Below are positions 1-64,000 of a DNA stretch of 64,000 nucleotides, one piece after another. The notes under the pieces were generated by a model. It made no database searches, was not told the DNA's origin, and saw only the letters and a list, made by a program, of their open reading frames with translations. Numbering within the stretch: position 1 is the first letter of the stretch; each line of letters starts with the position of its first letter. A program made the translations under genes and the position numbers. This DNA is from Gimesia maris (GTDB lineage Bacteria > Planctomycetota > Planctomycetia > Planctomycetales > Planctomycetaceae), in NCBI RefSeq assembly GCF_008298035.1, contig NZ_CP042910.1, positions 950,001-1,014,000 on the forward strand. The letters run 5' to 3'.

Positions 1-596
1 TTCAAAGCTTCGTCCAGTCTGCCCAGCCCCGCCAGGCAAGCTGCTTCCCGCCCCATCGCTTCAATCGGTGGTAAATGCTTACGGGCTTTGGGGAGCCGCT
101 GCAGTACCTCGTTCCATCTCCCCCAGTAAAAGTCTTCCTGTATCTGATTGAATTGACGGGATGGTGAGAACAGAGTGATAAATAAGGAAATACCGGGAGG
201 AAGTAACACAAAGAACAGAAATATGCTATGGCCGATGTTCGCATATTCGCGCTGAAAATCAGTCGCAGTGAGGATGACGAACAGGTTCAACAGGCCACCC
301 ACCAGAAGATACCAGCGTATCTGCCAATACAGTTTTTTCGTCAGGTAAAGAAAAAAACCGAAGTCGCCTATCGTGCGAAGTGCCACATAGTCGGCCGCGG
401 TCAGATCATCATTGACCGACACTTTTCGGGTCATCATATCCGAAGTAGCAGCCGAAACATCATCGGTATGCAGCACAATCTCCTGATACTCATTCTTCTC
501 CAGCTGCTGCAGAGCCTCTTGCGCCGAAGCGGCCTGAATACATTCTGTCCTGCGTTTGCCGGTCGTGTCTGTCGCCGTATAAAAATACTCGGGCAT
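1..596 (-). CDS. Membrane protein with PilC/GspF-like N-terminal segment, C-terminus cut by window edge
   Basis: An open frame reads leftward from an ATG at 596 to the window edge with no stop (198 codons visible), so the C-terminus is missing. The start MPEYFYTATDTTGKRR followed by an alanine/glutamine-rich 'EAL' helix resembles the small N-terminal domain of type IV pilus/type II secretion GspF/PilC proteins. That segment is followed not by a GspF domain but by two hydrophobic stretches at about residues 98-115 and 125-148, then a soluble, TPR-like start (LAGLGRLDEAL). I do not recognise a full family. A membrane-anchored protein with a C-terminal repeat or rhomboid-like part is possible. 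It is divergent from the small gene at 713. The reading frame is clear; the function is inferred. Confidence 0.7.
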   Translation of the reverse strand, partial: MPEYFYTATDTTGKRRTECIQAASAQEALQQLEKNEYQEIVLHTDDVSAATSDMMTRKVSVNDDLTAADYVALRTIGDFGFFLYLTKKLYWQIRWYLLVGGLLNLFVILTATDFQREYANIGHSIFLFFVLLPPGISLFITLFSPSRQFNQIQEDFYWGRWNEVLQRLPKARKHLPPIEAMGREAACLAGLGRLDEAL

Positions 597-712
597 GAGA
601 TTTGACTGTCAGAAATGGTGTTTAATACGGGATTCGAATTGTGTACAAAAGAGAATACAGAAATCGCGACAGGTAAGCAAATTCAGAATCAGGTTTCCGG
701 GAAATCGCAAAC

Positions 713-1057
713 ATGGCGTTAAACCGCAAGAACAGCCGCCGAATCATGATCGAAGAAGAAACCTTCCGCTACAAAGTTTCTGCAATGAGCCCGGACGATG
801 ACAGAAATTTTCGCCTGAATGTGACCGTACAAAGAGAGTCGGGCGGCTCGCGGCTGGAAGTCCGTGGTCTGATAACGCGTGATTTCTGGCTGGATATTTC
901 TGAACCGGGTGTCAAAACCAGTAAAGATTATCCTGTCATCACACCAAGGCACATACGAACGATTGTCAAACAGGCGCAACAGCAAGGCTGGCACCCAGAA
1001 GAAACCGGACCGGCGTTTGTCCTCGAACTTGAAAATCAAACGTTGTTTTCTACATAA
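713..1057 (+). CDS. Small conserved hypothetical protein
   Basis: A 114-residue soluble protein starting MALNRKNSRRIMIEEETFRY. It has no signal peptide, membrane segment or cysteine motif. The basic N-terminus followed by a beta-rich stretch (YKVSAM, RLEVRGLITRDFWLDI) and a C-terminal helix ending in WHPEETGPAFVLEL looks like a compact single-domain protein. I recall similar short proteins in planctomycetes but cannot name a family. The ATG at 713 has only a weak purine-rich stretch (ccggga) upstream. It is divergent from the cut gene at 596 and codirectional with the oxidoreductase at 1204. Function unknown. Confidence 0.65.
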   Translation: MALNRKNSRRIMIEEETFRYKVSAMSPDDDRNFRLNVTVQRESGGSRLEVRGLITRDFWLDISEPGVKTSKDYPVITPRHIRTIVKQAQQQGWHPEETGPAFVLELENQTLFST

Positions 1058-1203
1058 TCCGTCGCGTCGGTCAGCTTTTCTGATTCACTACACGCTCCCT
1101 CTGCCCGCTGAATTCGTCCTTGTTCTAGACATCCCGCCTGCACTCTGTCATGCTGAATAGCAGTGATAATCTGTTACCAGCATGAATTCCGGAGACGATT
1201 CCA

Positions 1204-2529
1204 ATGAGCGATCACACCGAGGATCTTTCCCCCAACGAAGACAAATCTGTTTCGCGCAGGACATTTCTCCACCAGGCGGGTACAGCGACTGCGGCGGGGC
1301 TGGCTGTGGCGCCTGCGGTCTGGGCTGGTGCTGGAAACAAGGCTGATACACTGCGCGTGGGGCTGATTGGCTGTGGTTCCCGTGGTTCCGGTGCCGCGGT
1401 CAATGCGATGCAGGCGGACCCGAATACACAACTCGTGGCGCTGGCCGATGTCTTTGCTGACAAACTCAAAGCGAGTGCGGATCGGATTAAAAAAACGATC
1501 GGCAACCAGTACGCCGTTGATCCGAGTCAGGAATTCGTCGGCTTCGATGCCTGTGAAAAGTTATTAAAGACCGACGTCGATGTGGTGCTGCTGACCACGC
1601 CTCCGCATTTTCGCCCTGCCCATCTGAAACAGGCAATCGCAGCCGGCAAACATGTCTTCGCTGAAAAACCGGTGGCGGTCGATGCACCCGGCGTGCGGTC
1701 TGTGATGGAAACCTGTCGCCTGGCGCGACAGAAACGACTGTCGATCATGTCCGGCTTGATGCTCCGCTACAGTAAAGCCATGCAGGAAACGGTCAACCGT
1801 ATTCATGACGGTCAACTCGGTAAGATCGTGACCCTGCAGACCAACTACAATATCAATGGCCTCTGGTCACATCCCCGCAAGTCTGAATGGAGTGACATGG
1901 AATGGCAGCTGCGCAACTGGTACTACTTCAGCTGGCTCTCGGGGGGACAGCTGGTGGAGCAGCACGTGCATGGGCTCGACCTGATGTCCTGGGTCATGCA
2001 GAATGAATATCCCGTCCAATGTTTCGGTCTCGGGGGCCGTCAGTCGCGTACCGATCCACTGTACGGTCACATCTTTGATCATCATGCCATCTGTTATGAA
2101 TACAGCGGCGGACAACGCTGTTTTGCCTTCTGTCGCCAGCAGGATGGCACCGACATCGATACGTCTCAACTGGTCTTCGGCGAAAAGGGAACCGCCGACT
2201 TGAATCGGAATACGCTCAGCGGTGCAGAAACCTGGCGGTACAGCCGGGCCCGCGGTCGCAACAGAAACGGAACCCAGGATCTGCCCTACGTGCAGGAACA
2301 CGCGGCCCTGTTTAACAGTATTCGAACCGATACGCCCCTCTGCAATGGTGAGTACGCTGCGAAAAGTTCGCTGATGGCCATCATGGGACGCATGGCCTCT
2401 TACACGGGAAAAAATGTGACCTGGGACGAAGCCTGGAATTCCAAAGAAGACCTGACGCCAAAGGAATACACGTTCGGTCCGTTGAGCATTGCGCCCGTGG
2501 CCCAGCCCGGCAAGACACGGTTTTATTAA
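1204..2529 (+). CDS. Tat-exported GFO/IDH/MocA-family oxidoreductase
   Basis: A 441-residue NAD(P)-dependent dehydrogenase-like protein. The N-terminus carries a twin-arginine motif (SRRTFLHQAG, about residues 17-26) and an alanine-rich hydrophobic segment, so export by Tat is likely, probably already folded with cofactor. The Rossmann fold follows: LRVGLIGCGSRGSGAAV (about 50-66), then LVALADVF and the FAEKPVAVDAPGV segment with the catalytic-lysine EKP signature of this family. The C-terminal half has the usual substrate domain with WYYFSWLSGGQLVEQHVHGL. The start ATG follows a good GGAG at about 1192. Many such exported paralogues occur in planctomycetes, usually tied to sugar or polyol metabolism; the substrate here is unknown. 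Confidence 0.9.
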   Translation: MSDHTEDLSPNEDKSVSRRTFLHQAGTATAAGLAVAPAVWAGAGNKADTLRVGLIGCGSRGSGAAVNAMQADPNTQLVALADVFADKLKASADRIKKTIGNQYAVDPSQEFVGFDACEKLLKTDVDVVLLTTPPHFRPAHLKQAIAAGKHVFAEKPVAVDAPGVRSVMETCRLARQKRLSIMSGLMLRYSKAMQETVNRIHDGQLGKIVTLQTNYNINGLWSHPRKSEWSDMEWQLRNWYYFSWLSGGQLVEQHVHGLDLMSWVMQNEYPVQCFGLGGRQSRTDPLYGHIFDHHAICYEYSGGQRCFAFCRQQDGTDIDTSQLVFGEKGTADLNRNTLSGAETWRYSRARGRNRNGTQDLPYVQEHAALFNSIRTDTPLCNGEYAAKSSLMAIMGRMASYTGKNVTWDEAWNSKEDLTPKEYTFGPLSIAPVAQPGKTRFY

Positions 2530-2637
2530 CGGAACGGCCAAATTTCGGTTATTTCTCCGTGATGTTTCTTTCTGCTTTCCGCCTGAATCTCCAGCGAACC
2601 GTTTTTTCTCGAAAACCGTTACTGGAGCGGCACTTTA

Positions 2638-2955
2638 ATGATATCCCACTTTTCCAAGACGCGGACCGTGATCTACTGGAGCGTACTGCTGTACTCGGTT
2701 CTGTTTATACCTTATTGCCATTGGGAGATTGCGTCTTACACAGGCGGATGCATGGATGGGAATTTACTTGGGCTACTCGTTTTCTGTTATTTTGCCACGC
2801 TCTTCATTTCGGCAGTGGGCCTGATCGATACGCTCGCACTGATCTTCCGCAGTGTCCGGGATCGGGTTTCTCCGCCGTTTTTCTTCCGTGCCTTCCCGAT
2901 CAATTTCGGTCTGTTGGCGCTCATGTGGTTTTTTATGAAAGTGTGCCTGCTCTGA
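2638..2955 (+). CDS. Small membrane protein
   Basis: A 105-residue protein with three probable membrane helices: YWSVLLYSVLFIPY (about 13-28), LLGLLVFCYFATLFISAVGLI (43-63) and FGLLALMWFFMKVCLL at the very C-terminus. I chose the ATG at 2638, which has GGAG about 11 bases upstream; a longer overlapping frame from 2559 is not protein-like. It is followed after 65 bases by another small membrane protein and the two may be cotranscribed. No family is recognised. Confidence 0.6.
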   Translation: MISHFSKTRTVIYWSVLLYSVLFIPYCHWEIASYTGGCMDGNLLGLLVFCYFATLFISAVGLIDTLALIFRSVRDRVSPPFFFRAFPINFGLLALMWFFMKVCLL

Positions 2956-3020
2956 CAGGTATGCAGAGACAACGGAAACACTGATTGATGAACCAACTGC
3001 AGGAACAGTAAAGGATACCG

Positions 3021-3536
3021 ATGAAACTTGCAGAGCGCATACCGACGTTTGTCCGGTGGTATCAAATGGGAAACCGTTTGGTTCAGACGGGCTGTCAGCG
3101 CCTGGCAACCATCCCCCGGATGCCTTACCTTGTTTTTCTGGTAGCGGCGGTTATCGCAACATCAATTGTACCAATTGCTTTTACATCAATGTTGGCAGGG
3201 CCTGTGTTCATTATGAGCTCCACCCCCATTTGCCTGCCCGTAGTGGCAGGGAACCTGGCGCTGCTGTTCTGGAGCAGGAAACAGACTTTGGTTCGACCTT
3301 CACTACTGCTGCGATTACTCATTCTGGCGCTGGTGATGGAAGGCTTCTTTCTGATCTTCCGCTATCGAAATCCTCCGCAAAATTCCGGGTATGCATCAAC
3401 GGAGGCATTGATGTACGTGTGGCTGTATGGGGGTCAGTGTATTTTGTTACTCATTCTTGAGCCGGGGTTGCGCTGGTGGCAGCGTCGGCGACTGTCAGAC
3501 AAGACCGAATCCTTCTTCAGCCATCCTCTGTCTTGA
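3021..3536 (+). CDS. Membrane protein of unknown function
   Basis: A 171-residue protein with an amphipathic N-terminus and four probable membrane helices: LVFLVAAVIATSIVPIAF (about 37-54), LPVVAGNLALLFW (73-85), LLLRLLILALVMEGFFLIF (95-113) and LMYVWLYGGQCILLLIL (130-146). A basic tail (RWWQRRRLSDK) follows. The ATG at 3021 is preceded by AAGGA at a good distance, supporting this start. The last 20 bases overlap the 3' end of the convergent small gene ending at 3517. No enzymatic motif is visible. Confidence 0.65.
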   Translation: MKLAERIPTFVRWYQMGNRLVQTGCQRLATIPRMPYLVFLVAAVIATSIVPIAFTSMLAGPVFIMSSTPICLPVVAGNLALLFWSRKQTLVRPSLLLRLLILALVMEGFFLIFRYRNPPQNSGYASTEALMYVWLYGGQCILLLILEPGLRWWQRRRLSDKTESFFSHPLS

Positions 3537-3654
3537 GCTTTTCCTGCAGCTGCGCTACATCCTGCTTCAGTTTGCGGATGCGCTGGTTGTTCCTGCGGAC
3601 GTTGTAGATCAGGTAATACAGGACAAATAACACCAGGAATTGGAAAAGCGTCAT
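3517..3654 (-). CDS. 45-residue single-pass membrane protein with short coiled coil
   Basis: A short protein with one membrane helix (FQFLVLFVLYYLIYNV) and a charged heptad-like tail (RIRKLKQDVAQLQEKLK). I prefer the ATG at 3654; the frame stays open to an ATG at 3714, but the extra 20 residues (MSTPGIHRF...) look untranslated. The layout, a tail-anchored helix plus a coiled coil, resembles small septal or scaffold peptides, but no function can be assigned. It converges with and overlaps the previous gene by 20 bases. Confidence 0.5.
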   Translation of the reverse strand: MTLFQFLVLFVLYYLIYNVRRNNQRIRKLKQDVAQLQEKLKTEDG

Positions 3655-4301
3655 GATCAGATCCCGTCTGTGTTGCGGGCGAAGAGGAAAGCGATGAATG
3701 CCGGGGGTGCTCAAGTGAACGTAGACCGGTGTCAGAGAGGATTAAAATTATTGAGTCATTCACAGGCCGTACTCTGACTTATCAGATTTCCACGCGGAGC
3801 AGATCGCAGTCATTCAGATATGGACTCGGCACTGTTGGCAGGTTCAAATAAGGTCATTGATGCCGTCTGAAGCGGGGATCGATGTGGTTTTCAGAAAAAA
3901 CTCCATTAAAAAACAGACAAATCACGTAAGAAACAGGATCAAGTGGTACGCCCTGACTCCGTTGCTACTGACTGAAAGAGCGCAGTAGCAACGTTGGCTC
4001 AAAGTCCGTTATAACGAGAGTCATAGTCCGAATCAGGCGAGCCGTGGGAGATGCCGGTTCAGTCAAAAACAGGCTGAAGTCCCGGCATTGTTTGCGTTTA
4101 GCCGAATCTTGGTTTACAATAATTTGCTTAGAGGTTCTGGACAAAACTACCGGTAGAAAAGTCGATTCATAATTGACTTCCACGCTGCCAGTGTGGAAAA
4201 TATCAATAGAGTCAGGTCCTTTCGTTAACGAATTTAAAAGCCCAATCCCGTCAATCAAGCATCAGGCTGGGGTAGCGACATTCACATTCAGGGAGTTATC
4301 G
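3655..4301. other. Intergenic stretch of about 650 bases
   Basis: No convincing gene is seen. It holds the leader of the DUF1559 gene at 4302 and a perfect inverted repeat at 3960-3993 (separate entry). An open frame on the minus strand (3965-4258) lacks a plausible ribosome binding site and protein-like composition. Confidence 0.5.
3960..3993. repeat. Perfect 11-bp inverted repeat (stem-loop)
   Basis: Arms cgttgctactg (3960-3970) and cagtagcaacg (3983-3993) are exact reverse complements around a 12-base loop. No run of T follows on either strand, so a classical intrinsic terminator is unlikely. It lies about 300 bases upstream of the DUF1559 gene and could be an operator or an RNA element. 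Confidence 0.7.
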
Positions 4302-5294
4302 ATGCGCAACTTCGTACCAGATTCCAAGCACTCATCCCGTCGTGGATTTACTCTGATCGAGCTATTGGTGGTGATGGCTATTATCGCGCTGCTGGCGGCG
4401 ATGCTGCTGCCTGCGATTCAAAAAGCACGCGAAAGTGCCCGTCGGACTCAGTGCATCAATAACCTGAAACAGCTGGCTCTTGCCGCACAAAACTACGAAG
4501 GGGCTCACCGCTGCTATCCTTCAGGTTGGATTAATAGCAAACTCTATGATGATATGGGGGCTCTGATAGGAAATTACGACAATGCAAATGTCGCCTTTTC
4601 CGAAATGGTGCTGTTTGATGTGCGTCAATCACAACAAAGTCAGATGCAGAAATATAAACTCACGGAATGGGAACTCTCTCCCTATTGGGGCTGGCAGGCA
4701 TTATTGCTGCCTCAAATGGATCAGACCACGGTTAACATCAATTACCAGACCGACAAATTTTCGGATGACAGCAAAAACGCGAGTACCGTTGCCATTGAGA
4801 GTTATGTCTGTCCCAGCGCATCGCTGCCTGCTAATCGTCCCCGCGGTTTGGGGTATGCGACGTATCGAGGCGTCGGCGGAACTCTGGAAGGATTTGAAAG
4901 TGAAGCTCCTTATTCAGCGATTTTCCAGGGTGGCGTATATAATGGTAATAGTGCCGTGAGTGAACGCGACATCGGTGATGGAATGACGAATACCTTGATG
5001 TTTGGTGAATCGGCGTTTGGTTTCTGGGCGGACAGCCATAGCGCGGTATCAGGGTTTGTGACCAGCACTGGAGGGACTGACTTCCACAGTGGTCAGAATT
5101 TTGACGGCGTTCCCGAGCGTAGCGGTCAAACTGGTGCTCCGTACCATATGACCTTTGGTTCCTGGCACGGTGATTTGGTTCACTTTGCGCTCTGTGATGG
5201 GTCCGCCAAATCAATGGCAACAAATATCGATCGAAATCTTTTCCGTCAGCTCTGTGTTCGCAACGATGGCGAGCGTATGACCGGCGAATGGTAG
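4302..5294 (+). CDS. DUF1559 pilin-like (H-X9-DG family) protein
   Basis: A 330-residue protein with a type IV prepilin leader: basic stretch, then [20 protein letters not shown], the prepilin-peptidase site (G before FTLIE) and hydrophobic helix. Next comes the conserved [21 protein letters not shown] segment typical of DUF1559. The C-terminal region ends with the family motif [12 protein letters not shown] and a final [12 protein letters not shown]. This family is greatly expanded in planctomycetes and is thought to form pseudopilin-like surface or periplasmic structures; the exact role is unknown. I chose the ATG at 4302 because it has GGGAG at about 4291 and places the leader at the N-terminus. 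The upstream in-frame ATG at 4173 would add 43 unlikely residues. Confidence 0.9.
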
Positions 5295-5305
5295 GCGCTT
5301 CTGAA

Positions 5306-6349
5306 TCAGGCACGTTCTACAGGGAAAGCAATCACTTCCTGAAGAGTCTGCTTTCCTAAAGCGAGCATAAACAAGCGGTCCAAACCCAGCGCCGTGCCTG
5401 CACATGCGGGTAACCCAGCTTCCATCGCCTGCAGAAGATAGCTTTCTGCAGGCAACGCGGGGCGTTTCTCCCGTTTTCGTATATCAGACTGCTGTCTGAT
5501 CCGCGTCCGCAGTTCAGCCGCATCCGTTAATTCATGATAGCCGTTACAGATCTCTACGCCCTGCAGGTAGAGCTCAAAACGCTCTGCCACTCCTGCTGAA
5601 CCGTCTTCCTGTCTGATGCGCGCCAGGGCGGCCTGAGAGGCGGGATAATCGTAGATGAAGACGGCCCCTTTCTCGCCGAGCGCCGGTTCGATCAGTTCCA
5701 CCAGCAGCAGGTTCTGCCAGCTCAGGCAGTCAGTGGTATCAAAATCTGCTGGAACAGAAATCGAATGTTGTTCTGCGGTCTGCCGGAACTCTTCAGCCGT
5801 CGCATTCAGTGCCGAGAGGCCTGCAAACTGGAGAAATGCGTCTTCGTAGGCGTATCGCGTAAATGGTTGGTCGGGAAGTTCGCTGTGCCGATTTGAATCG
5901 GTTACGGTAGCAGCTTCAGCGTAGACGTCCCGCACAAGTGCTTCAACGAACGTCATCTGATCGTGGTGCGTTTCGCCCCGCCGATACCATTCCAGCATGG
6001 CAAATTCCGGGTTGTGGCGTTCTCCCCGTTCTGCCTGTCGGAAGGCGTGTGTGATCTGATAGATCTGATCTGCGCCAGCCGCCAGTAAGCGTTTCATGGC
6101 GAATTCCGGCGATGTCTGCAGATATCGTGGTTCTCCCGGATTGTCAGTTGTGCCCTCCGCTGCATGCCAGTGAGTAAGGAACGGATCGATATAGGCATCA
6201 ACCACGGTATCGCGGGAGAGCAGGGGGGTTTCGACTTCCCAGTATCCACGGGATTCAAAGAAGGTCCGAATGGCGCGCAGCAGCTGGCTGCGTTGCTGCA
6301 GCGTTTCTATGGTTGCGGTGGGCAGATAGTCGGAGTGGGACTGATTCAT
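5306..6349 (-). CDS. epmA: EpmA: EF-P (R)-beta-lysine ligase (GenX/PoxA/YjeA)
   Basis: A 347-residue class II lysyl-tRNA-synthetase-like enzyme lacking the anticodon domain. In the known family it activates (R)-beta-lysine and attaches it to a lysine of elongation factor P. Visible hallmarks are YLQTSPEFAMKRLLAAG (motif 1 region), HAFRQAERGERHNPEFAMLE (motif 2), EICNGYHELTDAAE, and the motif 3 GTALGLDRLFMLALG near the end. The length is close to the usual 325. The start overlaps the stop of the upstream DUF1499 gene by four bases (ATGA), so the two are translationally coupled. Neither EF-P nor the lysine aminomutase EpmB is in this window. The 3' end faces the DUF1559 gene with an 11-base gap and no terminator. 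Confidence 0.93.
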   Translation of the reverse strand: MNQSHSDYLPTATIETLQQRSQLLRAIRTFFESRGYWEVETPLLSRDTVVDAYIDPFLTHWHAAEGTTDNPGEPRYLQTSPEFAMKRLLAAGADQIYQITHAFRQAERGERHNPEFAMLEWYRRGETHHDQMTFVEALVRDVYAEAATVTDSNRHSELPDQPFTRYAYEDAFLQFAGLSALNATAEEFRQTAEQHSISVPADFDTTDCLSWQNLLLVELIEPALGEKGAVFIYDYPASQAALARIRQEDGSAGVAERFELYLQGVEICNGYHELTDAAELRTRIRQQSDIRKREKRPALPAESYLLQAMEAGLPACAGTALGLDRLFMLALGKQTLQEVIAFPVERA

Positions 6350-6819
6350 TGGTCAGAAGCTGAATGATCTTCGCGAGAGAATATTGAGCGAATGGTTTCG
6401 ATTCGTTTCCGGTTCACACCCAGATCCGAATGGCCGATACGGGATGCAGAGCGGACCTGGATCACATTCTGACGGGAATCAAACAGAAACTCAACATCGT
6501 CCACGAAACCGAAGAGAAAGGAGCGAAATTCAGCCCTCAGATAATCACCCTCCTGGGTCACAATCAGGCATCCCTGCTGCTGTTTGAGCACATCCAGCAG
6601 ACGCTGGCGCGCTTCAGCCACCGTTCCCGTGAAGTGCAGCGGGGCAATCTGATGCAGTTCGCTCTGGTCCTGTGAGCAGACACAGTTGGGAGAATCAGGG
6701 CAGGGAGCGAGTCTGCCCTCAACGGCGCCCGGTTGAGTCACAGGTTTCGATACCCAGTTGATGCCGAGAATCAGCAGGTAAGCGGCTAATAAAAAAGAGA
6801 CGCACCAGAAAATCAACAT
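6346..6819 (-). CDS. DUF1499 family membrane-anchored protein
   Basis: A 157-residue protein: one N-terminal membrane helix (FWCVSFLLAAYLLILGIN, residues 4-21), then the DUF1499 signature LAPCPDSPNCVCSQ (about 37-50), a helix (TVAEARQRLLDVL), and the family's C-terminal strand motifs FVDDVEFLFD and SASRIGHSDLGVNRKRI. The helix probably acts as an anchor, leaving the domain outside the cytoplasmic membrane. The biochemical role of DUF1499 is not established. AGGAG lies 13 bases before the ATG. It is the first gene of a two-gene unit with epmA. Confidence 0.88.
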   Translation of the reverse strand: MLIFWCVSFLLAAYLLILGINWVSKPVTQPGAVEGRLAPCPDSPNCVCSQDQSELHQIAPLHFTGTVAEARQRLLDVLKQQQGCLIVTQEGDYLRAEFRSFLFGFVDDVEFLFDSRQNVIQVRSASRIGHSDLGVNRKRIETIRSIFSREDHSASDQ

Positions 6820-6863
6820 GTTTCTAATACGTCTCCTGTTAGCTTGAGCAGGCGGTGTTGTGT

Positions 6864-9800
6864 TTATGGGTCTTGATCCATTTCCGAATCTGGAGCCTGA
6901 GACTGATCAGGTTCGTCTGTCTGTGATTTGTATCCTGGTTTCTTAAACAGATCTTCTTTCAGAGATTGTAACTGTTCCTCCTCGGCTGACAACTGTTCCC
7001 ACTGTTCAGAAAGTGAATCCACCTCTTCATTCAAGGCGTCCAGAGTAAATTTCTGTTGTTCCGGCAAGTTCGCAGTCGGGGGAGTCGGTACCGTTACTGC
7101 TGCTGGCTGTTCTGCTTCTTCAGGGATTTTACATGAGAGTAAACCGCGTGCTTCATTCCAGCCTCGCAGAAACTGGGCTGTCGATGCAATCGTGACAGCC
7201 AGCGCGGCCCACTTGAAGATGCCCAGGCTGTTGGATCCCCAGAATGCTTCTCCGAAGATGATGAGAGAGAACAGAACACAGAGCCCGCTCAAGATTCCTT
7301 TAAAGATCAGATCTGTTTTCTGATGTTTGAGTGAATGCCGGGCGATTGCCATGCGGGCAGAATAATTGGCGACATCCCGGAAGGAATTCATGGCGTTGCG
7401 GACGGCATCTTTATCCTGCTGATGCGCAGGTGCCTGTTTGAGGGTTGCCAGTTTTTCTTCCATGGAGACGCTGGAATTCAGCGCGGCGCTGTCCGACGAA
7501 CTGGCCACTTGAGGTTGTAAAGTAGAACTGGTCTTCGTTGCGGGTTTCTGACTGGTGTGTCCCGCTGCGGAATTGGGCTTGGCAGACTGTGTCGACTCGG
7601 ATTTTCCACGGGAGCGTGCCAGCAGCTGTTCCATATAGGCGGCAATCGAGTTGGAATCTTCTGCGTTGTCCAGTTCATCCTGTGTTGGTTCACTTTCTGT
7701 TTGAGCAGACTGAAACTGCTCCTCGGGTAGAAACGAATCCGCCTGGTACGCGGGAGCAGCTTCCCCTGCAGTGGCGTCATTTTTCTCATTGAAAAGATCC
7801 AGCAGGCTGGTTGTTTTTAGAGGAACTGCCGGTTCTGCTTCGGTTTCTGTTTCGAGTTCGGACTCCGCATAATCATTAATAAATGACTGCAGCAGTGACC
7901 CGGTTGCCGGCGTTTCAGTTTCTGTACCGGAAGTGAAAGGGGCTTCTGTTTTGCTCTCTTCAGGTAGAGTCTGACACGCTGATGAGTCTTCTGTTGTGGA
8001 AAGGCCATCAGGCGCGGAAGGGTTGTCAGGAGATGTCAAACCAACTTCGGCCAGCAGACTTTCCTTCTCGGCGAGCTGCTGCTCACGAATCTCTAAAATT
8101 CGTTCACGGTCTTCCAGTTCTCCCCGGTCCTTTTCAAATTGAACCTGGTTCGATTTCAGCTGTTCCCGCTGGCGGGCTATCTCCTCACGATCAATGCTCA
8201 GCTGGTCATGATCCAGGGCCAGTTTTTCTTTTTCATGAGCCAGGTCTTCCAAAGCGGCCTGCGTGTCAGAAGCTTCTGTCTGTTGTGTAAGCAGTTCTTC
8301 TTCCCGCTTTGATAATTGTTCTTCCCGCTGTTTCAGTTCTGACTGTAATTCTTCCAGTTCGGTTCGCTGTAGTTCCAGTTCTTCCTGTTGCTGTTGAAGT
8401 TCTAACTGCCTGGCAGCAGTGGAGTCTTGCTCTTCTTCTGACGGTTCACTGGGAGTTGCTTGCGACTGCAGTTCTGCCTGGAGTTCGTTGACTTGTTGTT
8501 CCCTGGCTGTCAGTTCTGCTTCGCGTGTTTTGATTTCCTGCTCGCGGGCTGTTACTTCTTCCTGCTGTCGTTCGCAGGTTAAACGTTCCTCTTCGAGATC
8601 CGTTTTCAATTTCGAGAAATCAACCTGTTCTGTTTCCAGCTGCTCACGCGCCTGTTCGAACTCAGCCAGTGATTCCTGGAACGCCGCCTGTTCCTGTTCC
8701 CATTCCTGTTTCTGTTCTGCAAGCGCGTCCTGTAAGGACTTGAGTTCTTCCTGCTGTGAAGCGAACTGGCTTTCCCGCTCTGCAAAAGTAAGCAGTTCTT
8801 CCTGCAGTTTCTGCTGCTGATCCTGTAACTCGGACTGAGAGAGTTTCAATCTATCCTGTTCGGTCGTCAGCTGCACCCGGTCACATGCGAGCTGTTCACG
8901 TTCCCGGTTCACTTCTTCGAGTGATTCCTGCGATGCCACAGCTTCTGCAGCGCTGCTCAAGTCTGACTGTTTTGTTTCCAGCTGTGTTTCCTGTTCAGCA
9001 AGCAGCTGTTCCCGTTTTTCCAGATCCTGCTTCTGAAGTTCAAGTTCTGTCTGTAACTGTTCCAGATCAGCCTGTTGTTGATCCAGCTTCCGTCGAGCTG
9101 CTTTCAGTTCATCCTGATCCTGTTCCAGAGTCTGTCGTGCATTATCCCACTCGGATTGTGCATTCTCGAAAAGAATCTTCTGTTCTTCAAACTCGGTAAC
9201 CTGCTGGCTCAGTGTTTCGCGTTCATCCTGTAATTTCTGCTGTTCTGATTCGAGCGCGGTGGTTCGGGAAGTCAGTTCGGCCTGTAACTGCTCCAGCTGT
9301 TCCTGTTGTTCCGAAATGCTGTTCTGACGTTTCGAAATTTCGGCTTCCAGTTCTGTCAGAGCCTCGCTCTTCTGCTCTAATTCTGTCTGGAGTTCCTGTG
9401 TTTTCGCCTGCTCTTCAGACAGCGTATTCTGTTGATGCTGAAGTTCGGTCTGCTGTTCTTCCAACTGCTGGCGATTGACTGCCAGCTGCTCCAGATCCTG
9501 CTGAAGTTGTTGCTGCTGTCGTTCCAGTTCTGTCTGCTGTTCGCGTTGCGCGGCCAGTGTCTGTTGTTCCGCATCGAGTGACTGTTGCTGTCTGTCCAGT
9601 TCCTGTTTCAACGTCTGCAGTCGTTGCTGTTCTGTTTCCAGATTGGCTTCGCGTTCGGACAGGCGGCTCTGTTCTTCCTGCAACTGCTGTTCCTGTGCCA
9701 GGCAGGCCTGCTCTACCTGTTCTGTAGAATGGAGCTGCTGTTCCTGTTGTTGAATTGCTGCTTCCAGATGTGCCTGTTCCGTTTCCAGTTCTGTCCGCGT

Positions 9801-10655
9801 TGCGTTTTGCTGTGCTTCCAGATCCAGCCACCCATGGGCCAGCAGTCTTGATTCGTCAGACAGTGCTTCCTGTTTTGATAACAGTGCGTTTTCCAGGTGG
9901 GTCAGTTGCTGCTGTTGTTGATAAACCTGATCCTGATGCGAAAGCAGTTCTGCCTGTTCCTGTGTGATCTCTCCTTTGAGCAGGTCCAGTTGCTGCAGTT
10001 TCTGATCCAGTTCCAGAATGGATTCGTCAAAAGACCGGGAGGAAGCATCAAATTGAGGCTGTGGAGGGTTCTGGGCCGCCTGCTGTTTCTCTGCCATCAG
10101 TTGCTGCTGCCATTGTGCCAGTTCGGCTTCCTGCAACTGCATTTCCTTCTGCAGCTCCTGTTGTTCTGTTTCAATCTGTTTGATCAGTTTCTGTCGTTCC
10201 TGCAGCGCACTTTGAAAGTTTGCGATTTCCATCAGTTCGGCAGGGATTTCAATCTGCTGGCTGCTGGTGGAACCGGTCGCGGGTTGGGACTCTGGAATGG
10301 TTTCTGAAGCAGAGAACGGTTCAACGGACTCCACCTGGTATTCAATCGGGCCGATAAAAAATCTGGTTCCTGCAGTCAGTCTGAGCTGGCGGACTGGTCG
10401 ATCGTTGGACCAGATACGGGGATCGATGGCTTTCAGAATGACATCACATTCACCCACAATAATCCGGCAATGTTCTGCGGCAACGCCCGGAACCTGAATC
10501 TGAACCGCACAGGTCGCAGCCGAGCCGACAGTGTATTCACCGGTCGTCAGTTTCAGCGGAGGCAGTTGATGAGTTAATGGCTGCAGAGAAATCTGGAGAG
10601 AGGGCTTCCCAGTGTTCTGAGTGATCTGCGCATGCGGGGATGATGTTGTTAACAT
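6864..10655 (-). CDS. FHA-domain protein with giant Gln/Glu-rich coiled coil and C-terminal membrane helices
   Basis: A 1263-residue protein. Residues about 20-110 look like an FHA phosphothreonine-binding fold (TTGEYTVGSAATCAVQI, the AEHCRI segment in place of the usual SxxH, and WSNDRPV), although the binding residues are partly degenerate. Residues about 150-880 are almost unbroken coiled coil, very rich in Gln and Glu with repeated LEQ/QQE-like heptads. An acidic, low-complexity linker follows (about 890-1050). Two hydrophobic helices at about 1118-1140 and 1146-1165 then precede a final short coiled coil. It is probably a membrane-tethered scaffold whose FHA end reads phosphorylated partners. 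The start ATG at 10655 has GGAG upstream and a recognisable promoter at 10778-10806. No close functional homologue is recognised. Confidence 0.88.
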   Translation of the reverse strand: MLTTSSPHAQITQNTGKPSLQISLQPLTHQLPPLKLTTGEYTVGSAATCAVQIQVPGVAAEHCRIIVGECDVILKAIDPRIWSNDRPVRQLRLTAGTRFFIGPIEYQVESVEPFSASETIPESQPATGSTSSQQIEIPAELMEIANFQSALQERQKLIKQIETEQQELQKEMQLQEAELAQWQQQLMAEKQQAAQNPPQPQFDASSRSFDESILELDQKLQQLDLLKGEITQEQAELLSHQDQVYQQQQQLTHLENALLSKQEALSDESRLLAHGWLDLEAQQNATRTELETEQAHLEAAIQQQEQQLHSTEQVEQACLAQEQQLQEEQSRLSEREANLETEQQRLQTLKQELDRQQQSLDAEQQTLAAQREQQTELERQQQQLQQDLEQLAVNRQQLEEQQTELQHQQNTLSEEQAKTQELQTELEQKSEALTELEAEISKRQNSISEQQEQLEQLQAELTSRTTALESEQQKLQDERETLSQQVTEFEEQKILFENAQSEWDNARQTLEQDQDELKAARRKLDQQQADLEQLQTELELQKQDLEKREQLLAEQETQLETKQSDLSSAAEAVASQESLEEVNREREQLACDRVQLTTEQDRLKLSQSELQDQQQKLQEELLTFAERESQFASQQEELKSLQDALAEQKQEWEQEQAAFQESLAEFEQAREQLETEQVDFSKLKTDLEEERLTCERQQEEVTAREQEIKTREAELTAREQQVNELQAELQSQATPSEPSEEEQDSTAARQLELQQQQEELELQRTELEELQSELKQREEQLSKREEELLTQQTEASDTQAALEDLAHEKEKLALDHDQLSIDREEIARQREQLKSNQVQFEKDRGELEDRERILEIREQQLAEKESLLAEVGLTSPDNPSAPDGLSTTEDSSACQTLPEESKTEAPFTSGTETETPATGSLLQSFINDYAESELETETEAEPAVPLKTTSLLDLFNEKNDATAGEAAPAYQADSFLPEEQFQSAQTESEPTQDELDNAEDSNSIAAYMEQLLARSRGKSESTQSAKPNSAAGHTSQKPATKTSSTLQPQVASSSDSAALNSSVSMEEKLATLKQAPAHQQDKDAVRNAMNSFRDVANYSARMAIARHSLKHQKTDLIFKGILSGLCVLFSLIIFGEAFWGSNSLGIFKWAALAVTIASTAQFLRGWNEARGLLSCKIPEEAEQPAAVTVPTPPTANLPEQQKFTLDALNEEVDSLSEQWEQLSAEEEQLQSLKEDLFKKPGYKSQTDEPDQSQAPDSEMDQDP

Positions 10656-10777
10656 CCTGATACTCCAGAAAATCGCGTCATTTGATTTTTGAATAGAGGC
10701 GGAACGGATCCGTACTGACCAGTATCGCGTGAAATCAACGTCGATGATTCAAAAAAGAAACATAGTATTTCTACTGG

Positions 10778-10806
10778 CATATACCTTGGAAAACCGGGTC
10801 GGTCAA
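10778..10806 (-). promoter_or_regulatory. Predicted sigma-70-type promoter for the FHA gene
   Basis: On the minus strand TTGACC (10801-10806) and TATATG (10778-10783) are separated by exactly 17 bases. It lies about 120 bases upstream of the FHA gene start. Confidence 0.5.
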
Positions 10807-10951
10807 ACTTTGGGTCCTGCACAAAAGGAGGGAATTCTCTTAAATAAAACTGTCGGGTGACTGGACACGGAAATACCGGTTGTAGCGGTCAAATGTCTGC
10901 TGTTATTTCTGAAAATACGATGAATTTCAGACAATATTTCTCATCCCTTGC

Positions 10952-10966
10952 CTCTCCAGTGGAGAG
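10952..10966. repeat. Short inverted repeat beside a promoter
   Basis: CTCTCC, a three-base centre, and GGAGAG form a perfect 6-bp palindrome ending four bases before the -35 box at 10971. Its position suits an operator; this is inference. Confidence 0.4.
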
Positions 10967-10970
10967 ACCT

Positions 10971-10999
10971 GTGACATCTGCAGTCGGGATGCCTATAAT
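10971..10999 (+). promoter_or_regulatory. Strong predicted sigma-70-type promoter
   Basis: GTGACA (10971-10976) and a perfect TATAAT (10994-10999) are separated by 17 bases. Transcription would start near 11006, giving a leader of about 78 bases before the ATG at 11084. Confidence 0.65.
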
Positions 11000-11083
11000 A
11001 GGGGGAGTCATTTTCCAATCTCAAATTCAGGGTAAATTCGCTTCGGGCAATACCTTACCTCGTGCAAAAGCGGTATCGTTTTT

Positions 11084-12223
11084 ATGGCTGACTGGCTGAA
11101 AATCCCTTCGAAAAATAAACGACGCGAGGAGGACATTCCCGAGCCCTACGAAATCGTTTGCGTCTGTGGCGTCAGCCTGTCGGGCTACCGGCGGAAAGGC
11201 CCCTATCGACATGCCTGTCAGCAATGCAATGAAGCCTATTTCATCCTCCCGCGGAATACATATCCTGCCCCCAAAGCGCGCAAAAAGAAGAAGCAGTTAC
11301 CGAAACAGCAGCAGCTTTCCGATTTCATATTGAATTCGGCATTTGTGACCCGCTTACGAGAGAAACGTAAAGCGAAGCAGGAGGCCCGGAAACCTGCGGA
11401 AGCGAATTCGGCGACCGAGACCAGAGCAGAAGTCTCCCCGTTTGAACTGCCGGCACCCCGGACCCGTCTGATTACACCATTCCGGGGTATCCTGGCGGGA
11501 ATCATTCTGATTGTAGGGCTGACCGGGTACGGAATCCTGAACAGTCGCAAAATGGAACAGGCCAGCGACGCACTCAAAGCGGCCACACAGACCGGGAATC
11601 AAATGCTGGAACAGGAAGATCTGATCGCCGCCAACGACGCCTATCAGGAAGCTTTCCAGGCGCTGACTGTTCTGGGGCGTACCGATCCCGCGGCCAACGA
11701 AATCCGCCAGACATCTCGCGAACTGCTGGCGATGAACACCCAGGCGGTTTCGCCGCTGTTCGAAATCGCGGAAGAAGCAGTCGTTCAAATCAAACAGTCG
11801 GGAGTCGACAGCTGGAAAACGCTGTTCGAGGTGCGTTATGCAGATACCTGGATCATCTTTGAAGCAACACTCCTGCCTGTCGAGTCTCTGGAGGAAACAG
11901 AACAATCCCGGTATCGCCTGAATCTGCCTGTGCTGCTGGATGAATACACGCTGTATCTGGAGTTGACTGAACCGGCGTTTGAAGAGTATCTGGAATCTCA
12001 TCAGGGGCAACCCGTCATATTTGCGGCTCAGATTGTCGACTTTCAACAGGATGCCAGTCGCCCTGATACCGGAATTATCGAGCTGAATGGCAAAACCGCT
12101 TTTCTCTGGTCGCATCTGAAACTTTACAAACTGCTCGGCATTGAGTTCGACGAGTTTCAGAATCGCGAACAGATCGAAAAGCTATTAAATCAACAATCCC
12201 GATTTCTGGGACTGACAGAATGA
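11084..12223 (+). CDS. Zinc-ribbon membrane protein
   Basis: A 379-residue protein. A treble-clef-like ribbon is near the N-terminus: C26-V-C28 and C45-QQ-C48, inside IVCVCGVSLSGYRRKGPYRH. A basic linker (ARKKKKQ) leads to one membrane helix (GILAGIILIVGLTGYGIL, about 135-152). The rest is probably outside the membrane: helical repeats (about 155-225) and a beta-rich domain containing WKTLFEVRYADTWIIFEATL. The last base pairs overlap the next gene (ATGA), so both form an operon driven by the promoter at 10971. No named family is recognised. The metal-binding role of the cysteines is inferred from spacing. Confidence 0.75.
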   Translation: MADWLKIPSKNKRREEDIPEPYEIVCVCGVSLSGYRRKGPYRHACQQCNEAYFILPRNTYPAPKARKKKKQLPKQQQLSDFILNSAFVTRLREKRKAKQEARKPAEANSATETRAEVSPFELPAPRTRLITPFRGILAGIILIVGLTGYGILNSRKMEQASDALKAATQTGNQMLEQEDLIAANDAYQEAFQALTVLGRTDPAANEIRQTSRELLAMNTQAVSPLFEIAEEAVVQIKQSGVDSWKTLFEVRYADTWIIFEATLLPVESLEETEQSRYRLNLPVLLDEYTLYLELTEPAFEEYLESHQGQPVIFAAQIVDFQQDASRPDTGIIELNGKTAFLWSHLKLYKLLGIEFDEFQNREQIEKLLNQQSRFLGLTE

Positions 12224-13788
12224 AAAAATCAGAAACATACCTGCGATGCCTGATCCTGTTGCTGGCGGTGCTCGGCCTTCAGACTGTTTCCCGTGCCGCC
12301 GACCGCAGCATTCAGAATTTTGTCAGCCAGCGCGAAAAATGGGATAAGCTGCTTGGAGTCCCCCAGACGCTGGAAGGCAGGATCTCCACTTTCAATTCGC
12401 TGTCCCTGCGATTTCGCAACTGCCCGATCCCTTTTTATTATGCCGGCAAGACTCCGAAGCTGGATAACTCCGTGCAAAATGTGGAAATCACCGGGCAGCT
12501 GGCGCGAGAGAATGGTCGCATTCTGTTCAAAATTACTGGCCTGAAAAAAATGCCGGACGACATGGAGTATTTCGTCACGGAAGAATCCAAAATTGATCTG
12601 ACCGATCCGCGCGAATGGTATTCCCTGGGAGACTGGGCCAGCAACCGGGCAGAATTTTATAACGATGACGAATTGAAACAAAAGGCACAGGACGCTTATC
12701 GCAAGGGAGTGAAAGCGGAGTACAATCAGCTGATCGTCAAACAGCCGGAAACACTGTTCAAACTGGCCGATCGTGTTCAGGAATACAAGCTGAATCCACA
12801 ACTCTCCCGCGAACTGCAGCACGAGGCACTGGTACTCGAATGGAAAGAACTGCAGAAACAGCCCCAGGCGGATGAGAAACCGTTGCTCAGTCAGATTTTG
12901 AAATTCTTCCCGACCGCGAAAACGCCGCAAGACAAAGACAATCCCCAGGAACGAGAGCAGTACCTCAAGAATCAGCTCGAAATCTTTCAGCAGTCAGACG
13001 AGGCAAAACAAAACCGGTTAATGCGCTGGTTTTATGCAGAGATTGTGCTCGACAGGATTCTGAAAAATCTGGCGAAGGGGGGGAGCAATGGTTTTGAAAT
13101 AGCAGCTGCCATTGCCAAAGAACTTCCCGAACGGACAGAACTGGTTCAGCAATATCAGAACATGCAGCTTGATTTTGATTTCAACCGTGTCGCCGAGTTG
13201 CCGCGTCAGTATGTACTCGATCTGTCACAGGAATTTCAGAGGCGGGGAAAAAAAGACAAAGCAAAGCAGACGCTGGTGAACTGGATTGAGTCCCGCCGTA
13301 AAAAACTGGACCCCAACGATGCAGACGGTCGCGTGCGGCTCGCCCGTGATCTGATAGAACTGACCGATGATAAACAGGCCGCCGCAAAAGTTCTGTTGCG
13401 CGCCTGGGAGCTGAATCCTAAATCAGCGGAAGCATCCCTTCTGCTGGCAAGACTGGGATTCATGTTGCAGAAAGATCAGTGGCTCAACCCGGAAGAAGTC
13501 AAAGAATTTCGGGATGACCCGATCCGCAAGGCAATTCGAAACGGGACCGTGGTGGCAGGCATGAACCGGGATCAGGTGAAAAAAGTACTGGGGGCGCCCA
13601 CCCAGATCGGCCGCAGCATCTCGGGAGGGAAAATCAACGAACTCTGGATTTACGGAGAAACCAGCAGTCAGTCGCTGGTGATTCAACTCGCCCGCAAACG
13701 CCGTTCTGATGAATTGACGGTGGTCCGGATTCGGAACGCACAGCTATCCCCGACTCCCCTGCCGGAAGCAGCCGATACGGTTGAATAG
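12220..13788 (+). CDS. Exported protein with helical repeats and BamE/SmpA-like C-terminus
   Basis: A 522-residue protein with a Sec signal peptide (LRCLILLLAVLGLQTVSRAA, about 8-27). A middle of helical, TPR-like repeats is clearest in KAAAKVLLRAWELNPKSAEA near residue 400. The C-terminal 80 residues contain GMNRDQVKKVLGAPTQIGRS and INELWIYGE, a pattern typical of BamE/SmpA-like folds, which elsewhere act in outer-membrane protein assembly or inhibit lytic proteins. It overlaps the upstream gene by four bases. The likely location is the periplasm. It pairs with the membrane protein upstream, probably as partners; the exact process is unknown. Confidence 0.72.
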   Translation: MKKSETYLRCLILLLAVLGLQTVSRAADRSIQNFVSQREKWDKLLGVPQTLEGRISTFNSLSLRFRNCPIPFYYAGKTPKLDNSVQNVEITGQLARENGRILFKITGLKKMPDDMEYFVTEESKIDLTDPREWYSLGDWASNRAEFYNDDELKQKAQDAYRKGVKAEYNQLIVKQPETLFKLADRVQEYKLNPQLSRELQHEALVLEWKELQKQPQADEKPLLSQILKFFPTAKTPQDKDNPQEREQYLKNQLEIFQQSDEAKQNRLMRWFYAEIVLDRILKNLAKGGSNGFEIAAAIAKELPERTELVQQYQNMQLDFDFNRVAELPRQYVLDLSQEFQRRGKKDKAKQTLVNWIESRRKKLDPNDADGRVRLARDLIELTDDKQAAAKVLLRAWELNPKSAEASLLLARLGFMLQKDQWLNPEEVKEFRDDPIRKAIRNGTVVAGMNRDQVKKVLGAPTQIGRSISGGKINELWIYGETSSQSLVIQLARKRRSDELTVVRIRNAQLSPTPLPEAADTVE

Positions 13789-13984
13789 CCGCCGGTACAA
13801 AAACAAGATATGACGCTCTGATGAAATTCGGTTCATATTCGGCAGTTTGAATCAATCAACATTGTCAGAATTCCCATCAACCACTATGGTTTAGCTCGAT
13901 TTCACCTGTGTCATGTTTTACAAATCAGCGAGCGACTTCCCCGGGAGCTTCTCCAGCTTTATTGCCCCTCTGCAAGGATTGTAA

Positions 13985-15331
13985 GTGGTGTCTGAAACGG
14001 AATTGAAGACAGAAGAGCTACCTCCCCTGTATCAGGATTCTTCATTCTGGGGCATGACAGTCACTCAATTCTGGGGTGCCTTCAACGACAATCTGTACAA
14101 GCAACTGGTGTTGCTGTTTTGTGCGCAGCAGGCGCTCCAGTTGAATACCGATGATCAGCAGGGGACCGCGCTCGCTGTGTTTGCACTGCCGTTTGTGTTT
14201 TTCTCCGGACTGGGGGGCTGGTATGCGGACCGGCATACCAAGCGAACGATTGTTATTGCCTGCAAGGTTGCCGAAATCATCATTGCGCTGCTGGCAATGG
14301 CCGCTTTTTTCACGGGTCAATTATTGCCGCTGCTGATTGTACTGGGATTACTCAGCACACAGAGCGCGATTTTTGGCCCCGCGAAATATGGTATTCTCCC
14401 TGAAATGCTCCGCGATGATGATCTGCCTCAGGCCAACGGCATCATTCAGATGACGACCTTCATCGCCATTATTTTTGGAATGGCGTCGGCGGGTTTCGTT
14501 AAACAGGCCTATCCCGATCAACTCTGGAAGACCAGTTATTTCTGTATCGGCATCGCGGTCATCGGCACCATCGCCTCGTTCTGGGTTCGTCGAACCCCCG
14601 TGGCCCATCCCGGCTTGCCTTTCAGCAGCTCGGCTCTGGGCATCGATACCGAAACCCGCGGGCTGCTGCGAAACGATCGCCGGCTGTTATCGGTGCTGCT
14701 GATTTCCTCAGTCTTCTGGTTCGTCGGAGGCATCGTTCAGCCGTTGGTGAACATTTTTGGCATCGGTCAACTCCACATCAGCGAAAGTCGCACCAGTCTG
14801 ATGGCGGCCTGCATGGGCGTGGGAATTTCACTCGGCTGTATTGTGGCGGGCCGCGCGTCGCGGAAGCGGGTGAACTTCAAGCTGGTGACGATCGGTGCCT
14901 GGGGACTGGTAGCCTGCCTGGCGGCGATGGCGGGCTTTGGCTGGTGGGCCACTCCCGAAGCAGGCGAAACTCTGCCGAAAGCCGATGTCTCTCTCTGGGC
15001 ATCATTTATCCCCCTCACTACAACCGAGTGGCTCGCGCGGGGCATACTCACGTTGCTGGGTTTCTTTGCCGGACTGTTTGTCGTGCCACTGCAGGTGGAA
15101 CTGCAGACACGCCCCCCCAAATCGCTGAAGGGGCGGATGATTGGCGCGATGAATTTAATCAACTGGATTGGTATCGTGCTCTCCGCGTTGTTTTTTGGCA
15201 ACTTTACCATGGTGTTAAATGACCTCAACTGGCCGATGAGTAATGTCTTTCTGTTCCTGGCGGCGGTCGTCCTGCCGATTGCTATCCTGTATCATCCGAA
15301 AGATGAGATATTATCTCACGATCGCCCCTGA
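13985..15331 (+). CDS. LplT-like major facilitator transporter
   Basis: A 448-residue protein with about 12 membrane helices. The N-terminal segment FWGMTVTQFWGAFNDNLYKQ is the signature of the lysophospholipid transporter LplT and of the N-terminal part of Aas-type fusions; the FGPAKYGILPEML motif supports this. LplT flips lysophospholipid inward for re-acylation. No acyltransferase or acyl-ACP synthetase domain is fused or adjacent. The start is GTG: two tandem GTG codons lie at 13985 and 13988, with AAGGA at 13974-13978, so either may be used. A different lipid-like substrate is possible. Confidence 0.75.
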   Translation: MVSETELKTEELPPLYQDSSFWGMTVTQFWGAFNDNLYKQLVLLFCAQQALQLNTDDQQGTALAVFALPFVFFSGLGGWYADRHTKRTIVIACKVAEIIIALLAMAAFFTGQLLPLLIVLGLLSTQSAIFGPAKYGILPEMLRDDDLPQANGIIQMTTFIAIIFGMASAGFVKQAYPDQLWKTSYFCIGIAVIGTIASFWVRRTPVAHPGLPFSSSALGIDTETRGLLRNDRRLLSVLLISSVFWFVGGIVQPLVNIFGIGQLHISESRTSLMAACMGVGISLGCIVAGRASRKRVNFKLVTIGAWGLVACLAAMAGFGWWATPEAGETLPKADVSLWASFIPLTTTEWLARGILTLLGFFAGLFVVPLQVELQTRPPKSLKGRMIGAMNLINWIGIVLSALFFGNFTMVLNDLNWPMSNVFLFLAAVVLPIAILYHPKDEILSHDRP

Positions 15332-15415
15332 AGTTTTCAAACTTTCACTTGACCCTTCGCCTGCATGGTTAAGAATGAAGAGAGCGACTCTTACTGTTTT
15401 GAAGACTGGACCGTG

Positions 15416-16027
15416 ATGACAAGAGAATTTGAGTTTAACCCTGCCAACGTCAACACAATCCTCTCTCAGACCTGGCGGCATCTGCAGGCCGCGATAGAAA
15501 CAGAGACACATGCCTGGCGACTGGGAACGCTGGCCACCGCTTCTGAAGGTCGCCCCCGTGTTCGCACGGTCGTGTTACGGGAGATTCAGCCGGAACGCCG
15601 GGAACTGATCTGCTATACCGATCGACGATCCGATAAAATCAGCGAACTCGAACAGACTCCCTGGATGGAATGGATGGCCTACGATTCCCTCACGCGCGTG
15701 CAGATTCGCCTGCGCGGCGAAGCGACCGTGCATACGAGTGATGACGTCTCGGCCGCCCATTGGGAAAAGAGTAGCCCCGAACATCGACGTGGCTATATCA
15801 CGGTGGCAGAGCCGGGGACCAGAAGTGAAACCCCCGAACCGAATCTGCCCGACTATCTGTTTGACCGTCTGCCCAATGACGAAGAAGCGCAGTTGGGGTA
15901 CGAAAATTTTGCCGTCATCGTTTGCCGCATTGATCATCTCGACTGGCTGCAACTCCGCCGCAACGGTCACCTGGCGGCTCAGTTTCTCTGGACCGACAAA
16001 TGGGAAGGCCACTGGAAATTTGCCTGA
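15416..16027 (+). CDS. Pyridoxamine 5'-phosphate oxidase-like FMN-binding protein
   Basis: A 203-residue split-barrel flavoprotein of the PNPOx-like (Alr4036-type) group. Visible features are WRLGTLATASEGRPRVRTVV, the first strand pair with FMN-contacting residues, then LICYTDRRSDKISELE (RSxK-type phosphate contact), VQIRLRGEATV, and the C-terminal LQLRRNGHLAAQFLW replacing the PNPOx R-x-H-x-R-x-x-F-x-W end. It probably oxidises or binds a small flavin-dependent substrate; true PdxH activity is uncertain. I chose the ATG at 15416; an ATG 51 bases earlier is in frame but has no ribosome binding site. Confidence 0.75.
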   Translation: MTREFEFNPANVNTILSQTWRHLQAAIETETHAWRLGTLATASEGRPRVRTVVLREIQPERRELICYTDRRSDKISELEQTPWMEWMAYDSLTRVQIRLRGEATVHTSDDVSAAHWEKSSPEHRRGYITVAEPGTRSETPEPNLPDYLFDRLPNDEEAQLGYENFAVIVCRIDHLDWLQLRRNGHLAAQFLWTDKWEGHWKFA

Positions 16028-16088
16028 GAGTCTGCTCAAATAGAAGTTCTGTTTTGAGTGTAACATATCTCTTTCAGGAAAATTTCTC

Positions 16089-17138
16089 ATGTCCTGGCAA
16101 CGCTGGATATCGATCAGTCTGGTTCTGGGTATGTTGCTGCTCGCGTTCGGCTTAATTATGCCGGCGGTCTTCCAGGCTCGAGAGGCAGCACGCCGCAATA
16201 CTGCCAAAAATAATCTCAAGCAGATTGGCCTGGCACTGTTTAATTATCACGAATCATATCGCTGCCTGCCGCCGGGTGGAACCATCCGCGAGGACGACAC
16301 AGCGATGCAGGGCTGGATCGCCATGATGATGCCGTTTCTCGATGCGAGTCCTTATTACAGCTGGCTGGATTTTAACGAGTCCTGGCAGAGTACCGCGAAC
16401 CGGTATGTGTTCGATCAGAGATTACCCGTTGTTTTAATACCCGGCGTCGAACAGCATTATTCCAATTCCGGTTTTGCCCTGACGCAAATCATGGGAAATC
16501 CGAATCTGCTGCATCGTAACAGTGACGTGACGTTCGAAGAAATGGCAAACGGCACTTCATTTACCTGGCTCGCAGGCGAAGTGACCGGTGATTTTCAACC
16601 CTGGTGTTACCCCTTCAACTGGCGTCCGCTGGGCACTAAGCTGTGCCAGGGGCCAGCCAGCTATGGACGCCCCGAATGGGGAGGCGGGCATCTGCTGTTT
16701 GCGGACGGGCATATCAAATTCTTCACGGACGCCACTTCATCTCGAATGCTGCAGCGCTACGATGCGGCACCCCCCGTTGCGACGAAAGCAGAAACTGCCG
16801 TTCTAAAAAAAGTGTTTCAGACAGGCGATTTTCACTGGGACAGCATCGATCTGCAGTCCGATCCAAAGGGGCGGGATGAATATTTTGCTACAAGTCTCAG
16901 CGGTTCTGCGAACGTTTTACTCAAGCTCAATGTATACAGCCAGATTTTATTGACAGAAGAAGAACAGAAGCAGCCGAAGAGCTATCTGAAAGGTCCACAG
17001 TTTCTACTGGAGATCGATTCCACCACGGACATTGCAGCCGCGCTCAAGGCAACCCCTCTCGTAGATGCCGCAACTTCCGAACAACTGGAAGCGAATGTCA
17101 AAACACTGCAGGCACTGCAGAAACAGTTGCAGAAATAA
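16089..17138 (+). CDS. DUF1559-like protein without prepilin site (paralogue 1)
   Basis: A 349-residue protein with an N-terminal membrane helix ([20 protein letters not shown]), then [20 protein letters not shown], the DUF1559 hallmark. The usual GFTLIE prepilin-peptidase site is absent; the helix starts directly after MSWQRW, so it probably stays as a membrane anchor. The [15 protein letters not shown] segment is the family's HxxFADG-type motif. A C-terminal extension of about 120 residues is not in standard DUF1559 proteins. AGGA precedes the ATG. It is followed by a clear paralogue at 17257, indicating tandem duplication. Confidence 0.85.
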
Positions 17139-17256
17139 GCTCAGTGCGACAGGGGGATTGTTTCTTCCTTCATTCAGGCACTATGATGGTTATTGAGAGA
17201 AGTGTGAAAACTTCAATGGTCCCCGAATCATCATGCGGGAGGCGGGAGATATTAAC

Positions 17257-18315
17257 ATGCAGCGCTGGATTTCGATTGGCGTCGTTTTGGTGTTGATTGT
17301 CCTGGTGATTGGCCTGTTATTGCCGGCGGTACACCAGACACGCGAAGCGGCCCGCAAGTCGGTCTCCAAGAACAACCTGAAGCAGATCGGTCTGGCGGTG
17401 CTCAACTATGAAGATGCGCATCGATGTCTGCCTTCCGGCGGAGTCATCCGTGAAGATGGTACAGCGATGCAGGGCTGGTTGACGATGTATCTGCCCTACA
17501 TGGACGCCAGCCCGGATTATAACAGGATCAATATGCACACAGCCTGGGACAGCCCCGCCAATCTTGATGTGACAGAAACAGTCCGACCAGCCTACCTGAA
17601 TCCGGATGCCAATTCGAATTACACGAATACTGGTTTTGGGCTCACTCATTACCTGGGAAACCCGCATCTATTCTATCGTAACAGCAGTGTCACTTTCGAC
17701 CAGATGGAGAAGGGGACCGCACATACCTGGGTGGCAGGGGAAGTGGCGGGGAATTATCAGCCATGGGCCTATCCTTTCAACTGGCGGTCTCTGGGAAAGC
17801 AACTGTGTACTGGGCCGGGGAGTTTTGGCTTCCCAAAGTGGAAGGGGGGGCATCTGATGTTTGCCGATGGCAGCGTCTCATTCTTTTCCGATCAGACGGC
17901 ACCTGAAATACTGAATCAATTTGCCAGCGCTCCTCCCGTTCCGACACTGGAACAAATGGCGGTTCCCGGCAAACAGTTTGAAACAGGTATATTTCATTGG
18001 AAACAGATGCCCCTACAGACAGATCAGCACAGTGATCGCTCTTATTTTGTGAAACTGCTTGAAATCAGCGATCAGCAACCGATACTGATCCAGCTTTTCA
18101 GGAGCAATCACAGAGAGCTTACGGAAGAAGAGGAGCAACTGATGGACATGGATGAAATAAGAACGTTTTCTGTGCCCCGGTTGCTGTTACGGATCGACAA
18201 GACAACGGATATTTCTCAGGCTTTGAAGACCAGCTCCCTGTCAGAAGATGCTAGCCCTGCTCAAAAGACGGTCATTCTCAATCGGCTTGAATCGTTGCAG
18301 AAACAGTTGCCATAA
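17257..18315 (+). CDS. DUF1559-like protein without prepilin site (paralogue 2)
   Basis: A 352-residue paralogue of the preceding gene. The same architecture is visible: [20 protein letters not shown] anchor, [49 protein letters not shown], and a C-terminal extension ending [11 protein letters not shown]. It also lacks GFTLIE. I chose the ATG at 17257 because GGGAG lies at a good distance and the anchor begins at once, as in the paralogue; an ATG at 17233 is in frame. The 118-base gap holds a TTGTTT/TATGAT pair (17158-17187) that could be a separate promoter. Function unknown; both products are probably envelope proteins. Confidence 0.85.
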
Positions 18316-18427
18316 AACGGAGTCCTGCTGGCAGGCAACGGTTAAGCCTTGTGATTTGATTGCCAGGTTGTTTCACTATGGTTCGATTTATCTGCATTAT
18401 TCATACGAAATTTGAGATCCGGGAAGC

Positions 18428-19084
18428 ATGAATCACGAATCAGCGGCAGTAGCAGAATCAGAGTCGATCTCAGGTGAGGAGTGGCTCCGGGATGCGCCGG
18501 ATTCGTTGAAGTCGACCAGGCGGGGGCTCAAACTGGTGATTTATGGCGGTGTGCTCGTCTTTCTCGCGGCGGTCGGGGTACTGTATTTTCTGTTTGGTAC
18601 AGAGATGCAGACAATATTCATGAACGTATTGCCGGTGATGGCATTCGCGGGAAATCTGATCATCTTCGCCGGAACGATTTTCTGTCTGTCGATTCCGGAG
18701 CAGGCCGGTGTCCGCAGGTTACTGATCGGGGCGGCTGTCGGTTTTTTCGCCAAAGTGATTTTTTCTGGCACCATTTTTTTTAATACCGAAGTGCTCAACC
18801 TGCCTGTGGCGTTGTTCCTGAAACTGGCCGGGAATGTGGGTTTCATTCTCTTTGCCCTGGCTCTGCGAAAGCTTCTGCTGTATCTCAATCGTCCGGACCA
18901 GATGTGGAAAGTGCATTGCCTGCTGGGATCGGTGGTGCTGTTTCTGATGGGATCCTGGTGCCTGGAACTGGTGACGGATCTGGGACTGGTGGGCCTCCGT
19001 TTGATTACCATTTACTCAGTGATGCTGGTGGGATTCTTCCTGTATCCCTGTTTCACTTTCAGCCTGAAGAAAGTACTACGGTAA
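18428..19084 (+). CDS. Polytopic membrane protein of unknown function
   Basis: A 218-residue protein with a soluble acidic N-terminus (about 35 residues) and six probable membrane helices: VIYGGVLVFLAAVGVLYFLF, VLPVMAFAGNLIIFAGTIF, LLIGAAVGFFAKVIFSGTIF, LPVALFLKLAGNVGFILFAL, CLLGSVVLFLMGSWCLELV and IYSVMLVGFFLYPCFTF. No catalytic or transport motif stands out. It stands alone between the DUF1559-like pair and the YfgM-like gene, each with its own gap. I recognise no family. Confidence 0.7.
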   Translation: MNHESAAVAESESISGEEWLRDAPDSLKSTRRGLKLVIYGGVLVFLAAVGVLYFLFGTEMQTIFMNVLPVMAFAGNLIIFAGTIFCLSIPEQAGVRRLLIGAAVGFFAKVIFSGTIFFNTEVLNLPVALFLKLAGNVGFILFALALRKLLLYLNRPDQMWKVHCLLGSVVLFLMGSWCLELVTDLGLVGLRLITIYSVMLVGFFLYPCFTFSLKKVLR

Positions 19085-19245
19085 ATCTGGACACACTGCG
19101 GTGAGAATCATCCCCGAGCACACACCTGGAGTCAGAGATTCGTCTGGTCGGTGCATTTTCGGGCTGATTTGGCCCGAATGATGGCTCCGGGAAACGAAAA
19201 TCTGCATTTCTTTACACTGAAACCGGCCAGAGTCGGGGGATCAGC

Positions 19246-19274
19246 TTGACGCATAAATTCAGGGGCAATATACT
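19246..19274 (+). promoter_or_regulatory. Strong predicted sigma-70-type promoter
   Basis: TTGACG (19246-19251) and TATACT (19269-19274) with a 17-base spacer. Start of transcription near 19281 would give a leader of about 70 bases for the gene at 19350 and drive the operon through the FAA hydrolase at 22221. Confidence 0.65.
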
Positions 19275-19349
19275 CGCGCGATGGACTTGTTTATCTCGTT
19301 GTGAGAGAATGAGTTTCGGACTATTTCATATTTACTGCGAGAGACTCTG

Positions 19350-20318
19350 ATGAAGAGCGAACATAGACACGAACTGCAAACCAATGACCTGGGGAAACTG
19401 GTACATCAGGCAGAACCATATCTCGAAACCTATGGCGTCAAAGCCCTGGTGATCGGCGGGGTCTTACTGGTGCTGGTGATCGGTTATTCTGCCTGGAAAA
19501 CCAGCCAGACCTCGCAGGAAGCAGAAGCCTGGACCCGATTGGCTGCCGCCAATTCGACCGAAGATTTCGAAAATGTCTATGATGAATTTCCCGGCACGAA
19601 CGTCGCCGACTGGGCGCTGATCCATGCTGCCGAAAGTCACCTGCAGTCGGGAGTGCGAAACTCCTTTACTGATCGCAGTGCCGGTACTCGTGATTTGACT
19701 GATGCCAAAGAACAGTTCCAGAAACTGCTCGATTCGTCTTCCACCAGACCCGAAATTCGGGAACGGGCTCTGTTTGGCCTGGCGCGGACCGAAGAATCCA
19801 TGTCGGACGGCGATCTGAAAAATGCCACTGAACTTTACAAAAAACTGATCCAGGAATTTCCCGATTCCATCTTCCGTAAACTGGCCGAACAGCGTGTGAA
19901 ACCAGTTGATGGTGAAAAAGTCGCCGCCCTCGAAGAGGAAGGCACGAAGAACTTTTACAAATGGTTCCACGAGCAGTCACCCAAGCCCGGTGATCGCCAG
20001 CAACCTGGATTCAATATGCCTCTGCCAGGGATGACTCCCGGTGGTGCAGGCAATGATGCCAAACAAGATCTGCCCGGGCTCCCGGATCTGCCAGGTCTCC
20101 CAAGTCTTCCCGGGCTGCCTGAGCCTTTGACGAACTCACCACAGACGGATGATGCAAAATCGGACGCGCCCAAAACAGAAACACCCAAAACGGACGCACC
20201 AGCGAAAGCAGAACCCAAGTCTGCAGACAAGCCGGCTGCTCCTGAGGAACCAGCTAAGAAAACTGAAGCACCTGCTGAAAAGCCGAGCCCGGAACCAGCG
20301 ACCGAAAAGAAACCATAA
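19350..20318 (+). CDS. YfgM-like membrane-anchored TPR protein with Pro/Lys/Glu-rich tail
   Basis: A 322-residue protein. A cytoplasmic N-terminus with KSEHRHELQTNDLGKLVHQA is followed by one helix (ALVIGGVLLVLVIGYSAW, about 31-48). TPR-like helices run over about 55-190 (ALFGLARTEESMSDGDLKNA, ELYKKLIQEFPDSIFRKLAE). This layout matches the YfgM/ancillary SecYEG-interacting family, which links the translocon to periplasmic chaperones. The last 110 residues are low complexity: a short repeat of (L)PGLPxLPGLP at about 241-257, then an alternating Lys/Pro/Ala/Glu tail, perhaps spanning peptidoglycan. The stop overlaps the ATG of the next gene by one base (TAATG), implying coupled translation. Confidence 0.75.
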   Translation: MKSEHRHELQTNDLGKLVHQAEPYLETYGVKALVIGGVLLVLVIGYSAWKTSQTSQEAEAWTRLAAANSTEDFENVYDEFPGTNVADWALIHAAESHLQSGVRNSFTDRSAGTRDLTDAKEQFQKLLDSSSTRPEIRERALFGLARTEESMSDGDLKNATELYKKLIQEFPDSIFRKLAEQRVKPVDGEKVAALEEEGTKNFYKWFHEQSPKPGDRQQPGFNMPLPGMTPGGAGNDAKQDLPGLPDLPGLPSLPGLPEPLTNSPQTDDAKSDAPKTETPKTDAPAKAEPKSADKPAAPEEPAKKTEAPAEKPSPEPATEKKP

Positions 20319-21346
20319 TGTCTGACGAACTTTCGTCACCACCGCCAGAACTCTCCAGCGAACCTATTGAAATTACGGTCGAAGCTCGCGCTCATGGCTG
20401 GCGGATTGATCACTATCTGTGTCGCCTATACCCGAATTACACGCGCGTGTTGTTTCAGACTGCGATCAAGCAGGAGGCCGTCCTGGTCAATGGCCTGCCG
20501 GTCAAAGCGGCCCGTCGGATGCGTGTCAATGATCGTGTTTCGGTTCGACTTCCGGAATTACCCGATAATCGGCTACCTCCCGAAGATATTCCCATCGATA
20601 TCGTCTACGAAGACGACTGGATTGCCATCATCAATAAGCCTTCGGATATGATCGTACATCCAGGCAAGGGAAACTACGCCGGGACACTCGCGGGCGCGCT
20701 GCAGTATCACTTTGATCAATTGAGTGATGTTGCCGGCCAGTATCGTCCGGGCATCGTGCATCGGCTCGATCGGAATACGAGTGGGATCATGGTTGTCGCC
20801 AAGGATAACCAGGTGCATGCCAAGTTGAGCGCCCAGTTTGAAAAACGGGATGTGCAGAAAGAGTACCGGGCCATTGTCTGGGGCCGCATGGAGTTTGATA
20901 CCGATTACATCGATACTTTCATGTGTGTGCACCCCCGGGCACGGGAGAAAATGATTGTCTGCGATGAAGGGGGGAATGCCCGGAACGCGTTTACCTACTA
21001 CGAAGTCATCGAGCGTTATCAGGCCTTCACGTATGTCCGGCTTAAACCTCGTACCGGACGCACACATCAGCTGCGGGTACACATGCAGCATATCGGTCAT
21101 TCGATTGTCGCGGATCGTGTTTATGGCGGGCACAAGTCTTTAAAAATGAAAAGCCTCGGGATTCAGGCAGAAGCAGATGCGGCAGAATTGGAGTCCGATG
21201 TTTTAATCGAGCGTCAGGCCCTTCATGCGTATTGTTTGGAATTTTTCCATCCGCAGAGTGGAAAACCGATGAAATTTGAGGCACCATTACCTGAAGACAT
21301 GCAAAACACACTTGCCGCGTTAGACCAGTACCAGAAGGAAGTATGA
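20318..21346 (+). CDS. RluD-type 23S rRNA pseudouridine synthase
   Basis: A 342-residue enzyme of the RluA/RluC/RluD family, which converts uridine to pseudouridine in rRNA. An S4 RNA-binding domain is at about residues 15-85 (AHGWRIDHYLCRLYP, QEAVLVNGLPVKAARRMRVN). The catalytic domain starts at VYEDDWIAIINKPSDMIVHP and holds the catalytic aspartate in GIVHRLDRNTSGIMVVAKD. The RTGRTHQLRVHMQHIGHSIV motif near residue 245 completes the signature. Length and S4 domain fit RluD (positions 1911/1915/1917 in E. coli), but RluC specificity cannot be excluded. It overlaps both neighbours. Confidence 0.9.
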   Translation: MSDELSSPPPELSSEPIEITVEARAHGWRIDHYLCRLYPNYTRVLFQTAIKQEAVLVNGLPVKAARRMRVNDRVSVRLPELPDNRLPPEDIPIDIVYEDDWIAIINKPSDMIVHPGKGNYAGTLAGALQYHFDQLSDVAGQYRPGIVHRLDRNTSGIMVVAKDNQVHAKLSAQFEKRDVQKEYRAIVWGRMEFDTDYIDTFMCVHPRAREKMIVCDEGGNARNAFTYYEVIERYQAFTYVRLKPRTGRTHQLRVHMQHIGHSIVADRVYGGHKSLKMKSLGIQAEADAAELESDVLIERQALHAYCLEFFHPQSGKPMKFEAPLPEDMQNTLAALDQYQKEV

Positions 21347-22221
21347 AGATGAAACTCGCTAAAGTTTTATTATCAAACGGAGAACGACACGTCGCGATCG
21401 TCGAGGCGAATGGAGTTCAACTTCTGGATCTGTCACAGGTGGAAAACTGTCATCGGCTGTCCGATATTCTCTACGCCCCCGATCCGATCGGGCTGGCAAA
21501 ATTTCTGATTGATACCGAACTGCCTCCCGTCCCTTTCAACCAGCTCGAGTTCCTGGCGCCCATCGATCACCAGGAAGTCTGGGCGGCAGGAGTGACATAC
21601 AAACGCAGCCAGGTGGCGCGGATGGAAGAATCGGAGGCGGCTGCCTCACATTACGATCAAGTCTACACCGCGGATCGACCCGAGCTGTTTTTCAAAGCGA
21701 CTCCCAACCGGGTCTGTGGGCCAAATCAGCCTGTCAGAGTTCGTTTTGACAGCCAGTGGTCAGTGCCGGAACCCGAACTGACTCTGGTCGTTTCACCCGA
21801 TCTGCGACTGGTCGGTTACACGGTCGGCAATGATATGTCGGCCCGGGATATTGAAGGGGAAAACCCGCTCTATCTGCCTCAGGCGAAATTTTACAGACAA
21901 TGTTGTGGCCTTGGACCCTGTGTTCTGCTGCATGAACAGCCTCTGGATCGGGAAGCGACCCAGATCATCCTGACGATTGAACGGGAGGGGGAAGAAGTAT
22001 TTCGCGGCGATACGACCATCGCGGAGATGGCACGCGGACTGGAAGACCTGATCAGCTGGCTGGGGAAAGAAAATGATTTTCCCAGTGGTGTGATGTTATT
22101 AACGGGAACCGGAGTTGTGCCCCCCGATGAATTCACACTGGAAGACCGTGACATTGTCTCGATTGAGATCACCGGGATCGGAACGCTCATCAATCCCATC
22201 GTGAAAGACGCAGCTTCTTAG
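21343..22221 (+). CDS. Fumarylacetoacetate hydrolase family protein
   Basis: A 292-residue FAH-fold protein. The catalytic domain (about 60-290) contains VWAAGVTYKRSQVARMEE, then GPNQPVRVR, the metal-binding acid segment VPEPELTLVVS, VGNDMSARDIEG, and the final GVMLLTGTGVVPPDEFTLE. Members cleave or decarboxylate 2-keto acids, with Mg2+ held by the three acidic residues. The substrate here is unknown; planctomycete relatives are often annotated as sugar-acid dehydratases. It starts at an ATGA overlap with the rluD-like gene (an ATG six bases later is an alternative). Its 3' end overlaps the convergent kinase gene by 32 bases. Confidence 0.85.
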   Translation: MKMKLAKVLLSNGERHVAIVEANGVQLLDLSQVENCHRLSDILYAPDPIGLAKFLIDTELPPVPFNQLEFLAPIDHQEVWAAGVTYKRSQVARMEESEAAASHYDQVYTADRPELFFKATPNRVCGPNQPVRVRFDSQWSVPEPELTLVVSPDLRLVGYTVGNDMSARDIEGENPLYLPQAKFYRQCCGLGPCVLLHEQPLDREATQIILTIEREGEEVFRGDTTIAEMARGLEDLISWLGKENDFPSGVMLLTGTGVVPPDEFTLEDRDIVSIEITGIGTLINPIVKDAAS

Positions 22222-23110
22222 TCTGCAGCACTGCTTCAATTTCCGCCAGCGTGGGTAACGCCTCGCGGTTGCCCAGGCGCTCGCATTTCAGAGCCGCCGT
22301 GATACAGGCAAATTTCAAAGTCCGTTCGACGGGCCAGTCTTCCAGAATGCCATACAGCAGCGCGCCGGAAAAGACATCTCCGGCACCTGTAGTATCCAGT
22401 GAAAGGACGGGCAGCGCTTCGCAATGCAGCCGGTTCGATTCCGTAAACAACCAGGCACCGTTCACGCCATCAGTGATCGTCACCAGGTCCGGTCCCTGTT
22501 GCAGTAGTTCCGCGCCTGCAGTCTGAATGTCGTCGGTATCGAGGTATTCAGTAATAAATCGTCGCGGGCAGTTCATGACGTTGAGGTAAGGAATTAACTC
22601 TTCCATCCCCGGTTTCAGCGAGCCGGCATCCAGGCAGACTTTGGCACCCGCCTGTTGTGCAATCTGTGCGGCGTGCAGGCAAGTGGCTTGAGGCCAGCCA
22701 TCCAGGTGAACGGCATGTGCCTGTGTCAGTATTGATTCATCGAGATCAGCGGGTTGCAGCCAGTGTTCAGGGCGATAGCAGGCGATTGTACGCGTGCTGG
22801 CACTCTCATCGATCCAGACCTGCGCATAGCCGGAACGGGTGCCCGGCAATTGACGGCTGCCTGTGAGATCCAGATTTTCCGCAGCCAGTTCTTCCGCGAT
22901 CAGTGGCCCGTACTGGTCGTCACCCCAACTGCCGAGAAACGCGCACTGTTTACCGAGGCGGCTTAACATGACCTGGGCTGTCGGCACCGGGCCGCCGATC
23001 TGGTAGGCGTCACTGATGATATTGGTTTTGGCATCCTGGACCGGATGATGCGACAGCAGGACCAGATGGTCTACCACGACAGTTCCCAGGCCGACGACAT
23101 CGTAATTCAT
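22190..23110 (-). CDS. PfkB-family carbohydrate kinase
   Basis: A 306-residue ribokinase-like enzyme. The N-terminal glycine motif is YQIGGPVPTAQVMLSRLG (about 37-54), and the C-terminal signature with the catalytic aspartate is LDTTGAGDVFSGALLYGI (about 238-255). It phosphorylates a sugar or nucleoside with ATP; the substrate cannot be read from sequence. It may act with the FAA hydrolase it overlaps tail-to-tail, but convergent orientation argues against a shared transcript. GNAT is upstream on the same strand. Confidence 0.87.
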   Translation of the reverse strand: MNYDVVGLGTVVVDHLVLLSHHPVQDAKTNIISDAYQIGGPVPTAQVMLSRLGKQCAFLGSWGDDQYGPLIAEELAAENLDLTGSRQLPGTRSGYAQVWIDESASTRTIACYRPEHWLQPADLDESILTQAHAVHLDGWPQATCLHAAQIAQQAGAKVCLDAGSLKPGMEELIPYLNVMNCPRRFITEYLDTDDIQTAGAELLQQGPDLVTITDGVNGAWLFTESNRLHCEALPVLSLDTTGAGDVFSGALLYGILEDWPVERTLKFACITAALKCERLGNREALPTLAEIEAVLQTKKLRLSRWD

Positions 23111-23146
23111 ATCAGACGTGTTTCATCCAAGCGGAATCGCTGCAGG

Positions 23147-23623
23147 TTACAGTTTCTTTTCCCAGAACAGGGCATGCCCCATTTCAGGCGTCAGTTCATA
23201 GCCGGAAAATCCCAGGCGGGTATAGACGGCCTGAGCACGCGTATTTCCCTGCAGGACTTCCAGGGTGAGTTTACAGCATCCCCGTGATTTCGCAATGCTT
23301 TCCGCATGTGCAAACAGTTGGCCCGCGATTCCCTGTCCGCGAAAGTCGGCAGAAACATACACGTCGTGGATATTCAACAGAGGCTTACAGGCAAAGGTTG
23401 AGAAACCTTCGATACAGGTCATCAGGCCGACCGGTGTTTCGTCGACGAATGCCAATAACACAATCGCATCCGGGCGCGCCTGTAAGGCGGCTGGCAGATT
23501 GTGTTGCACCTCTGTAGGTAAAGCGGCGCTGCCTCCCTCGGGACTGCAGGCATAATTGTTTAACAGCGAAACCAGCGCGCTGGCGTGTTCCGGGTTGGTC
23601 AGGTCTGCTTCGAGAATCTGCAT
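23147..23623 (-). CDS. GNAT-family N-acetyltransferase
   Basis: A 158-residue acetyl-CoA-dependent acetyltransferase. The fold is visible from LLAFVDETPVGLMTCIEGFS (strands beta 2-4), the acetyl-CoA pyrophosphate loop DFRGQGIAGQLFAHAE (motif A, about 96-111), and GNTRAQAVYTRLGFSGYEL (motif B). The acceptor is unknown. It lies 36 bases upstream of the PfkB gene on the same strand, so they may be cotranscribed. Confidence 0.85.
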   Translation of the reverse strand: MQILEADLTNPEHASALVSLLNNYACSPEGGSAALPTEVQHNLPAALQARPDAIVLLAFVDETPVGLMTCIEGFSTFACKPLLNIHDVYVSADFRGQGIAGQLFAHAESIAKSRGCCKLTLEVLQGNTRAQAVYTRLGFSGYELTPEMGHALFWEKKL

Positions 23624-23773
23624 GGTTGTTTCAATTCGGTCTGGATACAGGGATTGGCGTCTATCGATGATCCACTTTTAGTTTAAGAACTGTTATTGTA
23701 AACAGAGTCGTGGCTACAGGGGAGTCACACGGTTCCAGGTCTGTTTAACGAATCACGCTGTTGAGAGTCTGAC

Positions 23774-24517
23774 ATGAAAATCATTCCGGTTCTGGATATC
23801 CTGAATCAAACCATTGTGCGTGGTATCGCCGGTCAGCGTGAAACGTATCAACCCATTCAAAGTGGTCTGACCCACTCCAGTCAACCCCTTGATATTGCGC
23901 AGGCTTTGCAAGACGAATTTGGTTTCAGTGAGTTTTATGTTGCGGATCTGGATGCGATTCTGCAACAACGACTCAATCTGCAAATGTATCAGTGTCTGCT
24001 CGACGCCGGTTTTACGTTTCTTCTCGATTGTGGATTGCACTTTGCTGGTGACAGCCAACCTTTATCAAAGATGAAAGGCATCACGATTGTCGCGGGGCTG
24101 GAAACATTGGAATCGCCACAGGAATTGAAGCAGCTGGTACAAAACTGGGGCGCTGCCTCAACCGTCTTCAGTCTGGATCTCAAACAGGGAAAGCCTGTTC
24201 GTAACAGTTCCTCAGACAATCCGTATGCGGCAATCGATGATCCGCTGGAGATCGCTGAATTGAGTCTGCAGCAGGGCGTGAACCAGATGATTCTGCTGGA
24301 TCTGGCCAATGTGGGGACCGGTCAGGGAACCGGAACGGAAGCGCTCTGTCGCACACTGCGCAGCCATCACCCCGATTTGAGACTGATTACCGGAGGCGGC
24401 ATTCACAGCATAGATGATCTACAGACTCAGGCAGAGCAGGGGGCAGACGCCGTACTGGTGGCGTCTGCGCTGCATGATGGCCGACTGGGGAGAGACGCTG
24501 TTCTCTCTCTCTCTTGA
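23774..24517 (+). CDS. HisA/HisF-like (beta/alpha)8-barrel protein
   Basis: A 247-residue barrel of the HisA/HisF superfamily. The N-terminus MKIIPVLDILNQTIVRGIAG matches the HisA start (catalytic Asp in VLDI), and the phosphate-binding loop is LITGGGIHSIDDLQ with GADAVLVASALHDG near the end. No other histidine gene is nearby. Planctomycetes and methylotrophs carry a HisA-like protein linked to tetrahydromethanopterin/methanofuran C1 metabolism, and this could be that one rather than true HisA; this is inference from memory of the family. Its 3' end lies four bases from the convergent TlpA-like gene. Confidence 0.75.
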   Translation: MKIIPVLDILNQTIVRGIAGQRETYQPIQSGLTHSSQPLDIAQALQDEFGFSEFYVADLDAILQQRLNLQMYQCLLDAGFTFLLDCGLHFAGDSQPLSKMKGITIVAGLETLESPQELKQLVQNWGAASTVFSLDLKQGKPVRNSSSDNPYAAIDDPLEIAELSLQQGVNQMILLDLANVGTGQGTGTEALCRTLRSHHPDLRLITGGGIHSIDDLQTQAEQGADAVLVASALHDGRLGRDAVLSLS

Positions 24518-24521
24518 CGTT

Positions 24522-26441
24522 CTATTGCTGCTGTAGCAGACCGGGCAGAGATTTCTTAAGGTCTGCAACGGTGGCACTGCGGTTGACCACTTTGCCTGCC
24601 TTGTCGACGAGGAACATGGTCGGCAGCGAGATCACGCCGAAGTCGCGTGCGGGTGCACTTTCCAGTCCACCTTCTTCATGGATATGAGCCCAGGTAACCT
24701 TGTGCTGCTTGATGTAGGCTTCTGCCAGTTCGGGAGTCGCATCGAGGTTGATTCCCAGCACGTCAAATCCCTGGCTGTGGTATTTGTTATACAGCTCCTG
24801 AATCTGAGGCAGGTCTTCGGTACAGGGTTTACACCAGCTCGACCAGAAGATCACCAGCAGCGCTTTACCCCGATACTGCCTGGCATCGATTTTCCCTCCA
24901 GCCAATGAGTTCCCCGTTAGCTCCAGTTCCGTGCCTGACAGATTCATACGTCGCAGGGCGCCCGCACCACGGGTGCCCGCTTCGGAATCAGCATGGCTTT
25001 CGACCAGTTTGGTGTACCATTTTTTGGATTCGGCTACTTTACCGCTGAATTCCTGTGTGACTGCCAACTGCAGCATTGCTTCCGCAGCGTCGTCCGAGGT
25101 GGGATATTTCTTGATAAAGTCTTCCAGCTGTCCCAGCCACCAGGTCTGCACATCGCGAAGTTGCTCACTTTGGGTCGACTGCAACTGGGTACTGTAATCG
25201 GCCAGTAAGGTGCGGTAGGTCACATATGCAATCAGATCCTGATCCTGAGATTTCTTCTGAACCTGATCGCGAATGGCCTGCAACTGTTTGAGGCCATCCT
25301 TGTAGCCCACCGTCTGTACGGCGGCTGCCAGCCCGTCGACCATTTGTCGGGTCCACTGGGATCGGTCATCTTCATTTTTGGCAGCTGCGATCAGCTTTTC
25401 GATAATGGCGACCCGCTCGGTATTATAGCGGGCAATCGCCTGTGGTCCCTGGTCCGGAGTCGGACCGTTCTGATCCAGTTTCTGCAGTTCATCCAGCAGT
25501 GCCTGCATCTCTTTGGAGAGACCAACGGTGGTATTCGTCGGTAACGTATTTGTTCCGGCGACCGGCTGCATCAGAATTCCGCCTTCGGTCACCTGGATGG
25601 ATTCTCCTTCAATCGGCAATGGGACCTGTGTCAATCGCCAGGCGTTTCCTACGCGAATCAGTTCACCAAACTGGATCAGACCACTTTTTCCCTTGGTATC
25701 GACAATCGCCATCACATTTTCAAAGACGTGCAGATCTTTCTTGGTTTTAATGTCATCTGCAGGAATCAGGCCCGGCATAGAGCCATCAAAGCGGACCCAG
25801 ATGGTGTCCGGTGTGATCATTTTGGTCTTGGAAAGCATCGTGGTGATATCTTTCGCAGCGCTGTTTACCGATTCACGAATTTTGTCAGCGAAGGGATTCT
25901 GGATTCCGGCGTCTGCCAGTTCCGCTTCCGTGATCATCAGTGTTTTAAAAGCCTTGGTATCATTCTTTGCCAGTGCGTTCATGGCGACGCGGGTGACTTC
26001 CTCCGCAGAAATCATATTCCACTCATCAATCTCGCCATCTTCATTCTTGTCAATGCCCCAGCGGGTTCCGGCAAGATTCATCCAGCGCGAGCCATCTACT
26101 TTATTATTATTGTTGGAGTCGATATCCCGGTAGACTTCCAGACCGCGATTGAAATACCGCCATTGATCGACCACGTTGTCACCATTCGTATCGACAAAGC
26201 GTCTGAGCACCTGTCCGTTCGGTCCATAGACGATCCAGCCAGAACTGTTTTTGCCCTGTTCGACTTCAACCTTGCAGCGGCCGTAATCGGCTTTGTCGGG
26301 GATTTCAATTTCGATGTCGGACTGGATCGGTTTGAACGTCAACGCGAGTTCAACCGACGGTGCATCAGCTGCCGGTAAAGAATGAGAAAACAGAATGAGG
26401 GTTGCGAATACTGTTAAAAAAGAGATTCGACCAATAGACAT
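24522..26441 (-). CDS. Exported TlpA-like thioredoxin with EF-hand-like loops
   Basis: A 639-residue exported protein: signal peptide (FLTVFATLILFSHSLPAADA, about 8-27), then three EF-hand-like or dockerin-like Ca2+ loops (DTNGDNVVD at 84, DSNNNNKVD at 108, DKNEDGEID at 131). A helical middle with TPR-like repeats (about 300-500) follows, and a C-terminal TlpA/ResA-type thioredoxin domain with WCKPC at about 534-538 and the cis-Pro segment VISLPTMFLVD. The known role of the last domain is reduction of disulfides in exported proteins such as apocytochromes c. I chose the ATG at 26441, with GGAG upstream and the signal at the start; 41 extra residues from an upstream start look untranslated. 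It lies downstream of the AmrSAB gene on the same strand. Confidence 0.85.
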   Translation of the reverse strand: MSIGRISFLTVFATLILFSHSLPAADAPSVELALTFKPIQSDIEIEIPDKADYGRCKVEVEQGKNSSGWIVYGPNGQVLRRFVDTNGDNVVDQWRYFNRGLEVYRDIDSNNNNKVDGSRWMNLAGTRWGIDKNEDGEIDEWNMISAEEVTRVAMNALAKNDTKAFKTLMITEAELADAGIQNPFADKIRESVNSAAKDITTMLSKTKMITPDTIWVRFDGSMPGLIPADDIKTKKDLHVFENVMAIVDTKGKSGLIQFGELIRVGNAWRLTQVPLPIEGESIQVTEGGILMQPVAGTNTLPTNTTVGLSKEMQALLDELQKLDQNGPTPDQGPQAIARYNTERVAIIEKLIAAAKNEDDRSQWTRQMVDGLAAAVQTVGYKDGLKQLQAIRDQVQKKSQDQDLIAYVTYRTLLADYSTQLQSTQSEQLRDVQTWWLGQLEDFIKKYPTSDDAAEAMLQLAVTQEFSGKVAESKKWYTKLVESHADSEAGTRGAGALRRMNLSGTELELTGNSLAGGKIDARQYRGKALLVIFWSSWCKPCTEDLPQIQELYNKYHSQGFDVLGINLDATPELAEAYIKQHKVTWAHIHEEGGLESAPARDFGVISLPTMFLVDKAGKVVNRSATVADLKKSLPGLLQQQ

Positions 26442-26587
26442 ATCACGGGACTCCGATTCCGCTGGCACGCATACTTTAATGTTTGAAAAACGACAGAGTC
26501 GGGATTTTAATAGAAAACCGGTGTTTTGGTCACCATCAATTTCTGTAATTCCCGGTAAACCCATCAGTTACTGACGGAGTTTGTACT

Positions 26588-29500
26588 TCAGTTGATCAAC
26601 AGGCCGGCGTAGCCGACCACCCGGGAGGAATCCCCGGTCACATCGCCTGAAGTGGCATAGCCCACTTGTTCTATCTGGTTTAGTTTGCCCATTTTCTGCA
26701 GCGTTTTCATCACGATGACTGCTGGCAGGACGCCACACATGGAAATATGGTACTCACGAACCGTTTCCAGCAGGCCCTCGGGGTCCAGCGACCGCATTTT
26801 CTCGAGTGCCAGTTCGTCCAGTCGACGATTTTCCTTGTCTGTGGCAAAGTGATTCATGTCGCTGGAAATCAATAACAGCGGCGGTTCGGGCATTTCCTGA
26901 ATCACGCGCGCCAGTCCCGCGGCAAACTCTTCGCAGCGTGGCAGGTTGCCACTGCCGATGACAATACCGATAACTTTGGCATCCGGTGCCAGGCGTTGAA
27001 TCAGCGGAAGTTCCACTTCAATGGCATGTTCGCTGCGATGGGCGGCGGCATCCAGTTCCAGTCCCGGGATCTGTTCCGCGAGTTTTTGTGCCAGCGCGCG
27101 ATCGGAATTCAGGTTGCCACCGGGTAACTGCCAGGCCTGATGCGGTGCGACCGCCCAGTCGACTCCCTCGCGTGTGTGTTTGGGGCCGATGACGATAATC
27201 GTGGACGGGAGCTGAATCCGGTTCAGGACGCGGGCTGCGATTTTGCCCGAGTATTTCCAGCCCGCATGGGGCACCATCGCTGCAGCCCAGGGTTGAGCGT
27301 CTACTTGATCATGGAATAATTCCCCCAGCTGGGCGGTCATTCTGGCGGGGTCAGCGGGATAAAACGTCCCCGCGACTCCCGCTGGTCTGATTTCAGTTCC
27401 GAGTTCGGCACGGGGGCGGTTTACAATCTGAAAACGGGAGGTAGTGGTCTGCACCGCCAGGCTGAGAACCTGAACCGTTTCCGGTTGTTCGCAACTCAGG
27501 GCCTGTTGCGCTGCTTCCAGCAGATTTCGAGTGTCCTGATCTCGATCATGACACCAGGCATTTTTTTGACCGTCAATGAGCAGCAGACTGCGTTGCTGAA
27601 AATCAAAGTCTAGCAGATCATTTTGAGTCAGAGTGCCATGCATGGCCGGGTCGGATGCCAGCACCAGTTTGATTTGAAATTCGCCCGATTTCAGATTCAG
27701 TCTGGAAATGATCTGTGCCAGTTGCTGACAGAGTGAAAACACCGTGGACTGCATGGGAAATGTCTGCTTCAGAGCCCACTTGGAAAGAATCAGTTCTTCG
27801 TCTGTGCCCGTTCGCGATAACAGCAGCGCGACTCCCTGCAGATTCGTATCGGAGACCGCATCACAATAATAGGAGGGCACCTGGCCTTTGAGTAACGCGT
27901 CGACCGTTGATTGAATGTATTGCAGATACTGGGCAAATTCGCGCGGTCCCAGAATGGTTTTCGCCTGTTTTTCAGGAGCGAGGTCGACAAGCTCTGTGAA
28001 ACTGGCAGCGCAGGAGATTCCCTGAAATCGCAATAAGGTGGTGCCGGAATCTTTCCAGGCAGTCGGGGGGAGACCCGCTTTGATACAGGTCTGGTTCAGG
28101 AATTCTTCAGCATCCCAGCCGTGATCAAGGGGCACGCCAGGCAGCAGTAATCCACTGCGACCATCGGCACGAATCTGCAATCCATGCTGTCCGACGACCA
28201 CTGCATCAATCCGGTCTGCGCCCTGTTCAGGAACTGTTTCCAGTCCGGACAACAGCCAGACTTCAAGATCAAGATGAGCCAGTTCACTGGGGGAAACCGG
28301 GGGGAAGCGGGGATCATCCTTCGCCGCACGAACCGCAGCCTGCTGCAAAGCCTGTCCCAGTGGAAGTGGCTGGCCAAAGCTGCCGCAACAGGACCGTAAC
28401 TGTCTCTGACGTTTCAGGCTGACAAAGGCACCGCTCACGGTTTTGTCCTGCAGTTCTCCCAGAGGAATCTCCACAGGCCTGCTGTGCGTGACGGTACCTG
28501 CAACGACAGCCGCTGCCTGCTGCAGGAGTGCCTGTTCCTGATCGGTGCTGAGTTCCATGACTTGCGTTAGCTGGTTGGGCTGCATCGTCGCAGGACCTTT
28601 CTGAGGCTCGGTGTTGCCTGGTCGCGAAAGAGGACTGTTTTTTAAGATGGACTGGATATCAACGGGCAGTCTTTTCTGACCCCAGTTGCCCGGCTTGTCA
28701 CTGAAATTGCCTGGGATTTCTGTATCACAATTGCCACAGCGATTTCCCCGTAATGCATATTTCCCTAACTGATACCAGTTACGTTCGATGAGTGTCTGCT
28801 GACATTGCGGGCAGCAGGTACTCTGTCGGACGACATCATTCACGTTTCCAGTGTAAACATATTTGAGGCCGGCGGCGAGGGCGATCTCACGGGCACGGAC
28901 CAGTGTTTCCGGCGGCGTGCCCCCGCGATCCCGCATGCGGAAATCAGGATGGAAGGCCGAGAAATGCAGCGGTACATCGGGGCCGATTTCGTTCAGAATC
29001 CAGTCGCACATCTGTTGAAATTCGCCGTCGTTATCATTCGCCTGCGGAATGACCAGATTCGTAATTTCGAACCAGACGTCCGTTTCGTGTTTCAGCCACT
29101 TGAGGGTATCGAGGACCGGTTGTAAATGCGAGAGCGTGATACGGTAATAGAATTCTTCAGTAAATGCTTTCAGATCGACGTTCGCAGCGTCGATGTGTTC
29201 GAAGAAATCCGCCCGCGCCTGTTCGGTAATATAGCCGGCTGTGACGGCGACGGTTTTTACTCCGCGGGCATGACAGGCTTTGGATGTTTCAATCGCGTAT
29301 TCTGACCAGATGATAGGATCGTTGTAGGTAAACGCGACACTCTGGCAGCCCAGTTGCGCAGCGACTTCGGCAATTTCGTCTGGCAGTGCCCGGGCGCTTA
29401 AGCGTTCGATTTCTCTCGATTTGGAGATATCCCAGTTCTGACAGAACTTGCAACCCAGGTTGCAGCCTGCGGTCCCGAAGGAGAGGACACTGGAGCCGGG

Positions 29501-29767
29501 ATAAAAATGGTTTAATGGCTTTTTCTCGATGGGATCGACACAGAAGCCGGTACTGCGACCAAACGTGGTCAATGCCATCTTGCCGCCGATGTTCTGGCGA
29601 ACAAAACAGAATCCACGGTCATTTTCTGACAGCGCGCAGGCGCGCGGACAGAGGTCGCAGATGATTTTTTCACCTTCTGTATGCCACCAGCGGGCGGGGT
29701 AAAGTCCCGAATCCAGATCAGACGGATCTACTGCCGGCGTCATGATAGGTAGCGTTTTCTCTGCCAT
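26588..29767 (-). CDS. AmmeMemoRadiSam triple fusion: radical SAM + AMMECR1 + Memo
   Basis: A 1059-residue protein joining three families usually encoded separately. Residues about 20-345 are an AmrS/PflA-like radical SAM enzyme with the [4Fe-4S] motif C102-NLG-C106-KF-C109, followed by a zinc-ribbon (STCCPQC ... RCGNCDTEIPG). Residues about 395-590 are AMMECR1 (LRSCCGSFG in place of LRGCxG; GLLLPGVPLDHGWDAEEFLN). Residues about 590-785 match nothing I know. Residues about 790-1059 are Memo, with VPHAGWKYSG, GPKHT, SEHAIEVELPLIQRL, SSDMNHF and MCGVLPAVIV, the metal-site residues of that family. The three families co-occur widely; their joint reaction is unknown. I chose the ATG at 29767; an in-frame TTG at 29797 is an alternative and neither has a strong ribosome binding site. 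Confidence 0.92.
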   Translation of the reverse strand: MAEKTLPIMTPAVDPSDLDSGLYPARWWHTEGEKIICDLCPRACALSENDRGFCFVRQNIGGKMALTTFGRSTGFCVDPIEKKPLNHFYPGSSVLSFGTAGCNLGCKFCQNWDISKSREIERLSARALPDEIAEVAAQLGCQSVAFTYNDPIIWSEYAIETSKACHARGVKTVAVTAGYITEQARADFFEHIDAANVDLKAFTEEFYYRITLSHLQPVLDTLKWLKHETDVWFEITNLVIPQANDNDGEFQQMCDWILNEIGPDVPLHFSAFHPDFRMRDRGGTPPETLVRAREIALAAGLKYVYTGNVNDVVRQSTCCPQCQQTLIERNWYQLGKYALRGNRCGNCDTEIPGNFSDKPGNWGQKRLPVDIQSILKNSPLSRPGNTEPQKGPATMQPNQLTQVMELSTDQEQALLQQAAAVVAGTVTHSRPVEIPLGELQDKTVSGAFVSLKRQRQLRSCCGSFGQPLPLGQALQQAAVRAAKDDPRFPPVSPSELAHLDLEVWLLSGLETVPEQGADRIDAVVVGQHGLQIRADGRSGLLLPGVPLDHGWDAEEFLNQTCIKAGLPPTAWKDSGTTLLRFQGISCAASFTELVDLAPEKQAKTILGPREFAQYLQYIQSTVDALLKGQVPSYYCDAVSDTNLQGVALLLSRTGTDEELILSKWALKQTFPMQSTVFSLCQQLAQIISRLNLKSGEFQIKLVLASDPAMHGTLTQNDLLDFDFQQRSLLLIDGQKNAWCHDRDQDTRNLLEAAQQALSCEQPETVQVLSLAVQTTTSRFQIVNRPRAELGTEIRPAGVAGTFYPADPARMTAQLGELFHDQVDAQPWAAAMVPHAGWKYSGKIAARVLNRIQLPSTIIVIGPKHTREGVDWAVAPHQAWQLPGGNLNSDRALAQKLAEQIPGLELDAAAHRSEHAIEVELPLIQRLAPDAKVIGIVIGSGNLPRCEEFAAGLARVIQEMPEPPLLLISSDMNHFATDKENRRLDELALEKMRSLDPEGLLETVREYHISMCGVLPAVIVMKTLQKMGKLNQIEQVGYATSGDVTGDSSRVVGYAGLLIN

Positions 29768-29814
29768 GGCTCTTATAAAAAAAGAAAAGCGTATCAATGG
29801 ACAACAAGGAAGGG

Positions 29815-29855
29815 GGCCCTGACCTTCAGAATAATTTATTCACAAGGACAGGGCC
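29815..29855. repeat. Long imperfect inverted repeat in divergent intergenic region
   Basis: GGCCCTGACCTT (29815-29826) pairs with AAGGACAGGGCC (29844-29855) with one mismatch, and the 17-base loop itself contains GAATAA-t-TTATTC. No T-run follows on either strand. It lies 50 bases upstream of the AmrSAB start and in the leader of plsY. It may be an operator or an RNA hairpin. Confidence 0.6.
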
Positions 29856-30018
29856 AATAGTAAGTTCCAACTTTTAGACTTTTGAGTTGATGAGAACCAT
29901 CCTTTCTCGCAAGTCGGCAGGATTCGTCCGTAAAAGTCGTCTCAACAGGTAATGCTACCTGTTGTTGTATTTTCTGGCGCAAGTCAGGTATTATCACAGC
30001 ACGTTGATCAACTGCCAT
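29836..30018 (-). CDS. Possible 60-residue small protein (doubtful)
   Basis: An ATG at 30018 opens a 60-residue frame on the minus strand ending YYWPCPCE, overlapping the plsY start by two bases. Residue composition is plausible, but codon use (ATA, CTA, TTA, AGA, low GC at third positions) is unlike neighbours, and the region also folds into hairpins. I list it as an alternative to a structured leader RNA. Confidence 0.2.
   Translation of the reverse strand: MAVDQRAVIIPDLRQKIQQQVALPVETTFTDESCRLARKDGSHQLKSLKVGTYYWPCPCE
29874..29974 (+). ncRNA. Candidate structured leader or small RNA upstream of plsY
   Basis: On the plus strand a closing stem GACTTTT (about 29877) with AAAAGTC (about 29932) encloses GAGAA-ccatcct-TTCTC and GGA-TTCG-TCC. 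Next is a perfect 9-bp hairpin CAACAGGTA-atgc-TACCTGTTG (29943-29964) followed by TTGTATTTTC, which could be a weak intrinsic terminator. This could be an attenuator for plsY or a small RNA. It matches no RNA class I recognise. Confidence 0.3.
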
Positions 30019-30748
30019 GTCTCTACTTCTATTATACGAAACTGTCCACTCGATGTTTGCAGATTATTTCTGGATTTTTGTGGCGGCCTGCTCTTATCTG
30101 GCCGGTTCTGTCCCTTTTGGGCTCCTGGTAGCAAAAGTGTTTACTGGTACGGATATCCGTAAAGTGGGCAGTGGCAATATCGGCGCCACCAATGTGGCTC
30201 GGACACTGGGGGCCAAATGGGGCGTCCTGGTACTTCTGCTGGATGCGCTAAAAGGACTGCTGCCTGTCTTACTGATTCCGCCTCTGTTTGTGAGCCCGGA
30301 ATCTCCCGCGTTTGATCATGCCCGTGTCTTGAGTGGTGTCGCAACCATCCTGGGGCATATGTTTCCCCTCTGGCTGGGTTTTCGGGGGGGCAAAGGCGTG
30401 GCGACCAGCCTGGGTGTGATTCTGGTACTGGGCCCGTGGTCGACGCTGGTGGTGGTCATCGGTTTTGCATTGACATTTCTGCTGACAAGGATTGTTGCTT
30501 TGAGTTCAATCGTCGCCGCGATTGCGTTTGGCGTGGCGCAATTCATTCAACTGGGGTCCGCCGCGTTCACACAACAGAAGTGGAGCCTGGCGGCTTTCAG
30601 TATTGCAGTCCCGCTGTTGATCATTATCCGTCACTGGAGCAATCTGGGGCGGATCATGCGGGGAGAAGAGAAGAAATTCTCGTTCGGCAGCCGTAAGAAA
30701 TCGGCAACAGCTGAATCTGAATCCGGCAATGGGGAGAGTGCTTCGTAA
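30017..30748 (+). CDS. plsY: PlsY glycerol-3-phosphate acyltransferase
   Basis: A 243-residue integral membrane enzyme that transfers acyl from acyl-phosphate to glycerol-3-phosphate, the first step of phospholipid synthesis. Family motifs are present: GSVPFGLLVAKV (about 30-41), VGSGNIGATNVARTLGAKWG (motif 1, 51-70), LGHMFPLWLGFRGGKGVATS (motif 2), and SNLGRIMRGEEKKF (motif 3). About six membrane helices are visible. The final 25 residues are a charged, low-complexity tail. Two starts are possible: ATG at 30017 or at 30053 (MFADYFWIF); neither has a clear ribosome binding site, so I keep the longer. It lies behind a hairpin-rich leader. Confidence 0.93.
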   Translation: MSLLLLYETVHSMFADYFWIFVAACSYLAGSVPFGLLVAKVFTGTDIRKVGSGNIGATNVARTLGAKWGVLVLLLDALKGLLPVLLIPPLFVSPESPAFDHARVLSGVATILGHMFPLWLGFRGGKGVATSLGVILVLGPWSTLVVVIGFALTFLLTRIVALSSIVAAIAFGVAQFIQLGSAAFTQQKWSLAAFSIAVPLLIIIRHWSNLGRIMRGEEKKFSFGSRKKSATAESESGNGESAS

Positions 30749-30861
30749 CAGGTCAAAGCGTTGCGGAAGTTTGCCACAGCGATCAAATCATCATGATTTA
30801 ATCGCAGGCAGTGGTCTACTCTTAAGAGATTTCTGCGTCGTGCAGAATAAGGGGAAGGCCG

Positions 30862-31095
30862 TTATAGTTCTACACGAATATTGTTGGTCAGGGCATACTG
30901 GTCGATTTCACTCAACGCGGCATGAGTAGCCAGCTGTTTGTGGTAAAATGAATCGGTCCGCCCGGAAAGAACCACGATCTCACCCAGAATATCAACTTTA
31001 AGCGACTGCACCTGGCTGCCAGTCCGAAATGTGATGGTCTGCTCAATTTTCTGGGAAAGCTGTTTTGCTTTCTGCGAATAGGTTTCTACTGTCAT
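30862..31095 (-). CDS. Small BON-like domain protein
   Basis: A 77-residue protein resembling a single BON domain: helix (TYSQKAKQLSQKIEQTI), then QSLKVDILGEIVVLSGRTDS with the conserved hydrophobic strand and Gly, a helix with HKQLATHAAL, and a final strand NNIRVEL. BON domains bind membranes, phospholipids or peptidoglycan. No signal peptide is visible. An excellent AAGGAGG precedes the ATG, so this is a real gene. A hairpin (AGCCTG-tttt-CAGGCT, 31116-31131) sits immediately upstream of that site. Confidence 0.75.
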   Translation of the reverse strand: MTVETYSQKAKQLSQKIEQTITFRTGSQVQSLKVDILGEIVVLSGRTDSFYHKQLATHAALSEIDQYALTNNIRVEL

Positions 31096-31592
31096 TCAAA
31101 ATCCTCCTTGAATAGAGCCTGTTTTCAGGCTTGTGATAGCGATACCAGAATCAATCGGATCGTCGTTTCAATTCGTCAAAACTACGGTCGTTTCCCTGGG
31201 TACGCCCTTGGCAAATTACCATCAGACAACATTTTGTGTTGCAGCCAGAAAGTTGATGCTGGACAGTCGTGGCATTCAAGGCGGGTGGCTCTAAAGCAGC
31301 AGACTCGTGAAACTCAAGAACGACAAGCGATAAACATCGTTCCGCTTCCGGCAGAACACAACTCCATTTTCTGTTATGGCAAATCTCAGTCAGTGAACTC
31401 TTTGCTGGAACTTCAAAAAAAGCAAATCGTGGACTCAAGGTTCCTCTCGCTTGAGAGTACAATTTCCATTTTGCTCCACTGAATTCTTAACGATGTAAAT
31501 TTATCCGCCCGCTTCCCATTCGTCAAACAAAATTCTCAACGAATATTTCGATTCGGCGGAAATAACTTTCTGAGAAAGCGGGCGTCTCAGAC
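31096..31592. other. Intergenic stretch of about 500 bases
   Basis: Apart from the BON gene's ribosome binding site and the hairpin at 31116-31131, I see no supported gene. Two opposing open frames (31108-31482 plus, 31151-31462 minus) overlap each other and lack ribosome binding sites. The minus one is Cys-rich and was considered and rejected. Confidence 0.45.
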
Positions 31593-32921
31593 TTACTTCT
31601 GGTCTGAATTCCAGATCCAGACCAGCGCATCCGGTAAAACCGCTTTCCCGTGGCGGCTGCTGTGAATCCCATGGCCGGTGACAAACCAGTAGTCATAACC
31701 GCTGTAGGCCAGGGCAGCTGCCATCCGCTCGTTATTCAGAAACCAGTTACCCAGTTTATTGTCCAGATCATTATCCCCATCCTGTAAAAAGACCTTAAGT
31801 GGTTTGGGGGGATATGTTTTGCGAATCAGACCAGGGTAGTCGTGTGCTGTCTTCCACGGGCCAAACTGGTCGAGGGGAATCGTATTGTTCTTGCGAGAGG
31901 GATAATCACTGATTCCCCGGAAATCACAGAAACTGCCCACAAAGGAAATCACCTTCTGAAACAGGTCGGTTCGATGCCAGGCTGCCGTAAAAGCACAACT
32001 ACCGCCGGAAGAAGCGCCACAGATCAGATGGTCTTCCGGTTTCTCGGAAATCCGGTACTGCTGACGCAGGGCGGGCAGCATTTCCTGGTCCAGGAAAGTC
32101 GCATACTGCGCCGTACAGGTGTCATACTCATTGCTGCGGTTGCGAATCTCCGATTTCCCTTTTCCGTTTGCGGGAATCACGCCGGGATTGATGAAGACGG
32201 CAATGGAAACCGGGACCTTTTTCGCATGAATCAGGTTATCCAGCACGATCGTCGCGTTGCCATCGCCGTGACAGTATCCGCCACCATCGGTAAAGACGAT
32301 CAGTTTGGCGGGGGGGCCTGTTTGGGAATACTGGGCGGGCACATAAACCCACCAGTCGCGAACTGTGCCCGGGTACTGTTTCGTACTCTTAAAAGCAGGC
32401 ATCTGGGTGAGCTTTCCCTGGGGAACTCCAGCTTGTTTAAGGCTTTCGGGAGCCCATTCGTAGCTTTCAAAACCGAATCGGTTGGAGCGACTTGTCTCCA
32501 GCCGTTTGCCGTTGACGCCGAACTGGTAGTGGGCAGAAGAAAAATCAGGGAATTTTTCAATACGGGCGAAATAACCGGAGTCTCCCAGTTCGACCATCGG
32601 CCACTGACGATCTTTCTCTGCGAAAATGATGACTTCGTCACCCGGGTTTGCTTTCAAAAACCAGCCCGCAAAACCGCCGCCATCGTCGGTCTTTTCGATC
32701 AACGCTTTATGATTGCCTTTGGTTAAATCTTTTTCTTTCTGATATCGCTTTTTGAAGTAGTCCAGAACCTGTTGCTGATTCTCCTTGCTGACCGGTGTTT
32801 TGAGTAACTTCGAAACATCAGACAGTTTTTGTGGTGCCGCGGTCAGCGGACTTTTCATTGTCAGCAGCGACAACATGATTATGGTCAGTGGAACAGCGGC
32901 GCGAAGAGGGCAATATTTCAT
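31593..32921 (-). CDS. Exported enterochelin-esterase-like alpha/beta hydrolase
   Basis: A 442-residue protein with a signal peptide (VPLTIIMLSLLTMKSPLTAA). The mature part begins with a poorly recognised 120-residue domain, then an esterase-D/enterochelin-esterase-like hydrolase: YPGTVRDWWVYVPAQY, KLIVFTDGGGY (oxyanion region), the nucleophile in LICGASSGGSCAFTAAW, an acid in DGDNDLDN, and the histidine in TGHGIHSSRHG. It probably cleaves an ester outside the cytoplasm; the substrate is unknown. I chose the ATG at 32921 with GGGAG upstream; an in-frame start at 32954 would displace the signal. Confidence 0.82.
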   Translation of the reverse strand: MKYCPLRAAVPLTIIMLSLLTMKSPLTAAPQKLSDVSKLLKTPVSKENQQQVLDYFKKRYQKEKDLTKGNHKALIEKTDDGGGFAGWFLKANPGDEVIIFAEKDRQWPMVELGDSGYFARIEKFPDFSSAHYQFGVNGKRLETSRSNRFGFESYEWAPESLKQAGVPQGKLTQMPAFKSTKQYPGTVRDWWVYVPAQYSQTGPPAKLIVFTDGGGYCHGDGNATIVLDNLIHAKKVPVSIAVFINPGVIPANGKGKSEIRNRSNEYDTCTAQYATFLDQEMLPALRQQYRISEKPEDHLICGASSGGSCAFTAAWHRTDLFQKVISFVGSFCDFRGISDYPSRKNNTIPLDQFGPWKTAHDYPGLIRKTYPPKPLKVFLQDGDNDLDNKLGNWFLNNERMAAALAYSGYDYWFVTGHGIHSSRHGKAVLPDALVWIWNSDQK

Positions 32922-33131
32922 GGCAGGAAGCTCCCGTAGCAGGATTCTGGTCAACAGGTCAATTAACGTTTTCTATCAGGCAATGTGCTCCATCTGGATT
33001 ACTTGAATTACCTGAGTTCTCTGATTCGTTTTCGCTTGCTTTATTACACTGGCTATGGGAGTGATTTGCAATTCCGGGCACTCTTGAACTTCAAATCTTA
33101 CGATTCGTTCCAGAAATTGGATGCTGTCCGT

Positions 33132-33159
33132 TTGGATCGACTCCGCTTCCAGCTACAAT
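33132..33159 (+). promoter_or_regulatory. Predicted sigma-70-type promoter for coaD
   Basis: TTGGAT (33132-33137) and TACAAT (33154-33159), 16-base spacer; it would give a leader of about 40 bases before the GTG at 33204. Confidence 0.45.
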
Positions 33160-33203
33160 AAATACAACTGGTTCACAGTCAACTTTCCTGGAAAGGCAGT
33201 TTC

Positions 33204-33734
<531 letters not shown>

Positions 33735-33772
33735 CGTCTGCTGGGCTGGTTGTTCAAAAAGGAGATCTCATC

Positions 33773-34366
33773 ATGGTCAAAACCGCATCCACAATGCTTC
33801 CACTGGGAACACAGGCTCCCGACTTTTCATTGAAGAATGTCGATGGGTCAACTGTTTCCCTCAGCGACTTCAGTGACTCCAAAGGACTGCTGGTCATTTT
33901 CATGTGCAACCATTGCCCGTTTGTCATTCATCTGCGCGAAGCATTGGCTTCCTTTGCAGATGAGTACATGGAAAAAGGTCTGGCGGTTGTTGGTATCAGT
34001 TCCAATGATGTAGCCACACATCCCGACGACAGCCCGGAGAAAATGGTCGAAGAAGCCAAATCCGCCGGCTATCACTTCCCCTATCTTTACGATGGCACAC
34101 AGGAAGTCGCCAAAGCCTACAAGGCGGCCTGCACCCCTGATTTCTTTCTGTTCGATCAGGAACAGAAACTCGTTTACCGTGGACAGTTTGATGACAGTCG
34201 ACCAGGCAGCGACAAACCGATTACCGGCGCCGATCTGAAAGCGGCCTGCGATGCTGTCCTGGCGGGATCGCCTGTAACGGAAGATCAGAAGCCGAGCATC
34301 GGCTGTAACATCAAATGGCAGGAAGGTAAAGAACCCGAATACTTCACCGGTCAGCCTGCCGTCTAA
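33773..34366 (+). CDS. Peroxiredoxin/AhpC-TSA-like thioredoxin-fold protein
   Basis: A 197-residue cytoplasmic thioredoxin-fold protein of the PRX-like group. It has GTQAPDFSLKNVDGSTVSLS, then FMCNHCPFVIHLREAL with a CxxC (CNHC) site, VVGISSNDVATHPDDSPEKM, and CTPDFFLFDQEQKLVYRGQF. The CxxC and the CTPDFFLFD strand suggest a thiol reductase or peroxidase; the electron donor is unknown. AAGGAG precedes the ATG at a good distance. It ends just upstream of an intrinsic terminator (34384-34423), so it closes a transcription unit with coaD. Confidence 0.85.
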   Translation: MVKTASTMLPLGTQAPDFSLKNVDGSTVSLSDFSDSKGLLVIFMCNHCPFVIHLREALASFADEYMEKGLAVVGISSNDVATHPDDSPEKMVEEAKSAGYHFPYLYDGTQEVAKAYKAACTPDFFLFDQEQKLVYRGQFDDSRPGSDKPITGADLKAACDAVLAGSPVTEDQKPSIGCNIKWQEGKEPEYFTGQPAV

Positions 34367-34383
34367 GGCATCAGTCTCTCTAC

Positions 34384-34423
34384 AAAAAAGCTCTCTTTGT
34401 TTTTTAGCGAAGAGGGCTTTTTT
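34384..34423 (+). terminator. Intrinsic terminator after the peroxiredoxin-like gene
   Basis: AAAAAAGCTCTCTT pairs with AAGAGGGCTTTTTT (one G-U wobble) around a loop, followed by T residues; it ends 57 bases past the stop. Confidence 0.8.
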
Positions 34424-34672
34424 AATGCGCTGTTTTCAGGGGAGAGCAGCCTGTGAGGTGAACCGGTTTCAAATGGTGATTCAGTTTGTAGCGATGCTGA
34501 TGGTATGTATTCCCGGTTTGACACCTCTTGTGTCTCTCAGAAAAATCAGGTGTCCGGGTGTGCGGTAAATGCTTCGCCAGCCTGAATGCAGGCGGGCAAG
34601 TCGGTAGTTGCTCTGAAAATGCAGTGATACGCAACTACAGACATTTCCCTCTGTTTTCCCGGAAAACTGGAA

Positions 34673-34702
34673 TTGGAATCAAAACTCACATTGGTGTATA
34701 CT
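34673..34702 (+). promoter_or_regulatory. Possible promoter of the sigma-factor operon
   Basis: TTGGAA (34673-34678), 18-base spacer, TATACT (34697-34702). It would produce a leader of about 200 bases containing the small frame at 34741. Confidence 0.4.
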
Positions 34703-34740
34703 TATGGATATGGTTCCGGTCAGTTTGAGGGGATTTAATC

Positions 34741-34806
34741 GTGAAATCTGGTCAGGAAGGAAGGGATCCTGAAATCTCTGTCGAATTCAGCAAATTGAAG
34801 AGGTAA
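34741..34806 (+). CDS. Possible 21-residue leader peptide
   Basis: A GTG at 34741 opens a frame of 21 codons ending TAA at 34806 (peptide begins MKSGQEGRDPEI). GAGGGGA lies eight bases upstream, a much better site than that of the following sigma-factor gene. It may be a leader or uORF affecting the sigma-factor mRNA. Its shortness makes it uncertain. Confidence 0.3.
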   Translation: MKSGQEGRDPEISVEFSKLKR

Positions 34807-34908
34807 TTCACATATTCTGTGTACGATTGCCTTAGTAGGAGACTTTGTTTTTGTATTTGAAGTCAGGAATATTTATCATATTACCACCGGTTGAATGAAG
34901 TCATCTGT

Positions 34909-35466
34909 ATGAGCATTGAACAGGAACAGACAGACCTGCCCGACGAACTACATGTGAAATTTCTCCATGTATTTACGCAGCACCGAAATCAGATCTATTC
35001 GTATATCTTTTCGTTGCTGCCCAACCGGGATGATGCGGAAGATGTCTTTCAGAGAACCAGTCTGATTCTCTGGAAAAAATTTGCAGACTACGATGAAACC
35101 TGCAGTTTTTTTTCCTGGGCTTGTGGCGTGGCTTTTTATGAAGTCAAAAATTTCATGCGTGTGGCTCAGCGAAAGCGTTTGCAGTTTCGAGATGATGTCA
35201 TTCAGCAACTGGCTGATGAACGTGCTGAGATTCCACAACTCAAGCTGGATGTACGTGCTACAGCGTTAGAAGAGTGTATGCAAAAACTGAAAGCGAAAGA
35301 CCGTAAGCTGGTGAACCAGGTCTATCGTGATCAGATACCTGTGAAAGATTTAGCGGAAGTCGCCGGAGCTGCAATACAGACTCTGTATAACAGGCTCAAT
35401 CAGATTCGTCGTCAATTAACTCACTGTATAGAACGGACTGTCTCTTATACAGGAGAGGGAAAATGA
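34909..35466 (+). CDS. ECF-type RNA polymerase sigma factor
   Basis: A 185-residue sigma-70 family protein with regions 2 and 4 only. Region 2 reads HRNQIYSYIFSLLPNRDDAE followed by DVFQRTSLILWKKFADYD and FFSWACGVAFYEVKNF. Region 4 reads KLVNQVYRDQIPVKDLAEVA, then IQTLYNRLNQIRRQL. It resembles the planctomycete-specific ECF groups whose partner is a FecR-like membrane protein. I chose the ATG at 34909; a TTG at 34891 is in frame. Its stop overlaps the ATG of the FecR-type gene (ATGA), so translation is coupled. It probably activates its own operon and the genes after it; this is inference. Confidence 0.9.
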   Translation: MSIEQEQTDLPDELHVKFLHVFTQHRNQIYSYIFSLLPNRDDAEDVFQRTSLILWKKFADYDETCSFFSWACGVAFYEVKNFMRVAQRKRLQFRDDVIQQLADERAEIPQLKLDVRATALEECMQKLKAKDRKLVNQVYRDQIPVKDLAEVAGAAIQTLYNRLNQIRRQLTHCIERTVSYTGEGK

Positions 35467-37163
35467 ATCAAAACAATAAATATAATGAAATGCTGTATGA
35501 GCTCTTCGGTGCGCTGTGCAACCAGACCATCACCAGCGAGCAGCATCAGCAACTCGAAGAAGTCCTCTCTTCCGACGCGGATGCCCGACTGAAATATTTT
35601 AACTATCTTGATCTGCATCTGAATCTCGAACGAATGCACGACGAGCAGCCGGTATCTGATTACGAGTTTCAGATCCAGGCACCGCTGGTCAATGCCTCCT
35701 ATACGCAGGCACCACCGGGTCAACCTGTGAAAACCTCTACCGCGTTGTGGTTGCTGGTTTCTGCTGCCTGCCTGGTGCTGGTGACAGGCTTTCTAACCTT
35801 CAACCTGGCACCTCCGGCTGCTCCACAGATCAGTCTGGATACGCCGCAGTCTCAGCCGAAACCACCTTCTGCAGCGGCAGTCACCCAGACCGCAGCCGTG
35901 CGGTTTGCTGAAGGTTCTCCCTTTCTGAAAGTCGGTTCCCCCATTGTGAACTGCCAGGAATACGCAATTTCTGCCGGTCAGTTGCAACTGATATTTACTA
36001 ACGGTGCCGAAGTCATTCTGACAGGACCTGCCGTCTTCGAAAGCCAGGGGCCAGAGCATCTGGCAGTGCGTTACGGTGCCTGTTCTGTCTATGCCCCCGA
36101 TGGTGCCGAAGGGTTTACCGTCGAAACACCTCTCTCCCAGGTCGTCGATTACGGCACCCGGTTTTCTGTCAATGTTTCGGAAGCGGGTAATACCGACGTG
36201 CAGGTCATCGAAGGTGAAACCGACGTACAGCCTGTGAAGTTCAAATCGGACAGTCAAATCAAATCACAGCGATTAACCCGTGGCATGGCACAGCGTTTAA
36301 CGACCAATAACGGCGTTGTCGTTGATGACATCCCCTTCGATCAGAAGCAGTATGTTTCACAGTTACCCGATCGAGTGGTTTCATACACAACAACTGTGGG
36401 ACCGGAAAATCGTGCGGAAGATTTGAAATGCGTCACCGTACAGAGAGGTGGAAAATCCTATCAGTATGAAGTGGAAGACCTGATTGGAATTGAACTCACC
36501 CACTATCAAGGGAGATCCTTCCTGACACGTAATGATGGCATCGATCCCGGTACCGATGGGAACCCCGGGACATTACGCCGACATCTGCTGGACGATGATC
36601 GTTGCCTGCTGACCGGTGTGGTCAATCCCGGCGGATCCACATCGCCCCTGACTGCGGCACCCGTCATGCATGAAGAGGAAGACCCTGCTCACCCCAATAC
36701 TCCGGGTATGGCCATCCGCTTTCGAGAGCCGGTGGTCAATGGTCCCGGGCCGGATATTGTTCTGTTCGATCTGCAGGTGATTGTGCACTCAACCACCGGA
36801 GATGCCTTTTATGCGACTCCACTGCCGTTCACGGAAAAATCCAAAACCCACCTGATTCAAAAATTTGATATCGATCTCGCTTCGCCCGAAGCAAAACCAC
36901 TGGAGAAATTCTGGTTGCACATTTTCAACCGGAAGTCAGGCATCAGTTCCCGCTCTGAGCTGGAAACAGCGAAAAGTAATGGTGGTAACTGGCATGTCGT
37001 GGGAGCCAAAGCTCTCGCGACTGGTATCAATCTGTCTGACCTTGGTATTGCAGAAGGTGAAACTGTCGAAGGCCTGTTCATCCAGGATGTGCAGGATGAC
37101 GGCGATATGATTGACCCCGTCTTTATCGGCGGGCTCCCCCCTTTGAAACCTGCACGCAAATAA
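35463..37163 (+). CDS. FecR-domain membrane protein, likely sigma regulator
   Basis: A 566-residue protein. An N-terminal cytoplasmic domain of about 90 residues has an anti-sigma-like helix layout (YNEMLYELFGALCNQTITSE). One membrane helix spans about 93-115 (ALWLLVSAACLVLVTGFLTF). The periplasmic FecR domain (about 145-300) contains GSPFLKVGS, ISAGQLQLIFTNGAEVILTG and YGTRFSVNVSEAGNTDVQVI. An extra C-terminal domain (about 320-560) is beta-rich and unknown; it includes IDPGTDGNPGTLRRHLLDD. The architecture suggests it senses an envelope signal and controls the overlapping sigma factor. Such pairs precede PSCyt1/DUF1501 genes in planctomycetes. Confidence 0.85.
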   Translation: MNQNNKYNEMLYELFGALCNQTITSEQHQQLEEVLSSDADARLKYFNYLDLHLNLERMHDEQPVSDYEFQIQAPLVNASYTQAPPGQPVKTSTALWLLVSAACLVLVTGFLTFNLAPPAAPQISLDTPQSQPKPPSAAAVTQTAAVRFAEGSPFLKVGSPIVNCQEYAISAGQLQLIFTNGAEVILTGPAVFESQGPEHLAVRYGACSVYAPDGAEGFTVETPLSQVVDYGTRFSVNVSEAGNTDVQVIEGETDVQPVKFKSDSQIKSQRLTRGMAQRLTTNNGVVVDDIPFDQKQYVSQLPDRVVSYTTTVGPENRAEDLKCVTVQRGGKSYQYEVEDLIGIELTHYQGRSFLTRNDGIDPGTDGNPGTLRRHLLDDDRCLLTGVVNPGGSTSPLTAAPVMHEEEDPAHPNTPGMAIRFREPVVNGPGPDIVLFDLQVIVHSTTGDAFYATPLPFTEKSKTHLIQKFDIDLASPEAKPLEKFWLHIFNRKSGISSRSELETAKSNGGNWHVVGAKALATGINLSDLGIAEGETVEGLFIQDVQDDGDMIDPVFIGGLPPLKPARK

Positions 37164-37241
37164 TTTGTAATAACATCTGATACGATTCGAAGATAGATAC
37201 CCTTTTATTTTCAGCGTCGATAAATGAAAGAGGAATGGTTC

Positions 37242-40200
37242 ATGAGATTCCTGCAAGTCAGTCTGTTACTTTTGCTGTCGACCAACCTGGTCGTGGCAGC
37301 AGAAAAAGCAAAGCCGGCGAATTCCAAAGTCGATCAACGTCAGCTGCACTTCTTTGAGAAAGAAGTCCGCCCTCTTTTGATCAAACATTGCCTGGAATGT
37401 CATGGCGATAAAAAACAGAAAGGGGAACTGCGCCTCGATTCGCTCAAAGCGATGCTCACCGGTGGTGAGAGCGGCCCTTCGATCGTTCCCGGAAAATCGC
37501 ATGAAAGTCTGCTGGTAGAAGCGATCAACTACGAATCGTATGAGATGCCGCCGGATGAAAAACTCTCCGACAAAGAAATCGCCACACTCACACGCTGGGT
37601 TGATACGGGAGCGTACTGGCCTGAAAACGCAGATTACGTCATTAAACAGCGTAAAATGGAAACATTCTTTACTGAAGAAGACCGTAACTTCTGGGTATTT
37701 CAACCCGTGAAGCAGACAGACGTTCCCGAGGTCAAAGCGCAGGACTGGTCGAAAAATCCGATCGACGCGTTTATCTTTAACCGTCTGAAAAAAGAGGGTC
37801 TGAAACCTGCCGGCGAAGCCAGTCGAACCACGCTGATACGACGTGCCTATTACGATCTGATCGGCCTGCCTCCTACGGTGGAACAGATCAACGCTTTCGT
37901 AAATGATCCTTCCCCCGATGCCTGGTCGCGCTTGATTGAGGAACTCCTGGAAAGTCCGCATTACGGTGAAAAATGGGCCCGGCACTGGCTGGATGTAGTC
38001 CGCTATGCCGAATCAGACGGGTTCAACCAGGACGCGTTTCGTCCGGAAATCTGGCGCTATCGCGATTATGTCGTGCGTTCTTTCAACAGCGACAAACCCT
38101 ACTCACAGTTTGTAAAAGAACAACTGGCCGGTGATGAAATTGCACCCGAAGATCCCGAAGCGCTGGCTGCAACCGGTTTCCTCAGGCATTATCTCTACGA
38201 ATACAATCAGCGTGATGCCCGCACCCAGTGGAATGACATCCTCGACAACATCACCGATGCGACCGGCGATGTATTTATGGGAATGAGCATGGGCTGCGCC
38301 CGTTGTCACGATCACAAGTTTGACCCGATTTCGCATCAGGACTATTACCGGCTGCAGGCCTTTTTTGCACCGATGATGCCTCGTGACGATGCTCCCTTTG
38401 TGACTCCCCGGGAACTTGCCGAATACAATCAGAAACTGGATCTCTGGGAAAAGAAAACAGCCGACATTCGCGCCCAGATCGATGAAGTAACAAAAAAATC
38501 ACTCGAAGGGGCAGCCCGCAGCCAGATTAAAATGTTCCCCGCCGACATCCAGGAGATCATGGAGAAACCGGAAGCCGAACGGACCGCTCATGAGCATCAA
38601 CTGGCTGACCTCGTGAACCGACAGGTAGACATCAAGCAGAGATCCTCACTGGCTTCACTCAAAAAGAGTGATAAACCCAACGGGAAAAAATACAAGGAAC
38701 TGCTTAAACAACTGGCCGCCTTTGATGATCTCAAACCCAAACCGCTGCCCACCGGGATGAGCGTGACCGATTCCAAAGGTGCAACGCCCATCACCACAAT
38801 TCCCGATGACCCCAATCATACACCGATTGTGCCCGGCTTTTTATCTCTGTTGAAACCGGGGGAAGCGGAGATCGTCCCCATTTCAACCGCGCCGCATTCC
38901 ACAGGTCGCCGTACAGCACTGGCGAACTGGATGGTTAATCCGCAGAATCGTCTGACGACGCGCGTCATTACCAACCGCGTCTGGCAGTATCATTTCGGCA
39001 CTGGACTGGTCGCGACCGCCAACGACTTCGGTCATATGGGAGAGGCCCCCAGTCATCCGGAATTACTGGACTGGCTGACGGCTTATTTCGTAGAAAATGG
39101 CTGGAGTATTAAAAACCTGCACCGTCTGATTATGAATTCATCCACGTATCGTCTGTCCGCCTTTCACCCGGCACCGCAACAGGCTGAATTGAAAGACCCG
39201 ACGAACCGGCTGCACTGGCGGGCCAATATCCGCCGTCTGGATGCAGAAGACATTCGCGATTCCGCCCTGTTCCTCTCCGGGGAGCTGGATACAAAACTGG
39301 GGGGTCCCTCGGTCAGCGCAAATCAACCACGGCGCAGTATCTATACGATTATGAAACGCAATGTGCAGGATCCCGTATTAGGTGCCTTCGATCTGCCCGG
39401 TGGTATTAAAAGTGTCGCCCAGCGCGATGTCACCACCACAGCCAACCAGGCCTTACTGATGATTAACGGTGACTGGTTTCTGAAACGTGCCAGTGCAATG
39501 GCCCGTAATGTGAAATCGGAGCCCTTCAATTCTGAAGAAGAACTCATCAGTCATCTGCACCAGATGGCATTCGGGAAAAAACCGGAGCCGGCTGAAATCA
39601 AGCTGTTTTCAGAATTCCTCAATACTCAGGAAAAACGCATCGCAGCCGAAGCCGACAGTCACAACCAGACCTTTATCGGGCAGATTACCCAGAAAACAGG
39701 CGACGCCATCAAACTGGGGAAAGGCTCGAAACTTGCCAGTCTGAGTGTGGGACCTGCCAAATCACTGCCTGCTGTGGATCTGACCATTGAAGCTGTTGTG
39801 CAACTGGATTCCATTTACGAGAATGCGTCCGTCAATACGATTGCCGCTCACTGGACCGGTAACTCGAAACAGCAGGGCTGGTCGTTTGGTGTCACCAGTC
39901 AGAAATCCGCCTACAAACCGCGGAACCTGATTCTGCAACTGGTGGGCGATAATAAACAGGGGAAACTGACATATGAAGTCGTTCCTTCCAATCTGCATCT
40001 GGAACTGCATAAACCCTATTATGTCGCTGCGGCGATCAATATTGCGGATACCAGTGAGCAGGGAATCACGTTCTATGTCAAGGAACTCTTTTCAGACAAA
40101 CCGCTGCAGACTGTCTCTGTCAAACATTCTGTCGTGGATAATTATCGTCCCGATTACAACTTTGTACTGGGGGGACGTGAGAAAACATCGGGCAGCAGAT

Positions 40201-40472
40201 GGACCGGTCTCCTCGACAATGTCCGGCTTTCCGAAGCCGCTTTGACTTCAGAGCAACTTCTCATCAATCAGCCCGATCAGCAGTCGGAGGCCACGGTCGG
40301 ATTCTGGCAGTTCAATGATGAGAACAGTCTGTTGAAAAACCAGGTCGCGGGTGCAGTGAAAATTCTGCCTCCTTCGGAAACCTCGCTGGGGGCCAGTAAC
40401 GCACGTCAGCAGGCTTTGGCCGATCTCTGTCATGTGCTGTTAAACTCCAACGAATTCCTCTACCTGGATTAA
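37242..40472 (+). CDS. Cytochrome-like PSCyt1-DUF1549-DUF1553 protein with internal LamG domain
   Basis: A 1076-residue exported protein. The signal peptide is LQVSLLLLLSTNLVVAA. The PSCyt1 c-type cytochrome region has HCLECHGDKKQKGELRLDS with the CxxCH heme site, then GPSIVPGKS. DUF1549 (about 145-355) includes NPIDAFIFNRLKKEGL and RRAYYDLIGLPPT, plus CARCHDHKFDPI, a second CxxCH. DUF1553 (about 540-790) includes RLTTRVITNRVWQYHFGTGL and NFHR-like LHRLIMNSSTYRLS. A LamG/concanavalin-like domain (about 850-1040) sits before the last 25 residues, ALADLCHVLLNSNEF, which normally end DUF1553. I chose the ATG at 37242, with AGAGGA upstream. Role: probable extracellular redox enzyme acting on sugars. 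Confidence 0.9.
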   Translation: MRFLQVSLLLLLSTNLVVAAEKAKPANSKVDQRQLHFFEKEVRPLLIKHCLECHGDKKQKGELRLDSLKAMLTGGESGPSIVPGKSHESLLVEAINYESYEMPPDEKLSDKEIATLTRWVDTGAYWPENADYVIKQRKMETFFTEEDRNFWVFQPVKQTDVPEVKAQDWSKNPIDAFIFNRLKKEGLKPAGEASRTTLIRRAYYDLIGLPPTVEQINAFVNDPSPDAWSRLIEELLESPHYGEKWARHWLDVVRYAESDGFNQDAFRPEIWRYRDYVVRSFNSDKPYSQFVKEQLAGDEIAPEDPEALAATGFLRHYLYEYNQRDARTQWNDILDNITDATGDVFMGMSMGCARCHDHKFDPISHQDYYRLQAFFAPMMPRDDAPFVTPRELAEYNQKLDLWEKKTADIRAQIDEVTKKSLEGAARSQIKMFPADIQEIMEKPEAERTAHEHQLADLVNRQVDIKQRSSLASLKKSDKPNGKKYKELLKQLAAFDDLKPKPLPTGMSVTDSKGATPITTIPDDPNHTPIVPGFLSLLKPGEAEIVPISTAPHSTGRRTALANWMVNPQNRLTTRVITNRVWQYHFGTGLVATANDFGHMGEAPSHPELLDWLTAYFVENGWSIKNLHRLIMNSSTYRLSAFHPAPQQAELKDPTNRLHWRANIRRLDAEDIRDSALFLSGELDTKLGGPSVSANQPRRSIYTIMKRNVQDPVLGAFDLPGGIKSVAQRDVTTTANQALLMINGDWFLKRASAMARNVKSEPFNSEEELISHLHQMAFGKKPEPAEIKLFSEFLNTQEKRIAAEADSHNQTFIGQITQKTGDAIKLGKGSKLASLSVGPAKSLPAVDLTIEAVVQLDSIYENASVNTIAAHWTGNSKQQGWSFGVTSQKSAYKPRNLILQLVGDNKQGKLTYEVVPSNLHLELHKPYYVAAAINIADTSEQGITFYVKELFSDKPLQTVSVKHSVVDNYRPDYNFVLGGREKTSGSRWTGLLDNVRLSEAALTSEQLLINQPDQQSEATVGFWQFNDENSLLKNQVAGAVKILPPSETSLGASNARQQALADLCHVLLNSNEFLYLD

Positions 40473-40513
40473 TCAGTCGTGACTCACGACAGCAAGAGTA
40501 GAAAGACAATCTT

Positions 40514-41950
40514 ATGAGCAATCAGACTCAACAGAATATCAATCGACGCGAACTCCTTTTTCAGGCCGGTGCAGGATTCGGCGGGATCGCCTTGAATGCA
40601 TTAATGGCACAACAGGCTCAGAGTGCAGCCATTCCCGACCGCAAGTCCCTCTCTCCCCTGGCTTCAAAACAGACGCATTTTCCCGCGACAGCGAAAAGTG
40701 TGATCTTCCTGTTCATGGAAGGAGGCCCCAGCCATATCGATCTGTTCGATCCCAAGCCGGAACTGCAGAAACTGGCTGGCAAGCCACTGCCCGAAAGTTT
40801 TAAAAAACCGATTACCGCCATGGGGGAAGTCAATTCACCACTGCTGGCTTCCAAACGAAAATGGAAGCAGCACGGCGAAGCAGGCACCTGGGTTTCAGAC
40901 TGGTTGCCTCACACCGCGACCTGTGTCGATGACATTGCAGTTCTGCGGGGTTGCTGGACAAACGGTATCAATCACGCCGGCGGTGTCTGCCAGATGAATA
41001 CCTGCATTCCCCTGGCCGGTCGGCCTTCACTGGGGAGCTGGGTGACGTATGGGCTGGGAACGGAAAACGAAAGTCTGCCGGCCTTTGTCGTCATTCAGGA
41101 TAATAACGGCACCGTCGTGAACGGTCCCCGTAACTGGGGCACCGCATTCATTCCCGCCGTCTACCAGGGCACACGACTGAATACGGGTAAAACTCCCATT
41201 TCCAATCTGTATCGTCCTGAAGATATTTTCCCCACGCAGGAAGCCGGCAAACTGGATCTGCTGGCGAAACTGAATCAGCGTCATGCCGCGTCGCGCAAAC
41301 AGCAGTCCGAACTTGATGCCCGGATTGAATCTTATGAACTCGCATTCCGCATGCAGGCCGCTGCTCCGGAAGCGGTCGACCTGTCTCAGGAAACCAAAGA
41401 GACCCAGGAACTGTACGGCATGGATCAGAAGGAAACCAAGGTCTACGGTACAAACTGCCTGCTGGCACGCCGGATGGTAGAGCGGGGTGTTCGCTTCGTT
41501 CAACTCTACAACGGAGCCGGCAGCAAGTGGGATTCTCATTCAAGCATTGAAAAACGTCACGCCAGTCTCTGTAAAGGGATGGATAAATGTGTCGCCGGTC
41601 TGTTGAAGGATCTCAAGCAGCGCGGCCTGCTCGATTCGACGCTGGTCGTCTGGGGCGGCGAGTTTGGTCGGACCCCGATGAGTGAAAAAGGGGATGGCCG
41701 CGATCATAACCCGACTGGTTTCACCATGTGGATGGCCGGAGGCGGCGTCAAAGGGGGCCAGACAATTGGCGGAACCGACGAACTCGGACTCTACGCCGTC
41801 GAGGACCGCATGCACGTCCGTGATATTCACACCAGCATTTATCACCTGCTGGGGCTCAATAACCTGAAGCTCGAATATCGCCACAAAGGCAGCCCTGAAC
41901 GTCCGACCCTCAACGAAGGCGAATTCATGAAAAAACTGGTGACAGGTTAG
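40514..41950 (+). CDS. Tat-exported DUF1501 protein (copy 1)
   Basis: A 478-residue alkaline-phosphatase/sulfatase-superfamily-like protein. A twin-arginine motif (NRRELLFQAGAG, about 10-21) marks Tat export. DUF1501 hallmarks follow: FLFMEGGPSHIDLFDPKPEL (about 65-84), LLARRMVERGVRFVQLYNGA, WDSHSSIEKRH, LVVWGGEFGRTPMSEKGDGR and DHNPTGFTMWMAGGGVKGGQ, which carry conserved Asp, His and Gly residues of the likely metal site. The family's activity is not established. It is 41 bases after the PSCyt1 gene, the usual partner arrangement, and is probably on the same transcript. Confidence 0.92.
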   Translation: MSNQTQQNINRRELLFQAGAGFGGIALNALMAQQAQSAAIPDRKSLSPLASKQTHFPATAKSVIFLFMEGGPSHIDLFDPKPELQKLAGKPLPESFKKPITAMGEVNSPLLASKRKWKQHGEAGTWVSDWLPHTATCVDDIAVLRGCWTNGINHAGGVCQMNTCIPLAGRPSLGSWVTYGLGTENESLPAFVVIQDNNGTVVNGPRNWGTAFIPAVYQGTRLNTGKTPISNLYRPEDIFPTQEAGKLDLLAKLNQRHAASRKQQSELDARIESYELAFRMQAAAPEAVDLSQETKETQELYGMDQKETKVYGTNCLLARRMVERGVRFVQLYNGAGSKWDSHSSIEKRHASLCKGMDKCVAGLLKDLKQRGLLDSTLVVWGGEFGRTPMSEKGDGRDHNPTGFTMWMAGGGVKGGQTIGGTDELGLYAVEDRMHVRDIHTSIYHLLGLNNLKLEYRHKGSPERPTLNEGEFMKKLVTG

Positions 41951-42185
41951 TCAGGTCTGTAAATATTTACATAGTAATGGTTTATGCTGCGTAGTGAGTC
42001 GTCAGTGAGTGGAGGCTGCGCAGAACCCCTCTGTCTGGGACAATCCTGAGAGTTTGACTCTTTTTTATTAATCAAACTCCTTTGAAAATCCTCTCTTGCA
42101 CTTCGGTCTAAAACCGATACCATAATATATAAGCAACTTTTAGATATTATTCATCTTAAAGTCTGCGATGAGCCCTCCATACATA

Positions 42186-42206
42186 CTATCCATCAAACAT
42201 GGATAG
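42186..42206. repeat. Perfect 8-bp inverted repeat in the leader of the second cytochrome gene
   Basis: CTATCCAT and ATGGATAG around the loop CAAAC, 37 bases before the start codon at 42243. The 292-base gap 41951-42242 holds no other convincing feature; an AT-rich stretch near 42120-42140 could be a -10 region. Confidence 0.5.
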
Positions 42207-42242
42207 CCCTCACTGAAACCATTACCAAGAGAGTCTTCTTCT

Positions 42243-45152
42243 ATGATCGGGCGACTTTTCCTGGCGTCTTTGTTTTTCGCTTCTATCTGTCTGAATTCAA
42301 CATCAGCGGCTGAATCTGCAGACCAGACTGCGAAACTTTCGTTTGAAAACGATGTGCGCAAAATCCTCAAAGTTCACTGCCTACATTGTCATGGCGAGAA
42401 TGGCGAGATGGAAGGCAGCCTGGACCTGCGTCTCAAACGGTTCATGCTCAAAGGCGGCGACAGTGGCCCGGCGATCGTGCCCGGTAAAAGCGATCAGAGT
42501 GAATTGATTGCCCGGATTGAAGCCGGTGAAATGCCCCCCGAAGGCAAACCGATGCCGGATGCAGAACTGGCTATTCTCAAACAATGGGTCAATCAGGGCG
42601 CCCACAACATCCGACCTGAACCGGAAACCATCGGACCCGATTACGTGGCCCCCGAAGATCAGGCATTCTGGTCCTTCCAGCCCGTGAAGAATTATCCGGT
42701 TCCCAAGGTCAAACAGCCCACGCTGGTCAAACAGCCCGTTGATGCTTTCCTGCTGTCGAAGCTGGAAGCGAAAGATCTCACATTTACTTCGCAGGCGGAT
42801 AAAACGATTCTGGCCCGTCGTGCCTTTTACGATCTGATTGGCTTGCCTCCTACGCCGGAAGAACTCAAACAGTTTCTGGACGACAAGAGCCCGGACGCCT
42901 ATGAAAAGCTGATTGACCGCCTGCTGGCTTCCCCGCATTATGGCGAACGCTGGGGCCGACACTGGCTGGATGTCGCCGGTTATGCCGACTCCGAAGGTTA
43001 CAACAATAAAGATCAGGAGCGTCCCTGGGCATTCCGTTACCGCGATTATGTCATTCGGGCTTTCAATAATGACAAACCTTACGATCAGTTTCTGAAAGAG
43101 CAGCTGGCCGGTGATGAGATGGTCAAACCGCCTTATCATAAACTAAGCCCGGAAGAGATGGAAAAACTGGTCGCTACCGGTTTTCTCCGGATGGCCCCTG
43201 ATGGAACAGGCAGCAACCCCGCTGAAAAAGAAGTCGCTAAAAATCAGGTCATTATTGACACGGTTGATATCGTTTCGTCGTCGATTCTGGGTATGACGAT
43301 TGCCTGTGCCCAGTGTCACGATCACAAATATGATCCGATTCCCCAGAATGATTACTATCGGTTCCGGGCCATCTTCGAACCGGCCCTCGACTGGAAAAGC
43401 TGGCGGACTCCCGTCTCCCGGCGGATTTCGATCATGTCGGATGAAGACCGCAAGGTCGCCAATGAACTGGAAGCTGAAGCAAAGAAAGTTCTCGCAGAAC
43501 GCTCGGAACTGGTCAAAAAGTTTATCGACCGGACTCTGGAACGCGAGCTGATGGATGTGCCGGAAGACAAGCGGGACGCGATGCGAACTGCTTATAAAAC
43601 TTCAGGCAAGGAACGCAGCAAAGAGCAGGTGGCCATGCTCAAAGAGTATCCCCGCATCAACAGACTCTCTGCCGGTTCGCTGTATCTTTACGATCGCACC
43701 CTGCAGGAGCAGTCGGGCAAAGCCGCTCAGAAAGCCAAAGAACTGGCCAAAACGCTGGTTGAAAAAATAGAAAAAGAAACGCTGGAAAAAATACCGACTG
43801 ATAAGAAAGCACTGGCACTGGCTGCGAAAAAAGCAGAAGTCAAAAACCGGACGGAAGCACAGAAACAGCTTCTGGCCGAATTCCCGGCGTTACTCGTTTC
43901 CGTTTCGAATCTGGAAAAGTTCGACCCCAAAGGTGCTGCCGAGATCAAGCATCTCAAAGAAGAATCCAAGCGACTGTCTGAGCTCAAAACAACAAAAATC
44001 CTGACCGAATACAGTAACAAAGCAACAGCGATTCGAGATAAAAAGCCAAAAGAAGAATTCATCCGCGTGTTGACAGAAGTCCCGGGAAAAGTCCCGAAAA
44101 CATTCTTCTTCAACCGGGGAGACTTTGAACAACCCAAACATGAACTGCAACCCGCCGGCCTGACCGTGATTAAATCCAACCTGAAAAAGCCGGTTGAGAT
44201 TCCATCGGTCAACAAAGACATTCCGACAACCGGACGTCGTCTGGCGTATGCCAACTACATCACCAACGGTCAGCATCCGTTGACGGCACGCGTGTTTGTC
44301 AACCGCCTCTGGCTGCATCACTTTGGTAAAGGCATCGTGGCTTCCCCCACTGATTTCGGAAAACTGGGGATTCCGCCAACCCACCTGGAATTGCTGGACT
44401 GGCTGGCGAACGATTTTGTAACTAACGGCTGGAAAATCAAACGCATGCATAAAATGCTGATGACTTCCACTGCCTACATGCAGAGTTCACAACGTTCCGA
44501 CGATTACGATGTCGCCGATCCCGATAATCTGTTGTATGGACATATGCCTGTACGTCGTCTGGAAGCCGAAACCATCCGCGACTCCATTATCGCGGTCACC
44601 GGTAAACTCAAAACCGAACTGTACGGCGAACCGGTTCCCGTCAAGGAAGATGAAGTTGGCCAGATCGTCGTGGGGCTTGCCAATGTGGATTCGGCGGGGC
44701 GACAGAAAAAAAATCTGAAGATGGATGACCGCAAGTTCCGTCGCAGTATTTACGTGACGGTCAGCCGCAGCAAACCACTGGCTGTGCTCGATATGTTCGA
44801 CGCACCCAAGATGGAACCGAACTGTGAGAAACGTTCTTCCTCTACCGTCGCGCCCCAGTCACTGTTGATGATGAACAGCGCCTTCATGGTGGAAAATGCA
44901 GAACTGTTCGCAGAACGTCTGCTGAAAGAAAAAGCCGGTAACAAAGCAGAGCAGGTCAAGCTGGCCTGGATTCTGACCTTCGGTAAAGAACCCTCGGCTG
45001 AAGAAGTTCAACAGTCTGTCGACTTTATTGATTCACAACTGCCTCAATTTAAAGATAACAAAAACGCTGCAGGCAAAACTCCTGAGCAACTCGCACTGGC
45101 AACATTCTGCCAGGCGTTACTCAGCAGTAACGCCTTCCTGTATGTCGACTGA
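42243..45152 (+). CDS. Cytochrome-like PSCyt1-DUF1549-DUF1553 protein with charged coiled-coil insert
   Basis: A 969-residue exported protein, paralogue of the giant at 37242. Signal peptide (LFLASLFFASICLNSTSAA); PSCyt1 with HCLHCHGENGEMEGSLDLRL (CxxCH) and GPAIVPGKSDQSELIARI; DUF1549 with RRAFYDLIGLPPTPEELKQF and CAQCHDHKYDPI (second CxxCH). Residues about 395-640 form a Lys/Glu-rich coiled-coil insert (AAKKAEVKNRTEAQKQLLAE). DUF1553 then has HPLTARVFVNRLWLHHFGKG and ETIRDSIIAVTGKL, ending ALATFCQALLSSNAFLYVD. There is no LamG domain. GAGAG upstream of the ATG is a weak ribosome binding site. It pairs with the DUF1501 gene 67 bases downstream. Confidence 0.9.
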   Translation: MIGRLFLASLFFASICLNSTSAAESADQTAKLSFENDVRKILKVHCLHCHGENGEMEGSLDLRLKRFMLKGGDSGPAIVPGKSDQSELIARIEAGEMPPEGKPMPDAELAILKQWVNQGAHNIRPEPETIGPDYVAPEDQAFWSFQPVKNYPVPKVKQPTLVKQPVDAFLLSKLEAKDLTFTSQADKTILARRAFYDLIGLPPTPEELKQFLDDKSPDAYEKLIDRLLASPHYGERWGRHWLDVAGYADSEGYNNKDQERPWAFRYRDYVIRAFNNDKPYDQFLKEQLAGDEMVKPPYHKLSPEEMEKLVATGFLRMAPDGTGSNPAEKEVAKNQVIIDTVDIVSSSILGMTIACAQCHDHKYDPIPQNDYYRFRAIFEPALDWKSWRTPVSRRISIMSDEDRKVANELEAEAKKVLAERSELVKKFIDRTLERELMDVPEDKRDAMRTAYKTSGKERSKEQVAMLKEYPRINRLSAGSLYLYDRTLQEQSGKAAQKAKELAKTLVEKIEKETLEKIPTDKKALALAAKKAEVKNRTEAQKQLLAEFPALLVSVSNLEKFDPKGAAEIKHLKEESKRLSELKTTKILTEYSNKATAIRDKKPKEEFIRVLTEVPGKVPKTFFFNRGDFEQPKHELQPAGLTVIKSNLKKPVEIPSVNKDIPTTGRRLAYANYITNGQHPLTARVFVNRLWLHHFGKGIVASPTDFGKLGIPPTHLELLDWLANDFVTNGWKIKRMHKMLMTSTAYMQSSQRSDDYDVADPDNLLYGHMPVRRLEAETIRDSIIAVTGKLKTELYGEPVPVKEDEVGQIVVGLANVDSAGRQKKNLKMDDRKFRRSIYVTVSRSKPLAVLDMFDAPKMEPNCEKRSSSTVAPQSLLMMNSAFMVENAELFAERLLKEKAGNKAEQVKLAWILTFGKEPSAEEVQQSVDFIDSQLPQFKDNKNAAGKTPEQLALATFCQALLSSNAFLYVD

Positions 45153-45219
45153 TGCCACACATTCCAGTGGCTTTTTGAAAATTAGATTTTGAATCCGGTT
45201 AGAATTACGGTATCGAATT

Positions 45220-46695
45220 ATGAAACAACAATCGATTTCAGCTCCTCATTCCAGACGACATTTTCTGGCATCCGGTTCCATGGGCATCGGCTCGCTGGCT
45301 CTCTCCTGGTTATTGAACCAGGAACAGGCACTCGCCAATCCTGCTGCCAACCGACCAGATCTCAATCAACCAGCGCTGGAAAAGCAGCAATTTGACCTGA
45401 CCGTCAAACCCACGCACCATCCTCCCCGTGCTAAAGCCATGATTTCCATGTTCATGCAGGGCGGCCCCAGTCATCTGGATATGTTCGATCCCAAACCGAT
45501 GCTCCAGAAATACGATGGCAAGAAATTTCCCGGCGACATCAAGTACGATAACGCTGCCCAGGCCAGTTCGAAAGTACTGGGCAGTCCCTGGAAGTTCAGC
45601 AAACACGGAGAGTGCGGTACCGAACTGTCGGAACTCGTTCCCGGTTTATCTGAAGTCGTCGACGATATCGTCCTGATGCGATCAATGCACACCAGCGTGA
45701 ACAACCATGGCCAGTCGATTTATGCGATGCACAGTGGCCGCATCCTGCCTGGACGTCCTACGCTGGGAAGCTGGCTGACCTACGGACTGGGGGCCGAGTC
45801 GGAAAATCTGCCCGCTTACATTGCAATGGTTGATCCCGGCGGCGCACCTGTGCTCGGCGTCGATAACTGGACCAATGGCTGGTTACCTTCACTCTACCAG
45901 GGAACCGTGATTCGACCCAAGGAACCCCGCATTCTGAATCTGAATGCCCCGCCTCACCTGAGCGGCAAAGCGCAGGAAAAATATCTCGACTTCCTCGGTA
46001 ATCTGAATCAACGTCATTTGAATCAACATCCGGGTGAAGACGATCTTTCGGCACGGATTGCCAGTTACGAACTGGCAGCCAAAATGCAGACCGCGGCTGG
46101 GGAAGCTTTGGATCTGAGCAAGGAAACCAAAGCGACCCAGGCCATGTACGGGATTGATGATCCCACCTCAGCCGAATTCGGAAAACGCTGCCTGATTTCC
46201 CGTCGCCTGATTGAGCGGGGCGTACGTTTTGTACAAATCATGACCGGAAACCAGACCTGGGACCATCATACCAGCATGCGAACTTCGTTACCTCGCGCCT
46301 GCAAACGAGTTGATGTTCCCGCAGCCGGCCTGGTGAAAGATCTCAAACAGCGTGGTCTGCTCGACGAAACCCTCGTTCACTGGGGCGGAGAAATGGGGCG
46401 TCTGCCTGTGATTCAGAATGATGCGGGTATGGCCAAGCAGGGCCGCGATCATAACACTTACGGCTTCAGCATGTGGCTCGCCGGTGGCGGTTTGAAGGGG
46501 GGCATGACCTACGGCGAAACCGATGATTTCGGTCATCATGCCATTAAAGATAAGGTCAGTCACAGTGATTACCACGCAACGCTGATGCATCTGTTTGGTC
46601 TGGATGCCGAACGCTTAACCTTCACCCGCAATGGTGCACCGCAGACACTGATTGACGGGCAGGAAAACCGCGTGGTGAAAGAAATCATTGCCTGA
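45220..46695 (+). CDS. Tat-exported DUF1501 protein (copy 2)
   Basis: A 491-residue paralogue of the protein at 40514. The twin-arginine motif is SRRHFLASGSMGIGSLALSW (about 11-30). DUF1501 features: MFMQGGPSHLDMFDPKPMLQ, LISRRLIERGVRFVQIMTGN, WDHHTSMRTS, LVHWGGEMGRLPVIQND, and DHNTYGFSMWLAGGGLKGGM. The two DUF1501 genes and two cytochrome genes alternate, which suggests duplication of a cytochrome-DUF1501 pair followed by divergence. It is closed by a strong terminator at 46718-46750 that ends the operon from both sides. Confidence 0.92.
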   Translation: MKQQSISAPHSRRHFLASGSMGIGSLALSWLLNQEQALANPAANRPDLNQPALEKQQFDLTVKPTHHPPRAKAMISMFMQGGPSHLDMFDPKPMLQKYDGKKFPGDIKYDNAAQASSKVLGSPWKFSKHGECGTELSELVPGLSEVVDDIVLMRSMHTSVNNHGQSIYAMHSGRILPGRPTLGSWLTYGLGAESENLPAYIAMVDPGGAPVLGVDNWTNGWLPSLYQGTVIRPKEPRILNLNAPPHLSGKAQEKYLDFLGNLNQRHLNQHPGEDDLSARIASYELAAKMQTAAGEALDLSKETKATQAMYGIDDPTSAEFGKRCLISRRLIERGVRFVQIMTGNQTWDHHTSMRTSLPRACKRVDVPAAGLVKDLKQRGLLDETLVHWGGEMGRLPVIQNDAGMAKQGRDHNTYGFSMWLAGGGLKGGMTYGETDDFGHHAIKDKVSHSDYHATLMHLFGLDAERLTFTRNGAPQTLIDGQENRVVKEIIA

Positions 46696-46717
46696 AGTCG
46701 GCTCGAATCAATTCATA

Positions 46718-46750
46718 AAAAAACGCCCTGTTTCTGCAGGGCGTTTTTTA
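46718..46750 (+). terminator. Strong bidirectional intrinsic terminator
   Basis: CGCCCTG-tttctg-CAGGGCG (46724-46743) is flanked by A-run and T-run (AAAAAA ... TTTTTT), so it works on both strands between convergent genes ending at 46695 and 46775. Confidence 0.92.
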
Positions 46751-46774
46751 TTTGGAGTTGTCAGAAGCGAACGT

Positions 46775-47971
46775 TTATTTCGCTGGTATCGCAATCATAT
46801 CCAGTACCAGTATCCGATTGGGCACACCTACGCTTTTGACGGTTGCTTTTGAGGCAGCCGGCGGTCGCTTCGGATTATAGTATTCAGTACGGATCTTACC
46901 GAAGTCACCACTGATGCCATCCTCAGAAACATAATAGGTTGCTTTCGCCAGATGCTGCATATCGCTGCCCGCTTCACCCACGATCGTCTTCAGTTGATTG
47001 AAAACGCTGTGAATCCGGGTGGAGTAGTCGCCTGGTTCTTTCGAAGTAATACCTGAAACATAAATCCGGTCACTGACTTCAGCGATCGCGACCCGGCTGT
47101 ACACAGGGGATGCTTTCATACCGGTCGGGGTTTTATATGTGACCGTTTCTGCAGGACGGGACGCGGGGGGCTCTTCAGGCATCGCGACGATCATTTCAAT
47201 TTCGATGGGCAGCGACGAAAACCATTCGACCAGCGTGACCGGCGGCCTGCGTTCTTCGGGGAAGATGCCGTCAATCATCTCATTGACTTCATTAGCCTGG
47301 CTCATGGGAGTCATGAAGGCTTTGATGTGCACGATGTTCTTTGGCTTCGCTCCCAGGTATTCCAGCGTCTGGAACAGCTCTTTCATTGTCAGTATGGCGG
47401 CTTCCGATACCGTGTCGGCTTTGACAGCCTGGCCGGAAATATAAGCTGTGCGACCTGCAGGTAACAGTGCGACACGAAATCCGGAGGGAGCATCGTTGAA
47501 TACTTTGGTTTCTGTCAGCTTACTGGACGACTCGGTCGCCGCGACTGCATCCATTGCTACGAGGGCTTTGGGATCGGGCAGTTTTGTCACGACATAGGTG
47601 CACGCCGGTTGTGCGATCAGTTCCAGTTCTTGTGTCAGCCGTTGTTGCACTTCCGCGACCAGTTCTTCACGGGCGACATAGATATTCAGCTTCACCAGCT
47701 TATTCAGCGAGCAGTCTACCTTTTTCAGCAGATAATCCAGATTTTTCAATACGAGCGCCGTCTGATCGCCGGCTCCGGTCGGGGTAATCATCCCCCCCTT
47801 TATATTTAAAGGCAGAATTTGCGAAGTATGCGCCAGGACATCATCTCTCACAACAACACACAGTGAAGCCCCGGTTTTGGAAGAAGGTTTGTAATACGAG
47901 ACTTCCGCTTTTGCCACGCCAGTCACTCCCAAAAGAAAAACGGCGATCAGTAATTTTGTCAGATATTTCAT
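46775..47971 (-). CDS. Exported protein with three tandem RidA/YjgF-like domains
   Basis: A 398-residue protein with a signal peptide (LTKLLIAVFLLGVTGVAKA). Three RidA-like domains follow: about 25-150 (GGMITPTGAGDQTALVLKNL, LVKLNIYVAREE), about 155-275 (RTAYISGQAVKADTVSEA, NIVHIKAFMTPMSQANEVNE), and about 285-398 (DRIYVSGITSKEPGDYSTRI, HLAKATYYVSEDG). Cytosolic RidA deaminates reactive enamines using an Arg near the end of the domain; by eye I do not see that Arg at the expected place in any of the three. An exported binding or trimer-like role is therefore more likely than classical deaminase; this is inference. It is downstream of the peptidase gene at 48039. Confidence 0.85.
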   Translation of the reverse strand: MKYLTKLLIAVFLLGVTGVAKAEVSYYKPSSKTGASLCVVVRDDVLAHTSQILPLNIKGGMITPTGAGDQTALVLKNLDYLLKKVDCSLNKLVKLNIYVAREELVAEVQQRLTQELELIAQPACTYVVTKLPDPKALVAMDAVAATESSSKLTETKVFNDAPSGFRVALLPAGRTAYISGQAVKADTVSEAAILTMKELFQTLEYLGAKPKNIVHIKAFMTPMSQANEVNEMIDGIFPEERRPPVTLVEWFSSLPIEIEMIVAMPEEPPASRPAETVTYKTPTGMKASPVYSRVAIAEVSDRIYVSGITSKEPGDYSTRIHSVFNQLKTIVGEAGSDMQHLAKATYYVSEDGISGDFGKIRTEYYNPKRPPAASKATVKSVGVPNRILVLDMIAIPAK

Positions 47972-48038
47972 AATATGGTCAACTATTCAAAATGGAGTAT
48001 TTTTAAATTCCCGAGCACGATTCCCGGGAGGGAACGCT

Positions 48039-50075
48039 TTATTTTAAACGCCAGAATTCGTCAAAGAAGTTTGCATCGACGACTTTCCCCGGATATTGAC
48101 TGCCCGCAGGAGTCCGCAAATCGATAATCGCCCAGTCGGGCAGCATTGGTACCTGCCGGGCATTATTCAGGTAAGCATATTCGCGATACGTGAATCCGCT
48201 GTTGAGTACCACGTATTTTTCAGGGTTCAACGGATTCGGGAAGATCAGCACGGGAGCATGGTGATCCGCCGGGAACTGCTTGTCACCCACGATGATGGAA
48301 TCCGCCGTCCATTGAATCGGTAACTTAGCGGCAATCTTTTTAATGAGCTGGTTACTCTGGGGATCGCCCCACAGAACGAGGTTACTGGACGCGATCTCTT
48401 TATCGGTGATCTCTACATCTTTCATCACACGGGCATCGCCGCGGAACTGCTGACGCCAGTGCACGACCGCATGCTGCATCTCGGACTTGACCCACTTATC
48501 AACAGTCGGTGAGGCACACGTGCCGGAAGGGGAGACGAAAATAAACGAATCCATAAAGGCATCGTCAATCGGTCCCTGCAGATTATGTTTCTTCACCAGC
48601 TGTCCGGGTTCGTAAGTGGCAGGTCCCACCTGCCAGCCGTCACCCGATTTGTGAAATGAGACTTCCCAGGATCGGTCAGACATCGGGCGGGGCGCTTCCA
48701 GCTTCATCCCGTTCACCTGCACGGTCACTGGCTGTGTCATATCCAGCGGCGATTCACCGGCTGCCATTTTCAGGGTAAAGGCGGTCACGTTTTCCGTTTT
48801 GACCTCAACGCGATTCCCGCTCAGCAGCCGGGCGTCAATCTGGGCCTGTTTCCATTCTTCCTGCATCGCATCCAGCGTGACCCACGCCATACGGTTGTAT
48901 TTCAGCGTATAGGCGACCAGATGGATGGTTGCTGGCACGCGCTGGCGGCCGACCCGCGCCAGGGAATCCATTTTCTCCTCGATGATGATTTTGGAATCCG
49001 GGTGAATTTTATGCGCGGTATCGGGGCCGATAATGTGCACCATGTCGATGCCCACTTTTTCCAGCGCCAGTTCCATCACATCGGCGGCCTGCTTCTGTTT
49101 GTCAATTTCACCACTGTAGGCGACCGTCGGACACTGAAACAGGTTAAGGGCATAGCCGGGACAGTCATACATCTGCCATAATTTCTTTTCGTACCAGGTC
49201 GGCTTCAGCTTTTCCTCCTGGAAGACCTTGAGAAACAGCGGCGTTTCCGAGAAGCCGGCTCCCGGGTTGGCGGCGAACCAGCGGTCGGCGTAATGTACGG
49301 CGAACTGCCAGCAGGCAGCGCCTCCCATGGAAAACCCACGGACAGAAACGCGATCGTCGTCGATGCGGTAATTCTGCTTTGTCGCTTCCAGTGCTTCGAG
49401 CACATCAATTTCCCCAGCAAATTTGAATGCATTGGAATAACGGCCATAAGGATGCAGCACGATGGTATCCGCGGGCGTGTACTGTCCACGGGACCGTTGC
49501 TGCTGATTAATGAAATTGACTTCACTCAACCGCTCTCCGCGCCCATGAAACCAGAGATCGCAGCGATAATCGCTCTTATCCGAAAACGTGTAATTGTCCG
49601 GAATGACCAGTCCGTAGGGCTGCACGGTCTGATCGATTTTGGAAATATAGCCCCGCACGACCAGTCCTGTCTGACGCGTCCAGGGGGCTTCTCCTTTTAA
49701 CAGCTGGTCGGCCCGTTCCTGTCCCTGTTTCAGCAGATTCAGACCCGTTCCGATTTCCCGTTCGTGAAAGAACTCCTGATATGCCAGAGCACACCTGACC
49801 GCGCGATGATAGATTTCCACATCGGGAATCAACGCTTTGATGCGGGCGTCTTTGTTTTTTTTGAGTTGATCCAGTGAGGCTTTGAGTTTAGCCAGTCCCT
49901 GTTCCAACTGCTGCCGTTGAGCTGCCGGAACTTCGACTCCCAGGCCGGGGATACGTCGAACCTGATCCGGAATGTTATCTTTAGGGCCGTCCGCTTTCGT
50001 CAGGCTGGGAAGGAGAGTCAGGCAAATCAGGAATGCGATTGTAAATTTGACAAGATGTTTTTGATAGAAAAGCAT
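48039..50075 (-). CDS. Exported prolyl-oligopeptidase-like alpha/beta hydrolase
   Basis: A 678-residue exported protein. Signal peptide (FTIAFLICLTLLPSLTKADG). An N-terminal helical region (about 45-120) is followed by an alpha/beta hydrolase: LWFHGRGERLSEVNFI, the nucleophile in VSVRGFSMGGAACWQFAVHY, CPTVAYSGEIDKQKQAADVM and GPDTAHKIHPDSKI, giving a Ser-Asp-His set. The C-terminal part (about 420-678) contains FIFVSPSGTCASPTVDKW and LVLWGDPQSNQLIKKIAAKL, an extension common in planctomycete homologues. Substrate unknown: peptidase or esterase. I chose the ATG at 50075, which puts the signal first; an in-frame start at 50150 is unlikely. It is 67 bases upstream of the RidA-type gene. Confidence 0.85.
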   Translation of the reverse strand: MLFYQKHLVKFTIAFLICLTLLPSLTKADGPKDNIPDQVRRIPGLGVEVPAAQRQQLEQGLAKLKASLDQLKKNKDARIKALIPDVEIYHRAVRCALAYQEFFHEREIGTGLNLLKQGQERADQLLKGEAPWTRQTGLVVRGYISKIDQTVQPYGLVIPDNYTFSDKSDYRCDLWFHGRGERLSEVNFINQQQRSRGQYTPADTIVLHPYGRYSNAFKFAGEIDVLEALEATKQNYRIDDDRVSVRGFSMGGAACWQFAVHYADRWFAANPGAGFSETPLFLKVFQEEKLKPTWYEKKLWQMYDCPGYALNLFQCPTVAYSGEIDKQKQAADVMELALEKVGIDMVHIIGPDTAHKIHPDSKIIIEEKMDSLARVGRQRVPATIHLVAYTLKYNRMAWVTLDAMQEEWKQAQIDARLLSGNRVEVKTENVTAFTLKMAAGESPLDMTQPVTVQVNGMKLEAPRPMSDRSWEVSFHKSGDGWQVGPATYEPGQLVKKHNLQGPIDDAFMDSFIFVSPSGTCASPTVDKWVKSEMQHAVVHWRQQFRGDARVMKDVEITDKEIASSNLVLWGDPQSNQLIKKIAAKLPIQWTADSIIVGDKQFPADHHAPVLIFPNPLNPEKYVVLNSGFTYREYAYLNNARQVPMLPDWAIIDLRTPAGSQYPGKVVDANFFDEFWRLK

Positions 50076-50313
50076 GGGATGATTCTCGCGAGGACTAAGA
50101 ACGTCAGGAATGTTGTAACTTCTTAAACGGTGGCAAGTAACAATGTGCATACTATCATGTCGGAAGTGACGTTGTTTGAAAACTGTTTCAGCAAAGATAT
50201 TCTCCGATCAGCCAAAGAGAGCATTTCAGCGATAACTGGCATGGACGGTCTGAAAACTGTTTGTTAGAACACCTGAAAGAGATAGCAATTCAAATCTGGA
50301 AAGGGAGTTCTAC

Positions 50314-51006
50314 ATGTTAATCCGACTGTTAGCTGTTGTGATATGTCTGATAGAAATTCATTCGATTTGTCTAGCTGAGACTTCTGTTCCGGTCCGCAGA
50401 GATAAACCGAAAAACTACGCGGCTCTTTCAGCTAAAAATAAAACGATCGAGTTTGGTCCTTTTATTTTAAAGGCAGAAGAACTGAAAATCTGGGTCTCGC
50501 GGGATGAACAAAATATGATCAGTCTCAAAGGGGATGCCCGAGTCCTCTGTGGTAAAACGCGTCTTATGGCTGAGACGATTGAACTTGTCTACAAAGATGA
50601 ACACGATCTGCGGATTGATTTGAAGGGAAACGCTAAGATTGAAAATGAGCGTGATCAACTGCGAATGTCGGCACAGAACGCCAGCCTGGAGTATGGCAGG
50701 CAGTTTTTAAGCCTCACCAGCAGAGAACATGGGACTGTCTCATTGATTCGAACTCAGAATCAGCAGACTACAGAAATCACTGCTACACATATTCTTATGA
50801 GATACAAAGATCTGCAAACGATGCTGGTTCACCCTATCGAAAACGTCAAAATTAATGAGCGGCAGGCAACACGGAAAGACACCGTCAGAGTTGCAACTAC
50901 GGAGCCAAGTCAATTCGATTTCTTCAATCAAATCGCCATCGCTCAGATTAAACTGTTTTCGCATGACTGGGGTGTTGAGGCCAGAAAGCCATATGTGCGC
51001 AACTAG
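50314..51006 (+). CDS. Exported OstA/LptA-like protein (copy 1)
   Basis: A 230-residue protein with a signal peptide (LLAVVICLIEIHSICLAE). The mature part is beta-rich with OstA-like repeats: MISLKGDARVLCGKTRLMAE, IDLKGNAKIENERDQLRMSA, FLSLTSREHGTVSL, each a strand pair as in LptA-type beta-jellyrolls that bind or shuttle lipopolysaccharide. The match is by pattern, not strict identity. GGAAAGGGAG precedes the ATG. It is followed by a paralogue at 51181, and both are divergent from the hydrolase at 50075. Whether they carry LPS-like lipid is unknown. Confidence 0.65.
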   Translation: MLIRLLAVVICLIEIHSICLAETSVPVRRDKPKNYAALSAKNKTIEFGPFILKAEELKIWVSRDEQNMISLKGDARVLCGKTRLMAETIELVYKDEHDLRIDLKGNAKIENERDQLRMSAQNASLEYGRQFLSLTSREHGTVSLIRTQNQQTTEITATHILMRYKDLQTMLVHPIENVKINERQATRKDTVRVATTEPSQFDFFNQIAIAQIKLFSHDWGVEARKPYVRN

Positions 51007-51180
51007 TGCTTTGTCAAGCTTGAAATTGAGGGGTGGGGGAGGTGTTGTTTACGTGCTCCGTTGTCGCACTCTCGTGATATCTATCAACCCAAGATTTAAA
51101 AATGACACTCCACTAGTCTGTTTTAAGAGATAGATTAAGATCCCCCGAGTACGACTCTTAATTCCTAAAGGAGAAATAAA

Positions 51181-51921
51181 ATGTCACGACACCATTTTTC
51201 AATCGTTCTATCTCTTGTTTTTGCAGGCAGCATTTTGAATCCGGGGTTTTCTGAAGAAATCGCGGAATTGAAGGAAGAGAAAAAAACAGTCTCTGCTGCC
51301 AAAGTTCAGACATTGCCACTGGATCAAATGATCTTAAGTGGGGAAGAAATCGATGTGAAAATCCATGGGGACGGGAAACGCGTGATTCGTCTGCAGGGGA
51401 GAGCGGGAATCAAGATCGATGAAATCTGTGTCTCGGCGGATGTGATAGACGCAACCTGTTCCAGCCATTCTGATCTGAAGCTGGATCTGAAGGGAAATGT
51501 GAAAATTATCAGCAGTGCCGATCTGATCAATGCGACTGCTGCTGAAGCCCATTTCGATTTTGGGACGAACTCAATGAGTCTGAAAGGAACGGAAAAGGAT
51601 GTGGTCAAACTGATTCGCGGCAATCGTTCCAAGAATACAAACATTGAAGCCACGGAAATTCAGGTTCAGTTTAAAGATCCGGGTATCATTCAGTTGAAAA
51701 CAGTGGGCGCAGCGACCTTCACCGAAGCGAAAGCAACTCAGTCAAATCCGTTCTCGATTCCCGGTTCTCGACAGCAAAACCAGTTTCAGCCGTTTTCGAT
51801 GGATGATCAGTTTGGACCTGCACGGTTCAAAACTCCCAAATCGAAAAAGAAACCTGCCGGCAAAGTATTTCAGGATAATACGATACCGTTTCCAGAATCA
51901 AAGTCGTTCCCTGAGTCGTAA
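51181..51921 (+). CDS. Exported OstA/LptA-like protein (copy 2)
   Basis: A 246-residue paralogue of the preceding protein: signal peptide (FSIVLSLVFAGSILNPGFS), then VIRLQGRAGIKIDEICVSAD, LKLDLKGNVKIISSADLINA and SMSLKGTEKDVVKLIRGN. The tail (about 185-246) is a Pro/Phe-rich disordered segment (FQPFSMDDQFGPARFKTP) absent from copy 1. AAAGGAG precedes the ATG at an ideal distance, so this gene is likely well translated. The stop is followed by the hairpin at 51977-52009, a candidate mRNA end. Confidence 0.65.
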   Translation: MSRHHFSIVLSLVFAGSILNPGFSEEIAELKEEKKTVSAAKVQTLPLDQMILSGEEIDVKIHGDGKRVIRLQGRAGIKIDEICVSADVIDATCSSHSDLKLDLKGNVKIISSADLINATAAEAHFDFGTNSMSLKGTEKDVVKLIRGNRSKNTNIEATEIQVQFKDPGIIQLKTVGAATFTEAKATQSNPFSIPGSRQQNQFQPFSMDDQFGPARFKTPKSKKKPAGKVFQDNTIPFPESKSFPES

Positions 51922-52281
51922 ATCCGGTTAATCAAATCAGATACTGTTCGTCCCGATGAGTCCAATCTTTCGCGCTGAGCCTGTCAGCAGTCCGGCTGCC
52001 GACGGGCTCAAAATCGCTATTGACCCCGTTTGCTGTTTGCAATAAGCTCCCGATCTCCACAAATCTCTCTCAAATCAAATCTCAATTTCTCTTCAGGTTT
52101 TCTGCTGTGTCGGTTCCGGCACTGTTTGATCACTCAAGAAACAATTCAGTTAAATCGACTGAACCCAGTCAGGTTGTAGACTTATGCCTGTCTGCTTGAG
52201 AATCAACGTTTGTCCGGAAGCGGTTTCAGTGGCAAAACAACCATTCTGAAAAGACTATTTTCTCACAAACGGGGTCGTACT
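51922..52281. other. Intergenic stretch of about 360 bases
   Basis: No gene is supported. It holds the strong hairpin at 51977-52009 and the leader of the FlgI-like gene. A TTGACC at about 52019 could be a -35 box, but the -10 is poor. Confidence 0.45.
51977..52009 (+). repeat. Strong hairpin after the second OstA-like gene
   Basis: GAGCCTGTC (51977-51985) pairs with GACGGGCTC (52001-52009) with one wobble, and inside it GCAG pairs with CTGC around TCCGG, giving about 13 base pairs. AAAATC follows instead of a T-run. It may stabilise the mRNA 3' end or act as a weak terminator. Confidence 0.6.
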
Positions 52282-54330
52282 GTGAAGAACACTGTCAATT
52301 TATTAATCGTCGTGATCATTGTCGCTTCCGGTTTTACGGGCTGTCAGAAACTCAATCTGAATCCGCAGAGCTGGTTGAAGTCGGCCAGTATGCGTTCGCA
52401 GAGTCCGGATGAAGACGAAACGACGTCTGAAATTGAGAAGTTTGAAACCAAGGTCGAAACGCCATTCATCGGCGAATATACCCAGATTACCGGTAAGAAC
52501 CTGATCGCGCTGCAGGGCGTGGGGCTCGTCACGGGCCTGAACGGAACAGGCGGCAACCCGCCTCCTTCGGTTCACCGGGAAGCGTTATTACGCGAGATGC
52601 GACGTCGGAATGTCAAAAATCCGAACCAGATTCTGCGCAGTCCTTCAACGGCACTGGTGATTGTAAAAGCCTATCTGCCGCCATTGATCCGCAAAGGGGA
52701 AACCTTCGATGTGGAAGTTTACCTGCCCGGTAACAGTGAAGCGACCAGCCTCGAAGGGGGTTGGCTGATGGAATCGTATCTGGCCGAACAGGCGATGATC
52801 CAGGGACGCGGGCTGTTGAAAGGTCACATCCTGGCGAAAGCCCAGGGGCCGATTCTGATCCCTCCCATGTCGGAAGAAGATCGTAAAAAAGGGACTTCGG
52901 GACTCCTGCGTCGCGGTCGCATTCTGGCAGGTGGAATTTCCGTCGCGGAAGATCGTGACCTGGCTCTGTACCTGCGAAATGATTTCAAGAGTATTCGAAA
53001 CGCACAGCGTATTGCCAATCGTATTGGTACGCGGTTCCATCACTTTGATAAATATGGGATCGAAGAACCACTGGCCGAAGCCAAGACTGATAAAAAAGTG
53101 GTACTCAAGCTGAAGCCACGCTATAAGCATAACGATTCACGCTATCTGCAGGTGGTCCGCTATATCGCCTTCCGGGAAACCGATGTGGCACAACGGGTGC
53201 GCATGCAGAAACTCACGGAAGAAATTATGATTCCGGAAAAAGCAGAGCGGGCTTCCATTGAACTGGAAGCGATCGGTAAAAAATCTATTCCCATTCTGAA
53301 ATCCGCCTTGAAGAGTCCTCTGCTGGAAGTACGCTTCCATGCGGCGGTCGCATTGGCTTACCTGGATGATGGTTCCGGTATCAAGGATCTGGCGGATGCA
53401 GCCCGGGAAGAACCGGCGTTCCGAGTCTACGCTCTGGCTGCCATGTCGGCCCTTGATGAACCAGAGGCACATCTGCATTTGCGGGAACTGATGAGTATGA
53501 CCAGTGCGGAAACCCGTTACGGTGCCTTCCGTGCCCTGTGGACACTGGATAAAAACGATCCCTTTATTCGTGGTGAAAATATGAACGATCAGTTCCTGCT
53601 GCACGTGCTGCAGACCGAACTGGAGACCGTGACAACTCACGACCCGAATGCTAAAGAGGGAGGACCGAAGAATGGTGGCCCGATGATTCATGTCACACAT
53701 CGTAAACATCCGGAAGTGGTGCTGTTTGGTTCCGAACAGGAATTCCGAGTGCCGATCACCGTTCGTGCCGGTAAAGTATTGATTACGGGAGCGCCTGGTG
53801 TCGAACAGCTGACTGTCAGTAAATATGAAGTGGATGAACCCGATCAGCGTAAACTGGTTTCGAAAAATATTGCTGTCGTGATTCGTACCGCGGTGGATAT
53901 GGGAGCCAGCTATCCCGATATTGCACAAATGATTTTGCAGGCACATCAGCAGGGCAATATCGAAGGTCAGGTCGAAATCGATGCCTTACCTGAAGGCGGA
54001 CGCATGTATTACCGCCCGGTTCACGACGATTCTCTACTGGCTCTGAAGTCGGGTGATCTGAAATCGTCCAAACCGAAACCGAAGAAGGGTTCGCGGGTCG
54101 GTAATCAGAATATGGTTCCCAACATCTTCACAACAGGTGCGCCCAGTACCAGTGCATCCCGGAGATCGAAAGAAGAGAGTGAAGAACCTGAAATAGAATC
54201 AGCGAGTGAGTCAGGCGATAAAGGTAAAGCGACCCTGATTGATTCACGAAAACCCAAATCTACGGATGAAGATGATAAGTTCGTGAAACAGAATACCTTC
54301 CAGAGCTGGTTCCGATATTTTTACAAATAA
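52282..54330 (+). CDS. FlgI-like P-ring-type lipoprotein with inserted HEAT repeats
   Basis: A 682-residue protein. The N-terminus has a lipoprotein-like signal (VNLLIVVIIVASGFTGC, Cys about 21). The FlgI N-terminal domain is recognised by LIALQGVGLVTGLNGTGG (about 74-91) and FDVEVYLPGNSEATSLEGGW (the FlgI DV-x-v-x-x-lG-d-A-sL-GG pattern). Residues about 323-430 form HEAT-like repeats (IPILKSALKSPLLEVRFHAA). The FlgI C-terminal motif returns at VDMGASYPDIAQMILQAHQQ (about 555-575) and GQVEIDALP. The last 90 residues are charged and disordered. FlgI forms the flagellar P ring; with no flagellar neighbour it may serve another envelope ring. I chose GTG at 52282; a TTG at 52210 is in frame but would precede the signal. 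Confidence 0.8.
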   Translation: MKNTVNLLIVVIIVASGFTGCQKLNLNPQSWLKSASMRSQSPDEDETTSEIEKFETKVETPFIGEYTQITGKNLIALQGVGLVTGLNGTGGNPPPSVHREALLREMRRRNVKNPNQILRSPSTALVIVKAYLPPLIRKGETFDVEVYLPGNSEATSLEGGWLMESYLAEQAMIQGRGLLKGHILAKAQGPILIPPMSEEDRKKGTSGLLRRGRILAGGISVAEDRDLALYLRNDFKSIRNAQRIANRIGTRFHHFDKYGIEEPLAEAKTDKKVVLKLKPRYKHNDSRYLQVVRYIAFRETDVAQRVRMQKLTEEIMIPEKAERASIELEAIGKKSIPILKSALKSPLLEVRFHAAVALAYLDDGSGIKDLADAAREEPAFRVYALAAMSALDEPEAHLHLRELMSMTSAETRYGAFRALWTLDKNDPFIRGENMNDQFLLHVLQTELETVTTHDPNAKEGGPKNGGPMIHVTHRKHPEVVLFGSEQEFRVPITVRAGKVLITGAPGVEQLTVSKYEVDEPDQRKLVSKNIAVVIRTAVDMGASYPDIAQMILQAHQQGNIEGQVEIDALPEGGRMYYRPVHDDSLLALKSGDLKSSKPKPKKGSRVGNQNMVPNIFTTGAPSTSASRRSKEESEEPEIESASESGDKGKATLIDSRKPKSTDEDDKFVKQNTFQSWFRYFYK

Positions 54331-54420
54331 AAGCAAGCGGTTAATTTGATTGATTCTGAATTGTGTATCGCCACTGCAAGTCAGGCAACTGTTGTTAGTT
54401 TTCCCGTGTAAGGTTTTGTG

Positions 54421-57400
54421 ATGCTGAAATCATTGGAACTGTTCGGCTTTAAGAGTTTTGCCGACCGGACCATCTTTGAATTTTCGGATGGCATCACTTG
54501 CGTGGTCGGACCCAACGGAAGTGGCAAGAGCAACGTCGTGGATGGAATCAAGTGGGTTCTGGGTGACCAGAGCCCCAAGAGCCTTCGCGGCAAAGACATG
54601 ACAGACGTGATCTTCAACGGTTCCGCGGGCCGCAAAGCCAACGCGTATGCCGAAGCGACGTTGACCTTCAATAATCGGCAGGGCTTCCTGGATATTGATG
54701 CCGACGAAGTTCAAATCGGGCGTCGACTCTGGAAAAATGGTGATTCGGAATACCTGCTCAATCGCAACCCGGTCCGTCTGAAAGATATTCGCGACCTGTT
54801 TATGGGCACGGGAGCCGCGACGTCGGCTTACAGCATTATCGAACAGGGCCGCGTCGATCAGATCCTGCAGGCTAACGCCGCCACCCGGCGTGTCGTGTTT
54901 GAAGAAGCCGCTGGAATCAGCCGCTATAAATCGCGGAAAGTCGATGCGGAACGCAAACTCGAACGGGTCGGCCAGAACATTCAGCGGTTAACCGACATCG
55001 TCGATGAAGTCGAAGCGCAATTGAATTCCACGCGCAGCCAGGCCTCCAAGGCGGCCAAGTACCGTGAAGTTTCTTCCGAGTTGCGTAAACTGTGGATGGG
55101 CATGGCCGCTGATGACTGGCGGCATCTGACTTCACAGCAGTCGTCTTTGAAGGCCAGGATCGGCCAGTATCAACAGCGCATCGAAGAGTTGAATGCCGAC
55201 TACCAGACTTACGAAGAAAAGCTGGCTGCCATCGATGCGGAAGTTTCTGAGTTTGATGACCAGTTACGAGCCGTCGAGAAAAAACTCTCTTCACATCGCG
55301 AAGGGATTGCGGGAAATCAGACCGCGATCGAACATCAGCTGGAACGGAAGCAGGAATTCGAAACAGAAATTATCCGGTTACGAAAACAGCGCATTCTGAT
55401 GGCCAGACGCACGTCAGAAATTCAAAAAGACCTGGAAGCGGTGACTCAGGAAAAACTCAAATCCGAATCCGGTTTTCAGGAACAGCGCCAGAAACTGGAA
55501 GAGACGCGTGCCAGAATTACTGCAGTCACTGCTGAAGTTGATGCCGCCAGCGAGCAGATTCAACGGAAGCAGCAGCAGGTACATGAGCTGAACAAGACTT
55601 CGCTGACGCTGGATAACCGCGTGTTCTCAATGCGGACGCAGCTGGAAACCTATAGCAGTTCCATTGAGAAGGCAACCGAAAAACGACTGCAGCTCGAGGC
55701 GAAAGTCAACGATGCGCAGGCGGTCGTCGAAGCCTGTGAAGCACGTTTTCGTTCCGCCGGCGAACGGGTCGCAGAATTTGCCCAAAACCTGTCTGACGTC
55801 GATGAAAAGCAACAGACACTCCTCAGTGAGCAGGATCAGAAAACACAACAGCTGTCCGAATTGCGGGAAAGACGTAGCGCCTACCAGGCACGCAAGAGTG
55901 TTCTGGAAGATCTGGAGCGGCGACAGGAAGGAATCAGTATCGGGGTCAAGGAGATCCTGAACCGCGCGCAGACGTCGCAATATTCGCCTTGGAATACCAT
56001 CATCGGTAGTGTCGCAGACCTGCTTGACGTGGATCTGGAACAGGCGGCGTTGCTGGAAGTGGCGTTAGGTATTCGCTCTCAGTTGCTGGTGATCAGCGAA
56101 TTTGAACCACTCTATGAATTTCTGAAAGAGGGGAAATATTCGATCTCTGGCCGGGTGGGGTTCATTACTCGACCGACTTCACAGACAGAACTGCCAGCGA
56201 CAATCCAGGGGTTCACACTGGAAGGTCAGGCCGCTGATCCGGCTGAATTTTCAACGGAGCAGCAGGCGGAACTTCTGGATCTCTCTGCGGAACGCGGCGT
56301 TATTTATCGTGCCGATCAACTGGTGAAACCGACTCCGGAAAATCAGTTGCTGGCAAAAATGCTGCTGGCGGATACCTGGATTGTGGATTCGCTGGAGACA
56401 GCCGTGAATCTGTCTAAGGGAGTCGGCAAAAAATGTCGCTTTGTCACCCTGCAGGGAGAACTGGTTGAAGAAAACCAGTCGATCTTCGTCGGTGCCATCG
56501 GCGGTGAATCTGCCATCTTCACCCGCCGCAGCGAGTTGCGAAAACTCAAAAACGATCTGATTCGCATTGATCGGACATTGAACGACAACGAAACTGCTCT
56601 GGAAAAACTGGATGCGCTGCTGGCCACCGTGGATGATGAACGGAGTGCCTGTCAAAGACAGATGCAGGAGGCTTCCGAGGCGCTTTCCATTGAAAAAGCG
56701 GCGAAGGTTGCAGCCGAGCAGAAGCGGGAACAGTGGAATGAAGAATGGTCGACCGTCAAAAGTGATCTGGTCGATCTGGAACGTCATGCGCAAAAACTGC
56801 AGGCCGAAATTGAAACCGTATTAACAGAAAAGCAGGAAACAGAAGACAGTCTGCAGTCGTTGAACGCGCTGATTCAGGAGGATGAGTCCGCCCTGCTGAA
56901 TAAACAGTGTGAAGTTCAGGAACTCAAAGAGCAGCAGAATGCCCGTAAACTGGAACTGGCAACACATGAAGAACGACTGGCGGGACTGAATCAGCGTTGC
57001 GACCGGCTGAAGCTGGAATTTGAACAGCGTCAGCAGCAACAGGAAGAATCCAATCGTCGTTATGAACTGTCGCTGGAAAAAAATTCCCAGATTAAGCTGC
57101 ATATCCTTAACACGCGTGCCTTGCTGGATGAACAGTATTTAATGCAGGAAGGCCTGCTCGCATCGGCTGCCAGTGTGTCAGCAATCCGCGATGAGAAGCG
57201 GCAGCTCAAGAAGCAGTTCAGCTCTGAAGAGGCGGCACTGCGTAAAGAGCGTCGCGAATTGAGCGAACAGAAGCACGAAGAAGAATTCAAAACCCGTGAT
57301 ATCGATCATCAGATCAGTACTCTGGCGGAGCGGATCGAAGAGGAATACCAGGTCACGCTGGAGGAAATTGTTTCTTCGGGCGAATCTGTTCTCAAGCAGC

Positions 57401-58344
57401 ATCTGGAAGAACAGGCGCAGTACGAATCAGAAACCGATACGGAATCCGTTTCAGAAGAGGAGTCCGCTTCTGCAGAAGAAACAACGCAAGATGTAGAGCT
57501 GTCAGACTCCGCCGCTGAGCAGGATGAAGTTCCTTCAGAAGAAGTAGCCGAGTCGGAACGCGTGGAAATCGAACTGGTGGAAGAAGAAGCTGCCACTGCG
57601 GAAGCCGGTTTTAATGTAGAGCTGTATCTGGAAATTCGCCCGGAAATTGAAGCACAGGTCAATCGCCTGAGGCGGAAAATCAAGATGATGGGTAGCGTCA
57701 ACTCAGACAGCCTGAATGATCTGGACGAGCTGGAATGTCGTTTCGAGTATATGAAATCGCAGCTGGATGACCTGAACGAGGCCAAGTCGTCTCTGGAAGA
57801 AATCATTCGTCGTATTAATGCCGAGAGCCGGCGGCTGTTTCATGATACGTTTGAAGTTATTCGTGGACACTTTCAGGAAATCTTCCGTAAGCTGTTCGGC
57901 GGCGGTGAAGCGGACATCATTCTGGAAGATCCGGATGACGTGCTGGAATGTGGTATTGAAATCGTGGCCCGGCCCCCTGGAAAAGAACTCCGCGGACTGA
58001 CTTTATTAAGTGGTGGTGAAAAAACCCTGACCGCTGTGGCACTGCTGATGTCCATTTTCCGCAGCCGTCCCAGTCCGTTTTGTATTCTGGACGAAGTGGA
58101 TGCGGCGCTGGATGAAGCCAACGTGGAACGCTATGCCGGCCTGATCGACGATTTCAAGGAAACTACGCAGTTCATTATGATCACACATAATAAACGATCC
58201 ATGACTGTTGGAAACGTTTTATATGGCGTTACAATGGAACAGTCAGGGGTCTCCAAACGGATGTCCGTCCGCTTCGACGACATCAGTGAAGACGGGAACT
58301 TCAAGCAGTCGGCGACTGCCGAAGATGCCTCCGAGGCTGCCTGA
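54421..58344 (+). CDS. smc: SMC chromosome partition protein
   Basis: A 1307-residue SMC ATPase. Walker [10 protein letters not shown] at about 30-38; two long coiled-coil arms at about 170-505 and 690-1000; hinge domain at about 507-690 ([20 protein letters not shown]); C-terminal ABC signature [19 protein letters not shown] at about 1195 and Walker [20 protein letters not shown] at about 1219. It organises chromosomes with ScpA/ScpB. Typical SMC is near 1180 residues; the excess is mostly a Glu/Ser-rich insert of about 65 residues (about 1000-1066) between the second arm and the C-terminal head. I chose ATG 54421; the GTG at 54418 is directly before it. No scpA/scpB in this window. Confidence 0.95.
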
Positions 58345-58401
58345 TCGTTGCGGCTGTGTCTGCACTGATTCGCTGTTTGCCAGGATTCCAGAGAGGTTCC
58401 G

Positions 58402-58881
58402 ATGTCTGACTTGACCCATTTTGATGAAGAAGGCGCCAGCCGCATGGTTGATGTGGGGAACAAAGCGGTGACCGCCCGCATCGCTGTCGCCGAATCCCTG
58501 GTGACCATGTTGCCTCACACACAAAAACTGATTCTGGATCGCCAGATTTCCAAAGGCGACGTTCTGGAAATCGCCCGTATCGCAGGCATCATGGCGACGA
58601 AAAAAACAGCCGACCTGATCCCTCTATGCCATCCTTTGAGCCTGACCAGTGTCCAGCTGGATTTTGAAGTTCCCGATGAAACGACAATTCGCATTCTGGC
58701 AACGGTGAAAGTGGATGGCAAAACCGGGGTGGAAATGGAAGCATTGACTGCCGTCAGTATCGCCGCCCTGACAATTTATGATATGTGCAAAGCCGTGGAT
58801 CGAGGCATGACGCTCGGTCCGACCCGGCTTGTAGAAAAATCAGGCGGAAAGAGTGGCCATTTTATCCGGGAAACCTACTGA
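58402..58881 (+). CDS. moaC: MoaC cyclic pyranopterin monophosphate synthase
   Basis: A 159-residue enzyme of molybdenum cofactor synthesis: with MoaA it turns GTP into cyclic pyranopterin monophosphate. Family signatures are [20 protein letters not shown] (about 68-87), [18 protein letters not shown] (about 103-120), and [20 protein letters not shown] (about 126-145), with the GGKSGHF end. GAGAGG precedes the ATG. It lies 57 bases after smc; the other moa genes are not in this window. Confidence 0.96.
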
Positions 58882-59138
58882 ACGGGTCCCTGTCTGCCGA
58901 TGAATCACACGATTTATTCAACCGTCCAACAGGATTATCTTCCCCAGAAGACGGGAAAGTCTGATTTCAACCCCGGAAATGAAACACCGCCCCCTGTTTG
59001 CATTCCTATCTGCAGGTAGAATGCTTACAATGGCTGCGAATAGTGAGCTGGGTACCGGGTCATTTGTTCCGTATCTGTGAAATAACCGACCGCCAGACGA
59101 AAACTGGATAAACGATTCGATATTGTGGTGAGGCTGTA
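58882..59138. other. Intergenic stretch before the polyprenyl synthase
   Basis: About 257 bases, with no gene supported. A TACAAT near 59023 could be a -10 box, but no -35 is at the right distance. Confidence 0.35.
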
Positions 59139-60131
59139 ATGGGGGACCATCTTACGACACATGACCTGCTGGCGCGTGTCGAAGAGTTAATTGGCGGTGA
59201 GCTGGAACAGGCAGAACGGGTCTTCTTGAGCGAAGTCAGCTCGAAGCATCCTTATGTTCATGATGTCCTGCAGCATATTACCCGGTTTCAAGGCAAACGA
59301 CTGCGTCCGATTCTGCTGCTGTTGTCCGCGGCGGCAACCGGGGGGATTAACGAGAGTCACTATGTCCTGGCCTCTGTCGTGGAGATGATCCATCTGGCGA
59401 CACTCGTACATGATGATGTTTTGGACGATGCCCTCATCCGCCGTCATGTCGCAACGGTCAACTCCCGCTGGAATAATGAAACCAGCGTCCTGGTCGGCGA
59501 CTTCCTGTTCACACACGCGTTCCATCTGACAGCCAGCCTGGGTGATGCCCGTGCCTGTCGACTGATTGGGCGGGCGACGAACCTGGTTTGTGAAGGCGAA
59601 CTGGCTCAGATATACGAACGGGGAAATCACGAACTGTCTGAAGAACAGTACCTGGAGATCATTAACGGAAAAACGGCTGAACTGTGCGCCATCAGCACTC
59701 AGCTGGGGGCCCTGTATGCCAGTGCCGACGAAAGCATCGTAGAGGCCATGGATGAATATGGCCGTGCACTCGGCGTTGCATTCCAGATTACCGATGATCT
59801 GCTGGACCTGCTGGGTGATGAAGAACAGATGGGGAAATCGCTGGGGTCTGATCTGCAGAAAGAAAAACTGACTCTGCCTCTGATTCGTCTGCTGGATCAA
59901 TGCAGCCCGGAAGACCGTGCCACGATTCAGGAAATTCTCTCGCAACCCGATCCGAACACCAAACAGCGACTTATTCAGTACATCAAAAACAGTGATGCAA
60001 TTGACTATGCCGGTAACCGGGCGCGGGAGTTCGCGAAACAGGCGCGGAACTCGCTTCAGAATTGTCCTGCTTCCCCGGCGCGACAGATTCTGGAGGAGCT
60101 GACAGAATTTGCCATTCAGAGAACAATCTAG
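59139..60131 (+). CDS. Long-chain polyprenyl diphosphate synthase (IspB-type)
   Basis: A 330-residue trans-prenyltransferase. The two aspartate-rich motifs are clear: first in MIHLATLVHDDVLDDALIRR (about 84-103) and second in VAFQITDDLLDLLGDE (about 213-228). The GKRLRPILLLLSA stretch near 50-62 binds the homoallylic substrate. It makes the side-chain precursor for respiratory quinone, probably of 30-45 carbons; chain length depends on residues just before the first motif (methionine and leucine here) and cannot be read safely. It stands alone, with a weak ribosome binding site, 257 bases after moaC. Confidence 0.92.
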   Translation: MGDHLTTHDLLARVEELIGGELEQAERVFLSEVSSKHPYVHDVLQHITRFQGKRLRPILLLLSAAATGGINESHYVLASVVEMIHLATLVHDDVLDDALIRRHVATVNSRWNNETSVLVGDFLFTHAFHLTASLGDARACRLIGRATNLVCEGELAQIYERGNHELSEEQYLEIINGKTAELCAISTQLGALYASADESIVEAMDEYGRALGVAFQITDDLLDLLGDEEQMGKSLGSDLQKEKLTLPLIRLLDQCSPEDRATIQEILSQPDPNTKQRLIQYIKNSDAIDYAGNRAREFAKQARNSLQNCPASPARQILEELTEFAIQRTI

Positions 60132-60153
60132 AGCGTATGACCATGAACCATGG

Positions 60154-60197
60154 CGTCTCTGGACCTGGTATACACGGTCCAGATGCACCTGGAGACG
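60154..60197. repeat. Nested inverted repeat after the polyprenyl synthase
   Basis: CTGGACC (60159-60165) pairs with GGTCCAG (60176-60182), and outer CGTCTC (60154-60159) pairs with GAGACG (60192-60197). The two stems share one base at 60159, so they cannot form exactly together. Only TTT follows. It may help end the mRNA. Confidence 0.45.
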
Positions 60198-60329
60198 TTT
60201 CAGTAAAACTGGACACAGTCTAACATTATAGTGAAAGCAACAGATTATCAGGTTGCACATATCGGTCTTGGAGAGAAGGGTGTCTCTGATTGACTGCTGT
60301 CACCTGTCGAATAAAAAGGCGCGAGAGCA

Positions 60330-62072
60330 TTGTTTAACAATCCAATTTTTATTCGGGAAGCGTTGACTTCTCCCCGTCAGCTGAAGCATTACCTGATCCG
60401 TTCCGGTTATGTGGCGGCTGTCTTCATTCTGATCTTCACTGCCGGCCAGACGATTCTGGGGACCCAGCAGATCCAGACAACCACCATCGGTGAATTTGCC
60501 CGGTTGGGAAATCTGATTTTTCAGATGATCGCCTTTCTGCAGTTATTGCTGGTTCTGTTTTTCACACTCCTGTTTTCTGCCGGCAGTATCGCGCAGGAAA
60601 AAGACCGTGGGACGTTGATTCTGCTGCTGATGACCGAGCTGAAAGACCGGGAACTGGTCAGCGGGAAAACCCAGTCGAGTCTGTTAATCGTCTATGTGCT
60701 GCTGGCATCATCGATCCCTGTCTGTGTATTTCTGCGTCTGCTGGGGGGCATCGAGTTCTCACAGATACTCTGGATGGAACTGTTGTGCCTGATCACGGTG
60801 TTCGCGACGGGCAGCTGGGCTGCCCTGGTGGCGTTCTGGCGGGAGAAAACATTTCAGACACTGGCGATCAGTGTGCTCGGAATGGTCGTTTTTCTGGGCG
60901 TCGTGGAAGTCATTGTGAACCTGCTGCCTGCGGGTTCCAGTCTGTATCCCTGGATTGCCGGTCTGAATCCGTTTCGTTCACTTTATGAGATTTTGAATCC
61001 GCTTTCTCTCAATACAGGCCTGAATGCGATTACCGTCAGTGCCTGGCCTTCCCTGATCAGTCTGTTTGTACTGGGAGTTGCTTTGAAAGCGTTTACCGTA
61101 CTCAGGCTGCGGGTCTGGAACCCTTCGCGATCAGTTTATAAAGCGACCCCCAAAGCTGAAACAGAAACGGTAATCGTCAAAGAAAAATCCCGTGTCATCT
61201 GGTCGAATCCTGTGATCTGGCGTGAGATCATGACCAAGGCTTACGGGCGAAAAGTGTTTGTGATCAAACTGGCTTATTTTCTACTGGCTGGTTTTACACT
61301 CTGGGCAGCAGTCACTTCAGAGGCCGTTGCAGAAGGCGTTTTGTACCTGGGAGTGATTCCACCACAGGGACTGGCATTTGCCGGAATTGCCTGGTTGAGC
61401 CTGGTCCTGGCCAATACGCAGGCAGTCACCTCGATTACCACCGAAAAAGACAGTAAAACACTCGAGTTGTTGCTGGTGACGGATATCACTGCCAGGGAAT
61501 TTGTGCTGGGAAAACTGGGAGGGATCTTCTTTAACAGTAAAGAACTGATTCTGATTCCCGTTCTGATTTTGTGCTACCTGGTCAGCCATGGCGCATTTTC
61601 CACAGAAGGTTTTATGTGTGCCCTGATCGGATTTCTGTCGCTGATGATCTTTGCGATTGTCCTGGGCCTGCATATGGGGCTCACTTACGACAACAGCCGT
61701 TCCGCCATTGGTGCCAGCCTGGGAACCATGTTCTTCCTGTTCGTCGGGATTGGTATTTTCATGATCCTGCTCGTGCAGGCCCGCTCCTCCTTTGCCCTGC
61801 AGCTCCAGAGCTTCCTGGTCTTTATTGTCGTGGGCAGTGCGGCTCTGCATTCAGCGCTCACACACCGGAATCCTTCGCGGGCTCTGGCGATCTCAGCCTG
61901 GATGCTCCCGTTTCTGACGTTTTATGCTATTACTTCGTTTCTGTTAGGGGGAACCCTGGGAGTTCTGGTTACCATTCTGTTTGCCTACGGACTTCCCGTT
62001 CTCTCCATGTATATTCCGGCAGTGTCTGAATTTGATGTTGCTTTGGGAAAAACCACTTATGATAAAGGGTAG
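60330..62072 (+). CDS. ABC-2-type permease with duplicated membrane unit
   Basis: A 580-residue polytopic protein with about 12 membrane helices. Two related halves are visible: NPIFIREALTSP at residue 4 matches NPVIWREIMTKA near 292, and EKDRGTLILLLMTELKDREL (about 90) matches EKDSKTLELLLVTDITAREF (about 372), the conserved ABC-2 'EKE-GTLE-LL-s' segment. Two permease units therefore lie in one chain. No ATPase gene is adjacent. The start is a TTG at 60330 with GAGAG upstream; there is no ATG nearby. The substrate is unknown. The next gene follows after 18 bases. Confidence 0.8.
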   Translation: MFNNPIFIREALTSPRQLKHYLIRSGYVAAVFILIFTAGQTILGTQQIQTTTIGEFARLGNLIFQMIAFLQLLLVLFFTLLFSAGSIAQEKDRGTLILLLMTELKDRELVSGKTQSSLLIVYVLLASSIPVCVFLRLLGGIEFSQILWMELLCLITVFATGSWAALVAFWREKTFQTLAISVLGMVVFLGVVEVIVNLLPAGSSLYPWIAGLNPFRSLYEILNPLSLNTGLNAITVSAWPSLISLFVLGVALKAFTVLRLRVWNPSRSVYKATPKAETETVIVKEKSRVIWSNPVIWREIMTKAYGRKVFVIKLAYFLLAGFTLWAAVTSEAVAEGVLYLGVIPPQGLAFAGIAWLSLVLANTQAVTSITTEKDSKTLELLLVTDITAREFVLGKLGGIFFNSKELILIPVLILCYLVSHGAFSTEGFMCALIGFLSLMIFAIVLGLHMGLTYDNSRSAIGASLGTMFFLFVGIGIFMILLVQARSSFALQLQSFLVFIVVGSAALHSALTHRNPSRALAISAWMLPFLTFYAITSFLLGGTLGVLVTILFAYGLPVLSMYIPAVSEFDVALGKTTYDKG

Positions 62073-62090
62073 AGTGGCTGTTCCTGATTC

Positions 62091-63392
62091 ATGATGATCG
62101 CATTAATAGATACCGTTGCAATTTGGTTCCCAGGATCACTGGCGTTACTCGCTTTGATTTTTGCTTCCGGGTTCTTTTCGGGCAGCGAGACGGCGATTTT
62201 CTATCTTTCGCGGAGCGAGTTGCGACAGTTCAGCAAAGGCAAGCCCAGCGAGCAGATCGTGGCCGCGTTAGCCGCTGATGCTGACCGCCTGCTGACCGCA
62301 GTCCTGTTCTGGAACCTGCTGATCAACCTGAGTTATTTTGCGGTCGCCGGGGTGATTGCCAGGCGACTGGCCGACCAGGGGATGACTGCTGCAGCCGGGG
62401 TGTTTACCGTAGGCAGTCTGCTGGCCATAATTCTGTTTGGCGAAGTCCTGCCTAAGAGCCTGTCGATCGTGTTTCGCAAGAAAATTGCGATCCTGGTCAG
62501 CTGGCCTCTGGCTGTTTCTGTCCGTCTGCTGGATCCGGTGATCCCGTTACTGCAGAATATCAGTCGCCTGATGCGACGCACCTTCTGGCCACACATCCAG
62601 AAAGAATCCTATCTGCATTCAGAAGACCTGGAACGTGCCGTTGATGCCTCGGGCTCCAGTGAAGAAGTCATCCGCCATGAACGCCAGATCCTGCATAATA
62701 TTCTGGATCTGTCGGAGATTCTGGTCGAAGAAGCGATGCGTCCCCGCGGGACTTATCTCACGTTTAACATGCCCGTGCAGTTGGAAGACCTGACCAGGAT
62801 CACCCCCAACACGGATTACATCATCTTAAGAAAACGGGATACGGAAACCGATGAAATTGAGCGTATTATCTCGCTGACAGAACTCTCGTCATTCTCGGAA
62901 AAAATGCTGAATCAGAAATCGAAGCGGGTGATTCATGTGCCATGGTGTGCGAATCTGTCCGATGTGTACTCTCGTTTTCAGGCAGAAGACTGTCACTTCG
63001 CTTCTGTCGTTGACGAATACGGCGAAACGATCGGCATTGTTTCTCACGACGATATTATCGATACACTGCTCTCCCCGGAACCGAGTCGTGCCAAGCGAAT
63101 TCTCCGCAGGGAACCGGTACGTGAAGTGGCACCAGGCGTGTATCATGTCGAGGGGATTACCACACTGCGGTATCTGTGCCGCAAACTGCAGCAGGAATAT
63201 GAAATCGCCGACGATGGACTGTTAACGGTCGCGGGGATGTTCCATGAAAAGCTGGAACATCTTCCGGAAGTCGGTGATGTCTGCGACTGGCTCGGATTTG
63301 AACTCGAAGTAATCGAAGTCCGCAAACTGGGGCATCTGATCGCAGAGCTCCGGGAAAAAATGCCCGTCAATGAAACACCGGACGTGGAATAA
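62091..63392 (+). CDS. CNNM/CorC (HlyC)-family DUF21-CBS membrane protein
   Basis: A 433-residue protein. The DUF21 membrane domain (about 10-190) contains FASGFFSGSETAIFYLSRSE and LFGEVLPKSLSIVFRKK. Two CBS domains (about 205-335) follow, including VVDEYGETIGIVSHDDIIDT, and a CorC_HlyC C-terminal domain (about 345-425) with LTVAGMFHEKLEHLPEVGD. Relatives such as CorB/CorC and CNNM move or sense Mg2+ and are often called hemolysins by tradition; here Mg2+ or Na+ transport is more likely. It starts with ATGATG and has no strong ribosome binding site, 18 bases after the permease, with which it is probably cotranscribed. Confidence 0.9.
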   Translation: MMIALIDTVAIWFPGSLALLALIFASGFFSGSETAIFYLSRSELRQFSKGKPSEQIVAALAADADRLLTAVLFWNLLINLSYFAVAGVIARRLADQGMTAAAGVFTVGSLLAIILFGEVLPKSLSIVFRKKIAILVSWPLAVSVRLLDPVIPLLQNISRLMRRTFWPHIQKESYLHSEDLERAVDASGSSEEVIRHERQILHNILDLSEILVEEAMRPRGTYLTFNMPVQLEDLTRITPNTDYIILRKRDTETDEIERIISLTELSSFSEKMLNQKSKRVIHVPWCANLSDVYSRFQAEDCHFASVVDEYGETIGIVSHDDIIDTLLSPEPSRAKRILRREPVREVAPGVYHVEGITTLRYLCRKLQQEYEIADDGLLTVAGMFHEKLEHLPEVGDVCDWLGFELEVIEVRKLGHLIAELREKMPVNETPDVE

Positions 63393-63458
63393 ATCCGGCC
63401 CGGCTGAAGATACACCCCCGGCTGAAGATACACCGCAGACTGATCGCCGGGGGAGATA

Positions 63459-64000
63459 CTACTTCTTCCACATTCCCGTCATCAGGTAGATGGCAATCAG
63501 AGGTGTCACGAGTGTTGTGAGCATGAAGTGCCACGGCCAGGTCTGGGGAAACACATAATTCTTGAGAATGAACTGATCGATCAGGATCGCCCCGCAGAAA
63601 GTCCAGCCACAAAAAATGAAGGCCAGCATTTTCTTCTCTTTCAATTCTTCTGCAGTCAGCTGTGTCCCGCCCCGTTGCGGTTTCTTTTTTACTGCCTTTT
63701 TCTCTGGCTTGGCAGCTTTTTGGGATTTGGTGTTCGTGGCTGCGTCTTCAGAAACTGGCGCTTCGTCGTCCTGCTCTTCTGCCGCAGCGTAGTATTTGGT
63801 GATCCCGGTATTAATGGAACGTGGCATGGCCAGAACCCAGCGGGCAGGAACCTGGTACCGCATCCGCAGATCGTCTTCCAGTTCATGTGTCGGCTGGTCT
63901 GCACATGCGACAAGCAGCATGTCATCGTCGATGAAGAGGGGGAGAATCGTATTTCGCTTAGCCATCTGTTGCGGAAGCTGCAGGAGAATTCCGTTATCGG
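63459..64000 (-). CDS. GspE/PilB N-terminal-like membrane protein, N-terminus cut by window edge
   Basis: The minus-strand frame runs past the ATG at 63965 to the window edge. The residues before that ATG (DNGILLQLPQQMAKRNTI) continue a GspE/PilB N-terminal (MshEN-like) domain, so the true start is outside. Recognised parts: LPLFIDDDMLLVACADQ, the strand/helix typical of this nucleotide- or c-di-GMP-sensing domain, then a Lys/Ala-rich linker (KPEKKAVKKKPQ), and two membrane helices (LAFIFCGWTFCGAILIDQF and FMLTTLVTPLIAIYLMTGMW). It lacks the ATPase core of GspE. It is convergent with the CNNM-type gene, with a 66-base gap. Confidence 0.7.
   Translation of the reverse strand, partial: DNGILLQLPQQMAKRNTILPLFIDDDMLLVACADQPTHELEDDLRMRYQVPARWVLAMPRSINTGITKYYAAAEEQDDEAPVSEDAATNTKSQKAAKPEKKAVKKKPQRGGTQLTAEELKEKKMLAFIFCGWTFCGAILIDQFILKNYVFPQTWPWHFMLTTLVTPLIAIYLMTGMWKK

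Follow-up and report, generated by a model that had tools for sequence, protein, structure and literature searches.

The fused gene and its surroundings

The window, that is, the whole stretch of 64,000 nucleotides of the Gimesia maris genome that was analyzed, carries on its minus strand a single gene (26588..29767) that encodes a chain of 1059 amino acids from the ATG at 29767, with the stop codon included in the coordinates. Its frame is conserved in relatives, and an alternative TTG start 30 nt upstream of the ATG would give 1069 residues. NCBIfam and Pfam domain ranges follow the 1069-residue numbering, and subtracting 10 gives the 1059-residue numbering. All three components of the AmmeMemoRadiSam system are joined in this one chain, each exceeding its curated NCBIfam cut-off: AmmeMemoSam_rS (TIGR04337) over 36–381 with 587 bits (cut-off 220), AmmeMemoSam_A (TIGR04335) over 423–593 with 132 bits (cut-off 99), and AmmeMemoSam_B (TIGR04336) over 804–1067 with 262 bits (cut-off 26). 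Pfam agrees, with Radical_SAM at 109–266, AMMECR1 at 429–593 and Memo at 806–1066, which bears out the fusion of AmrS, AmrA and AmrB that a preliminary description had read from the letters alone.

In the 1059-residue numbering, the AmrS radical-SAM domain (28655..29692, minus strand, residues 26–371; TIGR04337, PF04055) holds the CxxxCxxC motif with C102, C106 and C109 (29441..29464, minus strand), as read from the translation. It is followed by the AmrA (AMMECR1) domain, hereafter A (28019..28513, minus strand, residues 419–583), whose LRSCCG motif includes C460 (28382..28399, minus strand). The next segment, which had earlier been left as an unassigned middle domain, is called A2 here (27419..27946, minus strand, residues 608–783) and is apparently a second, degenerate AMMECR1-like domain. 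The AmrB (Memo) domain closes the chain (26597..27388, minus strand, residues 794–1057), with H834, H864 and C1011 as equivalents of the MEMO1 metal ligands. The translation has the motifs where they had been placed (C102/C106/C109, LRSCCGSFG, VPHAGWKYSG, SSDMNHF and MCGVLP). Searches of the source genome, which consists of one 7.8-Mb contig, gave a single match each for AMMECR1 and Memo, both within the fusion gene, and a single AmrS match.

Two neighboring genes were noted. A 680-aa protein with an AhpC-TSA/thioredoxin domain at its C-terminus is encoded 23 nt behind the fusion stop (24522–26564, minus strand), and is matched in 14 loci of the genus and weakly in one other locus. A HisA/HisF-related protein (23774–24517, plus strand; best model TIGR00734, 124 bits, under the cut-off of 179.85) is encoded by a gene whose place close to the fusion is conserved across the Gimesia loci fetched. 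No flanking gene family recurred beyond 3 of 42 loci, and the fusion chain therefore appears to be self-contained.

Distribution, conservation and natural variants

Within the genus, the A2 segment is present in 16 of 17 genomes, the remaining genome being 76% complete, and the frames that bear it span 1062–1112 aa, with the exception of an 840-aa frame truncated by the start of its contig. The chains of 14 fetched genus loci are collinear with that of Gimesia maris over their full length (75–90% identity), as are those of 4 loci from other genera (52–54%). Across the class, AmrS was found at E ≤ 1e-100 in 70 of 297 genomes (71 matches), 43 matches lying in frames of 947–1226 residues and 28 in shorter frames; at least 4 of these 28 reach a contig end (L154–L157), so that some may be cut fusions. 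In a sample of the phylum, AmrS exceeded the cut-off in 101 of 199 genomes, and among matches above 500 bits, frames of at least 900 residues were confined to the genus, which has four genomes in this sample; a lower-scoring match (341.7 bits) in genome G192 contains a TAG and lies in a frame of 1069. An assembly error that merged separate genes into one frame, the finding that by the preliminary description would overturn the fusion, could be suspected from relatives with AmrS as a separate gene. However, the same stop-free open frame recurs in many genomes, with 49–90% identity among aligned S-A-A2-B chains (S, A and B standing for AmrS, AmrA and AmrB), which rules out such an error for all practical purposes. 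The same description called the three families normally separate genes, which is only partly so: elsewhere among planctomycetes, Memo sometimes already precedes AMMECR1 in a single protein, the reverse of their order here.

The residues expected of the three known components are widely kept. CxxxCxxC is found in 79 of 80 AmrS domains, fused and canonical, and R[GAS]CxG in the A domain of all 62 chains that have A before B. In the Memo domain, alignment to MEMO1 shows that the equivalents of its iron ligands, as given in an excerpt of PMC11081632, are retained, while a strict string test for four Memo motifs is passed by 56 of 62 chains and failed by 6. A2 is the fastest-evolving domain, with a mean identity within the genus of 72% (AmrS 89%, AmrA 80%, Memo 82%). 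Its dN/dS is about 0.10–0.21 in the nine pairs, out of ten, that allowed an estimate (dS being above 1 in two of these nine), and A2 is thus under purifying selection. In an alignment of 57 A2 rows, the positions kept in 80% or more of them include D51, Q84, H121 and R137 (alignment numbering).

The class sample holds 43 fused chains, and an HMM of A2 matches 40 of them. Of these 40, 17 served to build it and match by construction; the other 23 belong to the 26 newly fetched fused chains, and one of the 23 (L177) duplicates a row used in building. Two chains, from genomes G243 (L176) and G646 (L178), carry a segment of similar length that escapes the HMM. In profile comparisons resting on these two sequences, without a permutation test, this segment scored 23.9 over 165 columns against AMMECR1 and 13.7 over 46 columns against the A2 profile, the latter giving no tie; being AMMECR1-like yet untied to A2, it may be a separate duplication. 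The fused chain of G238 has no middle segment at all. In family f3, AmrS is encoded separately, beside an A-B protein without A2, in four loci (L147, L150, L152, L153), and is fused with A2 included in three others (L184, L188, L189). AmrS stands beside an A-A2-B protein in G167 and is absent from the 12.5-kb stretch around another A-A2-B protein (L142), and in G526 and G600 it lies on one contig with a frame holding A and A2 on another. The AmrS frame of G600 (L145, 5908–7422) runs directly into the first half of A2, with AmrA missing between them and stop codons following; with A and A2 in a frame on another contig, it resembles a disrupted second copy of the fusion.

In a tree of the joined S, A and B domains (a quick method with SH-aLRT support), all variants form one branch (100) against four canonical systems, and G238 pairs with G646 (99), beside G243 (97). 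The tree covers 54 of 65 loci with all three domains, the other 11 being near-identical Gimesia rows or truncated chains, and in it L176 and L178 are labeled as A2-bearing by length, the pairwise test for L178 being negative. If the segments of G243 and G646 are A2, then A2 was lost in G238. For family f3, the branching is compatible with either gain or loss of A2, which cannot be told apart. A search for A2 elsewhere in the four f3 genomes without it and in G238 found nothing (best E 0.176), a weak negative, as the profile used had likewise failed to pick up the segments in G243 and G646. Since lineages with AmrS apart or without A2 exist, neither the covalent joining nor A2 is indispensable.

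Identity of the A2 segment

Ordinary searches assign A2 to no family. The interval between AMMECR1 and Memo gave no significant Pfam match in 17 homologues (best E 0.012, to an unrelated family in 2 members), and a comparison of A2 with PDB sequences gave nothing significant (best E 1.6). As no match to the AMMECR1 HMM (PF01871) above the gathering score stands among the families listed for the 17 A2 members, we named A2 AMMECR1-like and kept it out of PF01871. Other comparisons point to AMMECR1. In a structure model, the predicted fold of A2 is the AMMECR1 fold of solved structures, and the match of the A2 profile to each of two AMMECR1 profiles was beaten by 0 of 100 permutations (an initial test had given 0 of 60 for each), at moderate profile–profile probabilities of 51 and 89%. 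Pairwise similarity between A and A2 stands out in one of six chains, the exceptions being G646, Gimesia and three others. A2 lacks the Arg-x-Cys-x-Gly (RxCxG) motif at the place where the AMMECR1 family has it; of 62 chains, only L134 has such a string in the A–B interval, and there we read it as lying in the first helix, off the motif position.

Judged from profiles and a predicted fold, A2 looks like a badly worn second AMMECR1 copy rather than a new type of domain. It had been proposed that the segment matches no known family and may be a new domain that completes the system. The HMM check agrees with the first half of this proposal in that Pfam offers no significant family, but the profile–profile comparison returns an AMMECR1-like match; the second half fares worse, given the AMMECR1 fold of the model, the permutation controls, and the five chains of the same clade that miss the segment. 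We therefore regard an unrelated new domain as very improbable. The case of A2 also illustrates how a worn repeat, missed by HMM libraries, can pass for an "orphan domain". In a separate observation, the A2 model was matched by two giant-virus proteins in BFVD, an AMMECR1 domain-containing protein of 522 aa (A0A3G5A0Z1) and a Memo-like protein of 929 aa (A0A5B8IQW3), the latter of which may be another AMMECR1-Memo fusion.

Proposed architecture and relation to known systems

The triple fusion supports a coupling of AmrS, AmrA and AmrB. The preliminary description went further in holding that the three act in sequence on one substrate; the coupling stands, while the order of steps and the single substrate were overstated, as relatives keep AmrS separate and fusion indicates coupling, not order, so that successive steps on one substrate are unproven. 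In the open-licence literature searched, we found no report of a reaction or substrate of the AmmeMemoRadiSam system.

The spacing of the domains was measured from HMM ends in 53 S-A-A2-B chains. The gap between AmrS and A is long and variable (19–148 residues, median 43), that between A and A2 is 6–20 residues (median 10), and that between A2 and Memo has a median of 3, with one outlier of 60. Nearly all chains keep A and Memo 198–216 residues apart, the exceptions being two chains with 186 and one with 253. A prediction of the full chain reached a pTM of 0.57, with AmrS poorly modeled. The AmmeMemoRadiSam system is here contained in one polypeptide of the order AmrS-AmrA-A2-AmrB. The reading that we favor, and consider reasonably probable, is that A2 serves in it as a non-catalytic scaffold. 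A2 would have arisen by duplication of an AMMECR1 domain and would pack against A as a structural partner in a pseudo-dimer, placing A beside Memo; the result would be a compact A-A2-B core with the radical-SAM domain on a tether, from which it would supply the radical chemistry.

Several observations fit this scaffold less well. A2 has conserved residues of its own, and the five chains of the clade mentioned above manage without it. Against a duplication of AMMECR1 count the ordinary HMM searches, profile–profile probabilities that are only moderate, pairwise similarity that stands out in one chain of six, and the untied segment of G243 and G646, which may have been duplicated separately. The conserved residues, D51, Q84, H121 and R137 among them, together with the purifying selection on A2, could instead mean that A2 is a diverged domain of the AMMECR1 fold that has gained a new site of its own, for catalysis or binding, and with it an extra function. 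We take this main rival to be possible but rather unlikely, because A2 evolves fastest (72% mean genus identity vs. 80–89%), some lineages do without it, and several of its conserved residues are Gly and Pro, which are typical of structure. The missing family motif, the low conservation and the lack of A2 in G238 and in four f3 chains would also suit a functionless, decaying remnant of the duplication, but a dN/dS far below 1, the near-constant distance from A to Memo and the profile matches in 23 of the 26 newly fetched chains (one identical to a chain used in building) make this improbable. A further idea, also rather unlikely, is that the chain is a complete, self-contained machine in which the worn AMMECR1 copy has turned into a pseudo-subunit: A and A2 would form an intramolecular heterodimer, with an interface lined by the conserved residues of A2, which replaces the second AMMECR1 protein of other systems. 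If true, the normal system would use a pair of AMMECR1 subunits, and the chain would have a stoichiometry of one S, two A and one B.

AmmeMemoRadiSam, a widespread enzyme system, is already known as a three-protein set from NCBIfam names, whereas we found no description of the S-A-A2-B fusion or of the identity of A2 in the open-licence literature searched. PMC6393860, PMC7694686 and PMC5502304 place AMMECR1 and Memo in archaea and humans, and the last of these links human AMMECR1 to disease. With the partners held together physically in a natural single chain, there is only one protein to be expressed, solved and tested under anaerobic conditions. The second AMMECR1-like repeat hidden in the chain suggests that a pair of AMMECR1 folds in each system may be important, an idea that fits other planctomycetes with side-by-side AMMECR1 genes.

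Compared with the known AmmeMemoRadiSam set (TIGR04335, TIGR04336, TIGR04337), the Gimesia chain has all three components above cut-off and keeps their key residues; it differs in being one chain with an added A2, where the known set comprises three separate proteins. Throughout the fused lineage, the A motif reads LR[SGA]C[CMVIKR]G, against LRGC[IL]G in those copies of other planctomycetes that showed the pattern. A2 shares its modeled fold with solved AMMECR1 structures (PDB 1vaj, which is PH0010, 1zq7 and 1wsc), but at 9% identity and without RxCxG. Human MEMO1 (PDB 7kq8) is a stand-alone protein without the other domains, at 23% identity. For Memo-AMMECR1 systems, PMC7159879 and PMC7694686 refer to a J Biol Chem 2019 paper. 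The Memo-AMMECR1 (B-A) proteins of other planctomycetes resemble the fusion in that 6 of 30 AMMECR1 loci examined have two AMMECR1 copies per Memo, a B-A protein with an adjoining second AMMECR1 frame (L105, L108, L109, L110, L118, L126); they differ from it in their opposite domain order, in having AmrS outside the chain, and in the LRGC[IL]G pattern, which both members of the pair carry in five of the six cases.
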